From the NCBI RefSeq assembly GCF_013302895.1, contig NZ_VJOK01000001.1, positions 2,325,329 to 2,389,328 on the forward strand: a DNA stretch of 64,000 nucleotides, in the 5' to 3' direction. The notes beneath the pieces are model-generated. The model was given only the letters and a program-made list of their open reading frames with translations. It did no database searches and was not told the origin of the DNA. The translations under genes were made by a program, and so were the position numbers. Below are positions 1-64,000 of this stretch, piece after piece. Every line of letters starts with the position of its first letter. The stretch's first letter is position 1. This DNA is from Streptomyces albus subsp. chlorinus. GTDB lineage: Bacteria > Actinomycetota > Actinomycetes > Streptomycetales > Streptomycetaceae.

Positions 1-128
1 TTAGAACGCGTCGCCTCCGCGCAGGACACGGCATCTCCGCTTAGCGCACGGCACCTCCGCGCAGGACACGACGCCTCCAGGCGAGGCCCGACGCCCCCAC
101 GCAAGGCCCGACGCCTCCGCGCACGCGA
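1..128. repeat. 20-bp tandem repeat array downstream of glyS
   Basis: Six consecutive imperfect units of exactly 20 bp start at 9, 29, 49, 69, 89 and 109 (type unit CGACGCCTCCGCGCAGGACA). Bases 1-8 resemble the end of a further unit, so the array probably continues left of the window. It lies beyond the glyS terminator hairpin and shows no coding sign. Such arrays are good strain-variable (VNTR) markers; no function is evident. Confidence 0.75.
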
Positions 129-129
129 C

Positions 130-165
130 AGGGCCCGGCCCCCACAGGACGGGGAGCCGGGCCCT
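130..165 (-). terminator. glyS terminator hairpin
   Basis: A 10-bp perfect stem (AGGGCCCGGC at 130-139 with GCCGGGCCCT at 156-165) has an inner CCCC/GGGG extension and a short loop. It begins 24 bp past the glyS stop. There is no clear U-tract, as is common for Streptomyces terminators. Confidence 0.7.
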
Positions 166-188
166 CACAGGTTCCGGGAGACGGCAGG

Positions 189-1571
<1,383 letters not shown>

Positions 1572-1613
1572 GGTGCTCTCTTCGTTGACGACGAGACGGA
1601 ATACCTCAGATTA

Positions 1614-1772
1614 CTGGGCGCCGAGGGGTGCTCAGCAAATCGGTTCGGCCCAACCACGGGACCCGGCCGGGGGTACGGGGGTCGCCCCCGGAAGGACACA
1701 GCACTGGGCGCCGAGGGGTGCTCAGCAAATCGGTTCGGCCCCACGACGGGAGGGGTGCTCAGCAAATCGGTT
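1614..1772. repeat. Two and a half copies of the glyS upstream segment
   Basis: A 48-bp segment at 1614-1661 recurs at 1704-1751 with two mismatches, and its 23-bp core (GAGGGGTGCTCAGCAAATCG plus GTT) appears a third time at 1750-1772. The 42-bp palindromic element at 1662-1703 sits exactly between the first two copies. The copy nearest glyS includes a likely -35 (TTGCTG on the minus strand) for that gene, so the block looks like a duplicated promoter region. It accounts for most of the gap between glyS and znuA. Confidence 0.85.
1662..1703. repeat. Dispersed GC palindromic element, copy A
   Basis: This 42-bp sequence begins CCCGGCCGGGGGTACGGGGG and ends ACACAGCA. CCGGGGG can pair with CCCCCGG, and GGGGG with CCCCC across TCG. 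It is nearly identical to 10951-10993, and in both places its ACACAGCA end abuts a second copy of flanking host sequence. It has no coding capacity. It is best described as a REP/MITE-like interspersed element of unknown mechanism. Confidence 0.75.
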
Positions 1773-1855
1773 GTCCCCTTTCCCGCCGCCTTCACGGGGC
1801 CCTCTCGGCCCCCTCGCGTCGCCCTCCGTGATGATTACGTAGCGCAAAGCTCTAG

Positions 1856-1893
1856 TTGACAATCGTTTCCATTTCCCGTGAAAATGACTGTCA
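1856..1893 (+). promoter_or_regulatory. znuA promoter with two Zur-type boxes
   Basis: TTGACA at 1856-1861 is followed after 18 bp by GAAAAT (1880-1885), which puts transcription start at about the ATG at 1893. Two 15-bp sequences resemble the Streptomyces Zur box TGAAAATGATTTTCA: TGACAATCGTTTCCA (1857-1871, 11/15) and TGAAAATGACTGTCA (1879-1893, 13/15). They are 22 bp apart, two helical turns, and cover both promoter elements. Zinc-bound Zur would block RNA polymerase here. Confidence 0.7.
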
Positions 1894-2948
1894 TGAACAA
1901 CCGTTCCCGCACCCGTCGCCTCATACGTACCAGCGCCGCTCTGACCGCTCTCGGTGTCGGCTCCCTCACCCTCGCCGCCTGCGGCAGCGGTGCCGGTGAC
2001 GACGGCAAGGTGCGGGTGGCCGCCTCCTTCTACCCGATGGCCTACCTCGCCCAGCAGATCGGCGGGGACCACGTCGAGGTCCAGAACCTCACCCAGCCCG
2101 GCACCGAGCCCCACGACCTGGAGCTGAGCCCCAAGCAGACGGGCCGGCTCAGCGAGGCGGACCTGATCGTCTACCTCAAGGGGCTCCAGCCCGCGGTGGA
2201 CGAGGCCGTCGAGCAGTCCGGTGTCGAGCACGTCGCGGAGGCCACCTCCTTCACCACCCTGGAGAAGCACGGCACCGACGTGCACGGCGAGGAGGGCCAC
2301 GAGCACGGCGGCCACGACCACGGCGGCCACGACCACGGCGAGCACGAGCACGGCGGCGACGAGCACGGCGGCGACGAGCACGGCGGCGACGAGCACGGGC
2401 ACGAAGGGCACGACCACGGCGAGGGCGCCGCGGGCGACCCGCACGTCTGGCTCGACCCGGTGCGCTACGCCGAGATCGCCGAGGGCGTCGGCAAGCAGCT
2501 CCGGAAGGCGGACCCGGACCACAAGGACGAGTACGCCAAGAACACCAAGGCGCTCGTCCAGCGTCTCCACAAGCTGGACAAGGAGTTCCGGGACGGCCTC
2601 AAGCCCAAGAAGTCCGACACCTTCATCACCACCCACGCGGCCTTCGGGTATCTGGCCGAGCGGTACGGCCTGCACGAGGAGGCCGTCTCCGGCATCGACC
2701 CGGAGTCGGAGCCCAGCGCGGCCCGGATGAAGGAACTGCACAAGGTCGCGGAGAAGGACGACGTGGACACCGTCTTCTTCGAGGACAACGCCAGCGACAA
2801 GACCGCCAGGACCCTCGCCGGCGACCTGCGGCTGAAGACCTCCGTGCTCAGCCCCCTGGAGAGCGTCAAGGACCCGAAGAAGCAGGACTACTTCTCGGTG
2901 ATGCACCAGAACCTGACCGCGCTCAAGACCGCGCTCGGCGCGCAGTGA
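1893..2948 (+). CDS. znuA: Zinc ABC transporter substrate-binding lipoprotein
   Basis: This extracytoplasmic metal-binding lipoprotein delivers Zn2+ to the ZnuBC transporter. It belongs to the cluster A-I (ZnuA/TroA) family. A signal peptide with lipobox LAAC puts the acylated cysteine at residue 30, counting from ATG 1893. A loop near residues 130-175 is extremely rich in His, Asp and Glu (repeated GGHDHGGHDHGEHEHGGDEH-type units), typical of zinc-specific members. Metal ligands include H in GTEPHDLELS and in DPHVWLDP. The open frame also permits GTG 1878 or ATG 1884, but both lie in the promoter and operator; a leaderless start at 1893 fits best. It is first in znuA-znuC-znuB. Confidence 0.93.
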   Translation: MNNRSRTRRLIRTSAALTALGVGSLTLAACGSGAGDDGKVRVAASFYPMAYLAQQIGGDHVEVQNLTQPGTEPHDLELSPKQTGRLSEADLIVYLKGLQPAVDEAVEQSGVEHVAEATSFTTLEKHGTDVHGEEGHEHGGHDHGGHDHGEHEHGGDEHGGDEHGGDEHGHEGHDHGEGAAGDPHVWLDPVRYAEIAEGVGKQLRKADPDHKDEYAKNTKALVQRLHKLDKEFRDGLKPKKSDTFITTHAAFGYLAERYGLHEEAVSGIDPESEPSAARMKELHKVAEKDDVDTVFFEDNASDKTARTLAGDLRLKTSVLSPLESVKDPKKQDYFSVMHQNLTALKTALGAQ

Positions 2949-2959
2949 GGATGTGAGGC

Positions 2960-3757
2960 ATGACGAGGACGACAGCGGCACCGGGCGAGGACGCCATAAC
3001 CGGGCACCCGCCCGCCGTCGCGCTGCGCGGGGCCACCGCCTCGCTGGGCGGGCGGCCCGTGCTGCGCGGGGTGGATCTGACGGTGGCGCGCGGCGAGACG
3101 GTCGCGCTGCTGGGGGCCAACGGCTCGGGAAAGTCCACCACCATCCGCGCCGTCCTGGGGCAGGTGCCGCTCACCGGCGGTGAGCTGGAGCTGTTCGGCA
3201 CGCCGCTCGCCCGCTTCCGCCAGTGGCGGCGGCTGGGGTACGTCCCGCAGCGCTCCACCGCCGCGGCCGGGGTCCCTGCGACCGTCCGCGAGGTCGTGGC
3301 GGCCGGCCGGCTGGCCCGGCGCCGCTTCCGCCCGCTGGGCCGCGAGGACAAGACCGCCATCCGCACCGCCCTGGACCAGGTGGGCATGGCCGACCGGATC
3401 AAGGACCCCGTCGACGCGCTCTCGGGGGGCCAGCACCAGCGGGTGCTCATCGCCCGCGCGCTGGCCGCCGAACCCGAACTGCTGATCATGGACGAGCCGC
3501 TGGCGGGCGTGGACGTCGGCAACCAGGAGGCCCTGGCCGACACCCTGCGCCGGCAGGTCGAGCAGGGCACCTCCGTCCTGCTCGTGCTGCACGAACTGGG
3601 CCCGCTCGCCCCGCTGATCGACCGGGCGGTGGTGCTGCGCGACGGGCGGGTGGAGCGGGTGGAGAACCCGGACCGGCTGCACGACCTGGCCTGCCACCCG
3701 CACGGGGCCGTGCCCACCGAGGCGGCGCCGACGATCGAGACGGGACTGCTCACATGA
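2960..3757 (+). CDS. znuC: Zinc ABC transporter ATP-binding protein
   Basis: This 265-aa ATPase powers zinc import with ZnuB. Walker A GANGSGKST is at 52-60, the signature LSGGQ at 154-158 and Walker B LLIMDEP at 174-180, with a switch histidine in LVLHELG. It starts 11 bp after the znuA stop, and its stop overlaps the znuB start (ATGA), so the three genes form one translationally coupled operon. Zinc specificity comes from context: the His-rich ZnuA and the adjacent zur gene. Confidence 0.94.
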   Translation: MTRTTAAPGEDAITGHPPAVALRGATASLGGRPVLRGVDLTVARGETVALLGANGSGKSTTIRAVLGQVPLTGGELELFGTPLARFRQWRRLGYVPQRSTAAAGVPATVREVVAAGRLARRRFRPLGREDKTAIRTALDQVGMADRIKDPVDALSGGQHQRVLIARALAAEPELLIMDEPLAGVDVGNQEALADTLRRQVEQGTSVLLVLHELGPLAPLIDRAVVLRDGRVERVENPDRLHDLACHPHGAVPTEAAPTIETGLLT

Positions 3758-4695
3758 CCGAGATGCTCGACTACGCGTTCATGCAGCGGGCACTGCTCGC
3801 CGCGCTGCTCGTGGGCGTCGCCGCACCCGTCGTGGGCATCTACCTGGTGCAGCGGCGCCAGGCGATCATGGGGGACGGTATCGGCCACGTCGCGCTGACC
3901 GGTGTCGCGCTGGGCTTCCTGCTGAGCACCAACCCGGTGTGGATGGCCGTGCTGGTCTCCTCGCTGGGCGCGATCGCCATGGAGCTGATCCGCTGGTACG
4001 GCAAGGCGCGTGGCGACATCGCGCTGGCCATGCTGTTCTACGGCGGCATGGCGGGCGGCGTCATGATCATCAACCTGGCGCCGAACGGGTCGAACGCCAA
4101 CCTCACCACCTATCTCTTCGGCTCCATCACCACCGTCTCGCCCGAGGACATCACCGCCATCGTCGGCCTCTCCGTCTTCGCGCTCCTCGTCTCGCTCGGA
4201 CTGCGGCGGCAGCTGTTCGCGGTGTGCCAGGACGAGGAGTTCGCACGGGTGACGGGGCTGCCGGTGCGGCTGCTCAACCTGCTGCTGGCGGTGACGGCCG
4301 CGGTGACGGTCACCGTGGCGATGCGGGTGGTGGGGCTGCTGCTGGTGAGCGCGCTGATGGTGATCCCGGTGGCCGCCGCCCAGCAGGCCACGCGCGGCTT
4401 CGCCGCCTCCCTCGCCCTCTCGATCGGCTTCGGCGTCGTCGTCACCCTCTCCGGCACGGTGACCTCGTACTACGCGGACGTCCCGCCGGGCGCCAGCATC
4501 GTCGTCCTGGCCATCGTCCTCTTCGGCCTCGTCACGGCGGTGGCCGCGCCACTGGCCCGGCGCCGGTTCGACGGCGGGAGGCGGGGCCGGGAGGGGACTG
4601 TCGCCGAGGGGGAGCCGGCAGGCACCCTGGTAGCGGAGGGGAGCGACAGCGCCGCCGGTACGGCGGGCGGGGGTGAGCGCCCGTCCAGGGTGTAA
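3754..4695 (+). CDS. znuB: Zinc ABC transporter permease
   Basis: This 313-aa integral membrane permease of the ABC-3 family forms the zinc channel. It has about eight to nine hydrophobic helices, with the conserved stretch GDGIGHVALTGVALGF near the N-terminus. The ATG overlaps the znuC stop by four bases. The C-terminal 45 residues are hydrophilic and charged, probably cytoplasmic. The frame is open further upstream, but only this start gives the family N-terminus (MTEMLDYAFMQRALL). Confidence 0.94.
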   Translation: MTEMLDYAFMQRALLAALLVGVAAPVVGIYLVQRRQAIMGDGIGHVALTGVALGFLLSTNPVWMAVLVSSLGAIAMELIRWYGKARGDIALAMLFYGGMAGGVMIINLAPNGSNANLTTYLFGSITTVSPEDITAIVGLSVFALLVSLGLRRQLFAVCQDEEFARVTGLPVRLLNLLLAVTAAVTVTVAMRVVGLLLVSALMVIPVAAAQQATRGFAASLALSIGFGVVVTLSGTVTSYYADVPPGASIVVLAIVLFGLVTAVAAPLARRRFDGGRRGREGTVAEGEPAGTLVAEGSDSAAGTAGGGERPSRV

Positions 4696-4801
4696 TACCC
4701 GCGCTCCGGGAGCGCCTGGCACAATGGGTCGTCGCGAACGCCGCGCCGACCCGGAGCCGCCCGGCGGCTCCCCGGAGCCGACGAACGTAAGGAGCCAGAG
4801 C

Positions 4802-5218
4802 GTGACCACCGCAGGTCCCCCCGTACGCGGCCGGTCGACCCGGCAGCGCGCAGCCGTCTCCGCCGCCCTCGCCGAGGTGGAGGAGTTCCGCAGCGCGCAG
4901 GAGCTGCACGACATGCTCAAGCACCGCGGCGACTCGGTCGGACTGACCACGGTGTACCGCACGCTCCAGTCCCTCGCGGACGCCGGCGAGGTGGACGTGC
5001 TGCGCACGGACGACGGCGAGGCCGTCTACCGGCGCTGCCAGAGCGACGACCACCACCATCACCTGGTCTGCCGCTCCTGCGGCAAGGCCGTCGAGGTCGA
5101 GGGCCCGGTGGTGGAGAAGTGGGCCGCCTCCGTCGCCGCCGAACACGGCTTCGTGGACGTCGGCCACACCGTGGAGATCTTCGGTACGTGCGGGGACTGC
5201 GCCAGGGCCGCCGGCTGA
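4802..5218 (+). CDS. zur: Zinc uptake regulator, Fur family
   Basis: This 138-aa zinc-responsive repressor presumably controls znuABC through the boxes at 1857-1893. A winged helix occupies residues about 15-75, with recognition helix TTVYRTLQSL. The dimerisation and metal domain carries HHHH at 84-87 and two CxxC pairs (C90/C93, C130/C133) for structural zinc. The start is GTG 4802, preceded by AAGGAG; the open frame upstream lacks family similarity. A CACAAT -10-like box at 4720-4725 may be its own promoter, about 80 bp upstream of the start. Confidence 0.93.
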   Translation: MTTAGPPVRGRSTRQRAAVSAALAEVEEFRSAQELHDMLKHRGDSVGLTTVYRTLQSLADAGEVDVLRTDDGEAVYRRCQSDDHHHHLVCRSCGKAVEVEGPVVEKWAASVAAEHGFVDVGHTVEIFGTCGDCARAAG

Positions 5219-5317
5219 CGCCCGCGCGGGCAGATGCCGGCTGACGCCCCCGTTGGGGGAGCACCGCCGCTGCGGGGAGACGGCGCGCGCCCACGGCCCC
5301 GGGGCGGGCCCCGCCCA

Positions 5318-5336
5318 CCGGCCCTCTCGGGGCCGG
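5318..5336. terminator. Terminator hairpin between convergent zur and tetR
   Basis: CCGGCCC, loop TCTCG, GGGCCGG forms a 7-bp stem between the zur stop (5218) and the tetR stop (5343). It could end transcription from either side. Confidence 0.5.
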
Positions 5337-5342
5337 CCGCGC

Positions 5343-6128
5343 CTACCGGCTCCCGGAACCGGTGCGTGAGGCGATCAGCGCCTCGATGCCGTCCAGGACC
5401 AGGCGGAGGCCGAACGCGAAGTCGGCGGAGCCGTCCCCCTGCTCCGCCTCGTCCGTCTCCACCTCCCCGGAGGCGAGAAGTTCCCTGACGGCGGGGAAGT
5501 CGCCGGAGGCGGTGAGTTCCGCCAGCAGGCTCCAATAGCGGGACTCGGTGTTCTTCCACTCCGCGCCGGCCGCCGCGCTCGCCTCCGCGATGTCCGCCAT
5601 CAGCGCGACGTTGCTGCGTACGTATCCGCTGAGGGTGATCATCGCGCCCAGCTTCTCCTCGCCGTCCAGCCCGGTGCCGCGCAGGTGGGCGAGGGCCTGT
5701 TCCATCCACTCGACGTTGTGCGGGGACAGCGGCGGCGTCGCGATGGGGATGCGGACGATCCACAGGTGCCGCATCAGGACGGCGTGGTAGGCGCGGGCCC
5801 AGCGCTCCATTCCGGTGCGCCAGCCCTCCTCGGGCGCGGGGGCGGGCGGCGGGGTGCCGATCGCCGCGTCCTCCATGAGGATCAACAGGTCGTCCTTGCC
5901 CGAGACATAGCGGTAGAGCGCCATCGTGGAGACGCCGACCTCGCCGGCCACCCTGCTCATGGAGAGCGCCCCGAGCCCCTCGGCGTCGGCGATCCTGGTG
6001 GCCGCCGCGACGATGCGGGGCACGTCGAGCCCGCGGGCCGGTCCCCTGCCCGGCCGCTCCCGCAGCCCCCAGGCGGTCGCCACTCCGACGGGAAGACCGC
6101 CCCTCGGCTGCTGCTCCTTCTTCGCCAT
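5343..6128 (-). CDS. TetR-family repressor of the adjacent ABC exporter
   Basis: This 261-aa transcription factor has a helix-turn-helix at about residues 57-76 (SMSRVAGEVGVSTMALYRYV) and a ligand-binding domain of the Tn10 TetR C-terminal type. It is divergent from a DrrAB-like exporter, and the shared 120-bp spacer holds several inverted repeats, so it very probably represses both itself and the exporter until a drug or metabolite binds. The start is ATG 6128; the longer open frame upstream is unsupported because it would cross the operator region. The inducer cannot be read from the sequence. Confidence 0.85.
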   Translation of the reverse strand: MAKKEQQPRGGLPVGVATAWGLRERPGRGPARGLDVPRIVAAATRIADAEGLGALSMSRVAGEVGVSTMALYRYVSGKDDLLILMEDAAIGTPPPAPAPEEGWRTGMERWARAYHAVLMRHLWIVRIPIATPPLSPHNVEWMEQALAHLRGTGLDGEEKLGAMITLSGYVRSNVALMADIAEASAAAGAEWKNTESRYWSLLAELTASGDFPAVRELLASGEVETDEAEQGDGSADFAFGLRLVLDGIEALIASRTGSGSR

Positions 6129-6171
6129 CGTGGCCGCTCCCTCTCCCGGATCTGCCGAGCACCGCTTGGCA

Positions 6172-6230
6172 TGTGTATAGCATACGCAGTAACGTTTACG
6201 GCATACGCAGTTCCGCGTATGGCATACACA
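6172..6230. promoter_or_regulatory. Operator cluster between tetR and the ABC exporter
   Basis: This AT-richer patch contains CATACGC (6202-6208) with GCGTATG (6215-6221), and two GTATNNNATAC sites (6175-6185 and 6218-6228). An outer TGTGTAT (6172-6178) is mirrored by ATACACA (6224-6230). The GCATACGCAG decamer occurs twice as a direct repeat. These are the likely binding sites of the divergent TetR regulator. Confidence 0.7.
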
Positions 6231-6248
6231 GAAGAGGGGGAACGTGCC

Positions 6249-7190
6249 ATGGATCCATCCCCACGGGAGAGTTGGGCAATCGAGGCACAGGGGCTGGGCA
6301 AGGCGTACGGCTCCGTACCGGTGCTCTCGGGACTCGATCTGCGCGTGAGGCGCGGCAGTGTCTTCGCGCTGCTCGGACCGAACGGTGCCGGCAAGACGAC
6401 CACCGTCCGCATCCTGGCGACGCTCACCCGCGCGGACAGCGGGCGGGCGAGCGTCGCGGGCCACGACGTGGCCACCGAGCGGTCCCGGGTGCGCCGGACC
6501 CTGAGCCTCACCGGGCAGTACGCGGCGCTCGACGAGGAGCAGTCAGGGCGGGAGAACCTGCGGATGATGGCGCGGCTGCGCGGCCACTCGCGGGCGGGCG
6601 CCCGCCGCCGGACCGACGAACTGCTGGCACGGTTCGCGCTCACCGAGGCGGCGGACCGGCGGGTGGGCACCTACTCGGGCGGCATGCGGCGCCGGCTGGA
6701 CATCGCGGCGGGACTGGTGGGCGACCCGGAGGTGGTGTTCCTGGACGAGCCCACGACGGGACTGGACCCGCGCAGCCGCCGCACGATGTGGCAGGCCGTC
6801 CAGGAGCTGGCCCGCGCGGGCGTCACCGTCTTCCTCACCACCCAGTACCTGGAGGAGGCCGACCAGTTGGCCGACCAGGTCGCCGTGCTCGACAAAGGCC
6901 GGATCGTCGCCCAGGGCACCCCGGAGGAGCTGAAGAAGACGGTCGCCGCACAGCGCCTCGACCTCACCCTGACCCACCGCGGGGCGTACGAGGAGATGGC
7001 CGCGCGCCTGACCGGCCGGGTGCTGCACCGGGAGCCGGAGGACCTGCTGCTGGGGGTGGCGACCGACGGCAGCGCGGCCCATGTGCGGGCGCTGCTGGAC
7101 GAGTTGGACCCGGCCCGGACCGAGGTCGCGCGGTTCGCCCTGCACAGCGCCACCCTCGACGACGTCTTCCTGGAGCTGACCCATGAGTGA
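6249..7190 (+). CDS. Daunorubicin-resistance-type ABC transporter ATPase
   Basis: This 313-aa ATPase belongs to the DrrA/CcmA subfamily used by drug and lipid exporters. Walker A GPNGAGKT is at 43-50, followed by the signature YSGGMRRRLD, Walker B VVFLDEPTTGLDP and a C-terminal DUF4162-like extension. It works with the permease encoded by the next, overlapping gene. ATG 6249 follows GAGGGGGAA; ATG 6219 is possible but lies inside the operator. The substrate is unknown. Confidence 0.9.
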   Translation: MDPSPRESWAIEAQGLGKAYGSVPVLSGLDLRVRRGSVFALLGPNGAGKTTTVRILATLTRADSGRASVAGHDVATERSRVRRTLSLTGQYAALDEEQSGRENLRMMARLRGHSRAGARRRTDELLARFALTEAADRRVGTYSGGMRRRLDIAAGLVGDPEVVFLDEPTTGLDPRSRRTMWQAVQELARAGVTVFLTTQYLEEADQLADQVAVLDKGRIVAQGTPEELKKTVAAQRLDLTLTHRGAYEEMAARLTGRVLHREPEDLLLGVATDGSAAHVRALLDELDPARTEVARFALHSATLDDVFLELTHE

Positions 7191-7938
7191 TGCCACGGCC
7201 TTCACGGTTCTCGCGGGCAGGTCCGTCCGGCTGACCCGGCGCAACCCGGACGCGGTGATCACGGCACTGGTGCTGCCGGTGCTGCTGATGCTGGTCTTCG
7301 TCTACTTCTTCGGCGGTGCCATCGAGACCGGCGCGGAGCGGTACGTGACCTATGTGGCGCCGGGCGTGCTGATCCTGTGCGCCGGGTACGGCGCGTCGAT
7401 GACGGCGACCACCGTCTCCCACGACATGACGAACGGCATCATCGACCGCTTCCGCTCCATGGACACCAGCGGCACCGCCGTGCTGACGGGCCATGTCGTG
7501 GCGAGCGTGGTCCGCAACGCGGCGGCGACGGCGGCCGTGCTCGGTGCCGCCTTCGCGATCGGCTTCAGGCCGCACGCGGGGGCGGCCGGATGGCTGGCGG
7601 CGAGCGGCATCCTGCTGCTGTACATCACCACGCTCTCCTGGCTGGGCGCGGCGGCGGGCCTGCTGGCCAGAACACCCGAGGCGGCGGGCGGCTTCACCTT
7701 CGTGATGCTCTTCCTGCCCTACCCCAGCAGCGCGTTCGTGCCCATCGACACCATGCCCGGCTGGCTGCACGGCTTCGCCGACAACCAGCCGGTCACCCCG
7801 GTCATCGAGTCCCTGCGCGCCCTCCTGCTCGACCGGCCCGCGGGCGACAGCCCCTGGCTCGCCACCGCCTGGTGCCTGGGCCTGCTGGCGGTGACCCTGC
7901 CCCTGTGCGCACTCCTGTTCCGACGCCGCACGGCCTGA
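7183..7938 (+). CDS. DrrB-type ABC-2 transporter permease
   Basis: This 251-aa membrane subunit, with about six helices of the ABC-2 family, completes the exporter with the preceding ATPase. Its ATG lies inside the end of the ATPase gene (8-bp overlap), indicating coupled translation. Conserved features are the N-terminal RNPDAVITALVLPVLLMLVF and the later LPYPSSAFVPIDTMP loop, typical of DrrB proteins. Drug export is inferred from family and TetR control only. Confidence 0.88.
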   Translation: MSDATAFTVLAGRSVRLTRRNPDAVITALVLPVLLMLVFVYFFGGAIETGAERYVTYVAPGVLILCAGYGASMTATTVSHDMTNGIIDRFRSMDTSGTAVLTGHVVASVVRNAAATAAVLGAAFAIGFRPHAGAAGWLAASGILLLYITTLSWLGAAAGLLARTPEAAGGFTFVMLFLPYPSSAFVPIDTMPGWLHGFADNQPVTPVIESLRALLLDRPAGDSPWLATAWCLGLLAVTLPLCALLFRRRTA

Positions 7939-7971
7939 CACCGGCCCGTGCGGGGGGTCACGGGGCCGGAG

Positions 7972-8619
7972 TCACGGAGCGGGGGGCGCCTGCTGCGAGG
8001 TCCAGTGGCGGCGGCCCAGGCTGATGAGGCGGAGCTGGCGGCGGGCCGTGTGGGCGACGGCGTCCTCGGGCGGGCCCTCGCCCTGGGCCGCCGCCAGGAA
8101 GGCGAAGGCCGTCATCACCATGTGGTCGACGTACGTCTCGCCCAGCATGCGCAGGTCCTCCGCGCTCCAGCCGCGGGAGACCTCGTCGCGGGCCAGCAGT
8201 CGGGCCACCTCCTCGGCGAAGCGGTCGAGCTGGGCGCCGATGGCCGTGCGCACGGCGGCCACGCCGCCGTGCCGCTCGCGGGCCACGAAGCGGATGTGCT
8301 CGGGGTGCCGGCGCACGTACGCGGCGATGGCCTCGACGAGGTGGTCGATGCGCTCGCCGTCCTCGCTGCGCTCGGTCAGTCCCTCCCGTATCACTTCGTG
8401 CAGGCTGCCGAGGGACTCCTCCACCAGGGCGACACCCAGGTCTGCGACGTCCCGGAAGTGCCGGTAGAAGGCCGCCGGGGAGATCCCCACGGCACGGGTG
8501 ATCTCGCGCAGGCCGATGCTGCTGAGGCTCTGCTCCTCCAGCAGCGCCAGGCCCGCGTCCAGCAGGGCGCGGCGCGTCCGGGCCTTCTGGAGGTCCCGCT
8601 GCGACTGGGTGGTGCTCAT
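7972..8619 (-). CDS. TetR-family regulator beside small membrane proteins
   Basis: This 215-aa protein has an N-terminal helix-turn-helix at about 38-56 (REITRAVGISPAAFYRHF). The alpha-helical C-terminal domain shows similarity to regulators of fatty-acid or membrane genes (FabR-like), a weak assignment. It is divergent from two small membrane-protein genes. The intergenic region carries three ACAGTTGT motifs, one of them just before its own start, which fits autorepression plus control of 8756-9200. Confidence 0.82.
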   Translation of the reverse strand: MSTTQSQRDLQKARTRRALLDAGLALLEEQSLSSIGLREITRAVGISPAAFYRHFRDVADLGVALVEESLGSLHEVIREGLTERSEDGERIDHLVEAIAAYVRRHPEHIRFVARERHGGVAAVRTAIGAQLDRFAEEVARLLARDEVSRGWSAEDLRMLGETYVDHMVMTAFAFLAAAQGEGPPEDAVAHTARRQLRLISLGRRHWTSQQAPPAP

Positions 8620-8630
8620 GGGCTCAGTAA

Positions 8631-8700
8631 ACAGTTGTGTGCCGAGCCCCGCAATGGGGTACTCTCAACTCAGTGAACAGTTGTCACGACAGTTGTTCAC
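8631..8700. promoter_or_regulatory. Operator region with three ACAGTTGT motifs
   Basis: ACAGTTGT occurs at 8631-8638, 8677-8684 and 8689-8696. The last two lie within a longer inverted repeat, GTGAACA (8673-8679) with TGTTCAC (8694-8700). A TACTCT -10-like box (8660-8665) lies between the sites. It is a likely operator of the divergent TetR protein. Confidence 0.65.
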
Positions 8701-8755
8701 CGAAAGACCGGGACACACCGACGACCGCCGACACGCACCGAGTTGGGAGAGCGAC

Positions 8756-8917
8756 ATGATCTTCCTCGTCGCCGCGTTCCTCCTGCTGGGCGTGCTGGTG
8801 GGCCCACCGGCCCAGCTGCCGCCCGCCGTGAGCCTCACCGCAGCCGCGGTCATCGCCGTCTGGCTGCTCGTCTTCACCGTCCGCGAGCGCACCCGCCGCC
8901 ACCGGAAGGAGAGCTGA
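8756..8917 (+). CDS. Small two-helix membrane protein
   Basis: This 53-aa protein is almost entirely two hydrophobic helices (IFLVAAFLLLGVLVG and AAVIAVWLLVFTV) followed by a basic tail, RERTRRHRKES. ATG 8756 follows GGGAGAGCGAC. Its stop is one base before the next start, so the two are cotranscribed, presumably under the divergent TetR. The family is not recognised and the function unknown. Confidence 0.65.
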   Translation: MIFLVAAFLLLGVLVGPPAQLPPAVSLTAAAVIAVWLLVFTVRERTRRHRKES

Positions 8918-8918
8918 C

Positions 8919-9200
8919 ATGAGCACGGCCGACACAGCGCGCACCCTCCCCAAGGGCCGCACCCGGCGGGGAGACGCGAACGACATGGCCGTGGCCTCGT
9001 TCGTGATGGGCCTGGTCGGGCTGCTGGTCTTCAACATCGTGCTGGGCCCGTGCGCCGTCGTCCTGGGCGCCCTGGCCCTCTCCCGCGACACCACCCGCCG
9101 CGGGCGCGCCCTGCTGGGCGCGGCCCTCGGCGTCGCCGACCTGATCGTGCTGGCCGTCCTGGTGACCGCGAACGGCACGGTCTCCTGGAGCTTCGCCTAG
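8919..9200 (+). CDS. DUF4190-type small membrane protein
   Basis: This 93-aa protein has a hydrophilic N-terminus of about 25 residues and then two hydrophobic helices, with the pattern ASFVMGLVGLLVFNIVLGP and LGAALGVADLIVLAVLV seen in DUF4190 proteins. It follows the 53-aa gene by one base. Function is unknown; control by the TetR at 7972-8619 is inferred from the divergent arrangement. Confidence 0.7.
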   Translation: MSTADTARTLPKGRTRRGDANDMAVASFVMGLVGLLVFNIVLGPCAVVLGALALSRDTTRRGRALLGAALGVADLIVLAVLVTANGTVSWSFA

Positions 9201-9244
9201 CAGCACCGCGGAGCTCCCTGGCAGCAGCGCGGGGCCGGCCGCCC

Positions 9245-10111
9245 CTACGAGTCCTGCGAGTCCTGCGCGGCGCCCTTCTCCTGGCCCTGCGCGGCGCCCT
9301 TCTCCGGCCCGTCGGGCCGGGCGCCGCCGAAGCGGCGGTCGCGCTTGGCGTACTCCAGGCAGGCCGCCCACAAGTCGCGCCGGTCGAAGTCCGGCCACAG
9401 CACGTCCTGGTACACCATCTCCGCGTAGGCGCTCTGCCAGATCAGATAGTTGGACGTGCGCTGCTCGCCCGACGGACGCAGGAAGAGGTCCACATCCGGC
9501 ATGTCCGGGTAGTACAGGTACTTCGCGAAGGTCTTCTCGTTGACCTTCGCCGGGTCCAGCCGTCCCGCCGCGACGTCCTCGGCGATACCGCGCGCCGCGT
9601 CCGCGATCTCCGCGCGCCCCCCGTAGTTGACGCAGAAGTACAGCGTCATCGCGTCGTTGCCCCTGGTCTGCTCCTGGGCGACCTGGAGTTCCTGGACGAC
9701 CGACTTCCACAGCTTCGGCATCCGGCCCACCCAGCGGATACGGATGCCCAGCTCGTCCATCTCGTCACGGCGGCGGCGGATCACATCGCGGTTGAAGTTC
9801 ATCAGGAAGCGGACCTCTTCGGGCGAGCGCTTCCAGTTCTCCGTGGAGAAGGCGTAGAGCGACAGGTTCTTCACGCCCATCTCCAGGCAGCCCTTGAGGA
9901 CGTCCATGACGACGCCCTCACCGACCTTGTGCCCCTCCGTGCGCGGCAGCCCCCGCTGCTTGGCCCACCGGCCGTTGCCGTCCATGACGACCGCCACATG
10001 GTTCGGCACCAGCTCGCCCGGGATCTTGGGCGGCCGGGCCCCCGAGGGGTGCGGCTCGGGCGTCGCGTACTCGCGCTGCTGCGACCAGGACAGCATCCCG
10101 CGGCGTGCCAT
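9245..10111 (-). CDS. uppS: Isoprenyl (undecaprenyl) diphosphate synthase
   Basis: This 288-aa cis-prenyltransferase makes the C55 carrier lipid (or a related polyprenol) for cell-wall synthesis by condensing isopentenyl diphosphates. The catalytic Asp is in VVMDGNGRW (D44), and the C-terminal signature [16 protein letters not shown] is present. ATG 10111 has GGAG upstream; ATG 10135 would add eight residues. The C-terminus ends in a short duplicated tail ([12 protein letters not shown]). It lies 62 bp downstream of recO on the same strand. Confidence 0.95.
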
Positions 10112-10173
10112 TCGGTACTCAACTCCAGCGGACATGTGAGAGGGAACAGGGGAGTGGACTGACCCCGCCGAGC

Positions 10174-10932
10174 CTAACCGCTCGATGCCTGCCGCACGTA
10201 CCGCAGGGAACGCAGCCCCCGCTCCAGATGCCAGTGCAGATACGCGGAGACCAGGCCGGAGCCCTCCCGGCAGTGCCGGGGCTCGGCGGCGTCCGCCGTC
10301 TCCCAGTCCCCGGCCAGCAGGGCCCCCAGCAGCCGCAGCGCCTCCGGCGAGGGCACCACACTGCCCGGCACCCGGCAGTCGCCGCACACCACGCCGCCCG
10401 AGGCCACGGAGAAGAACCGGTTCGGGCCCGGCAGCCCGCACTTGGCGCAGTCCGCGAAACTGGGGGCGTAACCGCCCATCGCCAAGGAGCGCAGCAGGAA
10501 GGCGTCCAGCACCAGGTTCGCGCTGTGCTCGCCCGAGGCGAGGGTACGCAGACCGCCGACCAGCAGCAGGTACTGCTGCACGTTCGGCTCGCCCTCGTGG
10601 TCGGTGAACCGCTCGGCCGTCTCCAGCATGGCCGTCCCGGCGGTGTAGCGGTCGTAGTCCCCCACGATGCCCCGGCCGTACGGGGCGATCGTCTCCGTCT
10701 GCGTGCAGAGCGGGAGCCCCCGCCCCACCAGCTCGCTGCCCCGCGCGAAGAACTGCACGTCCACATGGCTGAAGGGCTCCAGCCGCGCCCCGAACTTCGA
10801 CTTGGTCCGCCGCACCCCCCGGGCCACCGCCCGCACCCTCCCGTGCCCACGCGTGAGCAACGTGATGATGCGGTCGGCCTCTCCCAGCTTCTGGGTACGC
10901 AGCACGATGCCGTCATCGCGGAACAAGCTCAC
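10174..10932 (-). CDS. recO: DNA repair protein RecO, second copy of start used
   Basis: This 252-aa recombination mediator of the RecFOR pathway loads RecA onto SSB-coated DNA. It has an N-terminal OB fold and a helical C-terminal domain with a zinc finger (CAKC and CGDC). GTG 10932 gives [20 protein letters not shown], the family N-terminus. GTG 10989 would add 19 residues read from the palindromic element and is not credible. The GTG overlaps the TGA of the upstream 43-aa ORF (GTGA), so translation is probably coupled to it. Confidence 0.93.
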
Positions 10933-11053
10933 GCGCCCACCGCCCCGCGCCCCGGCCGGGGGTACGGGGGTCGCCCCCCGGGAGAACACAGCATGATGCG
11001 GTCGGCCTCACCGAGCTTCTGGGTACGCAGCACGATGCCGTCGTCGCGGAACA
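10866..11053. repeat. Duplicated 5' end of recO
   Basis: The 60 bp at 10866-10925 recurs at 10994-11053 with three mismatches, and the similarity continues at the protein level to the start codons (10932 and 11060). Both copies encode the same first 22 residues, apart from GTG versus ATG. All base differences are synonymous. The palindromic element at 10951-10993 separates them. Confidence 0.95.
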
Positions 11054-11060
11054 GGGACAT
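10929..11060 (-). CDS. 43-aa ORF: duplicated RecO N-terminus plus palindrome-encoded tail
   Basis: ATG 11060 opens [20 protein letters not shown] and RI, identical to the RecO N-terminus, then enters the element and reads MLCSPGGRPPYPRPGRG before stopping at TGA 10929, which overlaps the GTG of recO. GAGAAT six bases before the ATG looks like the original leaderless recO promoter. It is probably the ancestral recO start, now an upstream ORF that feeds ribosomes to the intact gene. A stable peptide is not implied. Confidence 0.6.
   Translation of the reverse strand: MSLFRDDGIVLRTQKLGEADRIMLCSPGGRPPYPRPGRGAVGA
10951..10993. repeat. Dispersed GC palindromic element, copy B
   Basis: This 43-bp sequence, CCCGGCCGGGGGTACGGGGG through ACACAGCA, differs from copy A (1662-1703) by one extra C and two or three substitutions. 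It separates the two copies of the recO 5' end. Its ACACAGCA end abuts the upstream copy directly. Confidence 0.75.
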
Positions 11061-11139
11061 GGGGGCATTCTCCCGTACGCAACTGTCACGGCGCCCCGCG
11101 AGGGGCGGGCTGCCTCCCGCCGCGAGGGTGGTGGTCCGC

Positions 11140-11207
11140 TGCCGGGTGCGGGTGAGCTGTGGCCGCTCGCGCAGTCCCCGGGCCCCTTACGGGCGCGCCC
11201 CTTACGG
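11140..11207. repeat. Streptomyces-wide dispersed repeat, degenerate copy
   Basis: The stretch contains GGGTGCGGGTGAGCTGTGGC, then CTCGCGCAGTCCCCGGGCCC and TTACGGGCGCGCCCCTTACG. From memory it matches the very common interspersed sequence of Streptomyces intergenic regions (GTGGCTGGTCGCGCAGTTCC type). Here it lies upstream of recO, next to a gene remnant. Confidence 0.6.
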
Positions 11208-11212
11208 AAGGC

Positions 11213-11290
11213 TCACGTCCCCCCACCCGGGGTGACCAGGCCGGTCTCGTACGCCGTGATGACCGGTTGCGCGCGGAACCGCCGCGCGAA
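11213..11290 (-). pseudogene. Remnant of a LuxR-type response regulator C-terminus
   Basis: The last 25 codons of a minus-strand frame read FARRFRAQPVITAYETGLVT then PGGGT and a stop. This resembles the usual ending of NarL/LuxR-family response regulators (RDRVQAVVxAYETGLVxPG). The frame upstream is not regulator-like and runs into the MFS terminator hairpin, so only the 3' tail survives. It lies in a 290-bp gap with no intact gene. The call rests on this short match alone. Confidence 0.45.
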
Positions 11291-11322
11291 GCCGCCGTGC
11301 GGGGCCGCCCGCGGCAGGAGGG

Positions 11323-11352
11323 CCGGGGGCCGGTCAGTGGACCGGCCCCCGG
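11323..11352 (-). terminator. Terminator of the MFS/beta-glucosidase operon
   Basis: A perfect 13-bp stem (CCGGGGGCCGGTC with GACCGGCCCCCGG) and AGTG loop lies immediately downstream of the MFS stop codon. Confidence 0.8.
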
Positions 11353-12657
11353 TCAGCGGACCGTGCGGATGCGGAGGACCAGGACCGCGCCGAGGAGGCC
11401 GATGGCGGCCGAGGCGAGGTAGAGGGCGGGGTAGCCGCCGGCGCGGGTCACCAGGAGCGCGGCCAGGGCGGGGGCGGCCACCTGGGGAAGGGAGTTGGCG
11501 ATGTTGATGACGCCCAGGTCCTTGCCGCGGTCGCGGGCGGCGGGCAGCACATCGGCCATGAGGGCGAAGTCGACGGAGGTGAAGACGCCGAAGCCGATGC
11601 CGAGCAGCGCGGCGGCGGTCAGGGCTCCGGTCCACGTCTGCCAGAGGGCCATCAGCGCGGCGGCGGCGGCCATCACGGCGCCGGCTCCCAGGACGAAGGG
11701 CTTGCGCCGGCCCACCCGGTCGGACCAGACGCCGCCGGCCAGCACGGTCGCCAGCAGCAGTACGGCGTTCAGGGCGGTCAGCACGAGGACGCCGTCCTCG
11801 GGTTCGGCCAGCTCCAGGACGTCGCGCAGGTAGTACAGCAGGTAGAGCAGCACGAGGGAGTTGCCGAGGTTGACCAGGAAGCGGGTCAGCCAGGCCCAGC
11901 CGAAGTCGGGGTGGGCGCGGGGGCTGATCCAGAAGCCGCGCCAGGTGAACGCGGGCCGCAGGGTGCGCGGCAGGGCCGCGTCCTGCCGCAGCAGCAGGTA
12001 GGGCACCACGGCGAGCACCGTGAACAGGGCGCATGCCAGGTATCCGGCGGTGATGCCGCCGGCCGCCAGGGCCAGGCCGGTGCCCAGGACGACACCGAGG
12101 GTCTGGGAGACACCCAGCCAGCCGCCGACGGTGCCGCGCTGCGGGCCGGGCACCCGGTCGGGCACGGCCGCGACCAGCGCGGCGAAGGTGGCGTTCAGCG
12201 CGAGCTGCACCAGGCACCAGCCCAGCACCATCGCCGTGGTGCTGGGCGCGAGGGCGAGGACGGCCAGTCCGGCCGCGCCACCGACGGCACCGGCCGCGAT
12301 CCACGGTGTGCGGCGGCCCCAGCGGGAGGTGGTGCGGTCGGAGACGGCGCCGAAGAGCGGGTTGGCGACCAGCGAGACGGCCGCGCCGATGCCGGTGACC
12401 CAGGCCAGGACGGACTCCTTGCTCCGGCCGCCGGGGGCCAGTTCGGCGGCCTGCAGGGCCAGCAGCACCTGGAGCGGCCCGTACCAGCCCACCCACACCG
12501 AGGCGTTGGCCAGGGACAGGGCGGCCGTCCACCGGCCGGTGACGGGCACGGTGGGCTCGGCGTAGGGGGCCAGATCGAGATCGGGGCCGGTGCCGGGGAG
12601 GGGGCCGGTGGCCTGCCGGGGCGGCGTCGACTCCCCCTCGGGGACCGGCCCGGTCAC
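11353..12657 (-). CDS. MFS sugar (beta-glucoside) transporter
   Basis: This 434-aa, 12-helix major facilitator of the sugar:cation symporter-like type has loop motifs SDRTTSRWGRRTPWI after helix 2 and SDRVGRRKPFV in the second half. Its GTG start overlaps the stop of the beta-glucosidase gene (GTGA), so the pair is one coupled operon. Import of the glycoside hydrolysed by that enzyme is the natural inference. The N-terminal 35 residues are a hydrophilic Pro-rich tail. Exact substrate unknown. Confidence 0.85.
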   Translation of the reverse strand: MTGPVPEGESTPPRQATGPLPGTGPDLDLAPYAEPTVPVTGRWTAALSLANASVWVGWYGPLQVLLALQAAELAPGGRSKESVLAWVTGIGAAVSLVANPLFGAVSDRTTSRWGRRTPWIAAGAVGGAAGLAVLALAPSTTAMVLGWCLVQLALNATFAALVAAVPDRVPGPQRGTVGGWLGVSQTLGVVLGTGLALAAGGITAGYLACALFTVLAVVPYLLLRQDAALPRTLRPAFTWRGFWISPRAHPDFGWAWLTRFLVNLGNSLVLLYLLYYLRDVLELAEPEDGVLVLTALNAVLLLATVLAGGVWSDRVGRRKPFVLGAGAVMAAAAALMALWQTWTGALTAAALLGIGFGVFTSVDFALMADVLPAARDRGKDLGVINIANSLPQVAAPALAALLVTRAGGYPALYLASAAIGLLGAVLVLRIRTVR

Positions 12658-14027
12658 CCGCCGTCCCCGTCGCGCTGCGCGCGCAGCGCGTCCCGCAGCC
12701 AGCGGTAGGAGTCCTTCGGGGTGCGCTCCAGCGTCGCGTAGTCCACGTGCACGAGTCCGAAGCGCTGCGCGTGCCCCTCCGCCCACTCGAAGTTGTCCAG
12801 CAGCGACCAGACGAAGTAGCCGCGCACGTCCACGCCGTCGCCGAGGGTCGTGTGCAGCTCGCGCAGGTGGGCGTCGAGGAAGGCGATGCGGCGGGTGTCG
12901 TGCACGGGGTCCGGGTAGGCGCAGCCGTTCTCGGTGATCATGACGGGCGGCAGCCGGTCGCCGTATCTGTCGCGCAGCGTGCGCAGGGTCTCCGACAGGC
13001 CCTCGGGGACGACGGCCCAGCCGAAGCCGGTGCGCTCGCGGCCGGGTATCTCCCGGATGCCGAAGGGGAGTTCGGCGGGCAGCCCGATGCCCGCGAAGGC
13101 GTTCGCCTGTGCTCGCGGGTCGGGGGCGCCGACGAGAGTGGGCTGGTAGTAGTTGACGCCGTACCAGTCGAGCGAGCCGCCGATCACCTTCAGGTCGTCG
13201 GTGACGGGCCCGGGCAGCAGGGCGGCCAGCCCCTCGTCGGGGTAGCGGCCCAGCAGCAGCGGGTCGGCGAACAGCCGATTGGTGACGACGTCGTAGAAGC
13301 CCGCGGCGCCCGTGTCCTCCTCGCGGCCGGACAGCGGCCAGACGGGTCCGTGGGAGTTGGCGACGCCGATCGAGCGCGCGCCGCGCGCCCGCAGCGCCGC
13401 GGCGGCGAGCCCGTGGCCGAGCAGCTGGTGGTGGGCGGCGGGCAGCGCGTCGAACAGCAGCCGTCTGCCGGGCGCGTGTTCGCCGAGGCCGTAGCCGAGC
13501 AGGGTCAGCTCGGCGGGTTCGTTGAGGGTGATCCAGTGGGTGACGCGGTCACCGAGGCGGGCGGCGACCACCTCGGCGTAGTCGGCGAACCGCCGCGCGG
13601 TGTCCCGCTCCAGCCAGCCGCCGCGCTCCTCCAGCGGCAGCGGGGTGTCCCAGTGGAAGAGGGTGGGCACCGGCTCGATCCCGGCCTCGCGCAGCGCGTC
13701 CACGAGCCGGTCGTAGAAGTCGAGCCCGGCGGGGTTGACCTCGCCGCCGCCCGCGGGCCGGACCCGCGGCCAGGAGACGGAGAACCGGTAGGCGCCCACG
13801 CCCAGTTCGCGCAGCAGGGCCACGTCCTCGCGCCAGCGGTGGTAGTGGCCGGTGGCGACGGTCGCGTCCGTTCCGTCCCTGATCCGCCCGGGTGTGCGGG
13901 AGAAGGCGTCCCAGGACGAGGGGCCGCGCCCGTCCTCCTCCACGGCTCCCTCGATCTGGAAGGCGGAGGTGGACACCCCCCACAGGAAGCCGTCGGGGAA
14001 GGCGGGCAGCGGCTGGGGGCTCGTCAT
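12654..14027 (-). CDS. GH1 beta-glucosidase
   Basis: This 457-aa cytoplasmic retaining glycosidase of family 1 releases glucose from cellobiose and aryl- or alkyl-beta-glucosides. The acid/base Glu170 is in TLNEP and the nucleophile Glu366 in ITENG. The N-terminal PDGFLWGVSTSAFQIEGA motif and C-terminal DNFEWAEGHAQRFGLVHVDY are classic. There is no signal peptide, so it acts on imported sugar. ATG 14027 begins the family N-terminus. No obvious CebR box was recognised upstream. Confidence 0.95.
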   Translation of the reverse strand: MTSPQPLPAFPDGFLWGVSTSAFQIEGAVEEDGRGPSSWDAFSRTPGRIRDGTDATVATGHYHRWREDVALLRELGVGAYRFSVSWPRVRPAGGGEVNPAGLDFYDRLVDALREAGIEPVPTLFHWDTPLPLEERGGWLERDTARRFADYAEVVAARLGDRVTHWITLNEPAELTLLGYGLGEHAPGRRLLFDALPAAHHQLLGHGLAAAALRARGARSIGVANSHGPVWPLSGREEDTGAAGFYDVVTNRLFADPLLLGRYPDEGLAALLPGPVTDDLKVIGGSLDWYGVNYYQPTLVGAPDPRAQANAFAGIGLPAELPFGIREIPGRERTGFGWAVVPEGLSETLRTLRDRYGDRLPPVMITENGCAYPDPVHDTRRIAFLDAHLRELHTTLGDGVDVRGYFVWSLLDNFEWAEGHAQRFGLVHVDYATLERTPKDSYRWLRDALRAQRDGDGG

Positions 14028-14103
14028 GTCCGGAGCCCATCAGCGGCCCGCACCGGAGTCAATACCCGTGCGTAACAACGGCGTCGGCGCGCCTCCTCCG
14101 GCA

Positions 14104-14145
14104 CGGACGGCACGCTTCCCCACCGGTGGGGAAGCGTGCCGTCCG
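14104..14145. terminator. 42-bp perfect palindrome, likely terminator of the TerB-like gene
   Basis: CGGACGGCACGCTTCCCCACC is followed directly by its reverse complement with no spacer. It begins 16 bp beyond the stop of the 14161-14829 gene and about 75 bp upstream of the beta-glucosidase start. As RNA it makes a very strong hairpin. As DNA it could also be a protein-binding palindrome. Confidence 0.7.
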
Positions 14146-14160
14146 GCCGCGCCGCGCCGG

Positions 14161-14829
14161 TCAGGAAGGGGTACGGGCCTGGGCCAGGAGGCGGTCCACG
14201 TCGTCCGCGCCGATCTCCAGCGCGCGCCCGACGGTGGCCAGCACCTCGCGCTCGGCGGCGCAGTACACCCCGTCGGCGAGCGCGATCCGCGCCCCCTGGA
14301 GCAGCAGGCTCTCGCGGCCGGGCACGGCAAGGTGCGGGGCGAGGGGGGCGAGCACCTCGTGCAGTTCGATCTCCATGGAGACGTGGGTGCGGCCGTGCTG
14401 CCTGCTCTCGGCGGTGACCGCGGCCAGCAGCGCGGTCAGTTCCTCCTCGGTGCAGCCGGGGAAGCCGGCGGCCCGCACCGTCTCGGCGGCGGTCTCGCGT
14501 GCGGCCCGCGCGTCGGCGCCGCCGGCCGCCAGCACGGCGAGCGCCACGCTGTGCACCGCCTCGCGCAGCATCGCGGCGAGCCGTCCGGTGGTGGGGTGGT
14601 CGAGCGTGTCGGCGGTGAAGTGCCCGCGGCAGGCGACGCATTCGACGACGGGGCCGGCGGTGCCGCGCGGGACCAGCGGGACGCCCAGGACCACGAAGCG
14701 CCGCCGCCCCGTACGCCTGCGGTAGCGGCGGTCCCCGCCGCAGCCGGGGCAGAAGAAGTCGCCGTCGTCGAGGGTGCGCCAGCTCGTGCGGACCCCTGCG
14801 AGACGTACACGGAAGGGTCGTTGGCGCAT
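14161..14829 (-). CDS. TerB-like (tellurite-resistance fold) protein with N-terminal zinc ribbon
   Basis: This 222-aa protein has an N-terminal zinc ribbon (CPGCGG, then CVACRG) in its first 70 residues. A helical region follows, with two half-repeats of the TerB type (EELTALLAAVTAES and ADGVYCAAEREVLATVGRAL). TerB-fold proteins bind metal near membranes and occur in stress operons, but the function of this actinobacterial form is not established. It stands alone, with an AT-rich promoter patch (TTAATAT) upstream and a strong palindrome downstream. Confidence 0.75.
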   Translation of the reverse strand: MRQRPFRVRLAGVRTSWRTLDDGDFFCPGCGGDRRYRRRTGRRRFVVLGVPLVPRGTAGPVVECVACRGHFTADTLDHPTTGRLAAMLREAVHSVALAVLAAGGADARAARETAAETVRAAGFPGCTEEELTALLAAVTAESRQHGRTHVSMEIELHEVLAPLAPHLAVPGRESLLLQGARIALADGVYCAAEREVLATVGRALEIGADDVDRLLAQARTPS

Positions 14830-14906
14830 GACCTCGCACCTCCATCACGATTCGGCAACGTCGCCGGGTGGACGTGATATTAACCACAGCGGCGTGCGGG
14901 AGACAG

Positions 14907-14935
14907 CCCCCGGAGCCGTTTTCGGCCTCCGGGGG
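14907..14935 (-). terminator. leuA terminator hairpin
   Basis: CCCCCGGAG...CTCCGGGGG with a CCG/CGG extension, one bulged C and a TTTT loop lies 47 bp past the leuA stop. Confidence 0.7.
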
Positions 14936-14982
14936 CCGGGGACATCTCCGGCACACCGCGCGGCGGGGTGCCCGCCGACGCG

Positions 14983-16839
<1,857 letters not shown>

Positions 16840-16887
16840 CTACAGACCCTCGCCGCGGCAGCTAAGAAGAAGCAGCCCGAAACGCAT
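16840..16887 (-). CDS. leuA leader peptide
   Basis: This 15-aa ORF reads MRFGLLLLSCRGEGL, with four consecutive leucine codons plus a terminal one. A TATGCT -10 box (16897-16902) ends nine bases before the ATG, so the transcript is nearly leaderless. Such leader peptides sense charged tRNA-Leu. Leader regions upstream of leuA are known in Streptomyces, although how they regulate has been debated. Confidence 0.75.
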   Translation of the reverse strand: MRFGLLLLSCRGEGL

Positions 16888-17078
16888 GATGCCCGCAGCA
16901 TAACGGAGGGCTGCCGGGCCGGGAGTGGCGTATCACCATGCGGGATGCGGCGGGCAGGTGCCGTCAGACGGTCAAACCCGGCGAAAGGGGAGTTTTCCCT
17001 GCCGCGTTCACCACCGTTTTGCGGGAATCCTCGCAGCGACCGGTGACAGGTCGGTGACTCAGTGCCACATTGCTCAGT

Positions 17079-18176
17079 ATGAACGCACATCCCAGGCACT
17101 CATCGCAGACCCACCCCGTCTTCTGCACCATCGTGCCCCCTCACCTCCTCGACCAGGTATCGAGGCACGGTGACGACATCCTCTCCCGGCCCGCCCGGCG
17201 CACTCTGGAGCGGGACGCGACCCAGCGCACCCGCCGCCGCATCACTACGGTGCGTTATGGCGTCCTCGCGGCGGCGCCCGCGGTACCCGACATCGACCCC
17301 GCCGAGCGGAAGCCGCGGCGCACCATCTACGACGCCGGGAACAAGGAGGACCTCCCCGGCAAGAAGGTCCGCGAGGAGAGCGGCGAGCCCTCCCAGGACG
17401 CCTCGGTCAACCGCGCCTACGCCGGTCTGGGCGCCACGTTCGAGCTGTACCTGGACGTCTACGACCGCTACTCCATCGACGGCGCCGGACTCCCGCTGGA
17501 CGCGACCGTGCACTACGGCGACGACTACGGCAACGCCTTCTGGGACGGCGAGCGCATGGTCTTCGGCGACGGCGACGGGGAAATCTTCCGGGACTTCACG
17601 CTTCCCGTGGAGGTCATCGGCCACGAGCTGACCCACGGGGTGACGCAGTACACCGCCAACCTGGAGTACTTCGGCCAGTCCGGCGCGCTCAACGAGTCGG
17701 TCTCCGACGTCTTCGGCTCCCTGATCAAGCAGCACAGCCTGGGGCAGAGCGCCGAGGAGGCCGACTGGCTGATCGGCGCCGGGCTGTTCACCGACCGGGT
17801 GGAGGGCGAGGCCCTGCGCTCCATGAAGGCCCCCGGCACCGCCTACGACGACGACGTGCTCGGGAAGGACCCGCAGCCGGCGACCATGGACGCGTACGTC
17901 CAGACGGGCACCGACAACGGCGGCGTCCACATCAACTCCGGCATCCCCAACCACGCCTTCTACAAGCTGGCCGTGGACCTGGGCGGCAACGCCTGGGAGC
18001 GCGCGGGCCAGATCTGGTACGACACCCTCACCGGGGGCGGCCTGACGCCCGAAGCCGACTTCGCCGGCTTCGCCGCGGCGACCGTCGAGGCCGCCAAGTC
18101 CCGCTACGGCGACGGCAGCACCGAGCACGAGGCGGTACGCAAGTGCTGGTCCGAGGTGGGCGTGACGTCCGGGTGA
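17079..18176 (+). CDS. Protealysin-like M4 metallopeptidase
   Basis: This 365-aa zinc endopeptidase of the thermolysin family has HELTH at 182-186, the third ligand Glu206 in GALNESVSD and the catalytic histidine in GGVHINSGIPNHAFY. Unlike thermolysin it lacks a signal peptide and long propeptide. The short N-terminus HPVFCTIVPPHLLDQV is the protealysin-type precursor, with the PPxxL motif. It is therefore probably made in the cytoplasm and autoprocessed. The next gene encodes an emfourin-type inhibitor. ATG 17079 is preferred over TTG 17070. Confidence 0.92.
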   Translation: MNAHPRHSSQTHPVFCTIVPPHLLDQVSRHGDDILSRPARRTLERDATQRTRRRITTVRYGVLAAAPAVPDIDPAERKPRRTIYDAGNKEDLPGKKVREESGEPSQDASVNRAYAGLGATFELYLDVYDRYSIDGAGLPLDATVHYGDDYGNAFWDGERMVFGDGDGEIFRDFTLPVEVIGHELTHGVTQYTANLEYFGQSGALNESVSDVFGSLIKQHSLGQSAEEADWLIGAGLFTDRVEGEALRSMKAPGTAYDDDVLGKDPQPATMDAYVQTGTDNGGVHINSGIPNHAFYKLAVDLGGNAWERAGQIWYDTLTGGGLTPEADFAGFAAATVEAAKSRYGDGSTEHEAVRKCWSEVGVTSG

Positions 18177-18253
18177 CGCGCGGCTGACCCCCGTCCCCCG
18201 AAGCCACCCGAGCGGTACTTAACGTACGGCCGGAGAGCCGGGAAGATGGAGGT

Positions 18254-18529
18254 ATGCGTATCACCGTCATCCGCACGGGTGGCTTCGGCGGACTGACCCG
18301 CCGGGCCACCCTGGAGACCGCCGGGCGGCCCGACGCCGGGCACCTCGCGCAGCTCGCCGACCGCGCGCTGCGCGAGGGGCTGAGCGAGGCGCCGATGGGC
18401 GTGCCCGACGGGTTCCACTACGAGCTGCGTGTCCAGGACGGCCCCACGCGGACCGCCCACTTCGCCGACCCCAAGCTGACCGAGGCCCAGTCGGAGGTGG
18501 TCAGAAAGGTCCTCAAGGAAGGCGCGTGA
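18254..18529 (+). CDS. Emfourin-type protealysin inhibitor
   Basis: This 91-aa protein begins MRITVIRTGGFGGLTRRATL; the beta-strand plus GGFxG motif is the signature of emfourin (M4in), a proteinaceous inhibitor of protealysin-like peptidases. It follows the M4 peptidase on the same strand after 77 bp with its own GGAGGT ribosome site. The pair resembles the protealysin-emfourin modules described in enterobacteria and actinobacteria. Inhibition is inferred from family and context. Confidence 0.8.
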   Translation: MRITVIRTGGFGGLTRRATLETAGRPDAGHLAQLADRALREGLSEAPMGVPDGFHYELRVQDGPTRTAHFADPKLTEAQSEVVRKVLKEGA

Positions 18530-18556
18530 GCCCGCGGCCGTTGAGCCGGCGGGGTC

Positions 18557-19360
18557 TCAGGGCAGGTAGTACATCGGGTTCGGCAGTTTGACCTTGCGGG
18601 CGGCGTGGCCGCCCGAAAGGTCGCTGTACTGGTCGCCGAAGTTGGCGAGGATGTCGTACCCCTGGTCCTCGATGTGCGCCCGCGTGCCCGACTTGTACTC
18701 GACCGTGGTGCAGTCGCCGCCGCAGTCGAGGTAGGCGGGCGGGTTCTTCTCGTCCTTCAGGAAGAAGTGCTTCTTGTCGACGGGGATGTCGTAGCCGGCC
18801 TTCTTGAGGTTCCGCACGCTCCAGTCGCGCTGGTACTCCTTGCGGCCCGTCACCAGGAAGACCGTGACGCCCTTCCCGTGCGCCCAGTTGACCAGCTTGC
18901 GCATGCCGAAGACGGGGTCCATGTTCTCGGTGCGCAGGTACGCGTCCTGGGCCTGCGGGGTGAAGTGGTAGCCCACGCGCCGCTCGAAGTTGTAGGTGAG
19001 CAGCGTGGTGTCGTCCACGTCCAGCACGATGGCGGGCCTGTCGCGGTCGCGGCCCGCGCTCCGGCCGTGGCGGCGGGCGTCCAGGTCCCGCTCCAGGTCC
19101 TTGCGGGCCTTGGCCGCGATGCCGCGCGTCTGCTTGGCGTAGTTGCTGTGCGGGGAGGCGTAGTGCTCGCCGTCCTCGGTCTCGATGTCGCCGTAGTAGG
19201 CCTCGATCTTCGTCTTCACCTGGTCGAGGTTGGGGATCTCCTTGTCGCTCCTGGGCACCGCGTGCTCGGCGGTGGCCTGGCCGACCCCGAAGAGGGCCGC
19301 GCCCGCGACGGCGGCGACGGCGGCCAGGGACAGGGCGGAACGCACAGGACGGCGGGACAT
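18557..19360 (-). CDS. Secreted HAD-superfamily acid phosphatase (class B-like)
   Basis: This 267-aa phosphatase has a Sec-type signal peptide (cleavage near residue 31 after GQATA). The HAD motif I DVDDT has its nucleophile at D114 and acid/base at D116. Motif II is in FLVTGR, and motif III/IV in the NFGDQYSDLSGG region. It belongs to the plant-VSP/bacterial class B acid-phosphatase family and likely releases phosphate from organic esters outside the membrane. It is convergent with the emfourin gene, 27 bp away. No PHO box was recognised. Confidence 0.88.
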   Translation of the reverse strand: MSRRPVRSALSLAAVAAVAGAALFGVGQATAEHAVPRSDKEIPNLDQVKTKIEAYYGDIETEDGEHYASPHSNYAKQTRGIAAKARKDLERDLDARRHGRSAGRDRDRPAIVLDVDDTTLLTYNFERRVGYHFTPQAQDAYLRTENMDPVFGMRKLVNWAHGKGVTVFLVTGRKEYQRDWSVRNLKKAGYDIPVDKKHFFLKDEKNPPAYLDCGGDCTTVEYKSGTRAHIEDQGYDILANFGDQYSDLSGGHAARKVKLPNPMYYLP

Positions 19361-19743
19361 ACGCGGCTCCTCGTGGGGACACGGCGGGGGAAGATCCCCG
19401 GGAAGGTAGCAGTGCGCCAGGCCCCCGATCTACGCGCGGAGATTCAACGATGGGCAAAAACCCGTCCCCGAACCCCCGCCGGGGGCGCCCGGATCACCCC
19501 CGTACGCCCCCCGGCGGCCACCGGACCCCAGGGGCGGCCGGCCCCGACAGCCCCCTGCCCGCCCGTCCCACCGGCCGCCCCGGCCGCCGGACACCGCGGG
19601 GTCGCCCGGGGGAGGGAGAAACCGGACGTCACGGGGCACCGGCGCCCCGGCCGCAGGGACTATGGTCGGTGGCACCGCACCGGGGAACCCGGCACGGGAA
19701 GGCCGGGGACAGGCACGTCGACGGGGAAGGCACGGTCAGCACG
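19361..19743. other. 383-bp gap with the pfkB-family promoter
   Basis: The gap holds the divergent promoters of the phosphatase and kinase genes. A TATGGT -10-like box at 19661-19666 puts the kinase transcript start near 19673. The rest is GC-rich with short inverted repeats (CCCCCGCCGGGGG near 19476). The kinase frame is open through most of it, but nothing resembles kinase sequence. Confidence 0.5.
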
Positions 19744-21057
19744 GTGAGCACGCGCAGGAGCCCCCAGTCCGGTCCGCCCACGCCCGGCCGGCCGCCGATG
19801 CCCGGCCAGTCGGGGCGCGGCCCAGGCCACACCCACCCGGCGGCGCACCCCGCCCCCCGCCCGCACGCGCTCCAGACACCGCGCGCCGCCCTCTCACGCC
19901 CCCTCTTCGACCCGCTCGCCGCCGTACGGGAACCGGGCGGCCCCCGCTACGACGTGTATCTGACCGGGACCGTCTTCCTCGACATCATCTTCACCGGCCT
20001 CGACTCCGCCCCCGTGCGCGGCACCGAGTCCTGGGCCCGCGGCATGGGCTCCTCCCCCGGCGGCATCGCCAACATGGCCACCGCGCTGGCCCGCCTGGGG
20101 CTGCGCACCTCGCTCGCGGCGGCCTTCGGCGACGACATGTACGGCGACTACTGCCGCGAGGAGCTGGAGGCGGGCGAGGGCATCGACCTGTCCCTCTCCC
20201 ACACCGTCCCCGGCTGGCACTCGCCGGTCACGGTCTCGATGGCGTACGAGGGCGAGCGGACGATGATCTCCCACGGCCACGAGGCGCCGCCCAAGGCGCG
20301 GTCTGCCCCCGGCGGTACGGCCGCAGGCGGTACCGCCGGCCCCGGCGCGCCGGGCGGCGCCGGCGAGGCCGCCGACGCGGCCTTCGACCCCGACGCGCCC
20401 GAGTGCCCGCCGCCCGCCACCGCGTGCGTCTCCTCGCTGGTGCCCGGACGGCCCCAGGAGTGGATCGCGACGGCCGCCGGGCGCGGCAGCCGCGTCTTCG
20501 CCGACGTCGGCTGGGACGAGACGGGCCGCTGGGACCTGGCGGCGCTGGCCGAACTGCCGCACTGCGAGGCGTTCCTCCCCAACGCCGTCGAGGCCATGCG
20601 CTACACCCGCACCGACTGCCCCCGCACCGCGGCGCACGCCCTCGCCGAGCACGTGCCGCTGGCGGTGGTCACCCTGGGAGCGGAGGGGGCGTACGCCGTG
20701 GACGCGCGCACCGGGGAGACGGCCGACGTGCCCGGTATCGCCGTCGAGGCGCTGGACACCACCGGCGCGGGTGACGTCTTCGTCGCCGGGTTCGTCACCG
20801 GCAGCCTGGCCGGGTGGCCCCTCCCCGACCGCCTCGCCTTCGCGGGGCTGACCGCCGCCCTGTCCGTCCAGGAGTTCGGCGGCTCCCTCTCCGCACCCGG
20901 CTGGCCCGAGATCGCCGCCTGGTGGCGCACGACCGGCTCCCAGGACCCCGGCTACGCCCGGTACGCCTTCCTGCGGCGCATCCTCACGGACTGCGCGTCC
21001 TCGGTGCCTGCGCGAAGGGCGGTGCCCACGCTGGGCTTCCGCCCGCCCGAGGGCTGA
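19744..21057 (+). CDS. PfkB-family carbohydrate/nucleoside kinase
   Basis: This ribokinase-fold kinase phosphorylates a sugar or nucleoside. Substrate-binding GSSPGGIANMATALARLG lies in the first third, and the anion-hole/catalytic signature DTTGAGDVFVAGFVTG near the C-terminus includes the catalytic Asp. The first about 60 residues are Pro/Arg-rich and probably not part of the fold. A Gly/Ala-rich insertion near the middle (residues about 185-215) also looks like linker. The start is uncertain: GTG 19744 and ATG 19798 are both possible. The substrate cannot be told from the sequence. Confidence 0.82.
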   Translation: MSTRRSPQSGPPTPGRPPMPGQSGRGPGHTHPAAHPAPRPHALQTPRAALSRPLFDPLAAVREPGGPRYDVYLTGTVFLDIIFTGLDSAPVRGTESWARGMGSSPGGIANMATALARLGLRTSLAAAFGDDMYGDYCREELEAGEGIDLSLSHTVPGWHSPVTVSMAYEGERTMISHGHEAPPKARSAPGGTAAGGTAGPGAPGGAGEAADAAFDPDAPECPPPATACVSSLVPGRPQEWIATAAGRGSRVFADVGWDETGRWDLAALAELPHCEAFLPNAVEAMRYTRTDCPRTAAHALAEHVPLAVVTLGAEGAYAVDARTGETADVPGIAVEALDTTGAGDVFVAGFVTGSLAGWPLPDRLAFAGLTAALSVQEFGGSLSAPGWPEIAAWWRTTGSQDPGYARYAFLRRILTDCASSVPARRAVPTLGFRPPEG

Positions 21058-21264
21058 CGTCCGCGAGGGCGGCTGCCGGGCGGTCCCGGCGGCGGAATGC
21101 GGCGGGCGGAGTGCGGCGGGCAGGTCCCGGCGGGCGGACAGCGCCACATCGGAGAGTCATCGGGCGGTAACTTTCTGTAGAGAGATGTGTGCGACCGCGG
21201 GCCCCATGGACCCGCGGCGGGCCCGTCTCGCTGTGCTCCGCCTGTTTCCTCGAAGGGACGCGTC

Positions 21265-22131
21265 ATGCGCTACGGACACGCGCTGCGGGAAGAGGTGCGC
21301 TCCCCCGGCACCACTCCGCTCATCGGGATCTACGACATGTACTCGGCGTCCCTGGCCGCCCGGCACTACGACGGCTTCTTCGTCTCCGGGTTCGGCTTCG
21401 CCGCCTCGTACTACGGGCTCCCCGACATCGGCTTCATCGCCTGGCCGGACATGGTGGCGTTCGCGGAGCGGCTGCGGCTGGCCTTCCCCTCCCACCACCT
21501 GCTGGTCGACATCGACGACGGCTACGTGGACCCCGAGGTCGCCTGCCATGTCGTGCGGCGGCTGGAGCTGTCCGGGGCCTCGGGGGTCGTCCTGGAGGAC
21601 CAGAAGCGCCCGCGCCGGTGCGGCCACGCCGAGGGCAAGCTGGTGCTCCCGCTGGAGGAGTACCTGGAGAAGCTGCAACTGGTCCTCGACACCAGGCGGG
21701 ACCTGGTGGTCGTGGCACGCACCGACGCCACCGAGGAGGCGGAGATCCTGCGCCGGGCGCGGGCGCTGGCCGAGACGGACGCGGACATCGTCCTCGTCGA
21801 CGGGGTGCGCAGCGCCGAGTGGATCTCCCGCATCCGGAAGGTCATCGGCGACAAGCCCCTGCTGTTCAACCAGATCGCGGGCGGCAGGTCGCCGCGGCTG
21901 TCGCTGAGCGAACTGCGGGACCTCACCTGCCAGGTGGCGATCTACAGCACACCCTGCCTGTTCGCGGCGCACAGCGCCATCGAGGCCGCGCTGCGCGAAC
22001 TGAAGGCCTCCGACGGCCGGCTGCCCGACGCCGGCGCCCCCGGGGCGGTCGGCGTCCGGGCCGCCACCGAACTGCTGGAGAAGAACATCAGCAGGCACCA
22101 CTCGCGCCCCGCGCAGCCCGCCTCCCTCTGA
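21265..22131 (+). CDS. PEP mutase / isocitrate lyase superfamily protein
   Basis: This 288-aa TIM-barrel protein has the family pattern LIGIYDMYSASLA, LLVDIDDGYVDPEVA, VVLEDQKRPRRCGH and VVVARTDA. The EDQ...RCGH loop is shared with 2-methylisocitrate lyase and phosphonopyruvate-processing enzymes. The usual catalytic KKCGH/KRCGH loop reads RRCGH here. C-C or C-P bond lyase or mutase activity is inferred; the substrate is unknown. ATG 21265 has GAAGGGA upstream. The 207-bp gap before it holds GCGGCGGGCGGA-type repeats and a CCGCGGG/CCCGCGG hairpin at 21195-21217. Confidence 0.82.
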   Translation: MRYGHALREEVRSPGTTPLIGIYDMYSASLAARHYDGFFVSGFGFAASYYGLPDIGFIAWPDMVAFAERLRLAFPSHHLLVDIDDGYVDPEVACHVVRRLELSGASGVVLEDQKRPRRCGHAEGKLVLPLEEYLEKLQLVLDTRRDLVVVARTDATEEAEILRRARALAETDADIVLVDGVRSAEWISRIRKVIGDKPLLFNQIAGGRSPRLSLSELRDLTCQVAIYSTPCLFAAHSAIEAALRELKASDGRLPDAGAPGAVGVRAATELLEKNISRHHSRPAQPASL

Positions 22132-22149
22132 GCACGCCGCTGCCGCCGC

Positions 22150-22692
22150 CTACCAGCCGGACCGGCCGGGGTGAGAGGCGGCCGCCCGCCGCCGGGTGCC
22201 CAGGACCTCCGTCCACCAGGGGCCGCCGCGGCCGGCGACCACGCCGATGCCCGTCTCGCGGTAGGAGCAGTCGAGGATGTTCCGGCGGTGCCCGGGGCTG
22301 GCCATCCACCTCGCCACCACGGCACGGGCCGTGCGGTGGCCGCGCGCGATGTTCTCGGCGACGAGTCCGCCCCGGTAACCCAGCGCGGCGGCGCGGGTGG
22401 TGGGACGCCTCCGCTCCCCGGGGCCGGAGTGGGTGAGGGTGCGGGTGCGGGCCATGTAGGCGCTGTGCCGTTGGGCCGCCCGTTCGAGCGCGGGGTGCGG
22501 GCGCAGTTCCGGGCAGCCGGCCATGGCGCGGTGCCGGTTGACGAGGGCGACGACGGTCGCGGTGGCCCTGTCGGGGTCGAGCCGGGCGGAGGCCGACGCC
22601 TGCGGCGGCGTCGTCCCGCACAGTCCGGCGACCGCGAGCACGGCGGCCAGGACCTTCCATCGGTGCGGTCTCCTGCGCGGGGGAACGGACAT
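22150..22692 (-). CDS. Secreted CAP-domain (SCP/PR-1) protein
   Basis: This 180-aa exported protein has an Arg-rich N-region and hydrophobic core (VLAAVLAVAGLCG) as signal peptide. A CAP domain follows, with VVALVNRHRAMAGCPELRPH, HSAYMA, and the conserved VVARWMASPGHRRNILD then GIGVV. Streptomyces CAP proteins are usually extracellular and of unknown activity. ATG 22692 gives a proper signal peptide; the longer frame upstream does not. It is convergent with the preceding gene. Confidence 0.85.
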   Translation of the reverse strand: MSVPPRRRPHRWKVLAAVLAVAGLCGTTPPQASASARLDPDRATATVVALVNRHRAMAGCPELRPHPALERAAQRHSAYMARTRTLTHSGPGERRRPTTRAAALGYRGGLVAENIARGHRTARAVVARWMASPGHRRNILDCSYRETGIGVVAGRGGPWWTEVLGTRRRAAASHPGRSGW

Positions 22693-23112
22693 GGGCGGCC
22701 TGCCTTTCGTACCGGAGTGGATGTCCCGCCGGGGTCGGTGTCCTGCCCGGGGGCGATGTCCTGCCCGGGTGGGTGTCCTACGGGGGCTGTGCGGGAGCGG
22801 GCCGGGAGCCCTGCGGGCGGCGGCCCCGGTGCCACGATGCCGCCGCCGCGCGCCGCGGCCGGCCGGCCGCACGGCACGTCAGCGCGCTCGCACGCGAATG
22901 GCGACGGTGAATTCACCGCAACAGAGGCGCGGCCGGCCGGTGAGGTGCGCGTTCGCCGCGGCACCCGGGTGGTCACGCTCCGCTGCGGTGGTGCGGGCGC
23001 CGGTGCCCGCCCGGTGCGGAAACCCGGTGAGCGGTGTCAGGCCCGCGTCGTACCCTGGGACCCGTAGAGAACGACGGCGCAGAGGGAGATGAGCAGGCCC
23101 CAGAGGCCGCCC
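22693..23112. other. 420-bp divergent promoter region before phoH
   Basis: Near the CAP gene there is a GTGTCCTGCCCGGG-type motif in three degenerate copies (about 22738-22790). Near phoH, TACCCT at 23051-23056 is a probable -10 box, putting the phoH start about 50 bp upstream of its ATG. The middle is GC-rich with the palindromic GGCCGGCCGG. No gene was recognised. Confidence 0.5.
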
Positions 23113-24177
<1,065 letters not shown>

Positions 24178-24188
24178 CCGCCCGCACC

Positions 24189-24689
24189 ATGTCGATCGAC
24201 GTCAACAACGAGTCCGGTCACCAGGTGGACGAGCAGGCGCTGCTCGACATCGCCCGCTACGCCCTGGCCCGGATGCGCATCCACCCGCTCTCGGAGCTGT
24301 CGGTGATCTGCGTCGACGCCCAGACCATCGAGCAGCTCCACAAGCAGTGGATGGACCTGCCGGGGCCCACCGATGTGATGTCCTTCCCGATGGACGAGCT
24401 GCGCCCGCCCTCCCGGGACGAGGAGGAGCCCCCGCAGGGGCTGCTGGGGGACATCGTGCTGTGCCCCGAGGTGGCCGCCAAGCAGGGCGAGCAGGCGCCG
24501 ACCGGGCACTCCATGGACGAGGAGCTGCAACTGCTCACCGTCCACGGGGTGCTGCACCTGCTGGGCTACGACCACGAGGAGCCGGGTGAGCGGACCGAGA
24601 TGTTCGGTCTGCAGGCCGCGATCGTCGACGGCTGGCGCGCCGAGCGCGGCCTGACCGGGCCGTCCCCCGCGCCCACCACGACCTCGTGA
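24189..24689 (+). CDS. ybeY: Endoribonuclease YbeY (16S rRNA maturation)
   Basis: This 166-aa single-strand endoribonuclease helps form the 16S rRNA 3' end and takes part in ribosome quality control. The zinc site [11 protein letters not shown] (H3xH5xH pattern) is intact, and [12 protein letters not shown] is the conserved N-terminal block. It starts 11 bp after phoH. Its stop overlaps the next start (GTGA), indicating an operon. The C-terminal Pro/Thr tail is typical of actinobacterial copies. Confidence 0.95.
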
Positions 24690-26023
24690 GCACGCCCCTT
24701 GTCGCCGCCGTCGTCCTGCTGGTCGTCGTGGCCTGGCTGGCCGCCTGCGCGGAGGCCGGCCTGGCGCGCACGACCAGCTACCGCGCCGAGGAAGCGGTGC
24801 GCCAGGGGCGGCGCGGCAGCGCCAAACTGGCGGCCGTGGCCGCCGATCCGACGCGCTATCTCAACCTGGCCCTGCTGCTGCGGGTGGCCTGCGAGGTGGC
24901 GGCCGGTTCGCTGGTGACGTACGCCTGCCTGCGCGCCGTCGAGGGCACCTGGCAGGCGCTGGCCGTCGCCATAGGGGTGATGGTCTTCGTCTCCTATGTC
25001 GCCATCGGTGTCTCGCCCCGCACCATCGGCCGCCAGCACCCGCTCAACACCGCGACGGCCACCGCCTATGTGCTGGTGCCGCTGGCCCGCATCCTGGGCC
25101 CGGTGCCGCAGCTGCTGATCCTGCTCGGCAACGCGCTCACCCCGGGGAAGGGCTTCCGCAAGGGACCGTTCGCCAGCGAGGCGGAGCTGCGCGCGATGGT
25201 CGACCTCGCGGAGCGGGAGTCGCTGATCGAGGCGGAGGAGCGGAAGATGGTGCACTCCGTCTTCCAGCTCGGGGACCGGCTGGTCCGCGAGGTGATGGTG
25301 CCGCGCACCGACCTGATCACCATCGAGCGGTTCAAGACGATCCGGCAGGGGCTGACGCTGGCGCTGCGCTCGGGTTTCTCGCGGATTCCCGTGGTCGGGG
25401 AGAACGAGGACGACGTCGTCGGCATCGTCTACCTCAAGGATCTGGCGCGGAAGGTGCACATCAGCCGGGACGCGGAATCCGAGCTGGTCTCCACCGCGAT
25501 GCGCCCGGCCACCTTCGTCCCGGACACCAAGAACGCGGGCGATCTGCTGCGGGAGATGCAGAAGGACCGCATCCACGTCTCGGTGGTGATCGACGAGTAC
25601 GGCAGCACGGCCGGGATCGTCACCATCGAGGACATCCTGGAGGAGATCGTCGGCGAGATCGCGGACGAGTACGACCGCGAGCTGCCGCCCGTCGAGGACC
25701 TGGGCGAGGGCCGCTACCGCGTCACCGCGCGCCTGGACATCGCCGACCTCGGCGAGCTGTACGGGCTGACCGGATGGGACGACGAGGACGTCGAGACGGT
25801 CGGCGGTCTGCTGGCCAAGCACCTGGGCCGCGTCCCGATCGCGGGCGCCACCACTGTCGTCGATGTCACCGAGGACCACTCCGACCCCACCCTGACCGGC
25901 CTCCGCCTCACCGCGGAGTCCCCCGCCGGCCGCCGCAACAAGATCGTGACGGTGCTCGTGGAAGCGGTCCGGGAACCCGTGGTGACCGACGGCGAGGAGA
26001 GCACCGCCGTCCGCGAGGGCTGA
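24686..26023 (+). CDS. Hemolysin/CorC family membrane protein (DUF21-CBS)
   Basis: This 445-aa protein has an N-terminal DUF21 membrane domain of three to four helices (residues about 1-150). Two CBS domains follow (about 205-330, including [14 protein letters not shown] and [21 protein letters not shown]), then a C-terminal CorC/HlyC transporter-associated domain. Such proteins (CNNM/MpfA family) are linked to Mg2+ or other ion transport and to CBS binding of adenosyl nucleotides. The GTG start overlaps the ybeY stop. The hemolysin label is historical. Confidence 0.9.
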
Positions 26024-26062
26024 GGCCCGTCCGGTGTCCTACCCGGCGCCTACGCTGGGGCC

Positions 26063-26425
26063 ATGACGCCGGAGGAGCTGAGGACCCGCTGTCTGGAACA
26101 GAACGGGGCGTGGGAGGACTTCCCCTTCCCCTCGCACCCCGGGCTGTCCGCCTTCAAGGTCGCGGGGAAGATCTTCGCCCTCTGTTCGCTGGACGAGGCC
26201 CCGCTGCGGATCAGCCTCAAGTGCGAGCCGGAGATCGCGGTGCGGCTCCGGGAGGCCCACCCCGCCGTACGCCCCGGCTGGCACCTCAACAAGCGGCACT
26301 GGAACACCGTCACGCTCGACGGCAGCCTGCCGGACCGCCTGGTGCGGGAGATGATCGAGGACTCCTACGACCTGGTGGTGGCCGGGCTGCCCCGCTGGGA
26401 GCGGCTGCGGCTGGGCGCGGGCTGA
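26063..26425 (+). CDS. MmcQ/YjbR-like DNA-binding-fold protein
   Basis: This 120-aa CyaY-like fold protein of the MmcQ/YjbR family has the typical pattern FPFPSHPGLSAFKVAGKIFA, LKCEP, GWHLNKRHWNTV. Its molecular role is unknown. TACGCT at 26051-26056 followed by six bases and the ATG indicates a leaderless transcript, so it is expressed apart from the upstream CBS-protein gene. Confidence 0.85.
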   Translation: MTPEELRTRCLEQNGAWEDFPFPSHPGLSAFKVAGKIFALCSLDEAPLRISLKCEPEIAVRLREAHPAVRPGWHLNKRHWNTVTLDGSLPDRLVREMIEDSYDLVVAGLPRWERLRLGAG

Positions 26426-26442
26426 CCGGCACGTCCGCCGCG

Positions 26443-26531
26443 GGTGGGGCAGGGCCGCTGGTGTGGGCAGTGCTGCTGGTGTGGGCAGGGCCACGGGTGG
26501 GGCAGGACCGCGAGAGGGCAGGACCGCGACA
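26443..26531. repeat. 17/18-bp tandem repeats
   Basis: Five imperfect units begin at 26443, 26460, 26478, 26496 and 26514 (type unit GGTGTGGGCAGGGCCACG). They fill part of the 217-bp gap between the MmcQ-like gene and the lipoprotein gene. Confidence 0.65.
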
Positions 26532-26642
26532 GGAGCAGGCCGTGAGAGGGGCGAAGGCTTCACCCGCGCGGGCCGCGCGAGGTTGCGGCGGTCCGCGGGG
26601 CTTGGTGCGGTGGAGGGGCACGACTCCCCGAAAGGCGGCGCC

Positions 26643-27506
26643 ATGTTCCGTCCCGGCTCCCCCTCCCGTCCCGGCCCGACCGGCCTGGCCGGCCTGACCG
26701 CCGCCGTGGCGGTCGCGGCGCTGCTGGCCCTGGCGGGCTGCGGTGACGACGGGGGTGACGCGGGCGGCCCCTCCCCCTCCCCGCCGCCCTCCAAGACCGG
26801 GGCCACGCCCACCGGTTCGCCCTCGAAGCCGCAGGGCCCGCTCAGCGAGCAGCAGGCGCGGGCGGCACTGCTGGTCGAGGGGAACCTGCCCGCCGGGTGG
26901 AGGCACGCGGACCTGGACGACACCACGGCCGCGGGGGACGCGCCCGACGATCTGAGTACCAAGGACCGCAACTGCAAACAGCTCTTCGACGCCCTCGGCG
27001 GCGACGTGGACCGGCACGAGGCGCGGACCGACGCCTCCCGGGACTACCGCAAGGCGGCGGGCGGCCCGTACCTGTCCAGCGAGATCGCCTCCTACGACAG
27101 CGCCGACGGCGACGGCGCCACCCGCGCGCTGAGCACCTTCGTCAGCGTCCGGGAGAGCTGCCGGAGGGTCACGACGCACAACAACGCCGTCACCGTCGAG
27201 TGGACCGTCTCCCCGCTGAAGACCGGGACCGGCGCCGACGCCGAGGGCGCCCGGTTGCGGGGCACGGCCCGGGGCGGCCCGGCGGACGGGAAGCGGCTGA
27301 CGCTCGACCTGGTCCTCTCCCGGGTGAAGCAGTCCACGACCGGGCTGGCCCTGCTGTCCGCCGGCCAGGGGGACACGCGCTTGACAGCCGGTGCCGCGAA
27401 GGCGGCGGCCGACCGCCTCAAGGCGGTTGCCGCCGGGCGGACGCCCGCTCCGACAGTGCCGCCGGAGCAGGACGACCAGGGCGACCAGGGCGGCGGACAC
27501 CGCTAG
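26643..27506 (+). CDS. Putative lipoprotein of unknown function
   Basis: This 287-aa exported protein has a signal peptide with lipobox LAGC followed by a Gly/Asp/Ser/Pro-rich linker of about 40 residues. A soluble domain (about 65-270) follows, with two cysteines (NCKQLF and RESCRR) that may form a disulphide. I recognise no named family; the layout resembles Streptomyces sensor-domain-like lipoproteins. The C-terminus is Gln/Asp/Gly-rich. The gene stands alone, convergent with the MFS exporter gene. Confidence 0.8.
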   Translation: MFRPGSPSRPGPTGLAGLTAAVAVAALLALAGCGDDGGDAGGPSPSPPPSKTGATPTGSPSKPQGPLSEQQARAALLVEGNLPAGWRHADLDDTTAAGDAPDDLSTKDRNCKQLFDALGGDVDRHEARTDASRDYRKAAGGPYLSSEIASYDSADGDGATRALSTFVSVRESCRRVTTHNNAVTVEWTVSPLKTGTGADAEGARLRGTARGGPADGKRLTLDLVLSRVKQSTTGLALLSAGQGDTRLTAGAAKAAADRLKAVAAGRTPAPTVPPEQDDQGDQGGGHR

Positions 27507-27575
27507 CGCCTCGCGTCCGGCGGCCGGCCGGCCCCGGCGCCCCCGCCGAGCCGGCCGGTCCGGGGCGGCGGGCCT

Positions 27576-29084
27576 TCAGGACGCCCGTCCCCGGGAGGCG
27601 GCCGGCCGGCGTCCCACGGTGAGCGCCACCAGGGCGCCGACGGCCAGCAGGGCGAGGGCGTCCGCGCCGATGCCCAGCTTGATGCCGCCCAGGGTGGCCG
27701 CCGCCGGCGAGGTGCCGTCGGCGCGCAGGGCACCGGCCCAGCCGACGGACAGGGCGCTCAGCAGCGGGATGCCCAGTGCCAGGCCCAGCTGCATCGCGCT
27801 GGTGACCAGCGAGGTGGCGCGGCCCTGCTCGGCGTCGTCGAGGCCGGAGGTGGCGGTCACCCCGTAGGTGACGACCGCGACCAGGTGCAGGGCGCTGGCC
27901 AGCGAGACGGCGACCACGACCAGCCACAGCCCGGAGCGGGTGCCCAGGCCCAGCAGTCCGGCGGTCAGCACGCCCTGTCCGACCAGGGCGAGGGCGAGGG
28001 TGCGGGGCGCGCCGATGCGGCGGGCCAGCCGGGGGGCGAGGGCGCCGCCCGCGATGGAGGCGAGGCCCTGCACGCCGAAGACGAGCCCGGAGACCAGCGC
28101 GGAGACGCCCAGCAGATCCTGGAGGTAGAGGGTCATCAGGAAGACGACGGCGGTCATCATGGAGACGGTGGCCAGTCCGCCCAGGTTGCCGAAGGCGACG
28201 GTGGGGCGGCGCAGCATCCACAGCGGCAGCAGCGGCTCGGCGCTGCGGGCCTCCACGCGGACGAAGACGCCGAGCAGCACCAGCCCGGCCACGAGCGCGG
28301 CCACGACGTCCGGCCGGGTGAAGCCCTCCTCGGCCGCGGTGGACAACGCGTAGACAATGCCGAACAGGCCGCCGGTGACCGTCAGCGCGCCGGGCACGTC
28401 GAGCCGGGTGCGCGCGCCCCTGCTCTCGGTCAGCAGCCGGGGCGCCAGGATCAGCACGAGGCCACCGCCGACGCCGAGCAGACCCATGGTGGAGCGCCAG
28501 CCGAGGGTGTCGGTCAGGACGCCGCCGACGACCATGCCGACGGTGAAGCCGAGCGCCATCAGGGAGCCGTTGATGCTCAGCGCCTTGGTGCGCTTGGGCC
28601 CCTCGGGGAACGAGGTGGTGATCAGCGCCATGCCGGTAGGCACCAGTGCGGCGGCGCCCAGGCCCTGGAGGGCGCGGCCGCCCAGGAAGAGGGGCGCGTT
28701 GGGCGCCACGGCGGCCAGGACGGAGGCGGCGGTGAAGACGGCCAGGCCCGTCAGGAAGGTGCGGCGGCGGCCGAGCTGGTCGCCGAGGCGGCCGAAGAGC
28801 AGCAGGAAGCTGCCGGTGGGCAGGGCGAACGCGGTCACCGCCCACTGCAGTCCGGCCTCACCCAGCCCCAGGTCGGGGCCGAGGACGGGGAGGGCGACGT
28901 TGAGGACGGAGAAGTCGAGCGCGACCAGGAACTGGGAGGCGCACAGCGTCACCAGGACGAGGATCTCACGCGGGGTGAACCGGTGGGAGGCGGGCGGCTG
29001 TTGGCCGGACGCCGGTGCGGGACGGTCGGGCTGGGAGACCGGGGCGGGGCCGGTGGTCTCCGGTACGGAAGCGGTGGTTGGCAT
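27576..29084 (-). CDS. DHA2-type MFS multidrug exporter (14 helices)
   Basis: This 502-aa proton antiporter of the DHA2 family begins with a Pro/Thr-rich cytoplasmic tail, then TM1 containing LDFSVLNVALP, a motif diagnostic of this family. The loop 2-3 motif GRLGDQLGRRRTFL is also present. It likely exports a hydrophobic drug or metabolite. It is divergent from an XRE/MmyB-type regulator with an 85-bp spacer containing a perfect-arm inverted repeat, so it is probably controlled by that regulator. ATG 29084 is the start. Confidence 0.9.
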   Translation of the reverse strand: MPTTASVPETTGPAPVSQPDRPAPASGQQPPASHRFTPREILVLVTLCASQFLVALDFSVLNVALPVLGPDLGLGEAGLQWAVTAFALPTGSFLLLFGRLGDQLGRRRTFLTGLAVFTAASVLAAVAPNAPLFLGGRALQGLGAAALVPTGMALITTSFPEGPKRTKALSINGSLMALGFTVGMVVGGVLTDTLGWRSTMGLLGVGGGLVLILAPRLLTESRGARTRLDVPGALTVTGGLFGIVYALSTAAEEGFTRPDVVAALVAGLVLLGVFVRVEARSAEPLLPLWMLRRPTVAFGNLGGLATVSMMTAVVFLMTLYLQDLLGVSALVSGLVFGVQGLASIAGGALAPRLARRIGAPRTLALALVGQGVLTAGLLGLGTRSGLWLVVVAVSLASALHLVAVVTYGVTATSGLDDAEQGRATSLVTSAMQLGLALGIPLLSALSVGWAGALRADGTSPAAATLGGIKLGIGADALALLAVGALVALTVGRRPAASRGRAS

Positions 29085-29132
29085 ACCGGTCAGCCTGCTG
29101 GTGCGGAACAGACCGTGGGGAGCTGCTGTTTA

Positions 29133-29152
29133 TGGTGGTGCCCGCACCACCA
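29133..29152. promoter_or_regulatory. Inverted repeat between exporter and regulator
   Basis: TGGTGGTGC, two bases, GCACCACCA lies midway between the divergent MFS exporter and the HTH regulator. It is the probable operator for the regulator. Confidence 0.65.
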
Positions 29153-29169
29153 GCCAGGGAGGGGATCAG

Positions 29170-30051
29170 GTGGCGACTGCCGCGAGGAGCCGGCCGGACA
29201 GGACCCGTCGGAGCCAGGAGCTGCGCACGTTCCTGCGCTCACGCCGGGCCCGGGTCTCACCCGCCGAGGCGGGGCTGCCCGACGGCGGCCCCCGGCGCAG
29301 GACGCCGGGGCTGCGCCGCGAGGAGGTGGCCGTGCTCGCCGGGGTGGGCGCCTCCTGGTACCAGTGGCTGGAGCAGGGCCGCGACATCACCGTCTCGCCG
29401 CAGGTGCTGGACGCGGTCGCGCGGGTGCTGCGGATGAGCCCGGCGGAGCGCCGGCACCTGTACGTGCTCGCCGGCCTCAACCCGCCGCTGCCCGAGTCGG
29501 AGTACGACCGCACCTACCTGTGCGACGGGATGCAGCGGCTGATCGACAGCTGGATGCCCTACCCGGCGCACATCATGGACCCGTACTACAGCGCCGTCGG
29601 GATGAACGAGGCCGCCCGGCTGGTGATGGGGATCGAACTCCAGGAGAACTGCATCATCAACTTCTTCTGCGACGACCGCTACCGTGCGCGCGCCGTCAGC
29701 TGGGAGGAGAACGCGCCCAGCGTGGTGGGGGAACTGCGGGCCTCGCTGGCCGAGTGGCCCGAGGACGAGGGCTTCCAGCTGCTGCTGGAGGAGCTGCTGG
29801 CCAACAGCGCGGAGTTCCGGGAACTGTGGGAGCAGGGCAACGTGTGCAGCGCGGGCCAGCGGCGCAAGGAGCTGGACCATCCGGTCGTCGGCGCCCTGCA
29901 CTTCGAGTCGACGACGCTCCAGGTTCCCACGCGCCCCGACCTCAAGCTCATCCTGCACAACCCGCTCCCTGGAACCGGCACGGCCGAGAAGCTCCAGCGG
30001 CTCACGGAGCCGGAGGTGCGCCGGGCCGGGATGCACCAGGTGGCGGGGTGA
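29170..30051 (+). CDS. XRE-family regulator with MmyB-like ligand domain
   Basis: This 293-aa protein has an N-terminal helix-turn-helix (RRTPGLRREEVAVLAGVGAS, then WYQWLEQGRDITVSPQVLDA). A PAS-like MmyB ligand-binding domain follows (residues about 110-285), with NEAARLVMG and a terminal FESTTLQVPTRPDLKLILH. MmyB-type regulators in actinobacteria bind fatty acids and often sit divergent to dehydrogenase or transporter genes. GTG 29170 has GGGAGGGGA upstream. Its likely target is the adjacent exporter. Confidence 0.88.
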   Translation: MATAARSRPDRTRRSQELRTFLRSRRARVSPAEAGLPDGGPRRRTPGLRREEVAVLAGVGASWYQWLEQGRDITVSPQVLDAVARVLRMSPAERRHLYVLAGLNPPLPESEYDRTYLCDGMQRLIDSWMPYPAHIMDPYYSAVGMNEAARLVMGIELQENCIINFFCDDRYRARAVSWEENAPSVVGELRASLAEWPEDEGFQLLLEELLANSAEFRELWEQGNVCSAGQRRKELDHPVVGALHFESTTLQVPTRPDLKLILHNPLPGTGTAEKLQRLTEPEVRRAGMHQVAG

Positions 30052-30093
30052 CCGGCGGCGGCCGGCCTGCGGGCACCGCATATGCTCACCGTC

Positions 30094-30453
30094 ATGAGTG
30101 ACCAGAGCACGGGCGGACTGGACCCGGAAGACCGCAAGATCGTGACACTGGCGCGCAGCGCCCGCGCCCGCAACGCCGTCCCCGAGGGCGCGGCCGTGCG
30201 GGACGAGACCGGGCGTACGTACGTGGCGGGCTCGGTCGCGCTGCCCTCGCTGCGGCTCTCGGCACTGCGCACGGCGGTGGCCATGGCGGTGGCCTCGGGC
30301 GCCAGGTCGCTGGAGGCGGCGGCCGTCGTCTCCGAGTCCGGGCAGGTGCCCGCGGAAGACCTGGCGACGGTACGGGACCTGGGCGGCCCCGCCACCCCGG
30401 TGCTGCTCGCGGGCCCGGACGGCGAGGTGCACCTGACGGTGACCGCGGGCTGA
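30094..30453 (+). CDS. Cytidine deaminase-like protein lacking the zinc site
   Basis: This 119-aa protein lies just upstream of era, where actinobacteria carry a gene usually annotated as cytidine deaminase. The fold pattern (small residues, VRDETGRTYVAGSVALPSL, then an alpha helix AAVVSE) fits. However, the catalytic C/HAE and PCxxC zinc ligands are absent; the helix reads LSALRTAVAMAVASG and the protein has no cysteine. It is therefore unlikely to be an active deaminase. TATGCT seven bases before ATG 30094 indicates a leaderless transcript. Confidence 0.75.
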   Translation: MSDQSTGGLDPEDRKIVTLARSARARNAVPEGAAVRDETGRTYVAGSVALPSLRLSALRTAVAMAVASGARSLEAAAVVSESGQVPAEDLATVRDLGGPATPVLLAGPDGEVHLTVTAG

Positions 30454-30621
30454 GCGGGGAGGGGACGCACCCCGCAGAGGGCGGGGAACCGCGCGACGAA
30501 CCGCCGGGAGGGGTCCCGCGGCCGGAGAGGCCGGGAGGGGCACCCGGGGAGCACTCGCGCCCGGGCGGCGCCGCACCCCGCTCGCCCCGGCCCCGCCACC
30601 ACGTCAGGGACAATGGTCGTC

Positions 30622-31596
30622 ATGAACGCTTCTTCCGCCCCCGCCGGCACCACCGAAGGTGGCAAGCCCCACGAGGACCGACCGCACCGGTCGGGCTTCG
30701 CCTGCTTCGTCGGCCGCCCCAACGCGGGCAAGTCGACGCTGACCAACGCGCTGGTGGGCACGAAGGTCGCGATCACCTCCACCCGGCCGCAGACCACCCG
30801 GCACACGGTGCGCGGCATCGTCCACCGCCCCGACGCGCAGCTCGTGCTGGTGGACACCCCCGGGCTGCACAAGCCGCGCACCCTGCTGGGCGAGCGCCTC
30901 AACGACGTGGTGCGCACCACATGGGCCGAGGTCGACGTCATCGGCTTCTGCGTGCCGGCCGACCAGAAGATCGGCCCGGGTGACCGGTTCATCGCGGGCG
31001 AGCTGGCCGGGCTGAAGAAGCGGACCCCGAAGATCGCGGTCGTCACCAAGACCGATCTGGTGGGCGCCGACGAGCTGGCCCGGCAGCTGATGGCCGTGGA
31101 CCGGCTCGGCAGGGAGCTGGGCATCGAGTGGGCTCAGATCGTCCCGGTCTCGGCCACCGAGGGCACCCAGGTGGAGCTGCTGGCCGACCTGCTGGTGCCG
31201 CTGCTGCCCGAGGGCCCGCCGCTGTACCCGGACGGCGACCTGACGGACGAGCCCGAGCAGGTCATGGTCGCCGAGCTGATCCGCGAGGCCGCGCTGGAGG
31301 GCGTACGGGACGAGCTGCCGCACTCGATCGCGGTGGTCGTCGAGGAGATGGTGCCCCGCGAGAACCGCCCCGCGGACCGTCCGCTGCTGGACGTCCACGC
31401 CAACATCTACATCGAGCGCCCCAGCCAGAAGGGCATCGTGATCGGTCCCAAGGGCAAGCGCCTCAAGGAGGTCGGCAGCACCTCGCGCCGCCACATCGAG
31501 GCGCTGCTGGGGACGCCCGTCTTCCTCGACCTGCACGTGAAGGTCGCCAAGGACTGGCAGCGCGACCCCAAGCAGCTGCGCAGGCTGGGTTTCTGA
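30622..31596 (+). CDS. era: GTPase Era
   Basis: This 324-aa ribosome-assembly GTPase binds the 3' end of 16S rRNA. G1 is GRPNAGKST, the G2/switch region STRPQTTRHT, G3 DTPG and G4 TKTD. The C-terminal KH domain carries GIVIGPKGKRLKEVG. GACAAT followed by eight bases and ATG 30622 suggests a leaderless start; ATG 30613 would add three residues. Its neighbourhood with ybeY and phoH, all ribosome- or RNA-maturation genes, is conserved in actinobacteria. Confidence 0.95.
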   Translation: MNASSAPAGTTEGGKPHEDRPHRSGFACFVGRPNAGKSTLTNALVGTKVAITSTRPQTTRHTVRGIVHRPDAQLVLVDTPGLHKPRTLLGERLNDVVRTTWAEVDVIGFCVPADQKIGPGDRFIAGELAGLKKRTPKIAVVTKTDLVGADELARQLMAVDRLGRELGIEWAQIVPVSATEGTQVELLADLLVPLLPEGPPLYPDGDLTDEPEQVMVAELIREAALEGVRDELPHSIAVVVEEMVPRENRPADRPLLDVHANIYIERPSQKGIVIGPKGKRLKEVGSTSRRHIEALLGTPVFLDLHVKVAKDWQRDPKQLRRLGF

Positions 31597-31668
31597 GCCG
31601 GCGGCCGGGCGTCGCCGCCCGGCCGCCTCCCCTCGCCGGGTGACGGCGGCCTGGGATACGTTCACGGC

Positions 31669-32646
31669 ATGACCGACGAGACCACCCAGCCCGTGCTCAC
31701 GCTCGACGACGTGCGTGCGGCCGCCGCCCGTATCGAGGGCGCGGTCCACCGCACGCCGGTCGTCCGCTCCCGGACGCTCGACCGGCTGGTCGGCGCCGAG
31801 GTCTTCCTCAAGTGCGAGAACCTCCAGCGGGTCGGCGCCTTCAAGTTCCGCGGCGCCTACAACTGGATGGCGCAGCTGACCGCCGAGGAGCGGCGGCGCG
31901 GTGTCGTCGCCTACTCGTCCGGCAACCACGCGCAGGCGGTCGCGCTCGCGGCCCGCGAGTTCGGCACCTCGGCGGTCATCGTCATGCCCGCGGACGCGCC
32001 GGCCGCCAAGCTGGACGCGACGGCCGGGTACGGCGCCGAGGTCGTCACCTACGACCGCTACACCGAGAGCCGGGAGGCGATCGGCGAGAAGATCGCCGCC
32101 GAGCGCGGCCTCACCCTCATCCCGCCCTACGACCACCCGCGCACCATGGCCGGGCAGGGCACGGCCGCGCTGGAGCTGCTGGAGGAGACCGGCGAGCTGG
32201 ACGCGCTGCTGGTCCCGGTGGGCGGCGGCGGGCTGATCGCCGGATGCGCCACGGCGGCCAGGGGCCTGTACCCGGACCTCAGGGTGATCGGCGTCGAACC
32301 GGAGGCGGGCGACGACACGGCACGCTCCCTCGCGGCCGGGCGGCGGGTGACGATCGAGGTGCCGCACACCGTCGCGGACGCGCAGACCGCCACGGTGCCC
32401 GGCGCGCTCACCTTCGAGGTCAACCGGCGGCTGGTGGAGGGCGTGGTACTGGTCGGCGACGACGAGCTGCGCACGGCCATGCGGTTCGCCCTGGAGCGGC
32501 TCAAGCTGCTGACCGAGCCCGCCGGCGCCTGCGGCCTGGCCGCGCTGCTCGCGGACCGCGTCGAGCCCCTCCCCCCGCGGGTGGGCGTCATCGTCTCCGG
32601 CGGCAACATCGGCCTGGAGCGGTTCATCGAGGTGATGGGCGGCTGA
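31669..32646 (+). CDS. PLP-dependent threonine/serine ammonia-lyase (or serine racemase-like)
   Basis: This 325-aa fold-type II PLP enzyme has its Schiff-base lysine in FKFRGAYN (K59), YSSGNHAQAVALAA around the substrate carboxylate and the phosphate loop VGGGGLIAG. It lacks the C-terminal ACT regulatory domain of biosynthetic IlvA, so it is the short catabolic type. It deaminates threonine or serine, or acts on 3-hydroxyaspartate. TACGTT six bases before ATG 31669 indicates a leaderless transcript. It is convergent with rnz. Confidence 0.9.
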   Translation: MTDETTQPVLTLDDVRAAAARIEGAVHRTPVVRSRTLDRLVGAEVFLKCENLQRVGAFKFRGAYNWMAQLTAEERRRGVVAYSSGNHAQAVALAAREFGTSAVIVMPADAPAAKLDATAGYGAEVVTYDRYTESREAIGEKIAAERGLTLIPPYDHPRTMAGQGTAALELLEETGELDALLVPVGGGGLIAGCATAARGLYPDLRVIGVEPEAGDDTARSLAAGRRVTIEVPHTVADAQTATVPGALTFEVNRRLVEGVVLVGDDELRTAMRFALERLKLLTEPAGACGLAALLADRVEPLPPRVGVIVSGGNIGLERFIEVMGG

Positions 32647-32673
32647 CCGGGCGGCTGGGGCGGCCGCGCGGTC

Positions 32674-33594
32674 TCAGCGCCGCTTGGGCACCGGCACCCG
32701 CGTCAGGTCCCGCGCCGCCGTCAGCCCGCCCTCGAACCCGGCGGAGCGGGCCTCGGCCGCGAACAGCTCCGTGTCCTGGTAGCGCTGCGAGAAGTGGGTC
32801 AGCACCAGGTGCCGCACCCCCGACTCGGCGGCGACCCGGCCCGCCTGATACGCCGTCAGGTGTCCGGAGATCTCGGCCAGTTCCGTGTCCGCCCGCAGGA
32901 ACGTGGACTCGATGACGAGCATGTCGCAGCCCTCGGCCAGCTCGTACACCCCGTCGCACAGCCGGGTGTCCATCACGAAGGCGAACCGCTGACCGGGCCG
33001 CGGCTCGCTGACCTCCTCCAGCCGCACCCCGCGCAGCTCCCCCTCCCGCTGGAGACGCCCCACGTCGGGACCGGCGATCCCGGCCGCCGCCAGCCGCTCG
33101 GGCAGCATCCGGCGGGCGTCCGGCTCCACCAGCCGGTAGCCGAACGCCTCGACGCGGTGGGAGAGTTGCCGGGCCTCCAGGGTGAACGGCAGTCCGGGCT
33201 CCTCCGCGCCGCCGCCGATCACGCCCGGCCCGGTCACGGGCGCCTCGCGCAGCGCCACCGTGTCGTGGAAGGGGGTGGCGTGCCGCAGCCGCTCGAAGTA
33301 GTGGCGCCCGCTCGCCGGGAAGTGCACCGGCACCTCGTGCGGCACCCCGTCGAGGCTCAGGTGCTGGATGACGCCGGGCAGCCCCAGCGTGTGGTCGCCG
33401 TGGAAGTGCGTCAGGCAGATCCGGGTGAGGTCGTGCGCGGCGATGGAGGTGTGCAGCATCTGCCGCTGGGTGCCCTCACCCGGGTCGAACAGGATGCCCT
33501 CGCCGTCCCACAGCAGGACGTACCCGTTGTGGTTGCGCTCCCGGGTGGGCACCTGGCTGGCCGTGCCCAGCACGACCAGTTCCCGCACGGACAA
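32674..33594 (-). CDS. rnz: Ribonuclease Z
   Basis: This 306-aa metallo-beta-lactamase-fold endonuclease matures tRNA 3' ends. The zinc motif THFHGDH (H63, H65, D67, H68) and the N-terminal [20 protein letters not shown] are classic. [18 protein letters not shown] and LTHFSQRYQ are the later motifs. It is the last gene of the minus-strand run NMO-rsmE-HIT-rnz, six bases after the HIT gene. Confidence 0.94.
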
Positions 33595-33600
33595 CCCGCG

Positions 33601-33984
33601 TCACCCGGGCGGCCATTCGAGGCCGCGGCCCCCGAGGACGTGCGCGTGCGCGTGGAACACCGTCTGCCCGGCCCCCGCGCCGGTGTTGAAGACCACCCGG
33701 TAGCCGGTGCCGGGGCCGCCGTGGGCCGCCGCGATCTTCTCCTCCGCGGCCACCTCGCCCGCCTCGCGGATCACATCCGCGATCAGCTGCGGCTCGGCGG
33801 CGGCCAGGGTCGCCGCGTCGGGGTAGTGCGCCTTCGGGATCACCAGGACGTGGGTGGGAGCCTGCGGGTTGATGTCGCGGAAGGCGACCGTCGTCCCGGT
33901 CTCCCGCACCAGCGTCGCGGGCACCTCACCCGCGACGATCTTGCAGAACAGGCAGTCCTGCTCCGGTTCACCGTTGGAAGCCAT
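33601..33984 (-). CDS. HIT family (HinT-like) nucleotide-binding protein
   Basis: This 127-aa purine nucleoside phosphoramidase-type protein has FCKIVAGEVPA at the N-terminus and the histidine triad FHAHAHVLGGR near the C-terminus. It probably hydrolyses AMP-lysine-like phosphoramidates; the physiological substrate is not known. It sits between rsmE and rnz in a tight same-strand cluster. Confidence 0.92.
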   Translation of the reverse strand: MASNGEPEQDCLFCKIVAGEVPATLVRETGTTVAFRDINPQAPTHVLVIPKAHYPDAATLAAAEPQLIADVIREAGEVAAEEKIAAAHGGPGTGYRVVFNTGAGAGQTVFHAHAHVLGGRGLEWPPG

Positions 33985-34026
33985 GCCGGGATGGTACCCG
34001 AGCCCCTGCCGGCGGCAGGGCCCGAA

Positions 34027-34764
34027 TCATCCCCAGCGCCCGCACCGGGCCAGCACCACGGCCGCCGCCGCCGTCCCGGCCGTGGAGGTCCGCAGCACGC
34101 TCGGCCCCAGCCGCAACGGCCGCGCCCCGGCGCCCCCGAACAGCTCCAGCTCCTCCGGCGCGACCCCGCCCTCGGGCCCGACCACCAGCACGATCTCCCC
34201 CTCCGCCGGCAACCCGGCCGCCGCGAGCGGCGAACCGCCCTCCTCGTGCAGCACCCCGGCGAAGTCGGCGGACTCCAGCAGGGCCGCGACCCGACGCGAC
34301 GACGCGAGGTCCGCCACCTGGGGGAACCGCAGCCGCCGCGCCTGCTTCCCGGCCTGACGCGCCGTACTCCGCCACTTGGCGAGCGACTTGGCACCGCGCT
34401 CGCCCTTCCACCGGGTGACGGCCCGCGACGCGGCCCACGGCACGATGACGTCCACTCCCGTCTCGGTCATCGTCTCGACCGCCAACTCCCCCCGGTCGCC
34501 CTTGGGTAGAGCCTGGACGACGGTGATCCTCGGCTGCGGCTCCGGCTCGGTGCGGACCTCTCCGACGGCGACCTCCAGCCGGTCCTTGCCCTCGACGGCG
34601 GTCACGCTCCCGAAGGCGCCGGTGCCCGCGCCGTCGGTCAGGACGACCTCCTCCCCGGGCCGCAGCCGCCGCACCGAGACGGCGTGCCGCCCCTCGGGCC
34701 CGTCCAGCACTACCGTGCCGGTCCGCAGCAGTTCCGGGCCGGCGAGGAAGACGGGCGCGCTCAT
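34027..34764 (-). CDS. rsmE: 16S rRNA m3U1498 methyltransferase
   Basis: This 245-aa SPOUT methyltransferase modifies U1498 of 16S rRNA using S-adenosylmethionine. The N-terminal PUA-like region contains GRHAVSVRRLRPGEEVVLTD. The trefoil-knot motifs are VVGPEGGVAPEELELF and LRLGPSVLRTSTAGTAAAA. ATG 34764 overlaps the stop of the upstream nitronate monooxygenase gene (ATGA), so the two are coupled. The position next to dnaJ and hrcA is conserved. Confidence 0.94.
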   Translation of the reverse strand: MSAPVFLAGPELLRTGTVVLDGPEGRHAVSVRRLRPGEEVVLTDGAGTGAFGSVTAVEGKDRLEVAVGEVRTEPEPQPRITVVQALPKGDRGELAVETMTETGVDVIVPWAASRAVTRWKGERGAKSLAKWRSTARQAGKQARRLRFPQVADLASSRRVAALLESADFAGVLHEEGGSPLAAAGLPAEGEIVLVVGPEGGVAPEELELFGGAGARPLRLGPSVLRTSTAGTAAAAVVLARCGRWG

Positions 34765-35843
34765 GAGAGGGCCTCCCGGGCGGCGGTCAGCTCCGCCGCC
34801 AGGGTCTCCACCAGCTCCCCCGCGGGCAGCTCGCGGGCCAGCCGGTGCCCCTGCCCCGCCCACAGCGCCATCGCCTGCGGATCACCCGCCTCGGCCGCGG
34901 CCCTGCGGAGCCCGGCCGTCAACTGGTGGACCTGGGGGTAGGCGGCGGGCGCGTACGGGCCGTGCTCGCGCAGGAAGCGGTTGACCAGGCCGCGCGCCGG
35001 ACGGCCGGAAAAAGCGCGGGTCAACTCCGTACGGGTGAACAGCGGATCGGTCATGGCCCGCTTGTGCAGCGGGTGTGCGCCCGACTCGGGCGTCACCAGG
35101 AAGGCGGTGCCCAGTTGCGCGGCCACCGCGCCCGCCGCCAGCACCGCGGCGATCTGTCCGCCGCGCATCAGCCCGCCCGACGCGATGAGCGGCAGCCGCA
35201 CGGCCTCCCTCACCTGGGCGATGAGCGTCAGCAGCCCGACGCCGGCGCTGCCCGGTTCGTCCCGCGGGTCGTCGCGATGCGTGCCTTGGTGGCCGCCGGC
35301 CTCGACGCCCTGGAGGCACACCGCACCGGCACCCGCCTCCTGCGCGGCCCGCGCCTCCGCCACGGACGTCGCCGTGACGACCGTGCGGGTGCCCAGCCTC
35401 GCGAACCGCTCCAGCACCTCCCCCGCAGGGCAGCCGAAGGTGAAGGAGACCATCGGCACCGGGTCGTCGTAGAGGATCGCGAGCTTCGCCTCGTACGCGT
35501 CGTCCGTGGTGCCCCCGGTCTCACCCAGCTGTGTCCCGTACCTGGTGGCCTCGTCCGCGAGCCGTTCGCGGTAGACGTCAATCGCGGCCGGGTCCGCGGT
35601 GCCGGGCTGCGGCATGAAGAGGTTGACCCCGAACGGGCGGCCGGTGAGCCGCCGCACCTGCCTGACCTCCTCGTACATCGCCTCCGGCGTCTTGTAGCCG
35701 GCGGCCAGGAAGCCCAGGCCGCCCGCCTCGCTCACGGCCGCGGCCAGCCCAGGACAGGAGGCCCCGCCGGCCATCGGTGCCTGGATGACGGGGTGCGTGA
35801 GCAACGCGGTCGGCTCGAAGACCGAAGACGACGAGGTGGACAT
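34761..35843 (-). CDS. Nitronate monooxygenase (2-nitropropane dioxygenase type)
   Basis: This 360-aa FMN-dependent TIM-barrel enzyme oxidises alkyl nitronates, including the toxin propionate-3-nitronate. PVIQAPMAGGASCPGLAAAV at the N-terminus, VSFTFGCP and EAGGHQGTHRDD are family hallmarks; the FMN phosphate loop is around LIASGGLMRGGQIAAVL. It lies between dnaJ and rsmE and is translationally coupled to rsmE. The start is ATG 35843; GTG 35849 would add two residues. Confidence 0.9.
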   Translation of the reverse strand: MSTSSSSVFEPTALLTHPVIQAPMAGGASCPGLAAAVSEAGGLGFLAAGYKTPEAMYEEVRQVRRLTGRPFGVNLFMPQPGTADPAAIDVYRERLADEATRYGTQLGETGGTTDDAYEAKLAILYDDPVPMVSFTFGCPAGEVLERFARLGTRTVVTATSVAEARAAQEAGAGAVCLQGVEAGGHQGTHRDDPRDEPGSAGVGLLTLIAQVREAVRLPLIASGGLMRGGQIAAVLAAGAVAAQLGTAFLVTPESGAHPLHKRAMTDPLFTRTELTRAFSGRPARGLVNRFLREHGPYAPAAYPQVHQLTAGLRRAAAEAGDPQAMALWAGQGHRLARELPAGELVETLAAELTAAREALS

Positions 35844-35953
35844 GGCCACATCCTGTCACGCGGCCCCCGCACGGGTTCCGCGCTGTCCTGGGTACGGCCG
35901 GTGCGTGGGTGCCCACAAGTGGCGAGCACCCAGGCCGCATCGGCCGCCCGGCC

Positions 35954-37084
35954 TCAACGCCCGTTGAACGCGTCCTTCAGGCGGGAGAACAGGCCCTGCT
36001 GCCCCGGTTGGAACTGGCCGGTGGGGCGTTCCTCGCCGCGGAGTTTGGCGAGGCGTCGCAGGAGTTCCTCCTGCTCCGGCTCCAGCTTGGTGGGGGTCGT
36101 CACCTCGACGTGGACGATCAGCTGGCCGCGTCCGCCCCCGCGCAGGTGGGTGATGCCGCGCTCGTGGAGCGGGATCGACTGCCCGGACTGGGTGCCGGGG
36201 CGGATGTCCACCTCTTCCATGCCGTCCAGCGTCTCCAGCGGCACCTTGGTGCCGAGGGCCGCGGCCGTCATCGGGATGGTCACCGTGCAGTGCAGGTCGT
36301 CGCCGCGGCGCTGGAAGACCGGGTGCGCGTTCTCGTGGATCTCCACGTACAGGTCGCCCGCCGGGCCGCCGCCCGGACCGACCTCGCCCTCGCCGGCGAG
36401 CTGGATGCGGGTGCCGTTGTCGACGCCCGCGGGGATCTTCACCGTCAGGCTGCGCCGCGAGCGCACACGGCCGTCGCCCGCGCACTCCGGGCAGGGCGTG
36501 GGCACCACGGTGCCGAAGCCCTGGCACTGGGGGCAGGGGCGGGACGTCATGACCTGGCCCAGGAAGGAGCGGGTGACCTGGGAGACCTCGCCGCGACCGC
36601 GGCACATGTCACAGGTCTGCGCCGAGGTGCCGGGCGCGGCGCCCTCCCCGTTGCAGGTGTTGCAGACGATGGCGGTGTCGACCTGGATGTCCTTGGTGGT
36701 GCCGAACGCGGCCTCCTCCAGGTCGATGTCCAGGCGGATCATGGCGTCCTGGCCGCGGCGGGTGCGCGAGCGGGGGCCGCGCTGGGCCGCCGTGCCGAAG
36801 AACGCGTCCATGATGTCGCTGAAGTTGCCGAAGCCCCCGAAGCCGCCGGCGCCGGCACCCGCCGCGCCCGAGGCGGGATCCCCGCCCAGGTCGTAGACCT
36901 GCTTCTTCTGCGGGTCGGAGAGCACCTCGTAAGCGGTGTTGATCTCCTTGAACCGCTCCTGGGTCTTCGGGTCCGGATTGACGTCCGGGTGCAACTCGCG
37001 CGCGAGCCGGCGGAACGCCTTCTTGATCTCGTCCTGCGAGGCGTCGCGCTGCACACCGAGGACCGCGTAGTAGTCCGTCGCCAC
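35954..37084 (-). CDS. dnaJ: Chaperone protein DnaJ (DnaJ2)
   Basis: This 376-aa Hsp40 cochaperone stimulates DnaK ATPase. The J domain (1-70) contains HPD in [10 protein letters not shown] Gly/Phe-rich linker follows, then four CxxCxGxG-type zinc repeats ([32 protein letters not shown]) at about 145-205 and a C-terminal substrate-binding domain. The GTG start is immediately after the hrcA stop. It is the hrcA-linked dnaJ paralogue; actinobacteria keep another in the dnaK operon. Confidence 0.96.
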
Positions 37085-38101
37085 TTATGACTCCGCCAGG
37101 ATCTGTCCGACGTACCGTGCCACTGCGCGTACAGCTCCCATCGTTCCGGGGTAGTCCATGCGGGTCGGTCCGACCACGCCGAGTTTGGCGACTGCTTCGT
37201 CGCCCGAACCGTAGCCGACCGAGACGACCGATGTGGAACTCAGTCCCTCGTGCTGGTTCTCATGCCCGATGCGTACGGTCATACCCGGGTCCTTGGCCTC
37301 GCCGAGGAGTTTGAGGAGGACGACCTGCTCCTCCAGTGCCTCCAGGACCGGCCGGATGGTCAGCGGGAAGTCGTGCGCGAAGCGGGTGAGGTTGGCGGTG
37401 CCGCCGATCATCAACCGCTCCTCGGTCTCCTCGACCAGGGTCTCCAGCAAGGTGGCCAGCACGGCCTGGATGGTCCCTCGGTCGTCCACGTCGAACGCCT
37501 CGGGCAGGTCCTGCACCAGGGAGGGGACCTCGGTGAAACGCTCACCGACGACGCGGCTGTTGAGGCGGGCGCGCAGGTCCGCCAGCACCGTCTCGCCGAT
37601 CGGCGCCGGGCAGTCGATCATCCGCTGCTCGACGCGGCCGGTGTCGGTGATCAGCACCAGCATCAGCCGCGCGGGCGCCAGCCCCAGCAGCTCCACGTGC
37701 CGCACCGTCGAACGCGTCAGCGACGGATACTGCACGACGGCCACCTGCCGGGTGAGCTGCGCCAGCAGCCGCACCGTGCGCCCCACCACGTCGTCGAGAT
37801 CGACGGCGCCCTCCAGGAAGTTCTGGATGGCGCGCCGCTCCGGCGGCGACAGCGGCTTGACACCGGCGAGCTTGTCGACGAAGAGCCGGTACCCCTTGTC
37901 CGTGGGGATACGGCCCGCGCTGGTGTGGGGCTGCGCGATGTAGCCCTCCTCCTCCAGCGCCGCCATGTCGTTGCGGACGGTGGCGGGCGACACCTTCAGG
38001 TTGTGCCGCTCGGTGAGCGCCTTGGAGCCCACCGGCTCCTCGGTGCCCACGTAGTCCTGGACGATGGCGCGGAGCACCTCAAGTCGACGCTCGCTGAGCA
38101 T
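37085..38101 (-). CDS. hrcA: Heat-inducible transcription repressor HrcA
   Basis: This 338-aa repressor of class I heat-shock genes binds CIRCE elements and is stabilised by GroEL. A winged helix occupies about 1-100 ([38 protein letters not shown]); a GAF-like domain and dimerisation region follow. ATG 38101 is downstream of a perfect-arm CIRCE at 38156-38180, so hrcA-dnaJ is autoregulated. Longer open frames upstream cross the CIRCE and are not used. Confidence 0.96.
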
Positions 38102-38155
38102 GGCGCACACCTCCCGTCCGGCCGCTGGTCTGGAGCCCCGTTCCCTGGCGGTCTC

Positions 38156-38180
38156 TGGCACTCTTCGTGCCTGAGTGCCA
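38156..38180 (-). promoter_or_regulatory. CIRCE operator upstream of hrcA
   Basis: TGGCACTC, nine bases, GAGTGCCA: perfect 8-bp arms with the canonical N9 spacer. Its nearer edge is 55 bp before the hrcA start. This is the HrcA binding site for hrcA-dnaJ autoregulation. Confidence 0.93.
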
Positions 38181-38304
38181 AGTCCCTGAGCCAGTGTACG
38201 GCCGGTCACCACGGCCAGGGCAAGGGCCGCCTGATCGCTTGCCCCGACCGTACCGTGCGGCAGCCCGCGGAGCGCCCCTCCTGTGCTGCCGTTAGCGTCG
38301 TCCC

Positions 38305-39054
38305 ATGCAGGCGCATGGGGAAGACACACGGCACGGACAGCCGCCGGCCGGCGCCGCCCGCTGGGAGCGCCTGGCGCCCGGGGTGCTGCGGCGCAGGCTC
38401 CCGGAGTGGGACGCGACGGTGGGGGCGGTCGGCGGGGACGAGGAGGTGCTGGTGATCGACACCGGGTCCTCGCTGCGGGAGGGCGCCGGGATCCGCGCCG
38501 AGGTCACCGCCCTGCTGGGCCGCCCGGTGACGCGGGTCGCCCTCACCCACCCGCACTTCGACCACGTCCTCGGCACGGCCGTCTTCTCCGGCGCCCAGGT
38601 GTACGCGGCCGTGGGCGTGGCCGAGCACCTCGCACGCGGCGCCGAGGCGCTGCGGGACGACGCCGTGGCGCACGGCCTGCCCGAGGACGAGGCCGCGGAG
38701 GCCGCCGACGTCCTGGTGCGCCCCCACCATCCGGTCAGCGGGCAGCTGACCCTCGGCCTGGGCGGCCGCGAGGCGGTCCTCCTCAACGCCGGCCCCGCCC
38801 ACACCGGGCACGACCTGGCCGTCCTGGTACCCGGCTCCCCCGATGTCGTCTTCTGCGGCGACCTGGTGGAGGAGTCCGGCGAGCCCCAGGCCGGACCCGA
38901 CGCCCACCCCGGCCGCTGGCCCGCCGCCCTCGACCGGCTGCTCGCCCTGGGCGGCGAGGACGCGCTGTACGTCCCAGGACACGGCGCCGTCGTGGACGCC
39001 GCCTTCGTCCGCGCCCAACGGGACCGGCTGGCAGGGCGCTTCACGGCACAATGA
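38305..39054 (+). CDS. Metallo-beta-lactamase-fold hydrolase
   Basis: This 249-aa protein has the zinc motif THPHFDH (H82, H84, D86, H87), later His residues in [13 protein letters not shown], and FCGDLVEES. It is of the general MBL hydrolase type (glyoxalase II or lactonase relatives); the substrate is unknown. TAGCGT (38293-38298), six bases, then ATG 38305 indicates a leaderless transcript. The next gene starts at its stop codon. Confidence 0.88.
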
Positions 39055-39059
39055 CCGGC

Positions 39060-39905
39060 ATGCGCAGCCGATACGACAACCCGGACCTCACCCCGCCCTG
39101 GAAGCGGAAGCAGACCGTGCCCGAGGTGGCGGCCGAACGGGACCTGGTGGTGGAGGAGGCCACCACCGGGTTCTGCGGGGCGGTGGTCAGGTGCGAGAAG
39201 ACCGCCGAGGGGCCGACGGTCACCCTGGAGGACCGCTTCGGCAAGCACCGGGTCTTCCCCATGACGCCGCGCGGCTTCCTGCTGGAGGGCCGCACCGTGA
39301 CGCTGGTGCGGCCCACCCGCGCCGCGACCGGGGCCGCCACCGCGCCGGCGGCGCCCCGGCTGACGGCCTCCGGCTCGGTGGCCGTACCGGGCGCGCGGGC
39401 GCGGGTGGCCCGTGCGGGGCGCATCTACGTCGAGGGGCGGCACGACGCCGAGCTGGTGGAGAAGGTCTGGGGCGACGACCTGCGTATCGAGGGGGTCGTC
39501 GTGGAGTACCTGGAGGGCGTCGACGACCTGCCCGCCCTCGTCGAGGCGTTCGGCCCGCACCCGGGCGCGCGGCTCGGCGTCCTGGTGGACCACCTGGTCC
39601 CCGGCTCGAAGGAGTCCCGTATCGCGGCCGAGGTGGGCGGCGACCACGTGCTGGTCGTCGGCCACCCCTATATCGACATCTGGGAGGCCGTGAAGCCCGC
39701 CTCCGTGGGCATCCGGTCCTGGCCGCGCGTGCCGCACGGCCAGGACTGGAAGACGGGCGTGTGCCGCGCGCTGGGCTGGCCGGAGAACACCGGCGCCGCC
39801 TGGCAGCACATCCTCGGCCGCGTCCGGACCTACAAGGACCTGGAGCCCGCCCTGCTGGGGAGGGTGGAGGAACTGATCGACTTCGTCACTGCTCCGGGGG
39901 GCTGA
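39060..39905 (+). CDS. DUF3097 protein with Toprim-like core
   Basis: This actinobacteria-specific conserved protein of 281 aa, DUF3097 family, has MRSRYDNPDLTPPWKRKQ at the N-terminus. The central part reads RIYVEGRHDAELVEKVWG and later LGVLVDHLVPGSKESRIA, which by eye resembles the EGxxD and DxD-type segments of Toprim nucleases such as RNase M5. Toprim activity is my inference, not an established annotation. ATG 39051, overlapping the upstream stop, would add three residues; CACAAT before ATG 39060 favours the shorter leaderless form. Confidence 0.8.
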   Translation: MRSRYDNPDLTPPWKRKQTVPEVAAERDLVVEEATTGFCGAVVRCEKTAEGPTVTLEDRFGKHRVFPMTPRGFLLEGRTVTLVRPTRAATGAATAPAAPRLTASGSVAVPGARARVARAGRIYVEGRHDAELVEKVWGDDLRIEGVVVEYLEGVDDLPALVEAFGPHPGARLGVLVDHLVPGSKESRIAAEVGGDHVLVVGHPYIDIWEAVKPASVGIRSWPRVPHGQDWKTGVCRALGWPENTGAAWQHILGRVRTYKDLEPALLGRVEELIDFVTAPGG

Positions 39906-40482
39906 CGGGGAGGGTCTGGAAACCACTGGTGTCCAGCTTCACTCCCAGCGGATCCACCGGCATGGTGTCGCCGAACCACGCCTTGCGCTCCACCCGGTAA
40001 TCGGCCTGCTCACCCTTGCCGGTCGGCTCAGTGAGCAGAACGCACTCTCCGCGCAGCGGGTCGATGATCAGGTACGCCGGAATCCGGCCCGCGGCGTAAA
40101 GCGCGCGCTTGGTGACATGGTCGCGGTGCACGCTGGTCTTGGAGACGACTTCCACGGCCAGCCTGACCTGCTCGGACGGCATGAGTCGCCCGGACTCCGG
40201 CGCGTCCTCGAGCGCCATGACCACCAGATCGGGTACCGGTTCGCTGGTCTCGGCGAGGATCGCGACGTCCTGATTCTGAACTCGCTCCCATTTGTCCGGG
40301 GACAGCTGGTCCATCACCTTTGTCACGATCCGGTTGTGGACCAGATCCGGCCCCGCCATCATCACGATTTCCCCCCACAGCAGCTCGGCCTTGAAGCCCT
40401 CCGGTACCTCCAGTTCCTCGAAGGCCTCTATGGCGCGGGAGTCCGTCATGCGGGTATCCATCCGTTCCAGCGTGATGGTCAT
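39886..40482 (-). CDS. Uma2-family putative endonuclease
   Basis: This 198-aa protein of the Uma2 (DUF820) PD-(D/E)xK nuclease superfamily has AELLWGEIVMMAGPDLVHNR, PVPDLVVMA (active-site Asp region) and VRLAVEVVSKTS (ExK-like). Streptomyces genomes hold many Uma2 copies of unknown role. Its 3' end overlaps the convergent DUF3097 gene by 20 bp. ATG 40482 follows AAGGGGG. Local composition is slightly less GC-rich than neighbours, fitting an accessory gene. Confidence 0.87.
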   Translation of the reverse strand: MTITLERMDTRMTDSRAIEAFEELEVPEGFKAELLWGEIVMMAGPDLVHNRIVTKVMDQLSPDKWERVQNQDVAILAETSEPVPDLVVMALEDAPESGRLMPSEQVRLAVEVVSKTSVHRDHVTKRALYAAGRIPAYLIIDPLRGECVLLTEPTGKGEQADYRVERKAWFGDTMPVDPLGVKLDTSGFQTLPVSPPEQ

Positions 40483-40597
40483 TCCAGCCCCCTTGCGGCC
40501 GCTGCGTTCACGTACGTACTCAGCGTAGCCGCCGGGTGTGACAACGCGCACGCCGCCGACGCCCGCCGACCCTCCGGCGGGCGGGACAATGGACGGT

Positions 40598-41821
40598 ATG
40601 CCCTCCGCACTTCCCGATGGTGAGCCCGTGCCCGCAGACGGCGCGCTGCCCGCGGCGGCGCTCGACGGCGCCGCCGACCGCCCGCTCGGTTTCTACCTGC
40701 ACGTGCCGTACTGCGCCACCCGCTGCGGCTACTGCGACTTCAACACCTACACCGCCTCCGAGCTGGGCGGGTCCTCCCGCGAGCGGTACGCGGAGCAGGT
40801 CGTGGAGGAGATCCGTCTCGCCCGCAAGGTGCTCGGGGACGACCCGCGGAGCGTGGAGACGGTGTTCGTGGGGGGCGGTACGCCGACGCTGCTGCCCCCG
40901 GAGGACCTGGGCCGGATGCTGAGTGCCGTCCGGGAGGAGTTCGGGCTGGCCGAGGACGCCGAGGTGACGACCGAGGCGAACCCGGAGTCGGTGGACGCGG
41001 CCTCCCTCGCCGGGCTGCGGGAGGCGGGTTTCACCCGGATCTCGTTCGGCATGCAGAGCGCCCGCGCGCACGTGCTGCGGGTACTGGACCGTACGCACAC
41101 CCCGGGCCGCCCCGAGGAGTGCGTGGCGCTGGCCCGCGCGGCGGGGTTCCGGCACGTCAACCTCGACCTGATCTACGGCACGCCGGGCGAGACCGACGAC
41201 GACTGGCGGGCCTCCCTGGACGCGGCCCTGGCGGCGGGCCCCGACCACATCTCGGCGTACGCGCTGATCGTCGAGGAGGGGACGCGGCTGGCACGGCGGA
41301 TCCGGCGCGGCGAGGTGCCCATGACGGACGACGACGTGCACGCCGACCGCTATCTGAGCGCGGAGGAGCGGCTGTCGGCGGCCGGCATGGAGTGGTACGA
41401 GGTCTCCAACTGGGCCACCCGGGGCGAGGCGGCGGCCCGGTGCCGGCACAACGAGCTGTACTGGACCGGCGCCGACTGGTGGGGCGCGGGGCCGGGCGCC
41501 CACAGCCATGTCGGCGGGGTGCGCTGGTGGAACGTCAAGCACCCGGCCGCCTATGCGCGAGCCCTGGCCGAGGGCAGGTCGCCGGGGGCGGGCCGGGAGC
41601 TGCTCACGCCGGAGGACCGGCGCGTCGAGCGCATCCTGCTGGAGCTGCGGCTGCGGCAGGGCTGCCCGCTCCCGCTGCTGGCGCCCGAGGGCGCCCGCGC
41701 CGCCGAGCGGGCCCGCGACGACGGGCTGCTGGAGCCGGGTGCGTACGAGGAGGGCCGGGCCGTTCTCACGCTGCGCGGCCGGCTGCTGGCCGACGCCGTG
41801 GTGCGGGATCTGGTGGACTGA
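40598..41821 (+). CDS. hemW: Radical SAM heme chaperone HemW
   Basis: This 407-aa protein is homologous to oxygen-independent coproporphyrinogen III oxidase (HemN) but of the HemW type, which binds heme and inserts it into target proteins. The radical SAM cluster motif CATRCGYC has its cysteines at 39, 43 and 46. The further motif GGGTPTLL and the C-terminal HemN_C domain are present. GACAAT, seven bases, then ATG 40598 supports this start and a leaderless transcript. Confidence 0.92.
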   Translation: MPSALPDGEPVPADGALPAAALDGAADRPLGFYLHVPYCATRCGYCDFNTYTASELGGSSRERYAEQVVEEIRLARKVLGDDPRSVETVFVGGGTPTLLPPEDLGRMLSAVREEFGLAEDAEVTTEANPESVDAASLAGLREAGFTRISFGMQSARAHVLRVLDRTHTPGRPEECVALARAAGFRHVNLDLIYGTPGETDDDWRASLDAALAAGPDHISAYALIVEEGTRLARRIRRGEVPMTDDDVHADRYLSAEERLSAAGMEWYEVSNWATRGEAAARCRHNELYWTGADWWGAGPGAHSHVGGVRWWNVKHPAAYARALAEGRSPGAGRELLTPEDRRVERILLELRLRQGCPLPLLAPEGARAAERARDDGLLEPGAYEEGRAVLTLRGRLLADAVVRDLVD

Positions 41822-41876
41822 GCCGGCCGTCCGGTGGGACCCCGGCGGCCCTGGGCCCGGTGCGCGGGGCCGGCGG

Positions 41877-43916
<2,040 letters not shown>

Positions 43917-44101
43917 CGCACCCCTCCCCCCGCCTCCCCAGGCGGTCTTCTCTCACCGCTCGGTTCGACGCGGTCGAGCGGCGGTAGAGCACAGGGTGAC
44001 AGACAGGGCCGGGTCATACGCGCCGAGTCACAAAAATAGTGGCTGGAAACATGCCACCGGCTCCGGCGCGGCGACACCAACCGCCTGGAGGGCCCCGGTG
44101 G

Positions 44102-44129
44102 TTGACACCCGGCGGCCGCCGGGTACCGT
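44102..44129 (+). promoter_or_regulatory. Promoter with palindromic spacer, response-regulator operon
   Basis: TTGACA (44102-44107), a 16-bp perfect palindrome CCCGGCGGCCGCCGGG (44108-44123), then TACCGT (44124-44129). A start near 44136 would be ten bases before ATG 44146. The palindrome in the spacer suggests a repressor site. The rest of the 390-bp gap upstream, towards the phosphatase, shows no other gene. Confidence 0.65.
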
Positions 44130-44145
44130 GCTCGCTTTCTCGTAC

Positions 44146-44307
44146 ATGAGTACTTCGAAAATCAACGACTTGGCCCGGCGCCCCCGCGCCGCCGGCCCCG
44201 CACCGCCCGTGGAGCACCGACGACCAGCACCGATGGACTGCCCGACACCGATGACCCAGTACCGCCGACCAGCATCGACGATCCAGCGGAAGCCGACGGG
44301 GCAGTGA
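44146..44307 (+). CDS. 53-aa ORF coupled to the response regulator
   Basis: ATG 44146 lies ten bases after the predicted transcription start and opens MSTSKINDLARRPRAAG. The ORF is 53 codons, Arg/Pro/Thr-rich, without recognised domains. Its TGA (44305-44307) overlaps the response-regulator ATG 44307 (TGATG), an arrangement typical of translational coupling. It may be a regulatory upstream ORF rather than a functional protein. Confidence 0.4.
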   Translation: MSTSKINDLARRPRAAGPAPPVEHRRPAPMDCPTPMTQYRRPASTIQRKPTGQ

Positions 44308-44903
44308 TGAGCACGGAACCGACAGGGCGCTCCGGCGCCGCGGCGGACGACGCCGGCATCCTGCTCGTCGACGACCTGGAGGACAACCTGCTCGCCCTGG
44401 AGGCGGTGCTCTCCACGCTCCACGTCCCCCTGGTGCGGGCGGGCTCCGGCCAGGAGGCGGTGGCGGTGCTGGAGGAGCGGGAGGTGGCGCTCGTCCTCCT
44501 CGACGTGGCGATGCCGGGGATGGACGGCTTCGAGACGGCCCATCGCATCAAACAGCACGAGCGGACCAGGGACATTCCGGTCATCTTTCTGACGGGCGCG
44601 CAGTCGGCGGCCGACACCGGCTTCACGTTCCGCGGCTACGCGACCGGTGCCGTGGACTTCCTGTCCAAACCGTTCGACCCGTGGGTGCTCCGCACGAAGG
44701 TGGCCGTCTTCCTCGATCTGCACCGCAAGAGCCGCAGACTGCGCCAGCTGGTGGAGGAGGAGCGGTACCGGCTGGACGACTTCGCGCGCCGCCTGGAGGC
44801 CGTGGAGAGCCGGCTGGCCGAGGACACCGGCCCCGACACCGCGCGGCTCGCCCGCGACGTGGCCGCGCTGGCCGACGCGCTGGACGGGCTGCGCGGCGTC
44901 TGA
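44307..44903 (+). CDS. Single-domain response regulator with C-terminal coiled coil
   Basis: This 198-aa receiver domain has acidic pocket D22/D23, phosphoacceptor D66 in LLDVAMPGMDGF, and the lysine in DFLSKPFD. The last 60 residues (RRLRQLVEEERYRLDDFARR onward) form an amphipathic coiled coil, not a DNA-binding or enzymatic output domain. It likely acts by protein contact, plausibly with the divergent SpoIIE-type phosphatase or a hybrid kinase elsewhere. GTG 44304 is an alternative start. Confidence 0.88.
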   Translation: MSTEPTGRSGAAADDAGILLVDDLEDNLLALEAVLSTLHVPLVRAGSGQEAVAVLEEREVALVLLDVAMPGMDGFETAHRIKQHERTRDIPVIFLTGAQSAADTGFTFRGYATGAVDFLSKPFDPWVLRTKVAVFLDLHRKSRRLRQLVEEERYRLDDFARRLEAVESRLAEDTGPDTARLARDVAALADALDGLRGV

Positions 44904-44940
44904 GAACCGGCCACGACCGCCGGGGCCGGGGCCCCTTCCG

Positions 44941-45090
44941 GCGCGACGCCGCGACGCGATGTGACGCGGCGCGGTGTGGCACGGCACGGTCGTAGCACGG
45001 CACTGTGTGGCGCGACGCTCCGCGGCACGGCACTGTGTGGCACGACGCGGTGTGGCCCGAAGCGGTCGCAGCACGGCACCGTGTGGCGTC
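44941..45090. repeat. Degenerate GCACGGCAC/GTGTGGC repeat region
   Basis: The 248-bp gap between the response regulator and fadD contains repeated GCACGGCACTGTGTGGC (44995-45011, 45025-45041, with C for T at 45071-45087) separated by CGACGC-rich spacers. No gene or terminator with a U-tract is visible. Confidence 0.6.
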
Positions 45091-45151
45091 GCGAGACGTG
45101 GCGGGATGCCGGAGAGGCGCGGGAGTTCGGCACCCCCGTGCCGCGGGGGGC

Positions 45152-47053
<1,902 letters not shown>

Positions 47054-47098
47054 GCCATCCTCCGGGCCCGCGTCCTTGCGTCCTTGCGTCGTCGCGTT

Positions 47099-47144
47099 CT
47101 CTCGTCGCTATCTCGCGTCGCTGTCTCGTCGCTGTCTCGTCGCG
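47099..47144. repeat. 11-bp tandem repeats upstream of fadD
   Basis: TCTCGTCGCTG-type units occur three to four times in the fadD leader (two are exact). Flanking sequence carries GTCCTTGCGTCCTTGCGTC, another short tandem duplication. Confidence 0.6.
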
Positions 47145-47198
47145 TGGTGCGACGCCTGCGTTCCTGCCTCGCCTGCGCCTGCCTGTCGCTCGCACTTA

Positions 47199-47212
47199 TG
47201 ACTCACGAGTAA
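47199..47212 (-). promoter_or_regulatory. Candidate operator upstream of fadD
   Basis: On the fadD strand TTACTCGTGAGTCA forms 6-bp arms with one mismatch around GT, in a locally AT-richer patch likely to hold the fadD promoter. The regulator is unknown; TetR-family lipid regulators are plausible. Confidence 0.4.
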
Positions 47213-47238
47213 CTACTGAGCAGTGATCAGACTAAAGG

Positions 47239-47268
47239 CAGCAGCCCCCTTACGTAAGGGGGCTGCTG
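47239..47268 (-). terminator. 30-bp perfect palindrome, lepA terminator
   Basis: CAGCAGCCCCCTTAC followed directly by GTAAGGGGGCTGCTG, 72 bp past the lepA stop. As RNA it forms a strong hairpin. Confidence 0.75.
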
Positions 47269-47340
47269 TGCGGATCGTGCCGGAAACCGTGCGTGACGGG
47301 CGACCGGACCCGCGGGGGCGCCGGGGGACGGCCGGGCGGG

Positions 47341-49212
<1,872 letters not shown>

Positions 49213-49421
49213 GCAGTGTCCTGTCGGGTCTGGCCTGTCGGGTCTGGGTACTGGGGGTCGTACTGGGGGTCTGGGTATCGGGGGCTGGGGATTGGGGGTC
49301 GGGCTGGGCTGGTCAGCTCCGGGCTGGCATGCTCCGGGCTGGTTCGGCTGGAGCGCCTGCGGCGCCCCCGCGGGAGGATGTGTCCCACACCATGGTCCCA
49401 TGCGCGCGGCGCAGGACCGGA
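49213..49421. other. G-rich repeated sequence between lepA and rpsT
   Basis: The plus strand carries many runs of four to five G (CTGGGGGTC-type units, CCTGTCGGGTCTGG twice, and GCTCCGGGCTGG twice). It could form G-quadruplexes on that strand. It presumably contains the lepA promoter, but no clear box was found. Confidence 0.6.
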
Positions 49422-49451
49422 TTGGGAGGGTCAGGACCCTGCTGGTAGCCT
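49422..49451 (+). promoter_or_regulatory. rpsT promoter
   Basis: TTGGGA (49422-49427), 18 bp, TAGCCT (49446-49451). The expected start near 49458 gives a leader of about 70 nt that contains the two hairpins described next. Confidence 0.6.
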
Positions 49452-49459
49452 GGGCGACT

Positions 49460-49496
49460 GTGCCTTATGGCACTGATGCGGTGCCCGTCGGCACCG
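49460..49496 (+). promoter_or_regulatory. Twin hairpins in the rpsT leader
   Basis: GTGCC-TTAT-GGCAC (49460-49473) is followed six bases later by CGGTGCC-CGTC-GGCACCG (49479-49496). Both have four-base loops and share the core GTGCC/GGCAC. The position before the S20 gene suggests a ribosomal-protein autoregulatory leader. Confidence 0.5.
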
Positions 49497-49529
49497 AGGT
49501 GTGAAACTCCGAACCGCAAAGGCTCTTTC

Positions 49530-49796
49530 GTGGCGAACATCAAGTCCCAGATCAAGCGGATCAAGACCAACGAGAAGGCACGGCAGCGCAACAAGGCCGT
49601 CAAGTCCGAGCTGAAGACCGCGATCCGTCGCACCCGCGAGGCCGTCGCCGCCGGTGACGCCGCCAAGGCCGTGGAGGCCCAGCGCTCCGCCGCCCGCAAG
49701 CTGGACAAGGCCGTCAGCAAGGGCGTGCTGCACAAGAACAACGCCGCCAACAAGAAGGCCGCGCTCGCCAAGCACGTCGCCTCCCTCCAGGGCTGA
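49530..49796 (+). CDS. rpsT: 30S ribosomal protein S20
   Basis: This 88-aa basic, all-helical protein binds 16S rRNA in the 30S body. The sequence [20 protein letters not shown] and the terminal [19 protein letters not shown] are characteristic. The GTG start at 49530 is preceded by a short AAAGG-type site. It is monocistronic with its own promoter and leader hairpins. Confidence 0.97.
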
Positions 49797-49921
49797 CCTC
49801 TTTCTCCAACGCTCCGGCGTGCTGGTCCTCCAGCCCGACGGTGCACGGTCCTCGACCGGCTCCGGCGTCGTGAGGCGGGCCCTCTCTCATCCGCCGTACG
49901 TCCGAGCCACCGCTTGAGAAA

Positions 49922-49961
49922 GCGCCGCACGCGGCCTGCGTTCGCCACGCGGGTGCGGCGC
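49922..49961 (+). terminator. Probable rpsT terminator
   Basis: GCGCCGCAC (49922-49930) pairs with GTGCGGCGC (49953-49961), 126 bp past the rpsT stop. Further downstream, CCCCAGGGCCGGCCGGGGTC followed by TTTC (about 50000-50022) is a second candidate. The rest of 49962-50245 is GC-rich with no recognised gene. Confidence 0.5.
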
Positions 49962-50245
49962 ACCACACAGCACGACGCGTCAGACCCCGTCCGTCCCCTT
50001 CCCCAGGGCCGGCCGGGGTCTTTCGCATACCCGGCCGGGCGTGGGCCCCCCGGGGGGGACGGTGCCGGGGGACGGACGGTGCGGGGGCGCGGGCTGAGAA
50101 CGCGGGCAAGGACCGAACCGAGGACCTTGCCCTGTCGGGCGAAGGAGGCGGATGAGCGCCAGGTGGGGTCCCAGTGGACAGGGCACCTGAGTACGCGGGA
50201 GGGACTCACTCGGGCCTCGGCGGGGCTCGGCCATAGGGGTCCCCG

Positions 50246-50339
50246 GTGGTGGGGGCCCAGTGGTGGAGGGCTCAGTGGTGGAGATCCCGGGGGAGGAGTC
50301 GGTGGAGGACCGGTGGTGGGTCCCAGTGGTGGGGGCTCA
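50246..50339. repeat. GTGGTGG-type repeats at the holA 3' end
   Basis: Units GTGGTGGGGGCCCA (50246), GTGGTGGAGGGCTCA (50260), GTGGTGGGTCCCA (50313) and GTGGTGGGGGCTCA (50326) recur, with degraded copies between. The holA stop codon lies in the last unit. The plus strand is strongly G-rich. Confidence 0.7.
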
Positions 50340-51326
50340 GCGGGAGCGGGCGGCAGTGGCGATGGTGACGACCGCCTTCTCCAGCGCGTACTCCGGATCG
50401 CTGCCCGCACCCTTGACCGCCGCGTCGGCCTCGGCGACGGCACGGAGCGCCGCGGCGACCCCGTCCGGAGTCCAGCCGCGCATCTGCTGCCGTACCCGGT
50501 CGATCTTCCAGGGGGGCATGCCCAGCTCGCGGGCCAGATCGCCGGGCCGCGCCCCACGGGGTGCCCCGGCCAGCTTGCCGATGGCCCGTACGCCCTGCGC
50601 CAGGGCGCTGGTGATCAGCACCGGTGCGACGCCCGTGGCCACCGCCCAGCGCAGCGTCTCCAGCGCCTCGGCGGCCTTCCCCTCGACCGCCCGGTCGGCG
50701 ACGGTGAAACTGGACGCCTCCGCCCTGCCCGTGTAGTAGCGGCCCACGACGGCCTCGTCGATCGTGCCCTCGACGTCGGCGGTCAGCTGCCCGCACGCCG
50801 AGGCCAGCTCGCGCAGGTCGCTGCCGACCGCGTCGACCAGCGCCTGGCACGCCTCCGCCGTCGCCGCACGCCCCGACGTCCGGAACTCACCGCGCACGAA
50901 CGCGAGCCGGTCGGCGGGCTTGGTCATCTTCGGGCACTCGACCTCGCGCGCACCCGCCTTGCGGGCCGCGTCCAGCAGCCCCTTGCCCTTGGCCCCGCCC
51001 GCGTGGACGAGCACCAGCGTGATCTCCTCCGCCGGCGCGGACAGATACGCCTTCACGTCCTTGACCGTGTCCGCCGCCAGGTCCTGCGCCGCCCGGACGA
51101 CGACGACCTTCCGCTCCGCGAACAGCGATGGGCTGGTCAGCTCCGCGAGCGTGCCCGGCTGGAGGTCCCCCGGCGCGAGGTCGCGCACGTCGGTGTCCGG
51201 GTCTGCGGCGCGTGCCGCGTCGATCACCACCCGCACGGCCCGCTCGATGAGCAGCTCCTCCTGGCCCACCGCCACGGTCACGGGGGCGAGCGGATCGTCC
51301 GAGGTCTTCTTACGCGTACCAGCCAT
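50337..51326 (-). CDS. holA: DNA polymerase III subunit delta
   Basis: This 329-aa clamp-loader subunit opens the beta sliding clamp. Features are the N-terminal GQEELLIERAVRVVID, the AAA+-like fold without Walker motifs (LVLVHAGGAKGKGLLDAARK) and the C-terminal collar domain (LGMPPWKIDRVRQQMRGW). ATG 51326 is preceded by GATGCT and seven bases, suggesting a leaderless start. Its first codons overlap the extended 3' end of comEC by 49 bp on the same strand. Confidence 0.93.
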   Translation of the reverse strand: MAGTRKKTSDDPLAPVTVAVGQEELLIERAVRVVIDAARAADPDTDVRDLAPGDLQPGTLAELTSPSLFAERKVVVVRAAQDLAADTVKDVKAYLSAPAEEITLVLVHAGGAKGKGLLDAARKAGAREVECPKMTKPADRLAFVRGEFRTSGRAATAEACQALVDAVGSDLRELASACGQLTADVEGTIDEAVVGRYYTGRAEASSFTVADRAVEGKAAEALETLRWAVATGVAPVLITSALAQGVRAIGKLAGAPRGARPGDLARELGMPPWKIDRVRQQMRGWTPDGVAAALRAVAEADAAVKGAGSDPEYALEKAVVTIATAARSR

Positions 51327-54300
51327 CCCGCCCAGCATCCCACGCCGCACCGACACCGGACCCCACTGCTCCCCGGAACCAGCCGCGGCAGCGCTGCGGC
51401 CGCACTGGGACAATGCCCTGGTGAGCGATGTACGACATGTGCTGGTGCTGCCCGACAGGGACGCCGCCGAGGAGGTGGCCGCGCAGCTGGAACTGCGCCT
51501 GGGGCTCGCCGAGGAACCCGAACTGGTCCGCGAGGCCCTGGCGGGCGAGGACGACGCCGAGGACGCCCAGTGGCTCGTGGTCCTCGAAGACCCGCGTGCC
51601 GAACACGACCCCGCCGTGCTGGACTCCCTCGCCGCCGAGCACGACGGCTGGCTGGAGCGCGACTGAGACGCCCACCCACGACGTGGGACGCCGGCCCTTC
51701 CCCTCTCCCCGCGCCCGGAGCTGTCCACGTGCCCGGGCCTGTTTCCCGGCCCGGAGCTGTTTCCTCCTCCGAACCTGTTTCCGTCCCCGGATCCGTTTCG
51801 GCGCCCGCACCTGTTCCCGTACCCGGGCTGCCTCGTCGGGTCACCACGGCGGGGGTGCCGTCGGGACGTCGTACGAGGGCCAGTGAGCCGTGCCGGTCCG
51901 TCCGCGCGACCAGCGCCCCGGTGGCGGTCAACGCGCGCAGCGTCTCGGGGGCCGGGTGCCCGTACGGGTTCTCCCGCCCCGCCGAGACGAGGGCCACCCT
52001 GGGCCGCAACCGGCTCAGCAGCACCGGATCCTGGAAGCGTGAACCGTGGTGTGCCACCTTCAGCACCTCTGCCTGCGGCAGGTCGGGACGCAGTGCCAAC
52101 AGGGCCCGCTGCGCGGCCGGTTCGAGATCCCCGGGCAGGAACACCCGGAGCCCCGCCGTCCGGACGAGCAGGGTGACGCTCGCGTCATTGGCGCCGCCTC
52201 CGCCCTCCTCCGTACGGCTCCCATCGGTACCGCCTCCGTCCGTGCCGCTCCGCCCGGCTGCGGGGGCCATTCCGGCCCTGCCGGTTCCTGCGGCCCTCTC
52301 GGTCCCGGCAGTGGCGGTACCGGCAGTGCCGGGGCGGGCCGTGCCGGGGCGGGCCGTGCCGGGGCGGGCCGTGCTGAGGTGTGGTGTGCCGGTGCGGGCT
52401 GCGTCGGTGTGTGCCGTGCCGACGGCGGCGTTGCCGCTCCCGCCGGAGGGGCCCCCGTCACCGGCCGCCGGTGACGGGGGCGGTGGCGGGTATGGCGGCG
52501 ACGGCGGGGACGGTGTTGGTGACGGTGGCCATACGACCTCCCAACGCAGGTCCCCGGTATGCCTTCGCTCGCCCGCGTGCGCGGGGAGCACCGGCACCCC
52601 CGCCTGCCGGGCCGTCCTGCGGACGAACTCCGCCTGCCCCGGCGGCTCCGCCAGCCCCGTCGTCTGGATCGCCCCGATCTTCCGTCCCCGCAGCAGCCCC
52701 GGCAGCCCCGCCACGTGGTCGGCGTGGAAGTGGGTGAGCACCACCAGTGGGACCGACGTGACACCCAGCTCGCGCAGGCATCGGTCCACCGCGCGGGGTT
52801 CGGGTCCCGCGTCCACCACCACGGCGCCGCCCCCGCCACCGCGCTCCCCGTCGACGGCCAGCACCAACGCGTCCCCCTGCCCCACATCGCAGGCCACCAT
52901 CCGCCACCCCGTCGGCGGCCACCCCGTGAACGGACGCACCAGCGGCGCCGGTCGGAGCACCGCCACCAGCAGCACCAGGCCGCACGCGGCACACAGCCAC
53001 GGCCGGTACGGCACTCGCAGCCGCACCGCCACCAACGCCAGCCCGCCCAGTACGGCTGCGAGCACCAGCGCCCCCGTCCAGGAGCCGGACCAGGCGATCT
53101 CCGCGCCGGGCAGCCCGGCTCCCGTCCGGGCGATGCCCGCGATGGCCTCCACCGGCCAGCTCGCCAGCCACGCGAGGCCCTCGGCCACCGGCATCGCCAT
53201 CGGTGCCGTCACCAGCGCCGCGAAGCCCAGCACCGTGGCGGGCGCGACCGCGAACTCCGCCAGCAGGTTGCACGGCACAGCGACCAGGCTCACATGCGCC
53301 GCCGTCACCGTGACCACCGGCGCGCACGCCACCTGCGCCGCCGCGGCAGCCGCCAGGGCCTCAGCGAGCCTGGCCGGACAGCCTCTGCGCCGCAGTGCCG
53401 CGGCCCAGCGGGGTGCGATCGTCAGCAGAGAAGCGGTCGCCAGGACGGAGAGCAGGAAGCCGAACTGCCGTGCGAGCCACGGATCGTAGAAGAGCAGCAC
53501 GAGGACGGCGGCCGCGAGCGCGGGCAGCAGCGACCGTCGCCGCCCGGTGCCGATCGCCCATACCGCGATCAGACCGCAGGCCGCTGCCCGCAGCACGCTC
53601 GGCTCCGGACGGCACACCACCACAAAGCCGAGCGTCAGCAGCCCGGCGACCACCGCCGTGGTGCGCAGTGGAAGGCCGAGCCGCGGCGCGAGCCCCCGGC
53701 GCTCCGCCCGGTGCGCGATGCCCGGCGGACCGATGAACAGCACCAACAAAATCGACAAACTCGCCCCGCTCACCGCGAGAAGGTGCGTCATATCGGTGGC
53801 GTGGAAGGCCTCGTCCAACTGCGGGCTGAGTCGCGAGGTGTCGCCGACCACGAGCCCTGGCAGCAGACCCCGCGCGTCCACGCCGAGGCCGTCGGTCGCG
53901 TCCCGCAGCCCCTCCCGCAGTTGCCCCGCGGCCCGTTGCAGCTGTGTCGGGCCCGCCTTGACCTTCGGCGGGCCCGGCCCGGTCCGCAGGACCACGGCGA
54001 CATCCTGGCCTCCGCGCCGGTCCGCTGCGGGCCGCACCACCTCGGCGCGCACCGTGAGCCGTGTGGAGGGCAGCAGCCGCAGCCACGCGGCCCGCGTGCC
54101 ACCTGCGGAGGATGCCGGTCCGGCCACCTCGCCCTGTGCCGATTCCCCTGTCTCTTCTCCTTTGTTCGCTTGTTCCGCATCTTTTGCCGCTTGTTCTGCC
54201 TCGTCTTCCCTCGCTTCCTCGTCGTGCTCCGGCCTGACCATCAGCAGCACCGGCGTGCGCAGCTCGGTGCGGGAACCGTCCTCGGCGAGGAGCGTGACCG

Positions 54301-54904
54301 CCTCCGCCTTGGCCACCACCACTCCGGCCGACTGCCGCGCTCCTCGTACCTGCGGCCGGGTCGCCCGTGGGTCCTTCGTGAGAGTGACCTCGACCGTCAC
54401 CTCGGCTCCGGTCCCGGCCAGCCGCGGCAGCGGCCCTCTGTGCAGGTCGGCCGCGTGCAGCGCGGCACTCCCGCCGGCCGCCGCCGCGCACAGCAGACAC
54501 GCCGCCGCACCGGCCCACAGCGTGCGGCCTCCGCCCCGCACGCCCCACCTCGCCCCTTGCCGCGGCTCCGACCGCGCTCCCCCGGACCCTCCTCCGGACC
54601 CTCGGAGCCCGGCTCGGCGCCGCCCCGAACGCCCCCGTTCCCGGAGCACCGGCACCAGCAGGGCCAGGCCGGCGAGGGCGCAAACGACGGCGCCTATCGC
54701 CGCCTTCGTCCCGGAGATTTCCAGGGCCATCGCCGCGGCTGCCCAGGCCGCCAGCGCGGGACCGACCAGCCGCAGGTCCTGCCGCTCCTCCGCTGCGGCC
54801 ACCGGATGGCCGGGTGAAGCAGAGGGGGAAGGCGCAGCAGAGGGAGCGGAGGCGGCAGCCGGGTGGGGCGGGACCGGCAGGACCGGCGGAGCACGGTGGC
54901 TCAT
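51278..54904 (-). CDS. comEC: ComEC/Rec2 competence channel protein, 3'-extended
   Basis: This 1208-aa inner-membrane protein is homologous to the DNA-uptake channel. N-terminal helices and an OB-like segment come first. The Competence domain (helices about 340-620; FHATDMTHLLAVSGASLSIL) follows. A C-terminal metallo-beta-lactamase domain has THFHADHVAG and HHGSRFQDP. An Ala/Gly/Thr/Pro-rich insertion splits this last domain. Homology ends near nucleotide 51850 (SLALVRRPDGTPAVVTRRG). The frame then runs about 190 codons further through hexapeptide repeats and low-complexity Arg/Pro sequence, stopping inside holA. The ATG overlaps the comEA stop. Confidence 0.88.
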   Translation of the reverse strand: MSHRAPPVLPVPPHPAAASAPSAAPSPSASPGHPVAAAEERQDLRLVGPALAAWAAAAMALEISGTKAAIGAVVCALAGLALLVPVLRERGRSGRRRAGLRGSGGGSGGARSEPRQGARWGVRGGGRTLWAGAAACLLCAAAAGGSAALHAADLHRGPLPRLAGTGAEVTVEVTLTKDPRATRPQVRGARQSAGVVVAKAEAVTLLAEDGSRTELRTPVLLMVRPEHDEEAREDEAEQAAKDAEQANKGEETGESAQGEVAGPASSAGGTRAAWLRLLPSTRLTVRAEVVRPAADRRGGQDVAVVLRTGPGPPKVKAGPTQLQRAAGQLREGLRDATDGLGVDARGLLPGLVVGDTSRLSPQLDEAFHATDMTHLLAVSGASLSILLVLFIGPPGIAHRAERRGLAPRLGLPLRTTAVVAGLLTLGFVVVCRPEPSVLRAAACGLIAVWAIGTGRRRSLLPALAAAVLVLLFYDPWLARQFGFLLSVLATASLLTIAPRWAAALRRRGCPARLAEALAAAAAAQVACAPVVTVTAAHVSLVAVPCNLLAEFAVAPATVLGFAALVTAPMAMPVAEGLAWLASWPVEAIAGIARTGAGLPGAEIAWSGSWTGALVLAAVLGGLALVAVRLRVPYRPWLCAACGLVLLVAVLRPAPLVRPFTGWPPTGWRMVACDVGQGDALVLAVDGERGGGGGAVVVDAGPEPRAVDRCLRELGVTSVPLVVLTHFHADHVAGLPGLLRGRKIGAIQTTGLAEPPGQAEFVRRTARQAGVPVLPAHAGERRHTGDLRWEVVWPPSPTPSPPSPPYPPPPPSPAAGDGGPSGGSGNAAVGTAHTDAARTGTPHLSTARPGTARPGTARPGTAGTATAGTERAAGTGRAGMAPAAGRSGTDGGGTDGSRTEEGGGGANDASVTLLVRTAGLRVFLPGDLEPAAQRALLALRPDLPQAEVLKVAHHGSRFQDPVLLSRLRPRVALVSAGRENPYGHPAPETLRALTATGALVARTDRHGSLALVRRPDGTPAVVTRRGSPGTGTGAGAETDPGTETGSEEETAPGRETGPGTWTAPGAGRGEGPASHVVGGRLSRAPASRRARRRGSPARRGRVRHAGLRGPRATGRPRRRPRPPGPRGPVRVPRRAPGAVPAARPPPRRRPCRAAPAHVVHRSPGHCPSAAAALPRLVPGSSGVRCRCGVGCWAGWLVRVRRPRTIRSPP
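51421..51666 (+). CDS. Conserved small acidic protein between holA and comEC
   Basis: This 81-aa acidic protein begins VSDVRHVLVLPDRDAAEEVA and contains AQWLVVLEDPRAEHD. GACAAT (51409-51414), six bases, then GTG 51421 is the leaderless layout seen repeatedly in this window. I recall a similar small gene at this place in other Streptomyces; its function is unknown. It lies entirely antisense to the extended 3' end of comEC. Confidence 0.75.
   Translation: MSDVRHVLVLPDRDAAEEVAAQLELRLGLAEEPELVREALAGEDDAEDAQWLVVLEDPRAEHDPAVLDSLAAEHDGWLERD
51714..51821. repeat. 18-bp tandem repeats at the comEC 3' end
   Basis: Six units of exactly 18 bp start at 51714, 51732, 51750, 51768, 51786 and 51804 (type CCCGGAGCTGTTTCCTCC). 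In the comEC frame they encode hexapeptides such as GTETGS, EEETAP and GRETGP. The array lies just after the last recognisable ComEC sequence. Confidence 0.85.
52326..52370. repeat. 15-bp perfect tandem repeat within comEC
   Basis: GTGCCGGGGCGGGCC occurs three times in perfect tandem (52326, 52341, 52356), encoding an ARPGT pentapeptide repeat in the insertion that splits the metallo-beta-lactamase domain. Confidence 0.9.
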
Positions 54905-57336
54905 GGGGTCACCTGCGGCTGGATGTCCGCGAACCGCTTCTCCCCGATGCCGTTCACTTCCTTGAGCTGGTCCACCGAGGTGAAGCCACCGTGCTCCGTG
55001 CGGTAATCCACGATGTGCTGGGCCAGCACCGGGCCGACGCCAGGCAGGGTCTCCAACTGCTCCGGGGTTGCGGAGCTGAGGCTGACCGGGGCCCCGGAAG
55101 CGCCGCCCGCACCACCGGCAGCGGCTCCTCCGGCCGAAGCGGCACCCGGTGGGGGTGCCGCGGCGGCCCCACCCTTGCCCGGCTCTCCGACGACGATCTG
55201 CTCACCGTCCACGAGCAGCCTCGCCTGGTTCAGTTCGCTCGTGTCCGCGCCCTTGCGGAGCCCGCCCGCCGCGTCGAGCGCGTCGGCCACCCGCGAACCC
55301 GCGGGCAGGTGGTGCACCCCTGGATCGCGCACCTTTCCGGAGACGTCCACCACCAGACGCTTGCCCGAGGAGGCGCCGGGGGAGGCCGCGGGAACGCCAC
55401 CGGCCACGGCAGGGGCACCGCTGCCTTCCCGAGGGCGCGCGGAGGCGCCCTCGGTCGCACCCTGGGCACTCGGCACGGCCACCCCCTGGGGGCGCGCTGT
55501 CCAGAAGTGGTACGCCGCGAAGCCGACGGCGACGAGCAGCACCAGAGCGAGCGCCACCAGCGTCTTCGGCTCCACCCCGCAGCGCACCCGCAGCCACATC
55601 GGCAGCCGGTCCTCCAGCGCGAGCCCCCAGCGCTCCCGGAGCGACAGCCCGGACCGCTCCTCCCGCTCATCCGGTTCCACGAACTCCTCGCCCTCCCCGC
55701 GCCCGCCCCACCGCTCAGGTCCACCGCGCTCCCGGCCGGAGTCGCGCTCCCCACGGAACTCACGCCGGTGACGCCCGCTTTGCTCGCCGCGACCACCGTG
55801 CTCATCGCGGCCGTCTTCCTCACCGCGGCCGTCCTGCTCGCCACGGTCGCCTTGTTCGTCCCGGCCCCTCAGCCCGCTGCATCCGCCTGGGGCACCTTGC
55901 GCTTCGCTGTCGTCGGGCCCCTCACAGCCACCATGTCCCTCCCGGTTACCGCGCCCCGCCCGGTCGCCGCGATCGCCGGCGTCGCAGGGGTTTCGGGGGT
56001 TGCGACGGTCGCAGGGGTTTCGGGGGTTGCGACGGTCGCCGGGATGGGTGCGGGCACCAATGCTCAGGGCCCCGCGATCACCGGGGGCGCCCCGATCGCC
56101 GGAGGCGTCGTGATCGCCGCTGTGGGCGTCATCGAAGGTGGCGAGGTCGTCCGGGCCGGCAAGGTCGCCGGGGTTGCCGTGCCGGCCGCGTTCCCCGCGC
56201 TCGTCCTCCTTGCCCCTCCCCCGCCATCCGCGCCCGCTCCGTGCCGTCTGCGCTTCGGCCTCAGCCTCCGTCTCGAAGAATCCCGCTCCCAACCGCCCCG
56301 GCTCGGAGCCGTCCCCGGGACCGGGCTCGTCGTCCTCCTCCCCTCGCCTCTCCCCTGCCGGAGGATCCGTGCGCATCGGTGGCTCCCACCGTGCCGAGAG
56401 CTCCATCCGGCGCCGGTCCCCGGGCCGGGAACCCGCACCCGGGTGCCCTTCCCGCGCGCGCTCCCGGCTCCGGCGTACCGCCTCCCGTGCCGCGGCCAGG
56501 GCCTCTTCGCGGGGCATGACCGGGAAGTCCGGGTCCAGGGCCGGGTCTTCGACAAGGGATCGGGGCCCGGCAGGTGGCGGCGCAGCCGCGTCCGCTCCAC
56601 CAGGTGGTGGCTCCGCGAGAAGTGACCGGGCACGCGTGGCCGCCGTACCCGGCTCGGGTGTCGTCCTTCGTGAGCTGAGCCGGAGCCGGTGCGCTCCCCG
56701 TCGGCCGGGCCCGGTGCCGGGATTGGTCCGGGGGCCTCGCGGCGGGCGTCGACGGGCCGGGCGCCTGCCCCGCACCTCGGTACGGGTGCCGGCGGCCTGG
56801 GCCGGTTCCGAGGCGAGGGCAGCTCCGCTCTCCGCGCGAGCCCTCCCCGGCTCGTGGGCCCTCTCCAGCTCGTGAGCCCTCTCCGACACATGGCCCCACC
56901 CCGGCGCATCGGCGCACCCCGGAGCATCGGCCAACTCCGGCACGCGGGCTCCGCCGGTCATCCCCTCGGCCCATCCCGGCACACCGCCCCAGCTGCCCGC
57001 GCCCCCGGCCCGCACCTCACCGCCGTCGGCCGCGCCTCCGCCGGCCGCACCCCCACGGGCCACATCACCGACCGCACCGCCACCGGAAACACCCCCACCG
57101 ACCACGCCCCCGGACCACCCTTCGGCCCCACCACGCGGATGCCCCACCCCCGCACCGGCCCTGGCCCAGGCCCCGCCACCGGCGCCCCCGGCCGCACCGC
57201 CCGTACTCATGGCAGCACCGCCCACGCCCCCAGCCGCACCACCCGCGCCCGTGGCAGCACCGCCCACATCCCCCGCCGCACCGCGGCCCGCCCCGGCCCG
57301 CCGGGTTTCCGCTCGTTGTCCCGCTCGTTCGCTCAT
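54901..57336 (-). CDS. comEA: ComEA-like DNA receptor with very long N-terminal region
   Basis: The C-terminal 240 residues are a typical ComEA. There is a transmembrane helix (LVALALVLLVAVGFAAYHFW), an SLBB domain (LVVDVSGKVRDPGVHHLPAG) and a double helix-hairpin-helix DNA-binding motif (LETLPGVGPVLAQHIVDYR, INGIGEKRF-like). Ahead of it the frame is open for about 570 residues of Gly/Ala-rich, then charged Asp/Arg/Gly-rich low-complexity sequence. The true start could be far downstream of ATG 57336; no good ribosome site is seen there. The stop overlaps comEC. Confidence 0.82.
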   Translation of the reverse strand: MSERAGQRAETRRAGAGRGAAGDVGGAATGAGGAAGGVGGAAMSTGGAAGGAGGGAWARAGAGVGHPRGGAEGWSGGVVGGGVSGGGAVGDVARGGAAGGGAADGGEVRAGGAGSWGGVPGWAEGMTGGARVPELADAPGCADAPGWGHVSERAHELERAHEPGRARAESGAALASEPAQAAGTRTEVRGRRPARRRPPRGPRTNPGTGPGRRGAHRLRLSSRRTTPEPGTAATRARSLLAEPPPGGADAAAPPPAGPRSLVEDPALDPDFPVMPREEALAAAREAVRRSRERAREGHPGAGSRPGDRRRMELSARWEPPMRTDPPAGERRGEEDDEPGPGDGSEPGRLGAGFFETEAEAEAQTARSGRGWRGRGKEDERGERGRHGNPGDLAGPDDLATFDDAHSGDHDASGDRGAPGDRGALSIGARTHPGDRRNPRNPCDRRNPRNPCDAGDRGDRAGRGNREGHGGCEGPDDSEAQGAPGGCSGLRGRDEQGDRGEQDGRGEEDGRDEHGGRGEQSGRHRREFRGERDSGRERGGPERWGGRGEGEEFVEPDEREERSGLSLRERWGLALEDRLPMWLRVRCGVEPKTLVALALVLLVAVGFAAYHFWTARPQGVAVPSAQGATEGASARPREGSGAPAVAGGVPAASPGASSGKRLVVDVSGKVRDPGVHHLPAGSRVADALDAAGGLRKGADTSELNQARLLVDGEQIVVGEPGKGGAAAAPPPGAASAGGAAAGGAGGASGAPVSLSSATPEQLETLPGVGPVLAQHIVDYRTEHGGFTSVDQLKEVNGIGEKRFADIQPQVTP
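55981..56034. repeat. 27-bp perfect duplication in the comEA 5' region
   Basis: A 27-bp unit starting GTCGCAGGGGTTTCGGGGGT is repeated exactly at 55981 and 56008, encoding DRRNPRNPC twice in the hydrophilic N-terminal region. Confidence 0.9.
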
Positions 57337-57388
57337 GGGCAGCGACGGTAGGCAGCCTGGGCCCGGGTTGGTGATCTTGCTCGTTTTC

Positions 57389-57415
57389 TGTGGACAAGCC
57401 GCGAGTTGTGGACAA
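57389..57415 (-). promoter_or_regulatory. Two perfect DnaA boxes between degV and comEA
   Basis: TTGTCCACA, the Streptomyces DnaA-box consensus, occurs on the minus strand at 57389-57397 and 57407-57415 in the same orientation, 18 bp apart. The second lies in the inverted repeat GCGAGTTGTGGACAACTCGC (57401-57420), which also directly follows the degV stop and could serve as its terminator. Confidence 0.65.
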
Positions 57416-57424
57416 CTCGCTCAC

Positions 57425-58270
57425 TCATCTGAGGGAGAGCACAGCCCCCAGGAGCCCCGGTCCAGTGTGGGCGCCGATGACGGCGCCGACCTCGCTCACA
57501 TGGAGTTCCCGCAAGCCCGGCACCCTGTTCCGGAAGCGCTCCGCGAGGTGGTGGGCGCGCTCGGCTGCGGCGAGGTGGTGCACGGCGATGTCCACCCGGG
57601 CGTCCCCGGCCCGCTCGACCACGATCTCCTCGAGCCTGGCCATGGCCCGCGAGGCGGTCCTGACCTTCTCCAGCATGCCGATCCGGCCGTCCTCGACCTC
57701 CAGCAGCGGCTTGACCGCGAGTGCGGAGCCCAGCAGGGCCTGTGCGGCGCCGATCCGGCCGCCCCGGCGCAGATAGTCCAGTGTGTCGACGTAGAAGACC
57801 GCCGAGGTGGCCTCGGCGCGCTTCCGCGCGGCCGTGACGGCATCGTCCAGGGATCCGCCCGCCTCGGCCGCGTCGGCAGCGGCCAGGGCGCAGAAGCCCA
57901 GCGCCATCGCGACGACCCCGGTGTCCACGACCCGGACCGGGACGGGCGCGTCCTTGGCGGCCAGACAGGCGGCGTCGTACGTGCCCGAGAACTCGGCCGA
58001 CAGGTGCAGCGAAACGATTCCCTCCGCCCCCGCCTCGGCAGCGGTGCGGTAGGCGCTCGCGAAGGTGTCGGGGCTGGGACGGGACGTGGTCACCGGGCGC
58101 CGCTCGCGCAGGGCGATCGCCAGCGAGCGGGCGGAGATCTCGGTGCCCTCCTCCAGAGCCTCGTCGCCGAGGACGACGGTCAGCGGCACGGCCGTGATCC
58201 CGTGCCGGCGCAGCGCCTCCGAGGGCAGATAGGCGGTGGAATCGGTGATGATCGCGAGAGGGCCGTGCAT
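57425..58270 (-). CDS. DegV family fatty-acid-binding protein
   Basis: This 281-aa DegV (FakB-like) protein binds a fatty acid and presents it to a FakA-type kinase in other bacteria. ITDSTAYLPSEAL at the N-terminus and RPVTTSRPSPDTFASAY are family motifs, and the C-terminal HHLAAAERAHHLAERF region fits. ATG 58270 is the start. No fakA is visible nearby, so its partner is encoded elsewhere or absent. Confidence 0.92.
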   Translation of the reverse strand: MHGPLAIITDSTAYLPSEALRRHGITAVPLTVVLGDEALEEGTEISARSLAIALRERRPVTTSRPSPDTFASAYRTAAEAGAEGIVSLHLSAEFSGTYDAACLAAKDAPVPVRVVDTGVVAMALGFCALAAADAAEAGGSLDDAVTAARKRAEATSAVFYVDTLDYLRRGGRIGAAQALLGSALAVKPLLEVEDGRIGMLEKVRTASRAMARLEEIVVERAGDARVDIAVHHLAAAERAHHLAERFRNRVPGLRELHVSEVGAVIGAHTGPGLLGAVLSLR

Positions 58271-58305
58271 GGAACGGAGGCTATCGGGCGGGTGAACGGG
58301 GCCGC

Positions 58306-59106
58306 TCAGGAGGCGCTCCGCGGGGGGCGCTTGCGGAACGCCGGGGCCGGTTCCGTCCGCTCGCGGTCGGCAGCCGGGTCGGTCAGCGAGGGGTCGAGCC
58401 CGTTCAGCCCCTGGGCGGACGGGCCCAGCTCGCGGGGGCGGGACCGGTCGGCAGGCTGCTCCGCCTGGGAGGTCCGCTCGCCGGGGCGCGTTCCGCCCGC
58501 CGGGCGCTCACCGGCGCCGCCGGATACCGCGCCGTCCGCCTCCGGTCCGGCCACCATCGGCCCGGAGTCCCAGTGGCGCAGCGCGCCGGCCTCCACGTCG
58601 ATCCTGTCGCGCAGGGCGGACAAGCCCTCGCTGTCGAACCGGCTCGCACGGTCCTGGGCCGCGAAACGCAGCGAGTCCGCGGACTCCTTGATGTGTCTGA
58701 CCCGCTCCCGTGCCTCGGGGAGCCGGGCCGAGATCCGCGCGCGGTCCGGCTCGCGCTCCATCAGCAGACGAAGCTCCCCGTCGAGCTGGCGGGCGTGCTC
58801 GTGGAGCTGGTCGAGCAGGCCGAGGGCCTCGGACAGGCCCGGGTCCTGGCGGGCGCCCGCCTCCAGCGCGGCCCGCGTGCCGTCGATGGAGGAGCGCAGC
58901 TCCAGGCGGAGCCGGGCGGCTTCACCGACCGGGCCGGGCTGTGCCGTACGGGCCTTGAGGGTGGTCTCCTCCACCGTGCGCCGCACCTGGGCTCCGGTGC
59001 GCTCCACGCCGCGTTTGACGGCCCGGACGGCCCGGACCGTGACGATCGCGCCGAAGGCGAGGAAGGCCAGCAAGAGCACCAGCCCGATGAAGACTCCCAC
59101 GTCCAC
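58306..59106 (-). CDS. Membrane-anchored coiled-coil protein of unknown function
   Basis: This 266-aa protein has one N-terminal transmembrane helix (FIGLVLLLAFLAFGAIVTV). A basic stretch and long amphipathic helices follow (about 35-165; LDQLHEHARQLDGELRLLME), then a disordered Gly/Pro/Arg/Glu-rich tail. I recognise no named family; similar genes next to leuS occur in other Streptomyces as far as I recall. It starts 135 bp after leuS, behind a terminator, so probably has its own promoter. Confidence 0.78.
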   Translation of the reverse strand: MDVGVFIGLVLLLAFLAFGAIVTVRAVRAVKRGVERTGAQVRRTVEETTLKARTAQPGPVGEAARLRLELRSSIDGTRAALEAGARQDPGLSEALGLLDQLHEHARQLDGELRLLMEREPDRARISARLPEARERVRHIKESADSLRFAAQDRASRFDSEGLSALRDRIDVEAGALRHWDSGPMVAGPEADGAVSGGAGERPAGGTRPGERTSQAEQPADRSRPRELGPSAQGLNGLDPSLTDPAADRERTEPAPAFRKRPPRSAS

Positions 59107-59157
59107 AGGTCGCTCCTTGGTCCGTCCTCCGCACCGTCTCCGTTCAGCCTAAACGGG

Positions 59158-59200
59158 CGGGGGCGGCCGAGGGTTCCTCCAGAACCCCCAGCCGCCCCCG
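59158..59200 (-). terminator. leuS terminator hairpin
   Basis: GGGGGCGGC (59159-59167) pairs with GCCGCCCCC (59191-59199), with an inner GGGTTC/GAACCC stem. It lies 41 bp beyond the leuS stop. Confidence 0.8.
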
Positions 59201-59240
59201 AAACCTCCCGTAGGGGCCGGCCCGGCCGGGCCGGGATGCC

Positions 59241-62114
59241 TCAGGCCGGGACGATGTTGACCAGCTTCGGCGCGCGGACGATCACCTTCCGCACCTCGGC
59301 CCCGCCCAGCGTCTTGACGATCACCGGCTCGGCCAGGGCCAGGGCCTCCAGGTCCGCCTCGGAGACGGAGGGCGGGACCTCCAGCCGGGCCTTGACCTTG
59401 CCCTTGACCTGAACGACGCAGGTCACCGTCTCGTCCACCAGGTAGGCCGGGTCGGCGACGGGGAAGTCCTGGTGGACGACCGTCTCCTCGTGGCCCAGCT
59501 TGCGCCACAGCTCCTCGGCGGTGTGCGGGGCCAGCGGAGCGATCAGCAGGACCATCTTCTCGGCCACCGAGCGCGGGACCTCGCGCAGCTTGGTGACGTG
59601 GTTGTTCAGCTCCGTGATCTTGGCGATGGCGGTGTTGAAGCGCAGTGCGGCCATGTCCTGGGTGACGCCGTCGATCGCCTTGTGCAGAGCGCGCAGCGTC
59701 GCCTCGTCCGGCTCGCTGTCGGCGACCGCGGCCTCGCCCGTCGCCTCGTCCACCACGTTGCGCCACAGCCGCTGCAGCAGCCGGAACTGGCCGACGACCG
59801 CCCGGGTGTCCCAGGGCCGCGAGACGTCCAGCGGGCCCATGGCCATCTCGTACAGGCGCAGGGTGTCGGCGCCGTACTCCGAACAGATCTCATCCGGGGT
59901 GACGGCGTTCTTCAGGGACTTGCCCATCTTGCCCAGCAGGCGGCTGACCCTCTCGCCCTGGTAGTAGTACGCGCCGTCGCGCTCCTCCACCTCGGCGGCC
60001 GGTACGGCGATACCGCGTGCGTCACGGTAGACGTACGCCTGGATCATGCCCTGGTTGTACAGCTTGTGGAACGGCTCGGACGAGGAGATGTGCCCCAGGT
60101 CGTACAGCACCTTCGACCAGAAGCGGGCGTACAGCAGGTGCAGCACGGCGTGCTCCTGGCCGCCCACGTACAGGTCCACACCGCCGTGCGGCATGCCCTC
60201 GCGCGGACCCATCCAGTAGCGCTCGACCTCCGGGTCGACCAGCCTCTCGTCGTTGTGCGGGTCCAGGTAGCGCAGTTCGTACCAGCACGAGCCGGCCCAG
60301 TTGGGCATCGTGTTGGTCTCACGGCGGAAGCGCCGGGGCCCCTTGCCGTCGCCCAGGTCCAGCGTGACATCGACCCACTCCTCGTTCCGGGACAGCGGCG
60401 TCTCCGGGGAGGTGTCGGCGTCGTCCGGGTCGAAGGTGCGCGGGGAGTAGTCCTCGACCTCGGGCAGTTCCAGCGGCAGCATCGACTCGGGCAGCGCGTG
60501 GGCGATGCCGTCCTCGTCGTAGACGATCGGGAACGGCTCGCCCCAGTACCGCTGACGGCTGAACAGCCAGTCGCGCAGCCGGTAGTTGACCGTGCCCTCG
60601 CCCAGTCCGCGCTCCTCCAGCCAGCGCCGCATCCGCTCCTTGGCCTCGGCCACGCCCAGGCCGTCCAGGCTGATGTCGTCGTTGGACGAGTTGACGATGG
60701 CCGCGTCGTACGAGGAGAACGCGTCCTGCCAGGTGGCCGGGTCCGGTCCGCGTCCGTCGGTGGGCTCGACGACGCAGCGCATCGGCAGCTCGAAGGCGCG
60801 CGCGAACTCGAAGTCACGCTGGTCGTGCGCGGGAACGGCCATGATCGCGCCGGTGCCGTAGCCCATCAGCACGTAGTCGGCGATGAAGACCGGGACGCGC
60901 TCCTTGCTGACCGGGTTGAGGGCGAAGGCGCCGGTGAAGACGCCGGTCTTCTCCTTGGCCTCCGCCTGGCGCTCCACGTCCGACTTGGCCTCCGCCTGCG
61001 CGCGGTAGGCGGCCACGGCCTCCGCGGGGGTCGCGTGGCCGCCGGTCCACACCTCGTGGGTGCCCTCGGGCCACACGGCGGGGACGACGGACTCGACCAG
61101 CGGGTGCTCGGGGGCCAGCACCATGTAGGTGGCGCCGAACAGGGTGTCCTGCCGGGTGGTGAAGACCTCGATGTGCTCCTCGCCCAGCGGGAAGGCGATC
61201 CTGGCGCCCTCGCTTCGGCCGATCCAGTTGCGCTGTTGCAGCTTGATGGCCTCGGGCCAGTCCAGCTCGTCCAGGTCCTCCAGCAGCCGGTCCGCGTAGG
61301 CGGTGATGCGCATGTTCCACTGGCGCAGCTTCGCCTTGAAGACGGGGAAGTTGCCGCGCTCGGAACGGCCGTCCGCGGTGACCTCCTCGTTGGCCAGCAC
61401 GGTGCCCAGGCCGGGGCTCCAGTTGACGGGGGCGTCGGAGGCGTAGGCCAGCCGGTACTCGCCCAGCAGGTCGGCCCGCTCGCGCTCGCTCAGCTCGCTC
61501 CACGGCCCCCAGCCCTCGGGGGTCTCACGGCTGCCGGAGACGAACTGCTCGACCAGCTCCGCGATGGGGCGCGCCTTGCGGGCCTCGGGGTCGTACCAGG
61601 AGTTGAAGATCTGCAGGAAGATCCACTGGGTCCAGCGGTAGTACTCCGGGTCGATCGTCGCGAACGACCTGCGCTGGTCGTGGCCCAGGCCCAGGCGGCG
61701 CAGCTGCGCCTTCATCCGGACCATGTTGGCCTCGGTGGAGGTGCGCGGGTGGGTGCCGGTCTGGACGGCGTACTGCTCGGCGGGCAGCCCGAAGGCGTCG
61801 AAGCCCAGGGTGTGCAGGACGTTGTGCCCGGTCATGCGCGCGTAGCGGGCGTAGACATCGGTGGCGATGTAGCCCAGCGGGTGACCGACGTGCAGGCCCG
61901 CACCCGAGGGGTACGGGAACATGTCCATGATGAACTTCTTGGGCCTGGCCGTCGCGGCGGGCTCGCCGCCCAGCGGGCCCTCACCGGGATTGGGCGCCTC
62001 GTAGGTGCCCTCCTTCTCCCAGAAGTCCTGCCAGCGTGCCTCGATGTCGGCGGCCAGCGCCGCCGTGTAGCGATAAGGGGCCGCGGTCCCGGCGGCGGGG
62101 GTCGTCTCGCTCAT
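59241..62114 (-). CDS. leuS: Leucyl-tRNA synthetase
   Basis: This 957-aa class I synthetase charges tRNA-Leu. The HIGH-type motif HVGHPLGY is near residue 77 in [16 protein letters not shown]. The editing CP1 domain is in the middle, and the KMSKS-type motif KMGKS ([12 protein letters not shown]) lies in the last third before the anticodon-binding domain. ATG 62114 begins [12 protein letters not shown] 62141 would add nine residues but falls closer to the terminator-like hairpin. A leucine-rich leader ORF and an intrinsic terminator precede it. Confidence 0.96.
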
Positions 62115-62161
62115 CGTCCTCAAAGCTCCATCGGTCGTGACTGCCCAGCCCTCCTGAAACG

Positions 62162-62241
62162 AAAAAACCCCTCGCACAGGAGGGGGAGCCGCGCCGGTTC
62201 CGGTCCGCGGGAAAGGGACCGGTGGTGGTTCAGCGCGGCTC
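62162..62241 (-). promoter_or_regulatory. leuS attenuator: leader stem and intrinsic terminator
   Basis: On the transcript CCCCUC-CUGUGC-GAGGGG followed by six U (62162-62185) is a classic intrinsic terminator, about 50 nt before the leuS ATG. Upstream, GAGCCGCGC within the leader ORF (62233-62241) is perfectly complementary to GCGCGGCTC (62186-62194), enclosing a CCGGTCC/GGACCGG hairpin. A ribosome held at the leader Leu codons would disturb this pairing. Confidence 0.65.
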
Positions 62242-62268
62242 GCTCAGCAGAAGGCGTACGGCACGCAT
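62230..62268 (-). CDS. leuS leader peptide
   Basis: This 12-aa ORF reads [12 protein letters not shown] with three consecutive leucine codons. TACCCT (minus strand, 62276-62281) then seven bases and the ATG show the same leaderless layout as several genes in the window, so the leader peptide probably begins the mRNA. Together with the downstream terminator it forms a plausible tRNA-Leu-sensing attenuator. Confidence 0.65.
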
Positions 62269-62444
62269 ACGGCACAGGGTACCGCACGCCCCGACCCCCT
62301 CCCCCAGGAGGCGACCGCCCCGGAAGAGCCCCACGAGAGAGAACGACCCCGCGAGGGAGAACGAGAGGGAGCACCCCGCCTGCCCACGTGAGGGAGCCCC
62401 ATGCGAGGGGGTGTGGGTGGCGAAGCCCCCACATCGCGCGGCGA

Positions 62445-62501
62445 AACCGCGCAAAAACAAAGGAAGCGAGATGGCCTGCGCTTTCCGCAGGCACACCTCG
62501 C
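62445..62501 (-). terminator. tRNA-Ala terminator
   Basis: GCGAGGTGTGCCTGCG pairs imperfectly with CGCAGGCCATCTCGC around a short loop (62466-62501), followed on the minus strand by the T-rich tract TTCCTTTGTTTTTG. It lies just past the tRNA 3' end. Confidence 0.75.
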
Positions 62502-62513
62502 CTCTTGCTGACG

Positions 62514-62586
<73 letters not shown>

Positions 62587-62734
62587 GAGGGGTGGTCCGC
62601 CGGGGTCTTCCCCGCGGCGGCTCCGCCAGCTTACACGGCGTGCACCGCGTTCTGCCAAATCGGTTTCCCGGGGCATCCGGGCCGGGCGGCCCCGCCCTCC
62701 GCTCCGGCCACCGACCGGCCGGTACTGTCGCCCC

Positions 62735-64000
62735 GTGAGCACGTTGCAACAGGCCGCCGAAAGCAAATGGTCACTGGCGCTCAAAACGTATCTGCTGCGC
62801 CGCCCGGTGACGCTGGCGGCGGCCCTGTGCACGGTCTCCTTCGCCGCCTTCTGGGCGGCCCAGCGGGCCGCCGACGTCTCGATGATCGATCTGATGGTCT
62901 ACCGGGCCGAGGGCTGGGCCGTACGCAACGGCTACGACCTGTACGCGATGCGCGCCACCTACGCGGACCTGCCCACCACCTACCCGCCCTTCGCCGCGCT
63001 GCTCTTCCTGCCGCTGACGCTGCTGGACGTCGACGACATGCGGAGCGTGGCGACCTTCGTCAACCTCGGTCTGCTGGTGGTGCTCGTCCATCTGTCCCTG
63101 CGGCTGCTGGGCCGCCCGCTGGAGGCACCCCGTCCCGCCGCCGCCCTGGGGATCGCGGCCGTGGCCGTGTGGTGCGAGCCGGTGTGGACGACGCTGCGCT
63201 ACGGACAGATCAATCTGCTGCTGGCCGCACTGGTGCTGTGGGACCTGACCCGGCGCTCGGGGCACCGCTGGGCGGGGGTCGGTATCGGTGTCGCGGCCGG
63301 CATCAAGCTGACGCCCGCGCTGTTCGCCGTCTTCCTCGCCCTGTGCGGCCTGGTCCACGGCTGGCGGCGGCTGCGCCGTACGGGCCGCGCCGAGGCGCTG
63401 TGGAACCCGTGGCTGCGCCAGGCCGCCGTCGCGACGGTGACGTTCCTGGGCACCGCGCTGCTGTCCGCGCTGGTGCTGCCGTACGACTCGCGGCGCTTCT
63501 GGGGCGGCACCCTCTTCGACTCCGGCCGGGTGGGCCGTACGGAGATCACCGACAACCAGGCGCTGAGCGGTGTGGCGGCGCGCCTGCTGCACACCGGGGA
63601 GCCCGGTGTGCCGTGGGCCGCGGCGGCGGTGCTGACGGCCGTGCTCGGGCTGGGCGCCGCCGTGGCCGCCACCCTCGCGGGACAGCGGCGGCTCCCCTGC
63701 GGGCATGCCTGGGGAGCCGTCGCCTGCGCTGTCACGGCCCTGCTGATCAGCCCGATCTCCTGGTCGCACCACTGGGTGTGGTGCGTGCCGCTGGTGCTGC
63801 TGCTCGGCACGGAGGCACGGCGGCGCGCGGGCGGGCTCCCGCCGGTCGCCTTCGCGCTGACGGCGCTGGTCTTCGGCTCGTACGCGCTGTGGTGGGTGCC
63901 GCACGACCCGGACGCGCCCCGCGCCCTCGAACTGCGTCAGAACGGCGCACAGATGCTCCTGTCGGCCTGCTATCCCCTCGTCGGGACGGCGTTCCTGGTC
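62735..64000 (+). CDS. GT87/DUF2029-type membrane mannosyltransferase, partial
   Basis: At least 422 codons are present and the frame runs off the window. This multi-helix polyprenol-phosphate-mannose-type glycosyltransferase contains VYRAEGWAVRNGYDLYA, TYPPFAALLFLPL, RYGQINLLLAALVLWDLTRR, GIKLTPALFA, ITDNQALSG and LLISPISWSHHWVWCVPL. These motifs are typical of actinobacterial alpha-1,2-mannosyltransferases that build lipoglycans. The Asp in the first periplasmic loop (near SMIDLMVYRAEG) is the likely catalytic base. TACTGT at 62723-62728, six bases, then GTG 62735 indicates a leaderless start. Confidence 0.9.
   Translation, partial: MSTLQQAAESKWSLALKTYLLRRPVTLAAALCTVSFAAFWAAQRAADVSMIDLMVYRAEGWAVRNGYDLYAMRATYADLPTTYPPFAALLFLPLTLLDVDDMRSVATFVNLGLLVVLVHLSLRLLGRPLEAPRPAAALGIAAVAVWCEPVWTTLRYGQINLLLAALVLWDLTRRSGHRWAGVGIGVAAGIKLTPALFAVFLALCGLVHGWRRLRRTGRAEALWNPWLRQAAVATVTFLGTALLSALVLPYDSRRFWGGTLFDSGRVGRTEITDNQALSGVAARLLHTGEPGVPWAAAAVLTAVLGLGAAVAATLAGQRRLPCGHAWGAVACAVTALLISPISWSHHWVWCVPLVLLLGTEARRRAGGLPPVAFALTALVFGSYALWWVPHDPDAPRALELRQNGAQMLLSACYPLVGTAFLV

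Follow-up and report, generated by a model that had tools for sequence, protein, structure and literature searches.

MIRUs of mycobacteria occur as tandem copies in variable number and have DTGA target sites. A review that treats them describes them as seemingly mobile, as inserting at start codons, and as having an ORF coupled to the gene at -4 nt (PMC12548453). The palindromic elements of Rickettsia (RPEs) are repeats found inside reading frames, which they do not break; the account we draw on gives them a length of about 150 bp and has them add a peptide to the protein (PMC10969869). Leaderless mRNAs are reported to come from about 21% of primary start sites in S. coelicolor (PMC4895711).

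Within the window (the whole 64,000-nucleotide stretch of Streptomyces albus subsp. chlorinus DNA analysed here), the first 68 bp of recO are present twice, and a palindromic element of about 40 bp, which we call E, lies between the copies. Judged by analogy, cassettes made of E and duplicated host DNA look as if they work in a manner similar to MIRUs, the closest known kind. At recO, at two ABC-transporter gene junctions and at a further locus (L181), a small ORF stops in a 4-nt overlap with the downstream start, and tandem copies occur in variable number across species (one to five coupled ORFs ahead of recO; four E copies at L227). With regard to DTGA-site insertion, E lies at such overlaps at the two ABC junctions and L181, whereas at recO the overlap was created; the site at the gene read as glyS is a promoter, and several E sites without a flanking repeat lie elsewhere. 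In contrast to a MIRU, an E cassette has a palindromic constant part of no more than about 40 bp, and much of each unit is copied from the adjacent host gene, so that units differ between genes; the likeness is one of arrangement, with the exact E pattern found only in Streptomyces records. Coupling at recO also appears to be a new arrangement, unlike that of MIRUs, given that recO looks leaderless in most relatives.

At one gene (L239) E may resemble RPEs, being an in-frame insertion of 33 bases net against relatives, but its length is about 40 bp rather than 150 bp and at recO it makes a separate mini-ORF. Like MITEs and REP sequences, E is small, dispersed and without a transposase of its own. 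In contrast to MITEs, its usual form has no terminal inverted repeats, and its flanking repeats measure 23-110 bp or are absent, in place of a short target duplication of fixed length; in contrast to REP/RAYT systems, the Y1 transposase family PF01797 gave 0 matches in the S. albus subsp. chlorinus genome, the one genome searched. Leaderless upstream ORFs of actinobacteria would share the leaderless start and the coupling to a downstream gene, but here the ORF consists of a repeat element joined to a copy of the 5' end of the gene that it precedes.

The recO start region in the window

All features of this region lie on the minus strand. The gene itself (10174-10932) encodes 252 aa plus stop and matches RecO_N (5.3e-26) and RecO_C (3.8e-35). 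Its genuine 5' end, with a GTG start, occupies 10932-10865, and the upstream copy, with an ATG start, occupies 11060-10993. The copies differ at seven bases: the start codon (A/G), a serine codon (TCC/AGC, two differences), CTG/TTG, GAC/GAT, CTC/CTG and GGT/GGA. Both translate to the same 23-letter peptide, and apart from ATG/GTG all the changes are synonymous. A sequence-only reading of this DNA had reported a doubling of the first 22 codons within 10866-11060 with seven differences, all synonymous apart from the start codon; base-by-base comparison of the copies bears out these coordinates and the count of seven. When the whole window was scanned for the best ungapped 68-base match at every lag from 70 to 1999, the recO pair ranked first (61/68, lag 128), which rules out a chance origin of the repeat. 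The runner-up (53/68, lag 90, from 1601) surrounds the one further place in the window that fits the E pattern.

Six bases ahead of the upstream ATG stands GAGAAT (11072-11067), a -10-like hexamer of a leaderless-type promoter. Between the copies lies E (10991-10952; CTGTGTTCTCCCGGGGG-GCGA-CCCCCGTACCCCCGGCCGG), which is separated from the second copy by a G-rich, Shine-Dalgarno-like spacer of 19 bp (10951-10933). A mini-ORF of 43 aa (11060-10929, stop included) runs from the ATG through E, read in this frame as LCSPGGRPPYPRP, to a TGA (10931-10929) that overlaps the recO GTG (10932-10930). The same reading had described this order of ATG, GAGAAT, palindromic element and overlapping TGA, as well as the 43-aa ORF ahead of recO, and at the level of sequence it was right on each. 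Predicted folding of the 5' 181 nt of RNA was no better than that of shuffled sequences (z 0.10), and E folded as single-stranded DNA was equally unremarkable against shuffles (z 0.33).

Our main reading, to which we give a probability of about three in four, is that the recO duplication is the host-derived part of an E repeat cassette and that a reinitiation relay to recO has been kept by selection. We infer that the insertion of E and the duplication happened in a single event, by which E would have come to sit at the recO start with a duplication of the adjoining 68 bp abutting its left end. The duplicated start, E and the G-rich spacer would then form a 128-bp unit amounting to one mini-ORF, whose stop overlaps the recO start codon (ATGA/GTGA), and this unit could multiply into tandem relays or decay.

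Element E and its flanking duplications

The E pattern is CTGTGTTYTCCCGGGGG-NNNN-CCCCCGKACCCCCGG plus a few bases. In a collection of 84,980 species its exact form matched 19 stretches, all titled Streptomyces, and with up to two mismatches it is present in 23 of 121 genomes of the genus. A 40-base E query had no match in plasmids, and an Rfam search of five loci (L008, L157, L182, L195 and L175) returned two matches at chance level (expectation values 0.54 and 0.83). Among the matches listed in a literature search, no title or abstract opening described E or a Streptomyces recO duplication, which does not imply absence from print. A perfectly palindromic relative of E, consisting of the left arm followed by its own complement, occurs in L251 at the site of L195.

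The in-frame insertion at L239, in a gene that we take to be CorA-like, was read against five full same-strand relatives, with reverse-strand rows ignored; the solo site L195 was left out of this comparison, because its relatives had diverged too far and some of them aligned in reverse orientation. The arrangement at L168 looks similar. At L160 and L230, E-like sequence stands in frame at the N-terminus of a gene that, from its appearance, is presumably a guanylate kinase.

We grouped 55 E copies by flanking sequence into 24 clusters, a low count because array flanks themselves contain E and clustering over-merges (L171, at another gene but the same site as L237, was placed in the ABC-junction cluster). 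In nine of the 24 clusters, a long repeat of host DNA is seen directly in the flanks, scoring above the maximum (16) of 552 cross-cluster controls. This repeat ends 0-2 bases from the left end of E in eight of the nine, and the exception (L210) has a second E-like copy between repeat and E. Six of the nine have AA just after the second copy. In L180, L171 and L210 the repeat belongs to an array, another E-like end preceding it. No flanking repeat was found in the remaining 15 clusters, so duplication is not obligatory on E insertion. The stricter pattern of this test omitted the copies L003, L004, L006 and L007 of the S. albus subsp. chlorinus genome. A first flank test gave scores of 44 for L164 (the same as L003), 39.5 for L163 (L004) and 16.5 for L162 (L007), which stand outside the nine of 24. 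That test, in which 10 of 36 scored above the 99% control (the controls peaked at 115 and distal same-locus comparisons at 146), was superseded by the clustered one; its controls had included orthologous sites and tandem arrays, and its pattern missed L171 and L192.

The second E of the window (1663-1702, minus strand; L164) lies upstream of a gene that we take, from its protein start, to be glyS. It is flanked by two copies of a 49-bp segment of that gene's promoter, the left at 1703-1751 and the right at 1613-1661, both on the minus strand. Of 11 relatives fetched for this site, the seven that were readable all have a single promoter as judged by eye; here it is doubled around E. A further partial repeat lies upstream of the 1613-1751 duplication. 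The only two E-pattern matches in the window are each flanked by one of its two best direct repeats and, because nine of 24 clusters show flanking repeats as well as this second E, the recO duplication goes with E. Other direct repeats of the window, near 2258, 43345 and 44944, are 51/68 identical at lags of 96, 81 and 76, and contain no E match.

E and host segments also alternate in tandem arrays with units of 66-111 bp. Units measure 80 bp in L227, 92 in L234, 111 in L237 and 92 in L238.

Replication slippage offers another origin, in which a simple tandem duplication came first and E either entered the junction afterwards or arose as a by-product. Tandem arrays can grow in this way, the duplication could predate E, and 15 of 24 clusters have E without any duplication. 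It would leave unaccounted for, however, that long repeats stop at the left end of E in eight clusters and that the best two repeats of the window surround its only two E matches, and we regard slippage as unlikely. The cassette reading can be carried further, if doubtfully: E might be a mobile core that copies itself with variable adjacent host DNA and so builds tandem coupled mini-ORF relays that tune translation. Its mechanism, with one fixed end and variable flanking duplications, would be unlike that of known short transposable elements. These observations point to a small Streptomyces repeat whose copies often accompany long duplications.

Coupled ORFs ahead of recO and at other gene junctions

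We compared the locus with recO in other Streptomyces. We searched 150 genus genomes, that of S. albus subsp. chlorinus included; all 150 gave matches and 149 gave readable recO loci; one assembly (G001, 79% complete) gave weak matches only. An upstream ORF precedes recO in 24 of the 149 loci, mostly as a copy of the recO 5' end in states from intact to decayed (22 by script; L010 and L013 by a relaxed -10 pattern). A -10-like motif placed for a leaderless start stands directly before a single-copy recO in 113 loci by the script's pattern, and variant motifs were recognised by eye in 11 more; L143, masked at the recO start, belongs to neither the 24 nor these 124. On this comparison, a minority of Streptomyces species carry an E-type repeat and a duplicated recO start as a small extra ORF. 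Some mini-ORF loci (e.g. L103 and L118) have no recognisable E. The sequence-only reading had allowed that resequencing might reduce the duplication to an assembly artefact and had proposed alignment with relatives; an artefact is ruled out, as the duplication or upstream ORF recurs in these 24 loci and separate assemblies carry the duplication, some within one contig (e.g. G110 and G159).

A TGA overlapping the recO start is seen to close the upstream ORF, or the last ORF of a relay, in every one of the 24. Among the 22 script loci, which like the 24 include related genomes and are not independent, the ORF is open without a stop up to this TGA and the start-to-recO distance takes 14 distinct values from 32 to 260 nt, all of them 2 modulo 3. 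Because 14 lengths share one frame, each with a chance of one third, this spacing would be hard to reach by drift. The single upstream ORF of L013 likewise ends overlapping recO, and in L010 the stop of a 15-aa ORF overlaps a second ORF of 43 aa, whose own stop overlaps recO. L036 also has a second, more distant candidate start, whose ORF ends 109 bases short of recO. The arrays L228 (66-bp unit) and L237 (111-bp unit), which no coupled gene follows as judged by eye, are not 2 modulo 3, which suggests that the rule reflects selection and not E itself.

A second sample of 392 genomes, with the first 150 again included, yielded a best 30 loci, of which 16 from new genomes were tested. Fifteen have an ORF or relay ending in overlap with the recO start, and the sixteenth (L280) ends in TGATG with a one-base overlap; chosen by match quality, these 16 support the rule and give no frequency. 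Tandem units are directly visible at recO as successive coupled ORFs: five in L287 (around G159:C1:2850418-2850693), all encoding the same 43-aa peptide, four in L289, three in L276 and two in L288.

Relays were also found away from recO. Two ABC-transporter gene junctions carry one in 18 of 19 loci: the first lies between a BPD_transp_1 pair, and the second between an ABC2 membrane gene and an upstream partner without a Pfam match in the stretch scanned. At these junctions E is antisense, and E with duplicated host DNA forms an ORF of 31-35 aa (18 loci) that begins overlapping the stop of the upstream gene and ends overlapping the start of the downstream gene; tandem copies produce successive ORFs. 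In the exception (L006, the second junction in the S. albus subsp. chlorinus genome), the ATGs are 90 bases apart and the frame enters the downstream gene, as read by eye; judging from the sequence, that gene may carry a 30-codon N-terminal extension. Positions 1482-1575 of L006 hold a decayed E and two ATGA sites 90 bases apart (by eye). A further relay lies between two TldD/PmbA-like genes at L181, the only one we used from a scan in which chance also produced chains (at L227, in both directions, and at L180, L213, L005 and L007). Across recO, the ABC junctions and L181, it is thus mainly the stop/start overlap that is preserved, irrespective of the peptide and of E orientation.

On these patterns, the most likely way in which RecO is made is by termination-reinitiation from a presumably leaderless mini-ORF. 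From the -10 spacing, and because leaderless mRNAs are common in S. coelicolor, we infer that transcription starts at the upstream ATG. As the old promoter would now begin the transcript at the mini-ORF ATG, ribosomes would load on that ATG without a leader, stop at the overlap and initiate again on recO, aided by the G-rich Shine-Dalgarno-like spacer. Selection would hold frame and overlap while the mini-ORF peptide drifts. The dependence of recO on reinitiation after the upstream ORF, put forward by the sequence-only reading, gains comparative support from the overlaps in 24 of 24 and 15 of 16 loci. Such a history would be a natural route by which a gene that looks leaderless comes to depend on reinitiation, in some cases behind as many as five coupled ORFs in succession. 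The varied lengths, peptides and copy numbers before the same gene are natural experiments in which the efficiency of bacterial termination-reinitiation could be measured. Given the role of recO in DNA repair, the number of copies might also adjust repair.

Shine-Dalgarno-like pairing before recO is stronger with a mini-ORF (median -9.35 kcal/mol, 24 loci) than without (-4.1 kcal/mol, 124 loci; p = 6e-14), so some direct initiation at recO may occur. The mini-ORF could on this basis be neutral debris, irrelevant to a gene that initiates independently at the spacer, and pairing does exceed the mean of shuffles of the same bases in 21 of the 24 loci. The signal may in part be the G-rich spacer brought by the cassette, and all 24 loci keep the overlap across 14 lengths without an earlier stop, an arrangement that neutral drift would lose. 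We therefore give this explanation a low probability, about one in ten.

Divergence of the copies and the upstream peptide

Ten loci have an alignable, near-complete upstream copy, and in these between 1 and 14 of the 68 bases are changed from one copy to the other, with 0-5 nonsynonymous codons; in L010 a single base is changed. With L011 (a codon deletion) excluded from the means, upstream and downstream copies of the same genome were identical at 60.3/68 bases, compared to 57.8/68 when paired across genomes (permutation of the same-genome excess, 0.0001). Upstream copies compared across genomes (60.7/68) were as alike as within-genome pairs, and downstream copies across genomes were identical at 58.6/68. 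These similarities fit local duplication or homogenisation, with the real RecO copy drifting synonymously.

The synonymous differences had been read as coding constraint on both copies, a claim that the relatives do not support: their upstream copies lose codons, undergo nonsynonymous changes and shrink to 11-19 aa. Constraint on the real RecO copy combined with a young or homogenised upstream copy gives the same pattern. Upstream peptides vary between a near-perfect RecO N-terminus with the element attached and remnants of 11 aa (L021 and L024), and in L087 the upstream ORF encodes an unlike peptide of 87 aa. A functional micropeptide, an N-terminal RecO fragment kept for its sequence, would agree with the several relatives that retain the 23-letter peptide intact and with the identical products of the five L287 ORFs; as other loci keep the overlap with unrelated peptides of 11-19 aa or a different one of 87 aa, it is very improbable.

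On a recO tree of 148 tips (L039, too short, was left out), the mini-ORF state needs 16 changes, compared to a mean of 22.6 and a lowest value of 20 for shuffled states. It occupies more than one clade, and the tree does not show a single origin followed by simple descent. This patchy spread and the seven synonymous differences in 68 bp would suit the earlier proposal that horizontal recombination brought one copy from a diverged recO, but we give import hardly any weight, because within-genome copies are more alike than upstream/downstream pairs across genomes, the L010 copies are a single base apart, and the repeat stops at E, an element with such duplications elsewhere.
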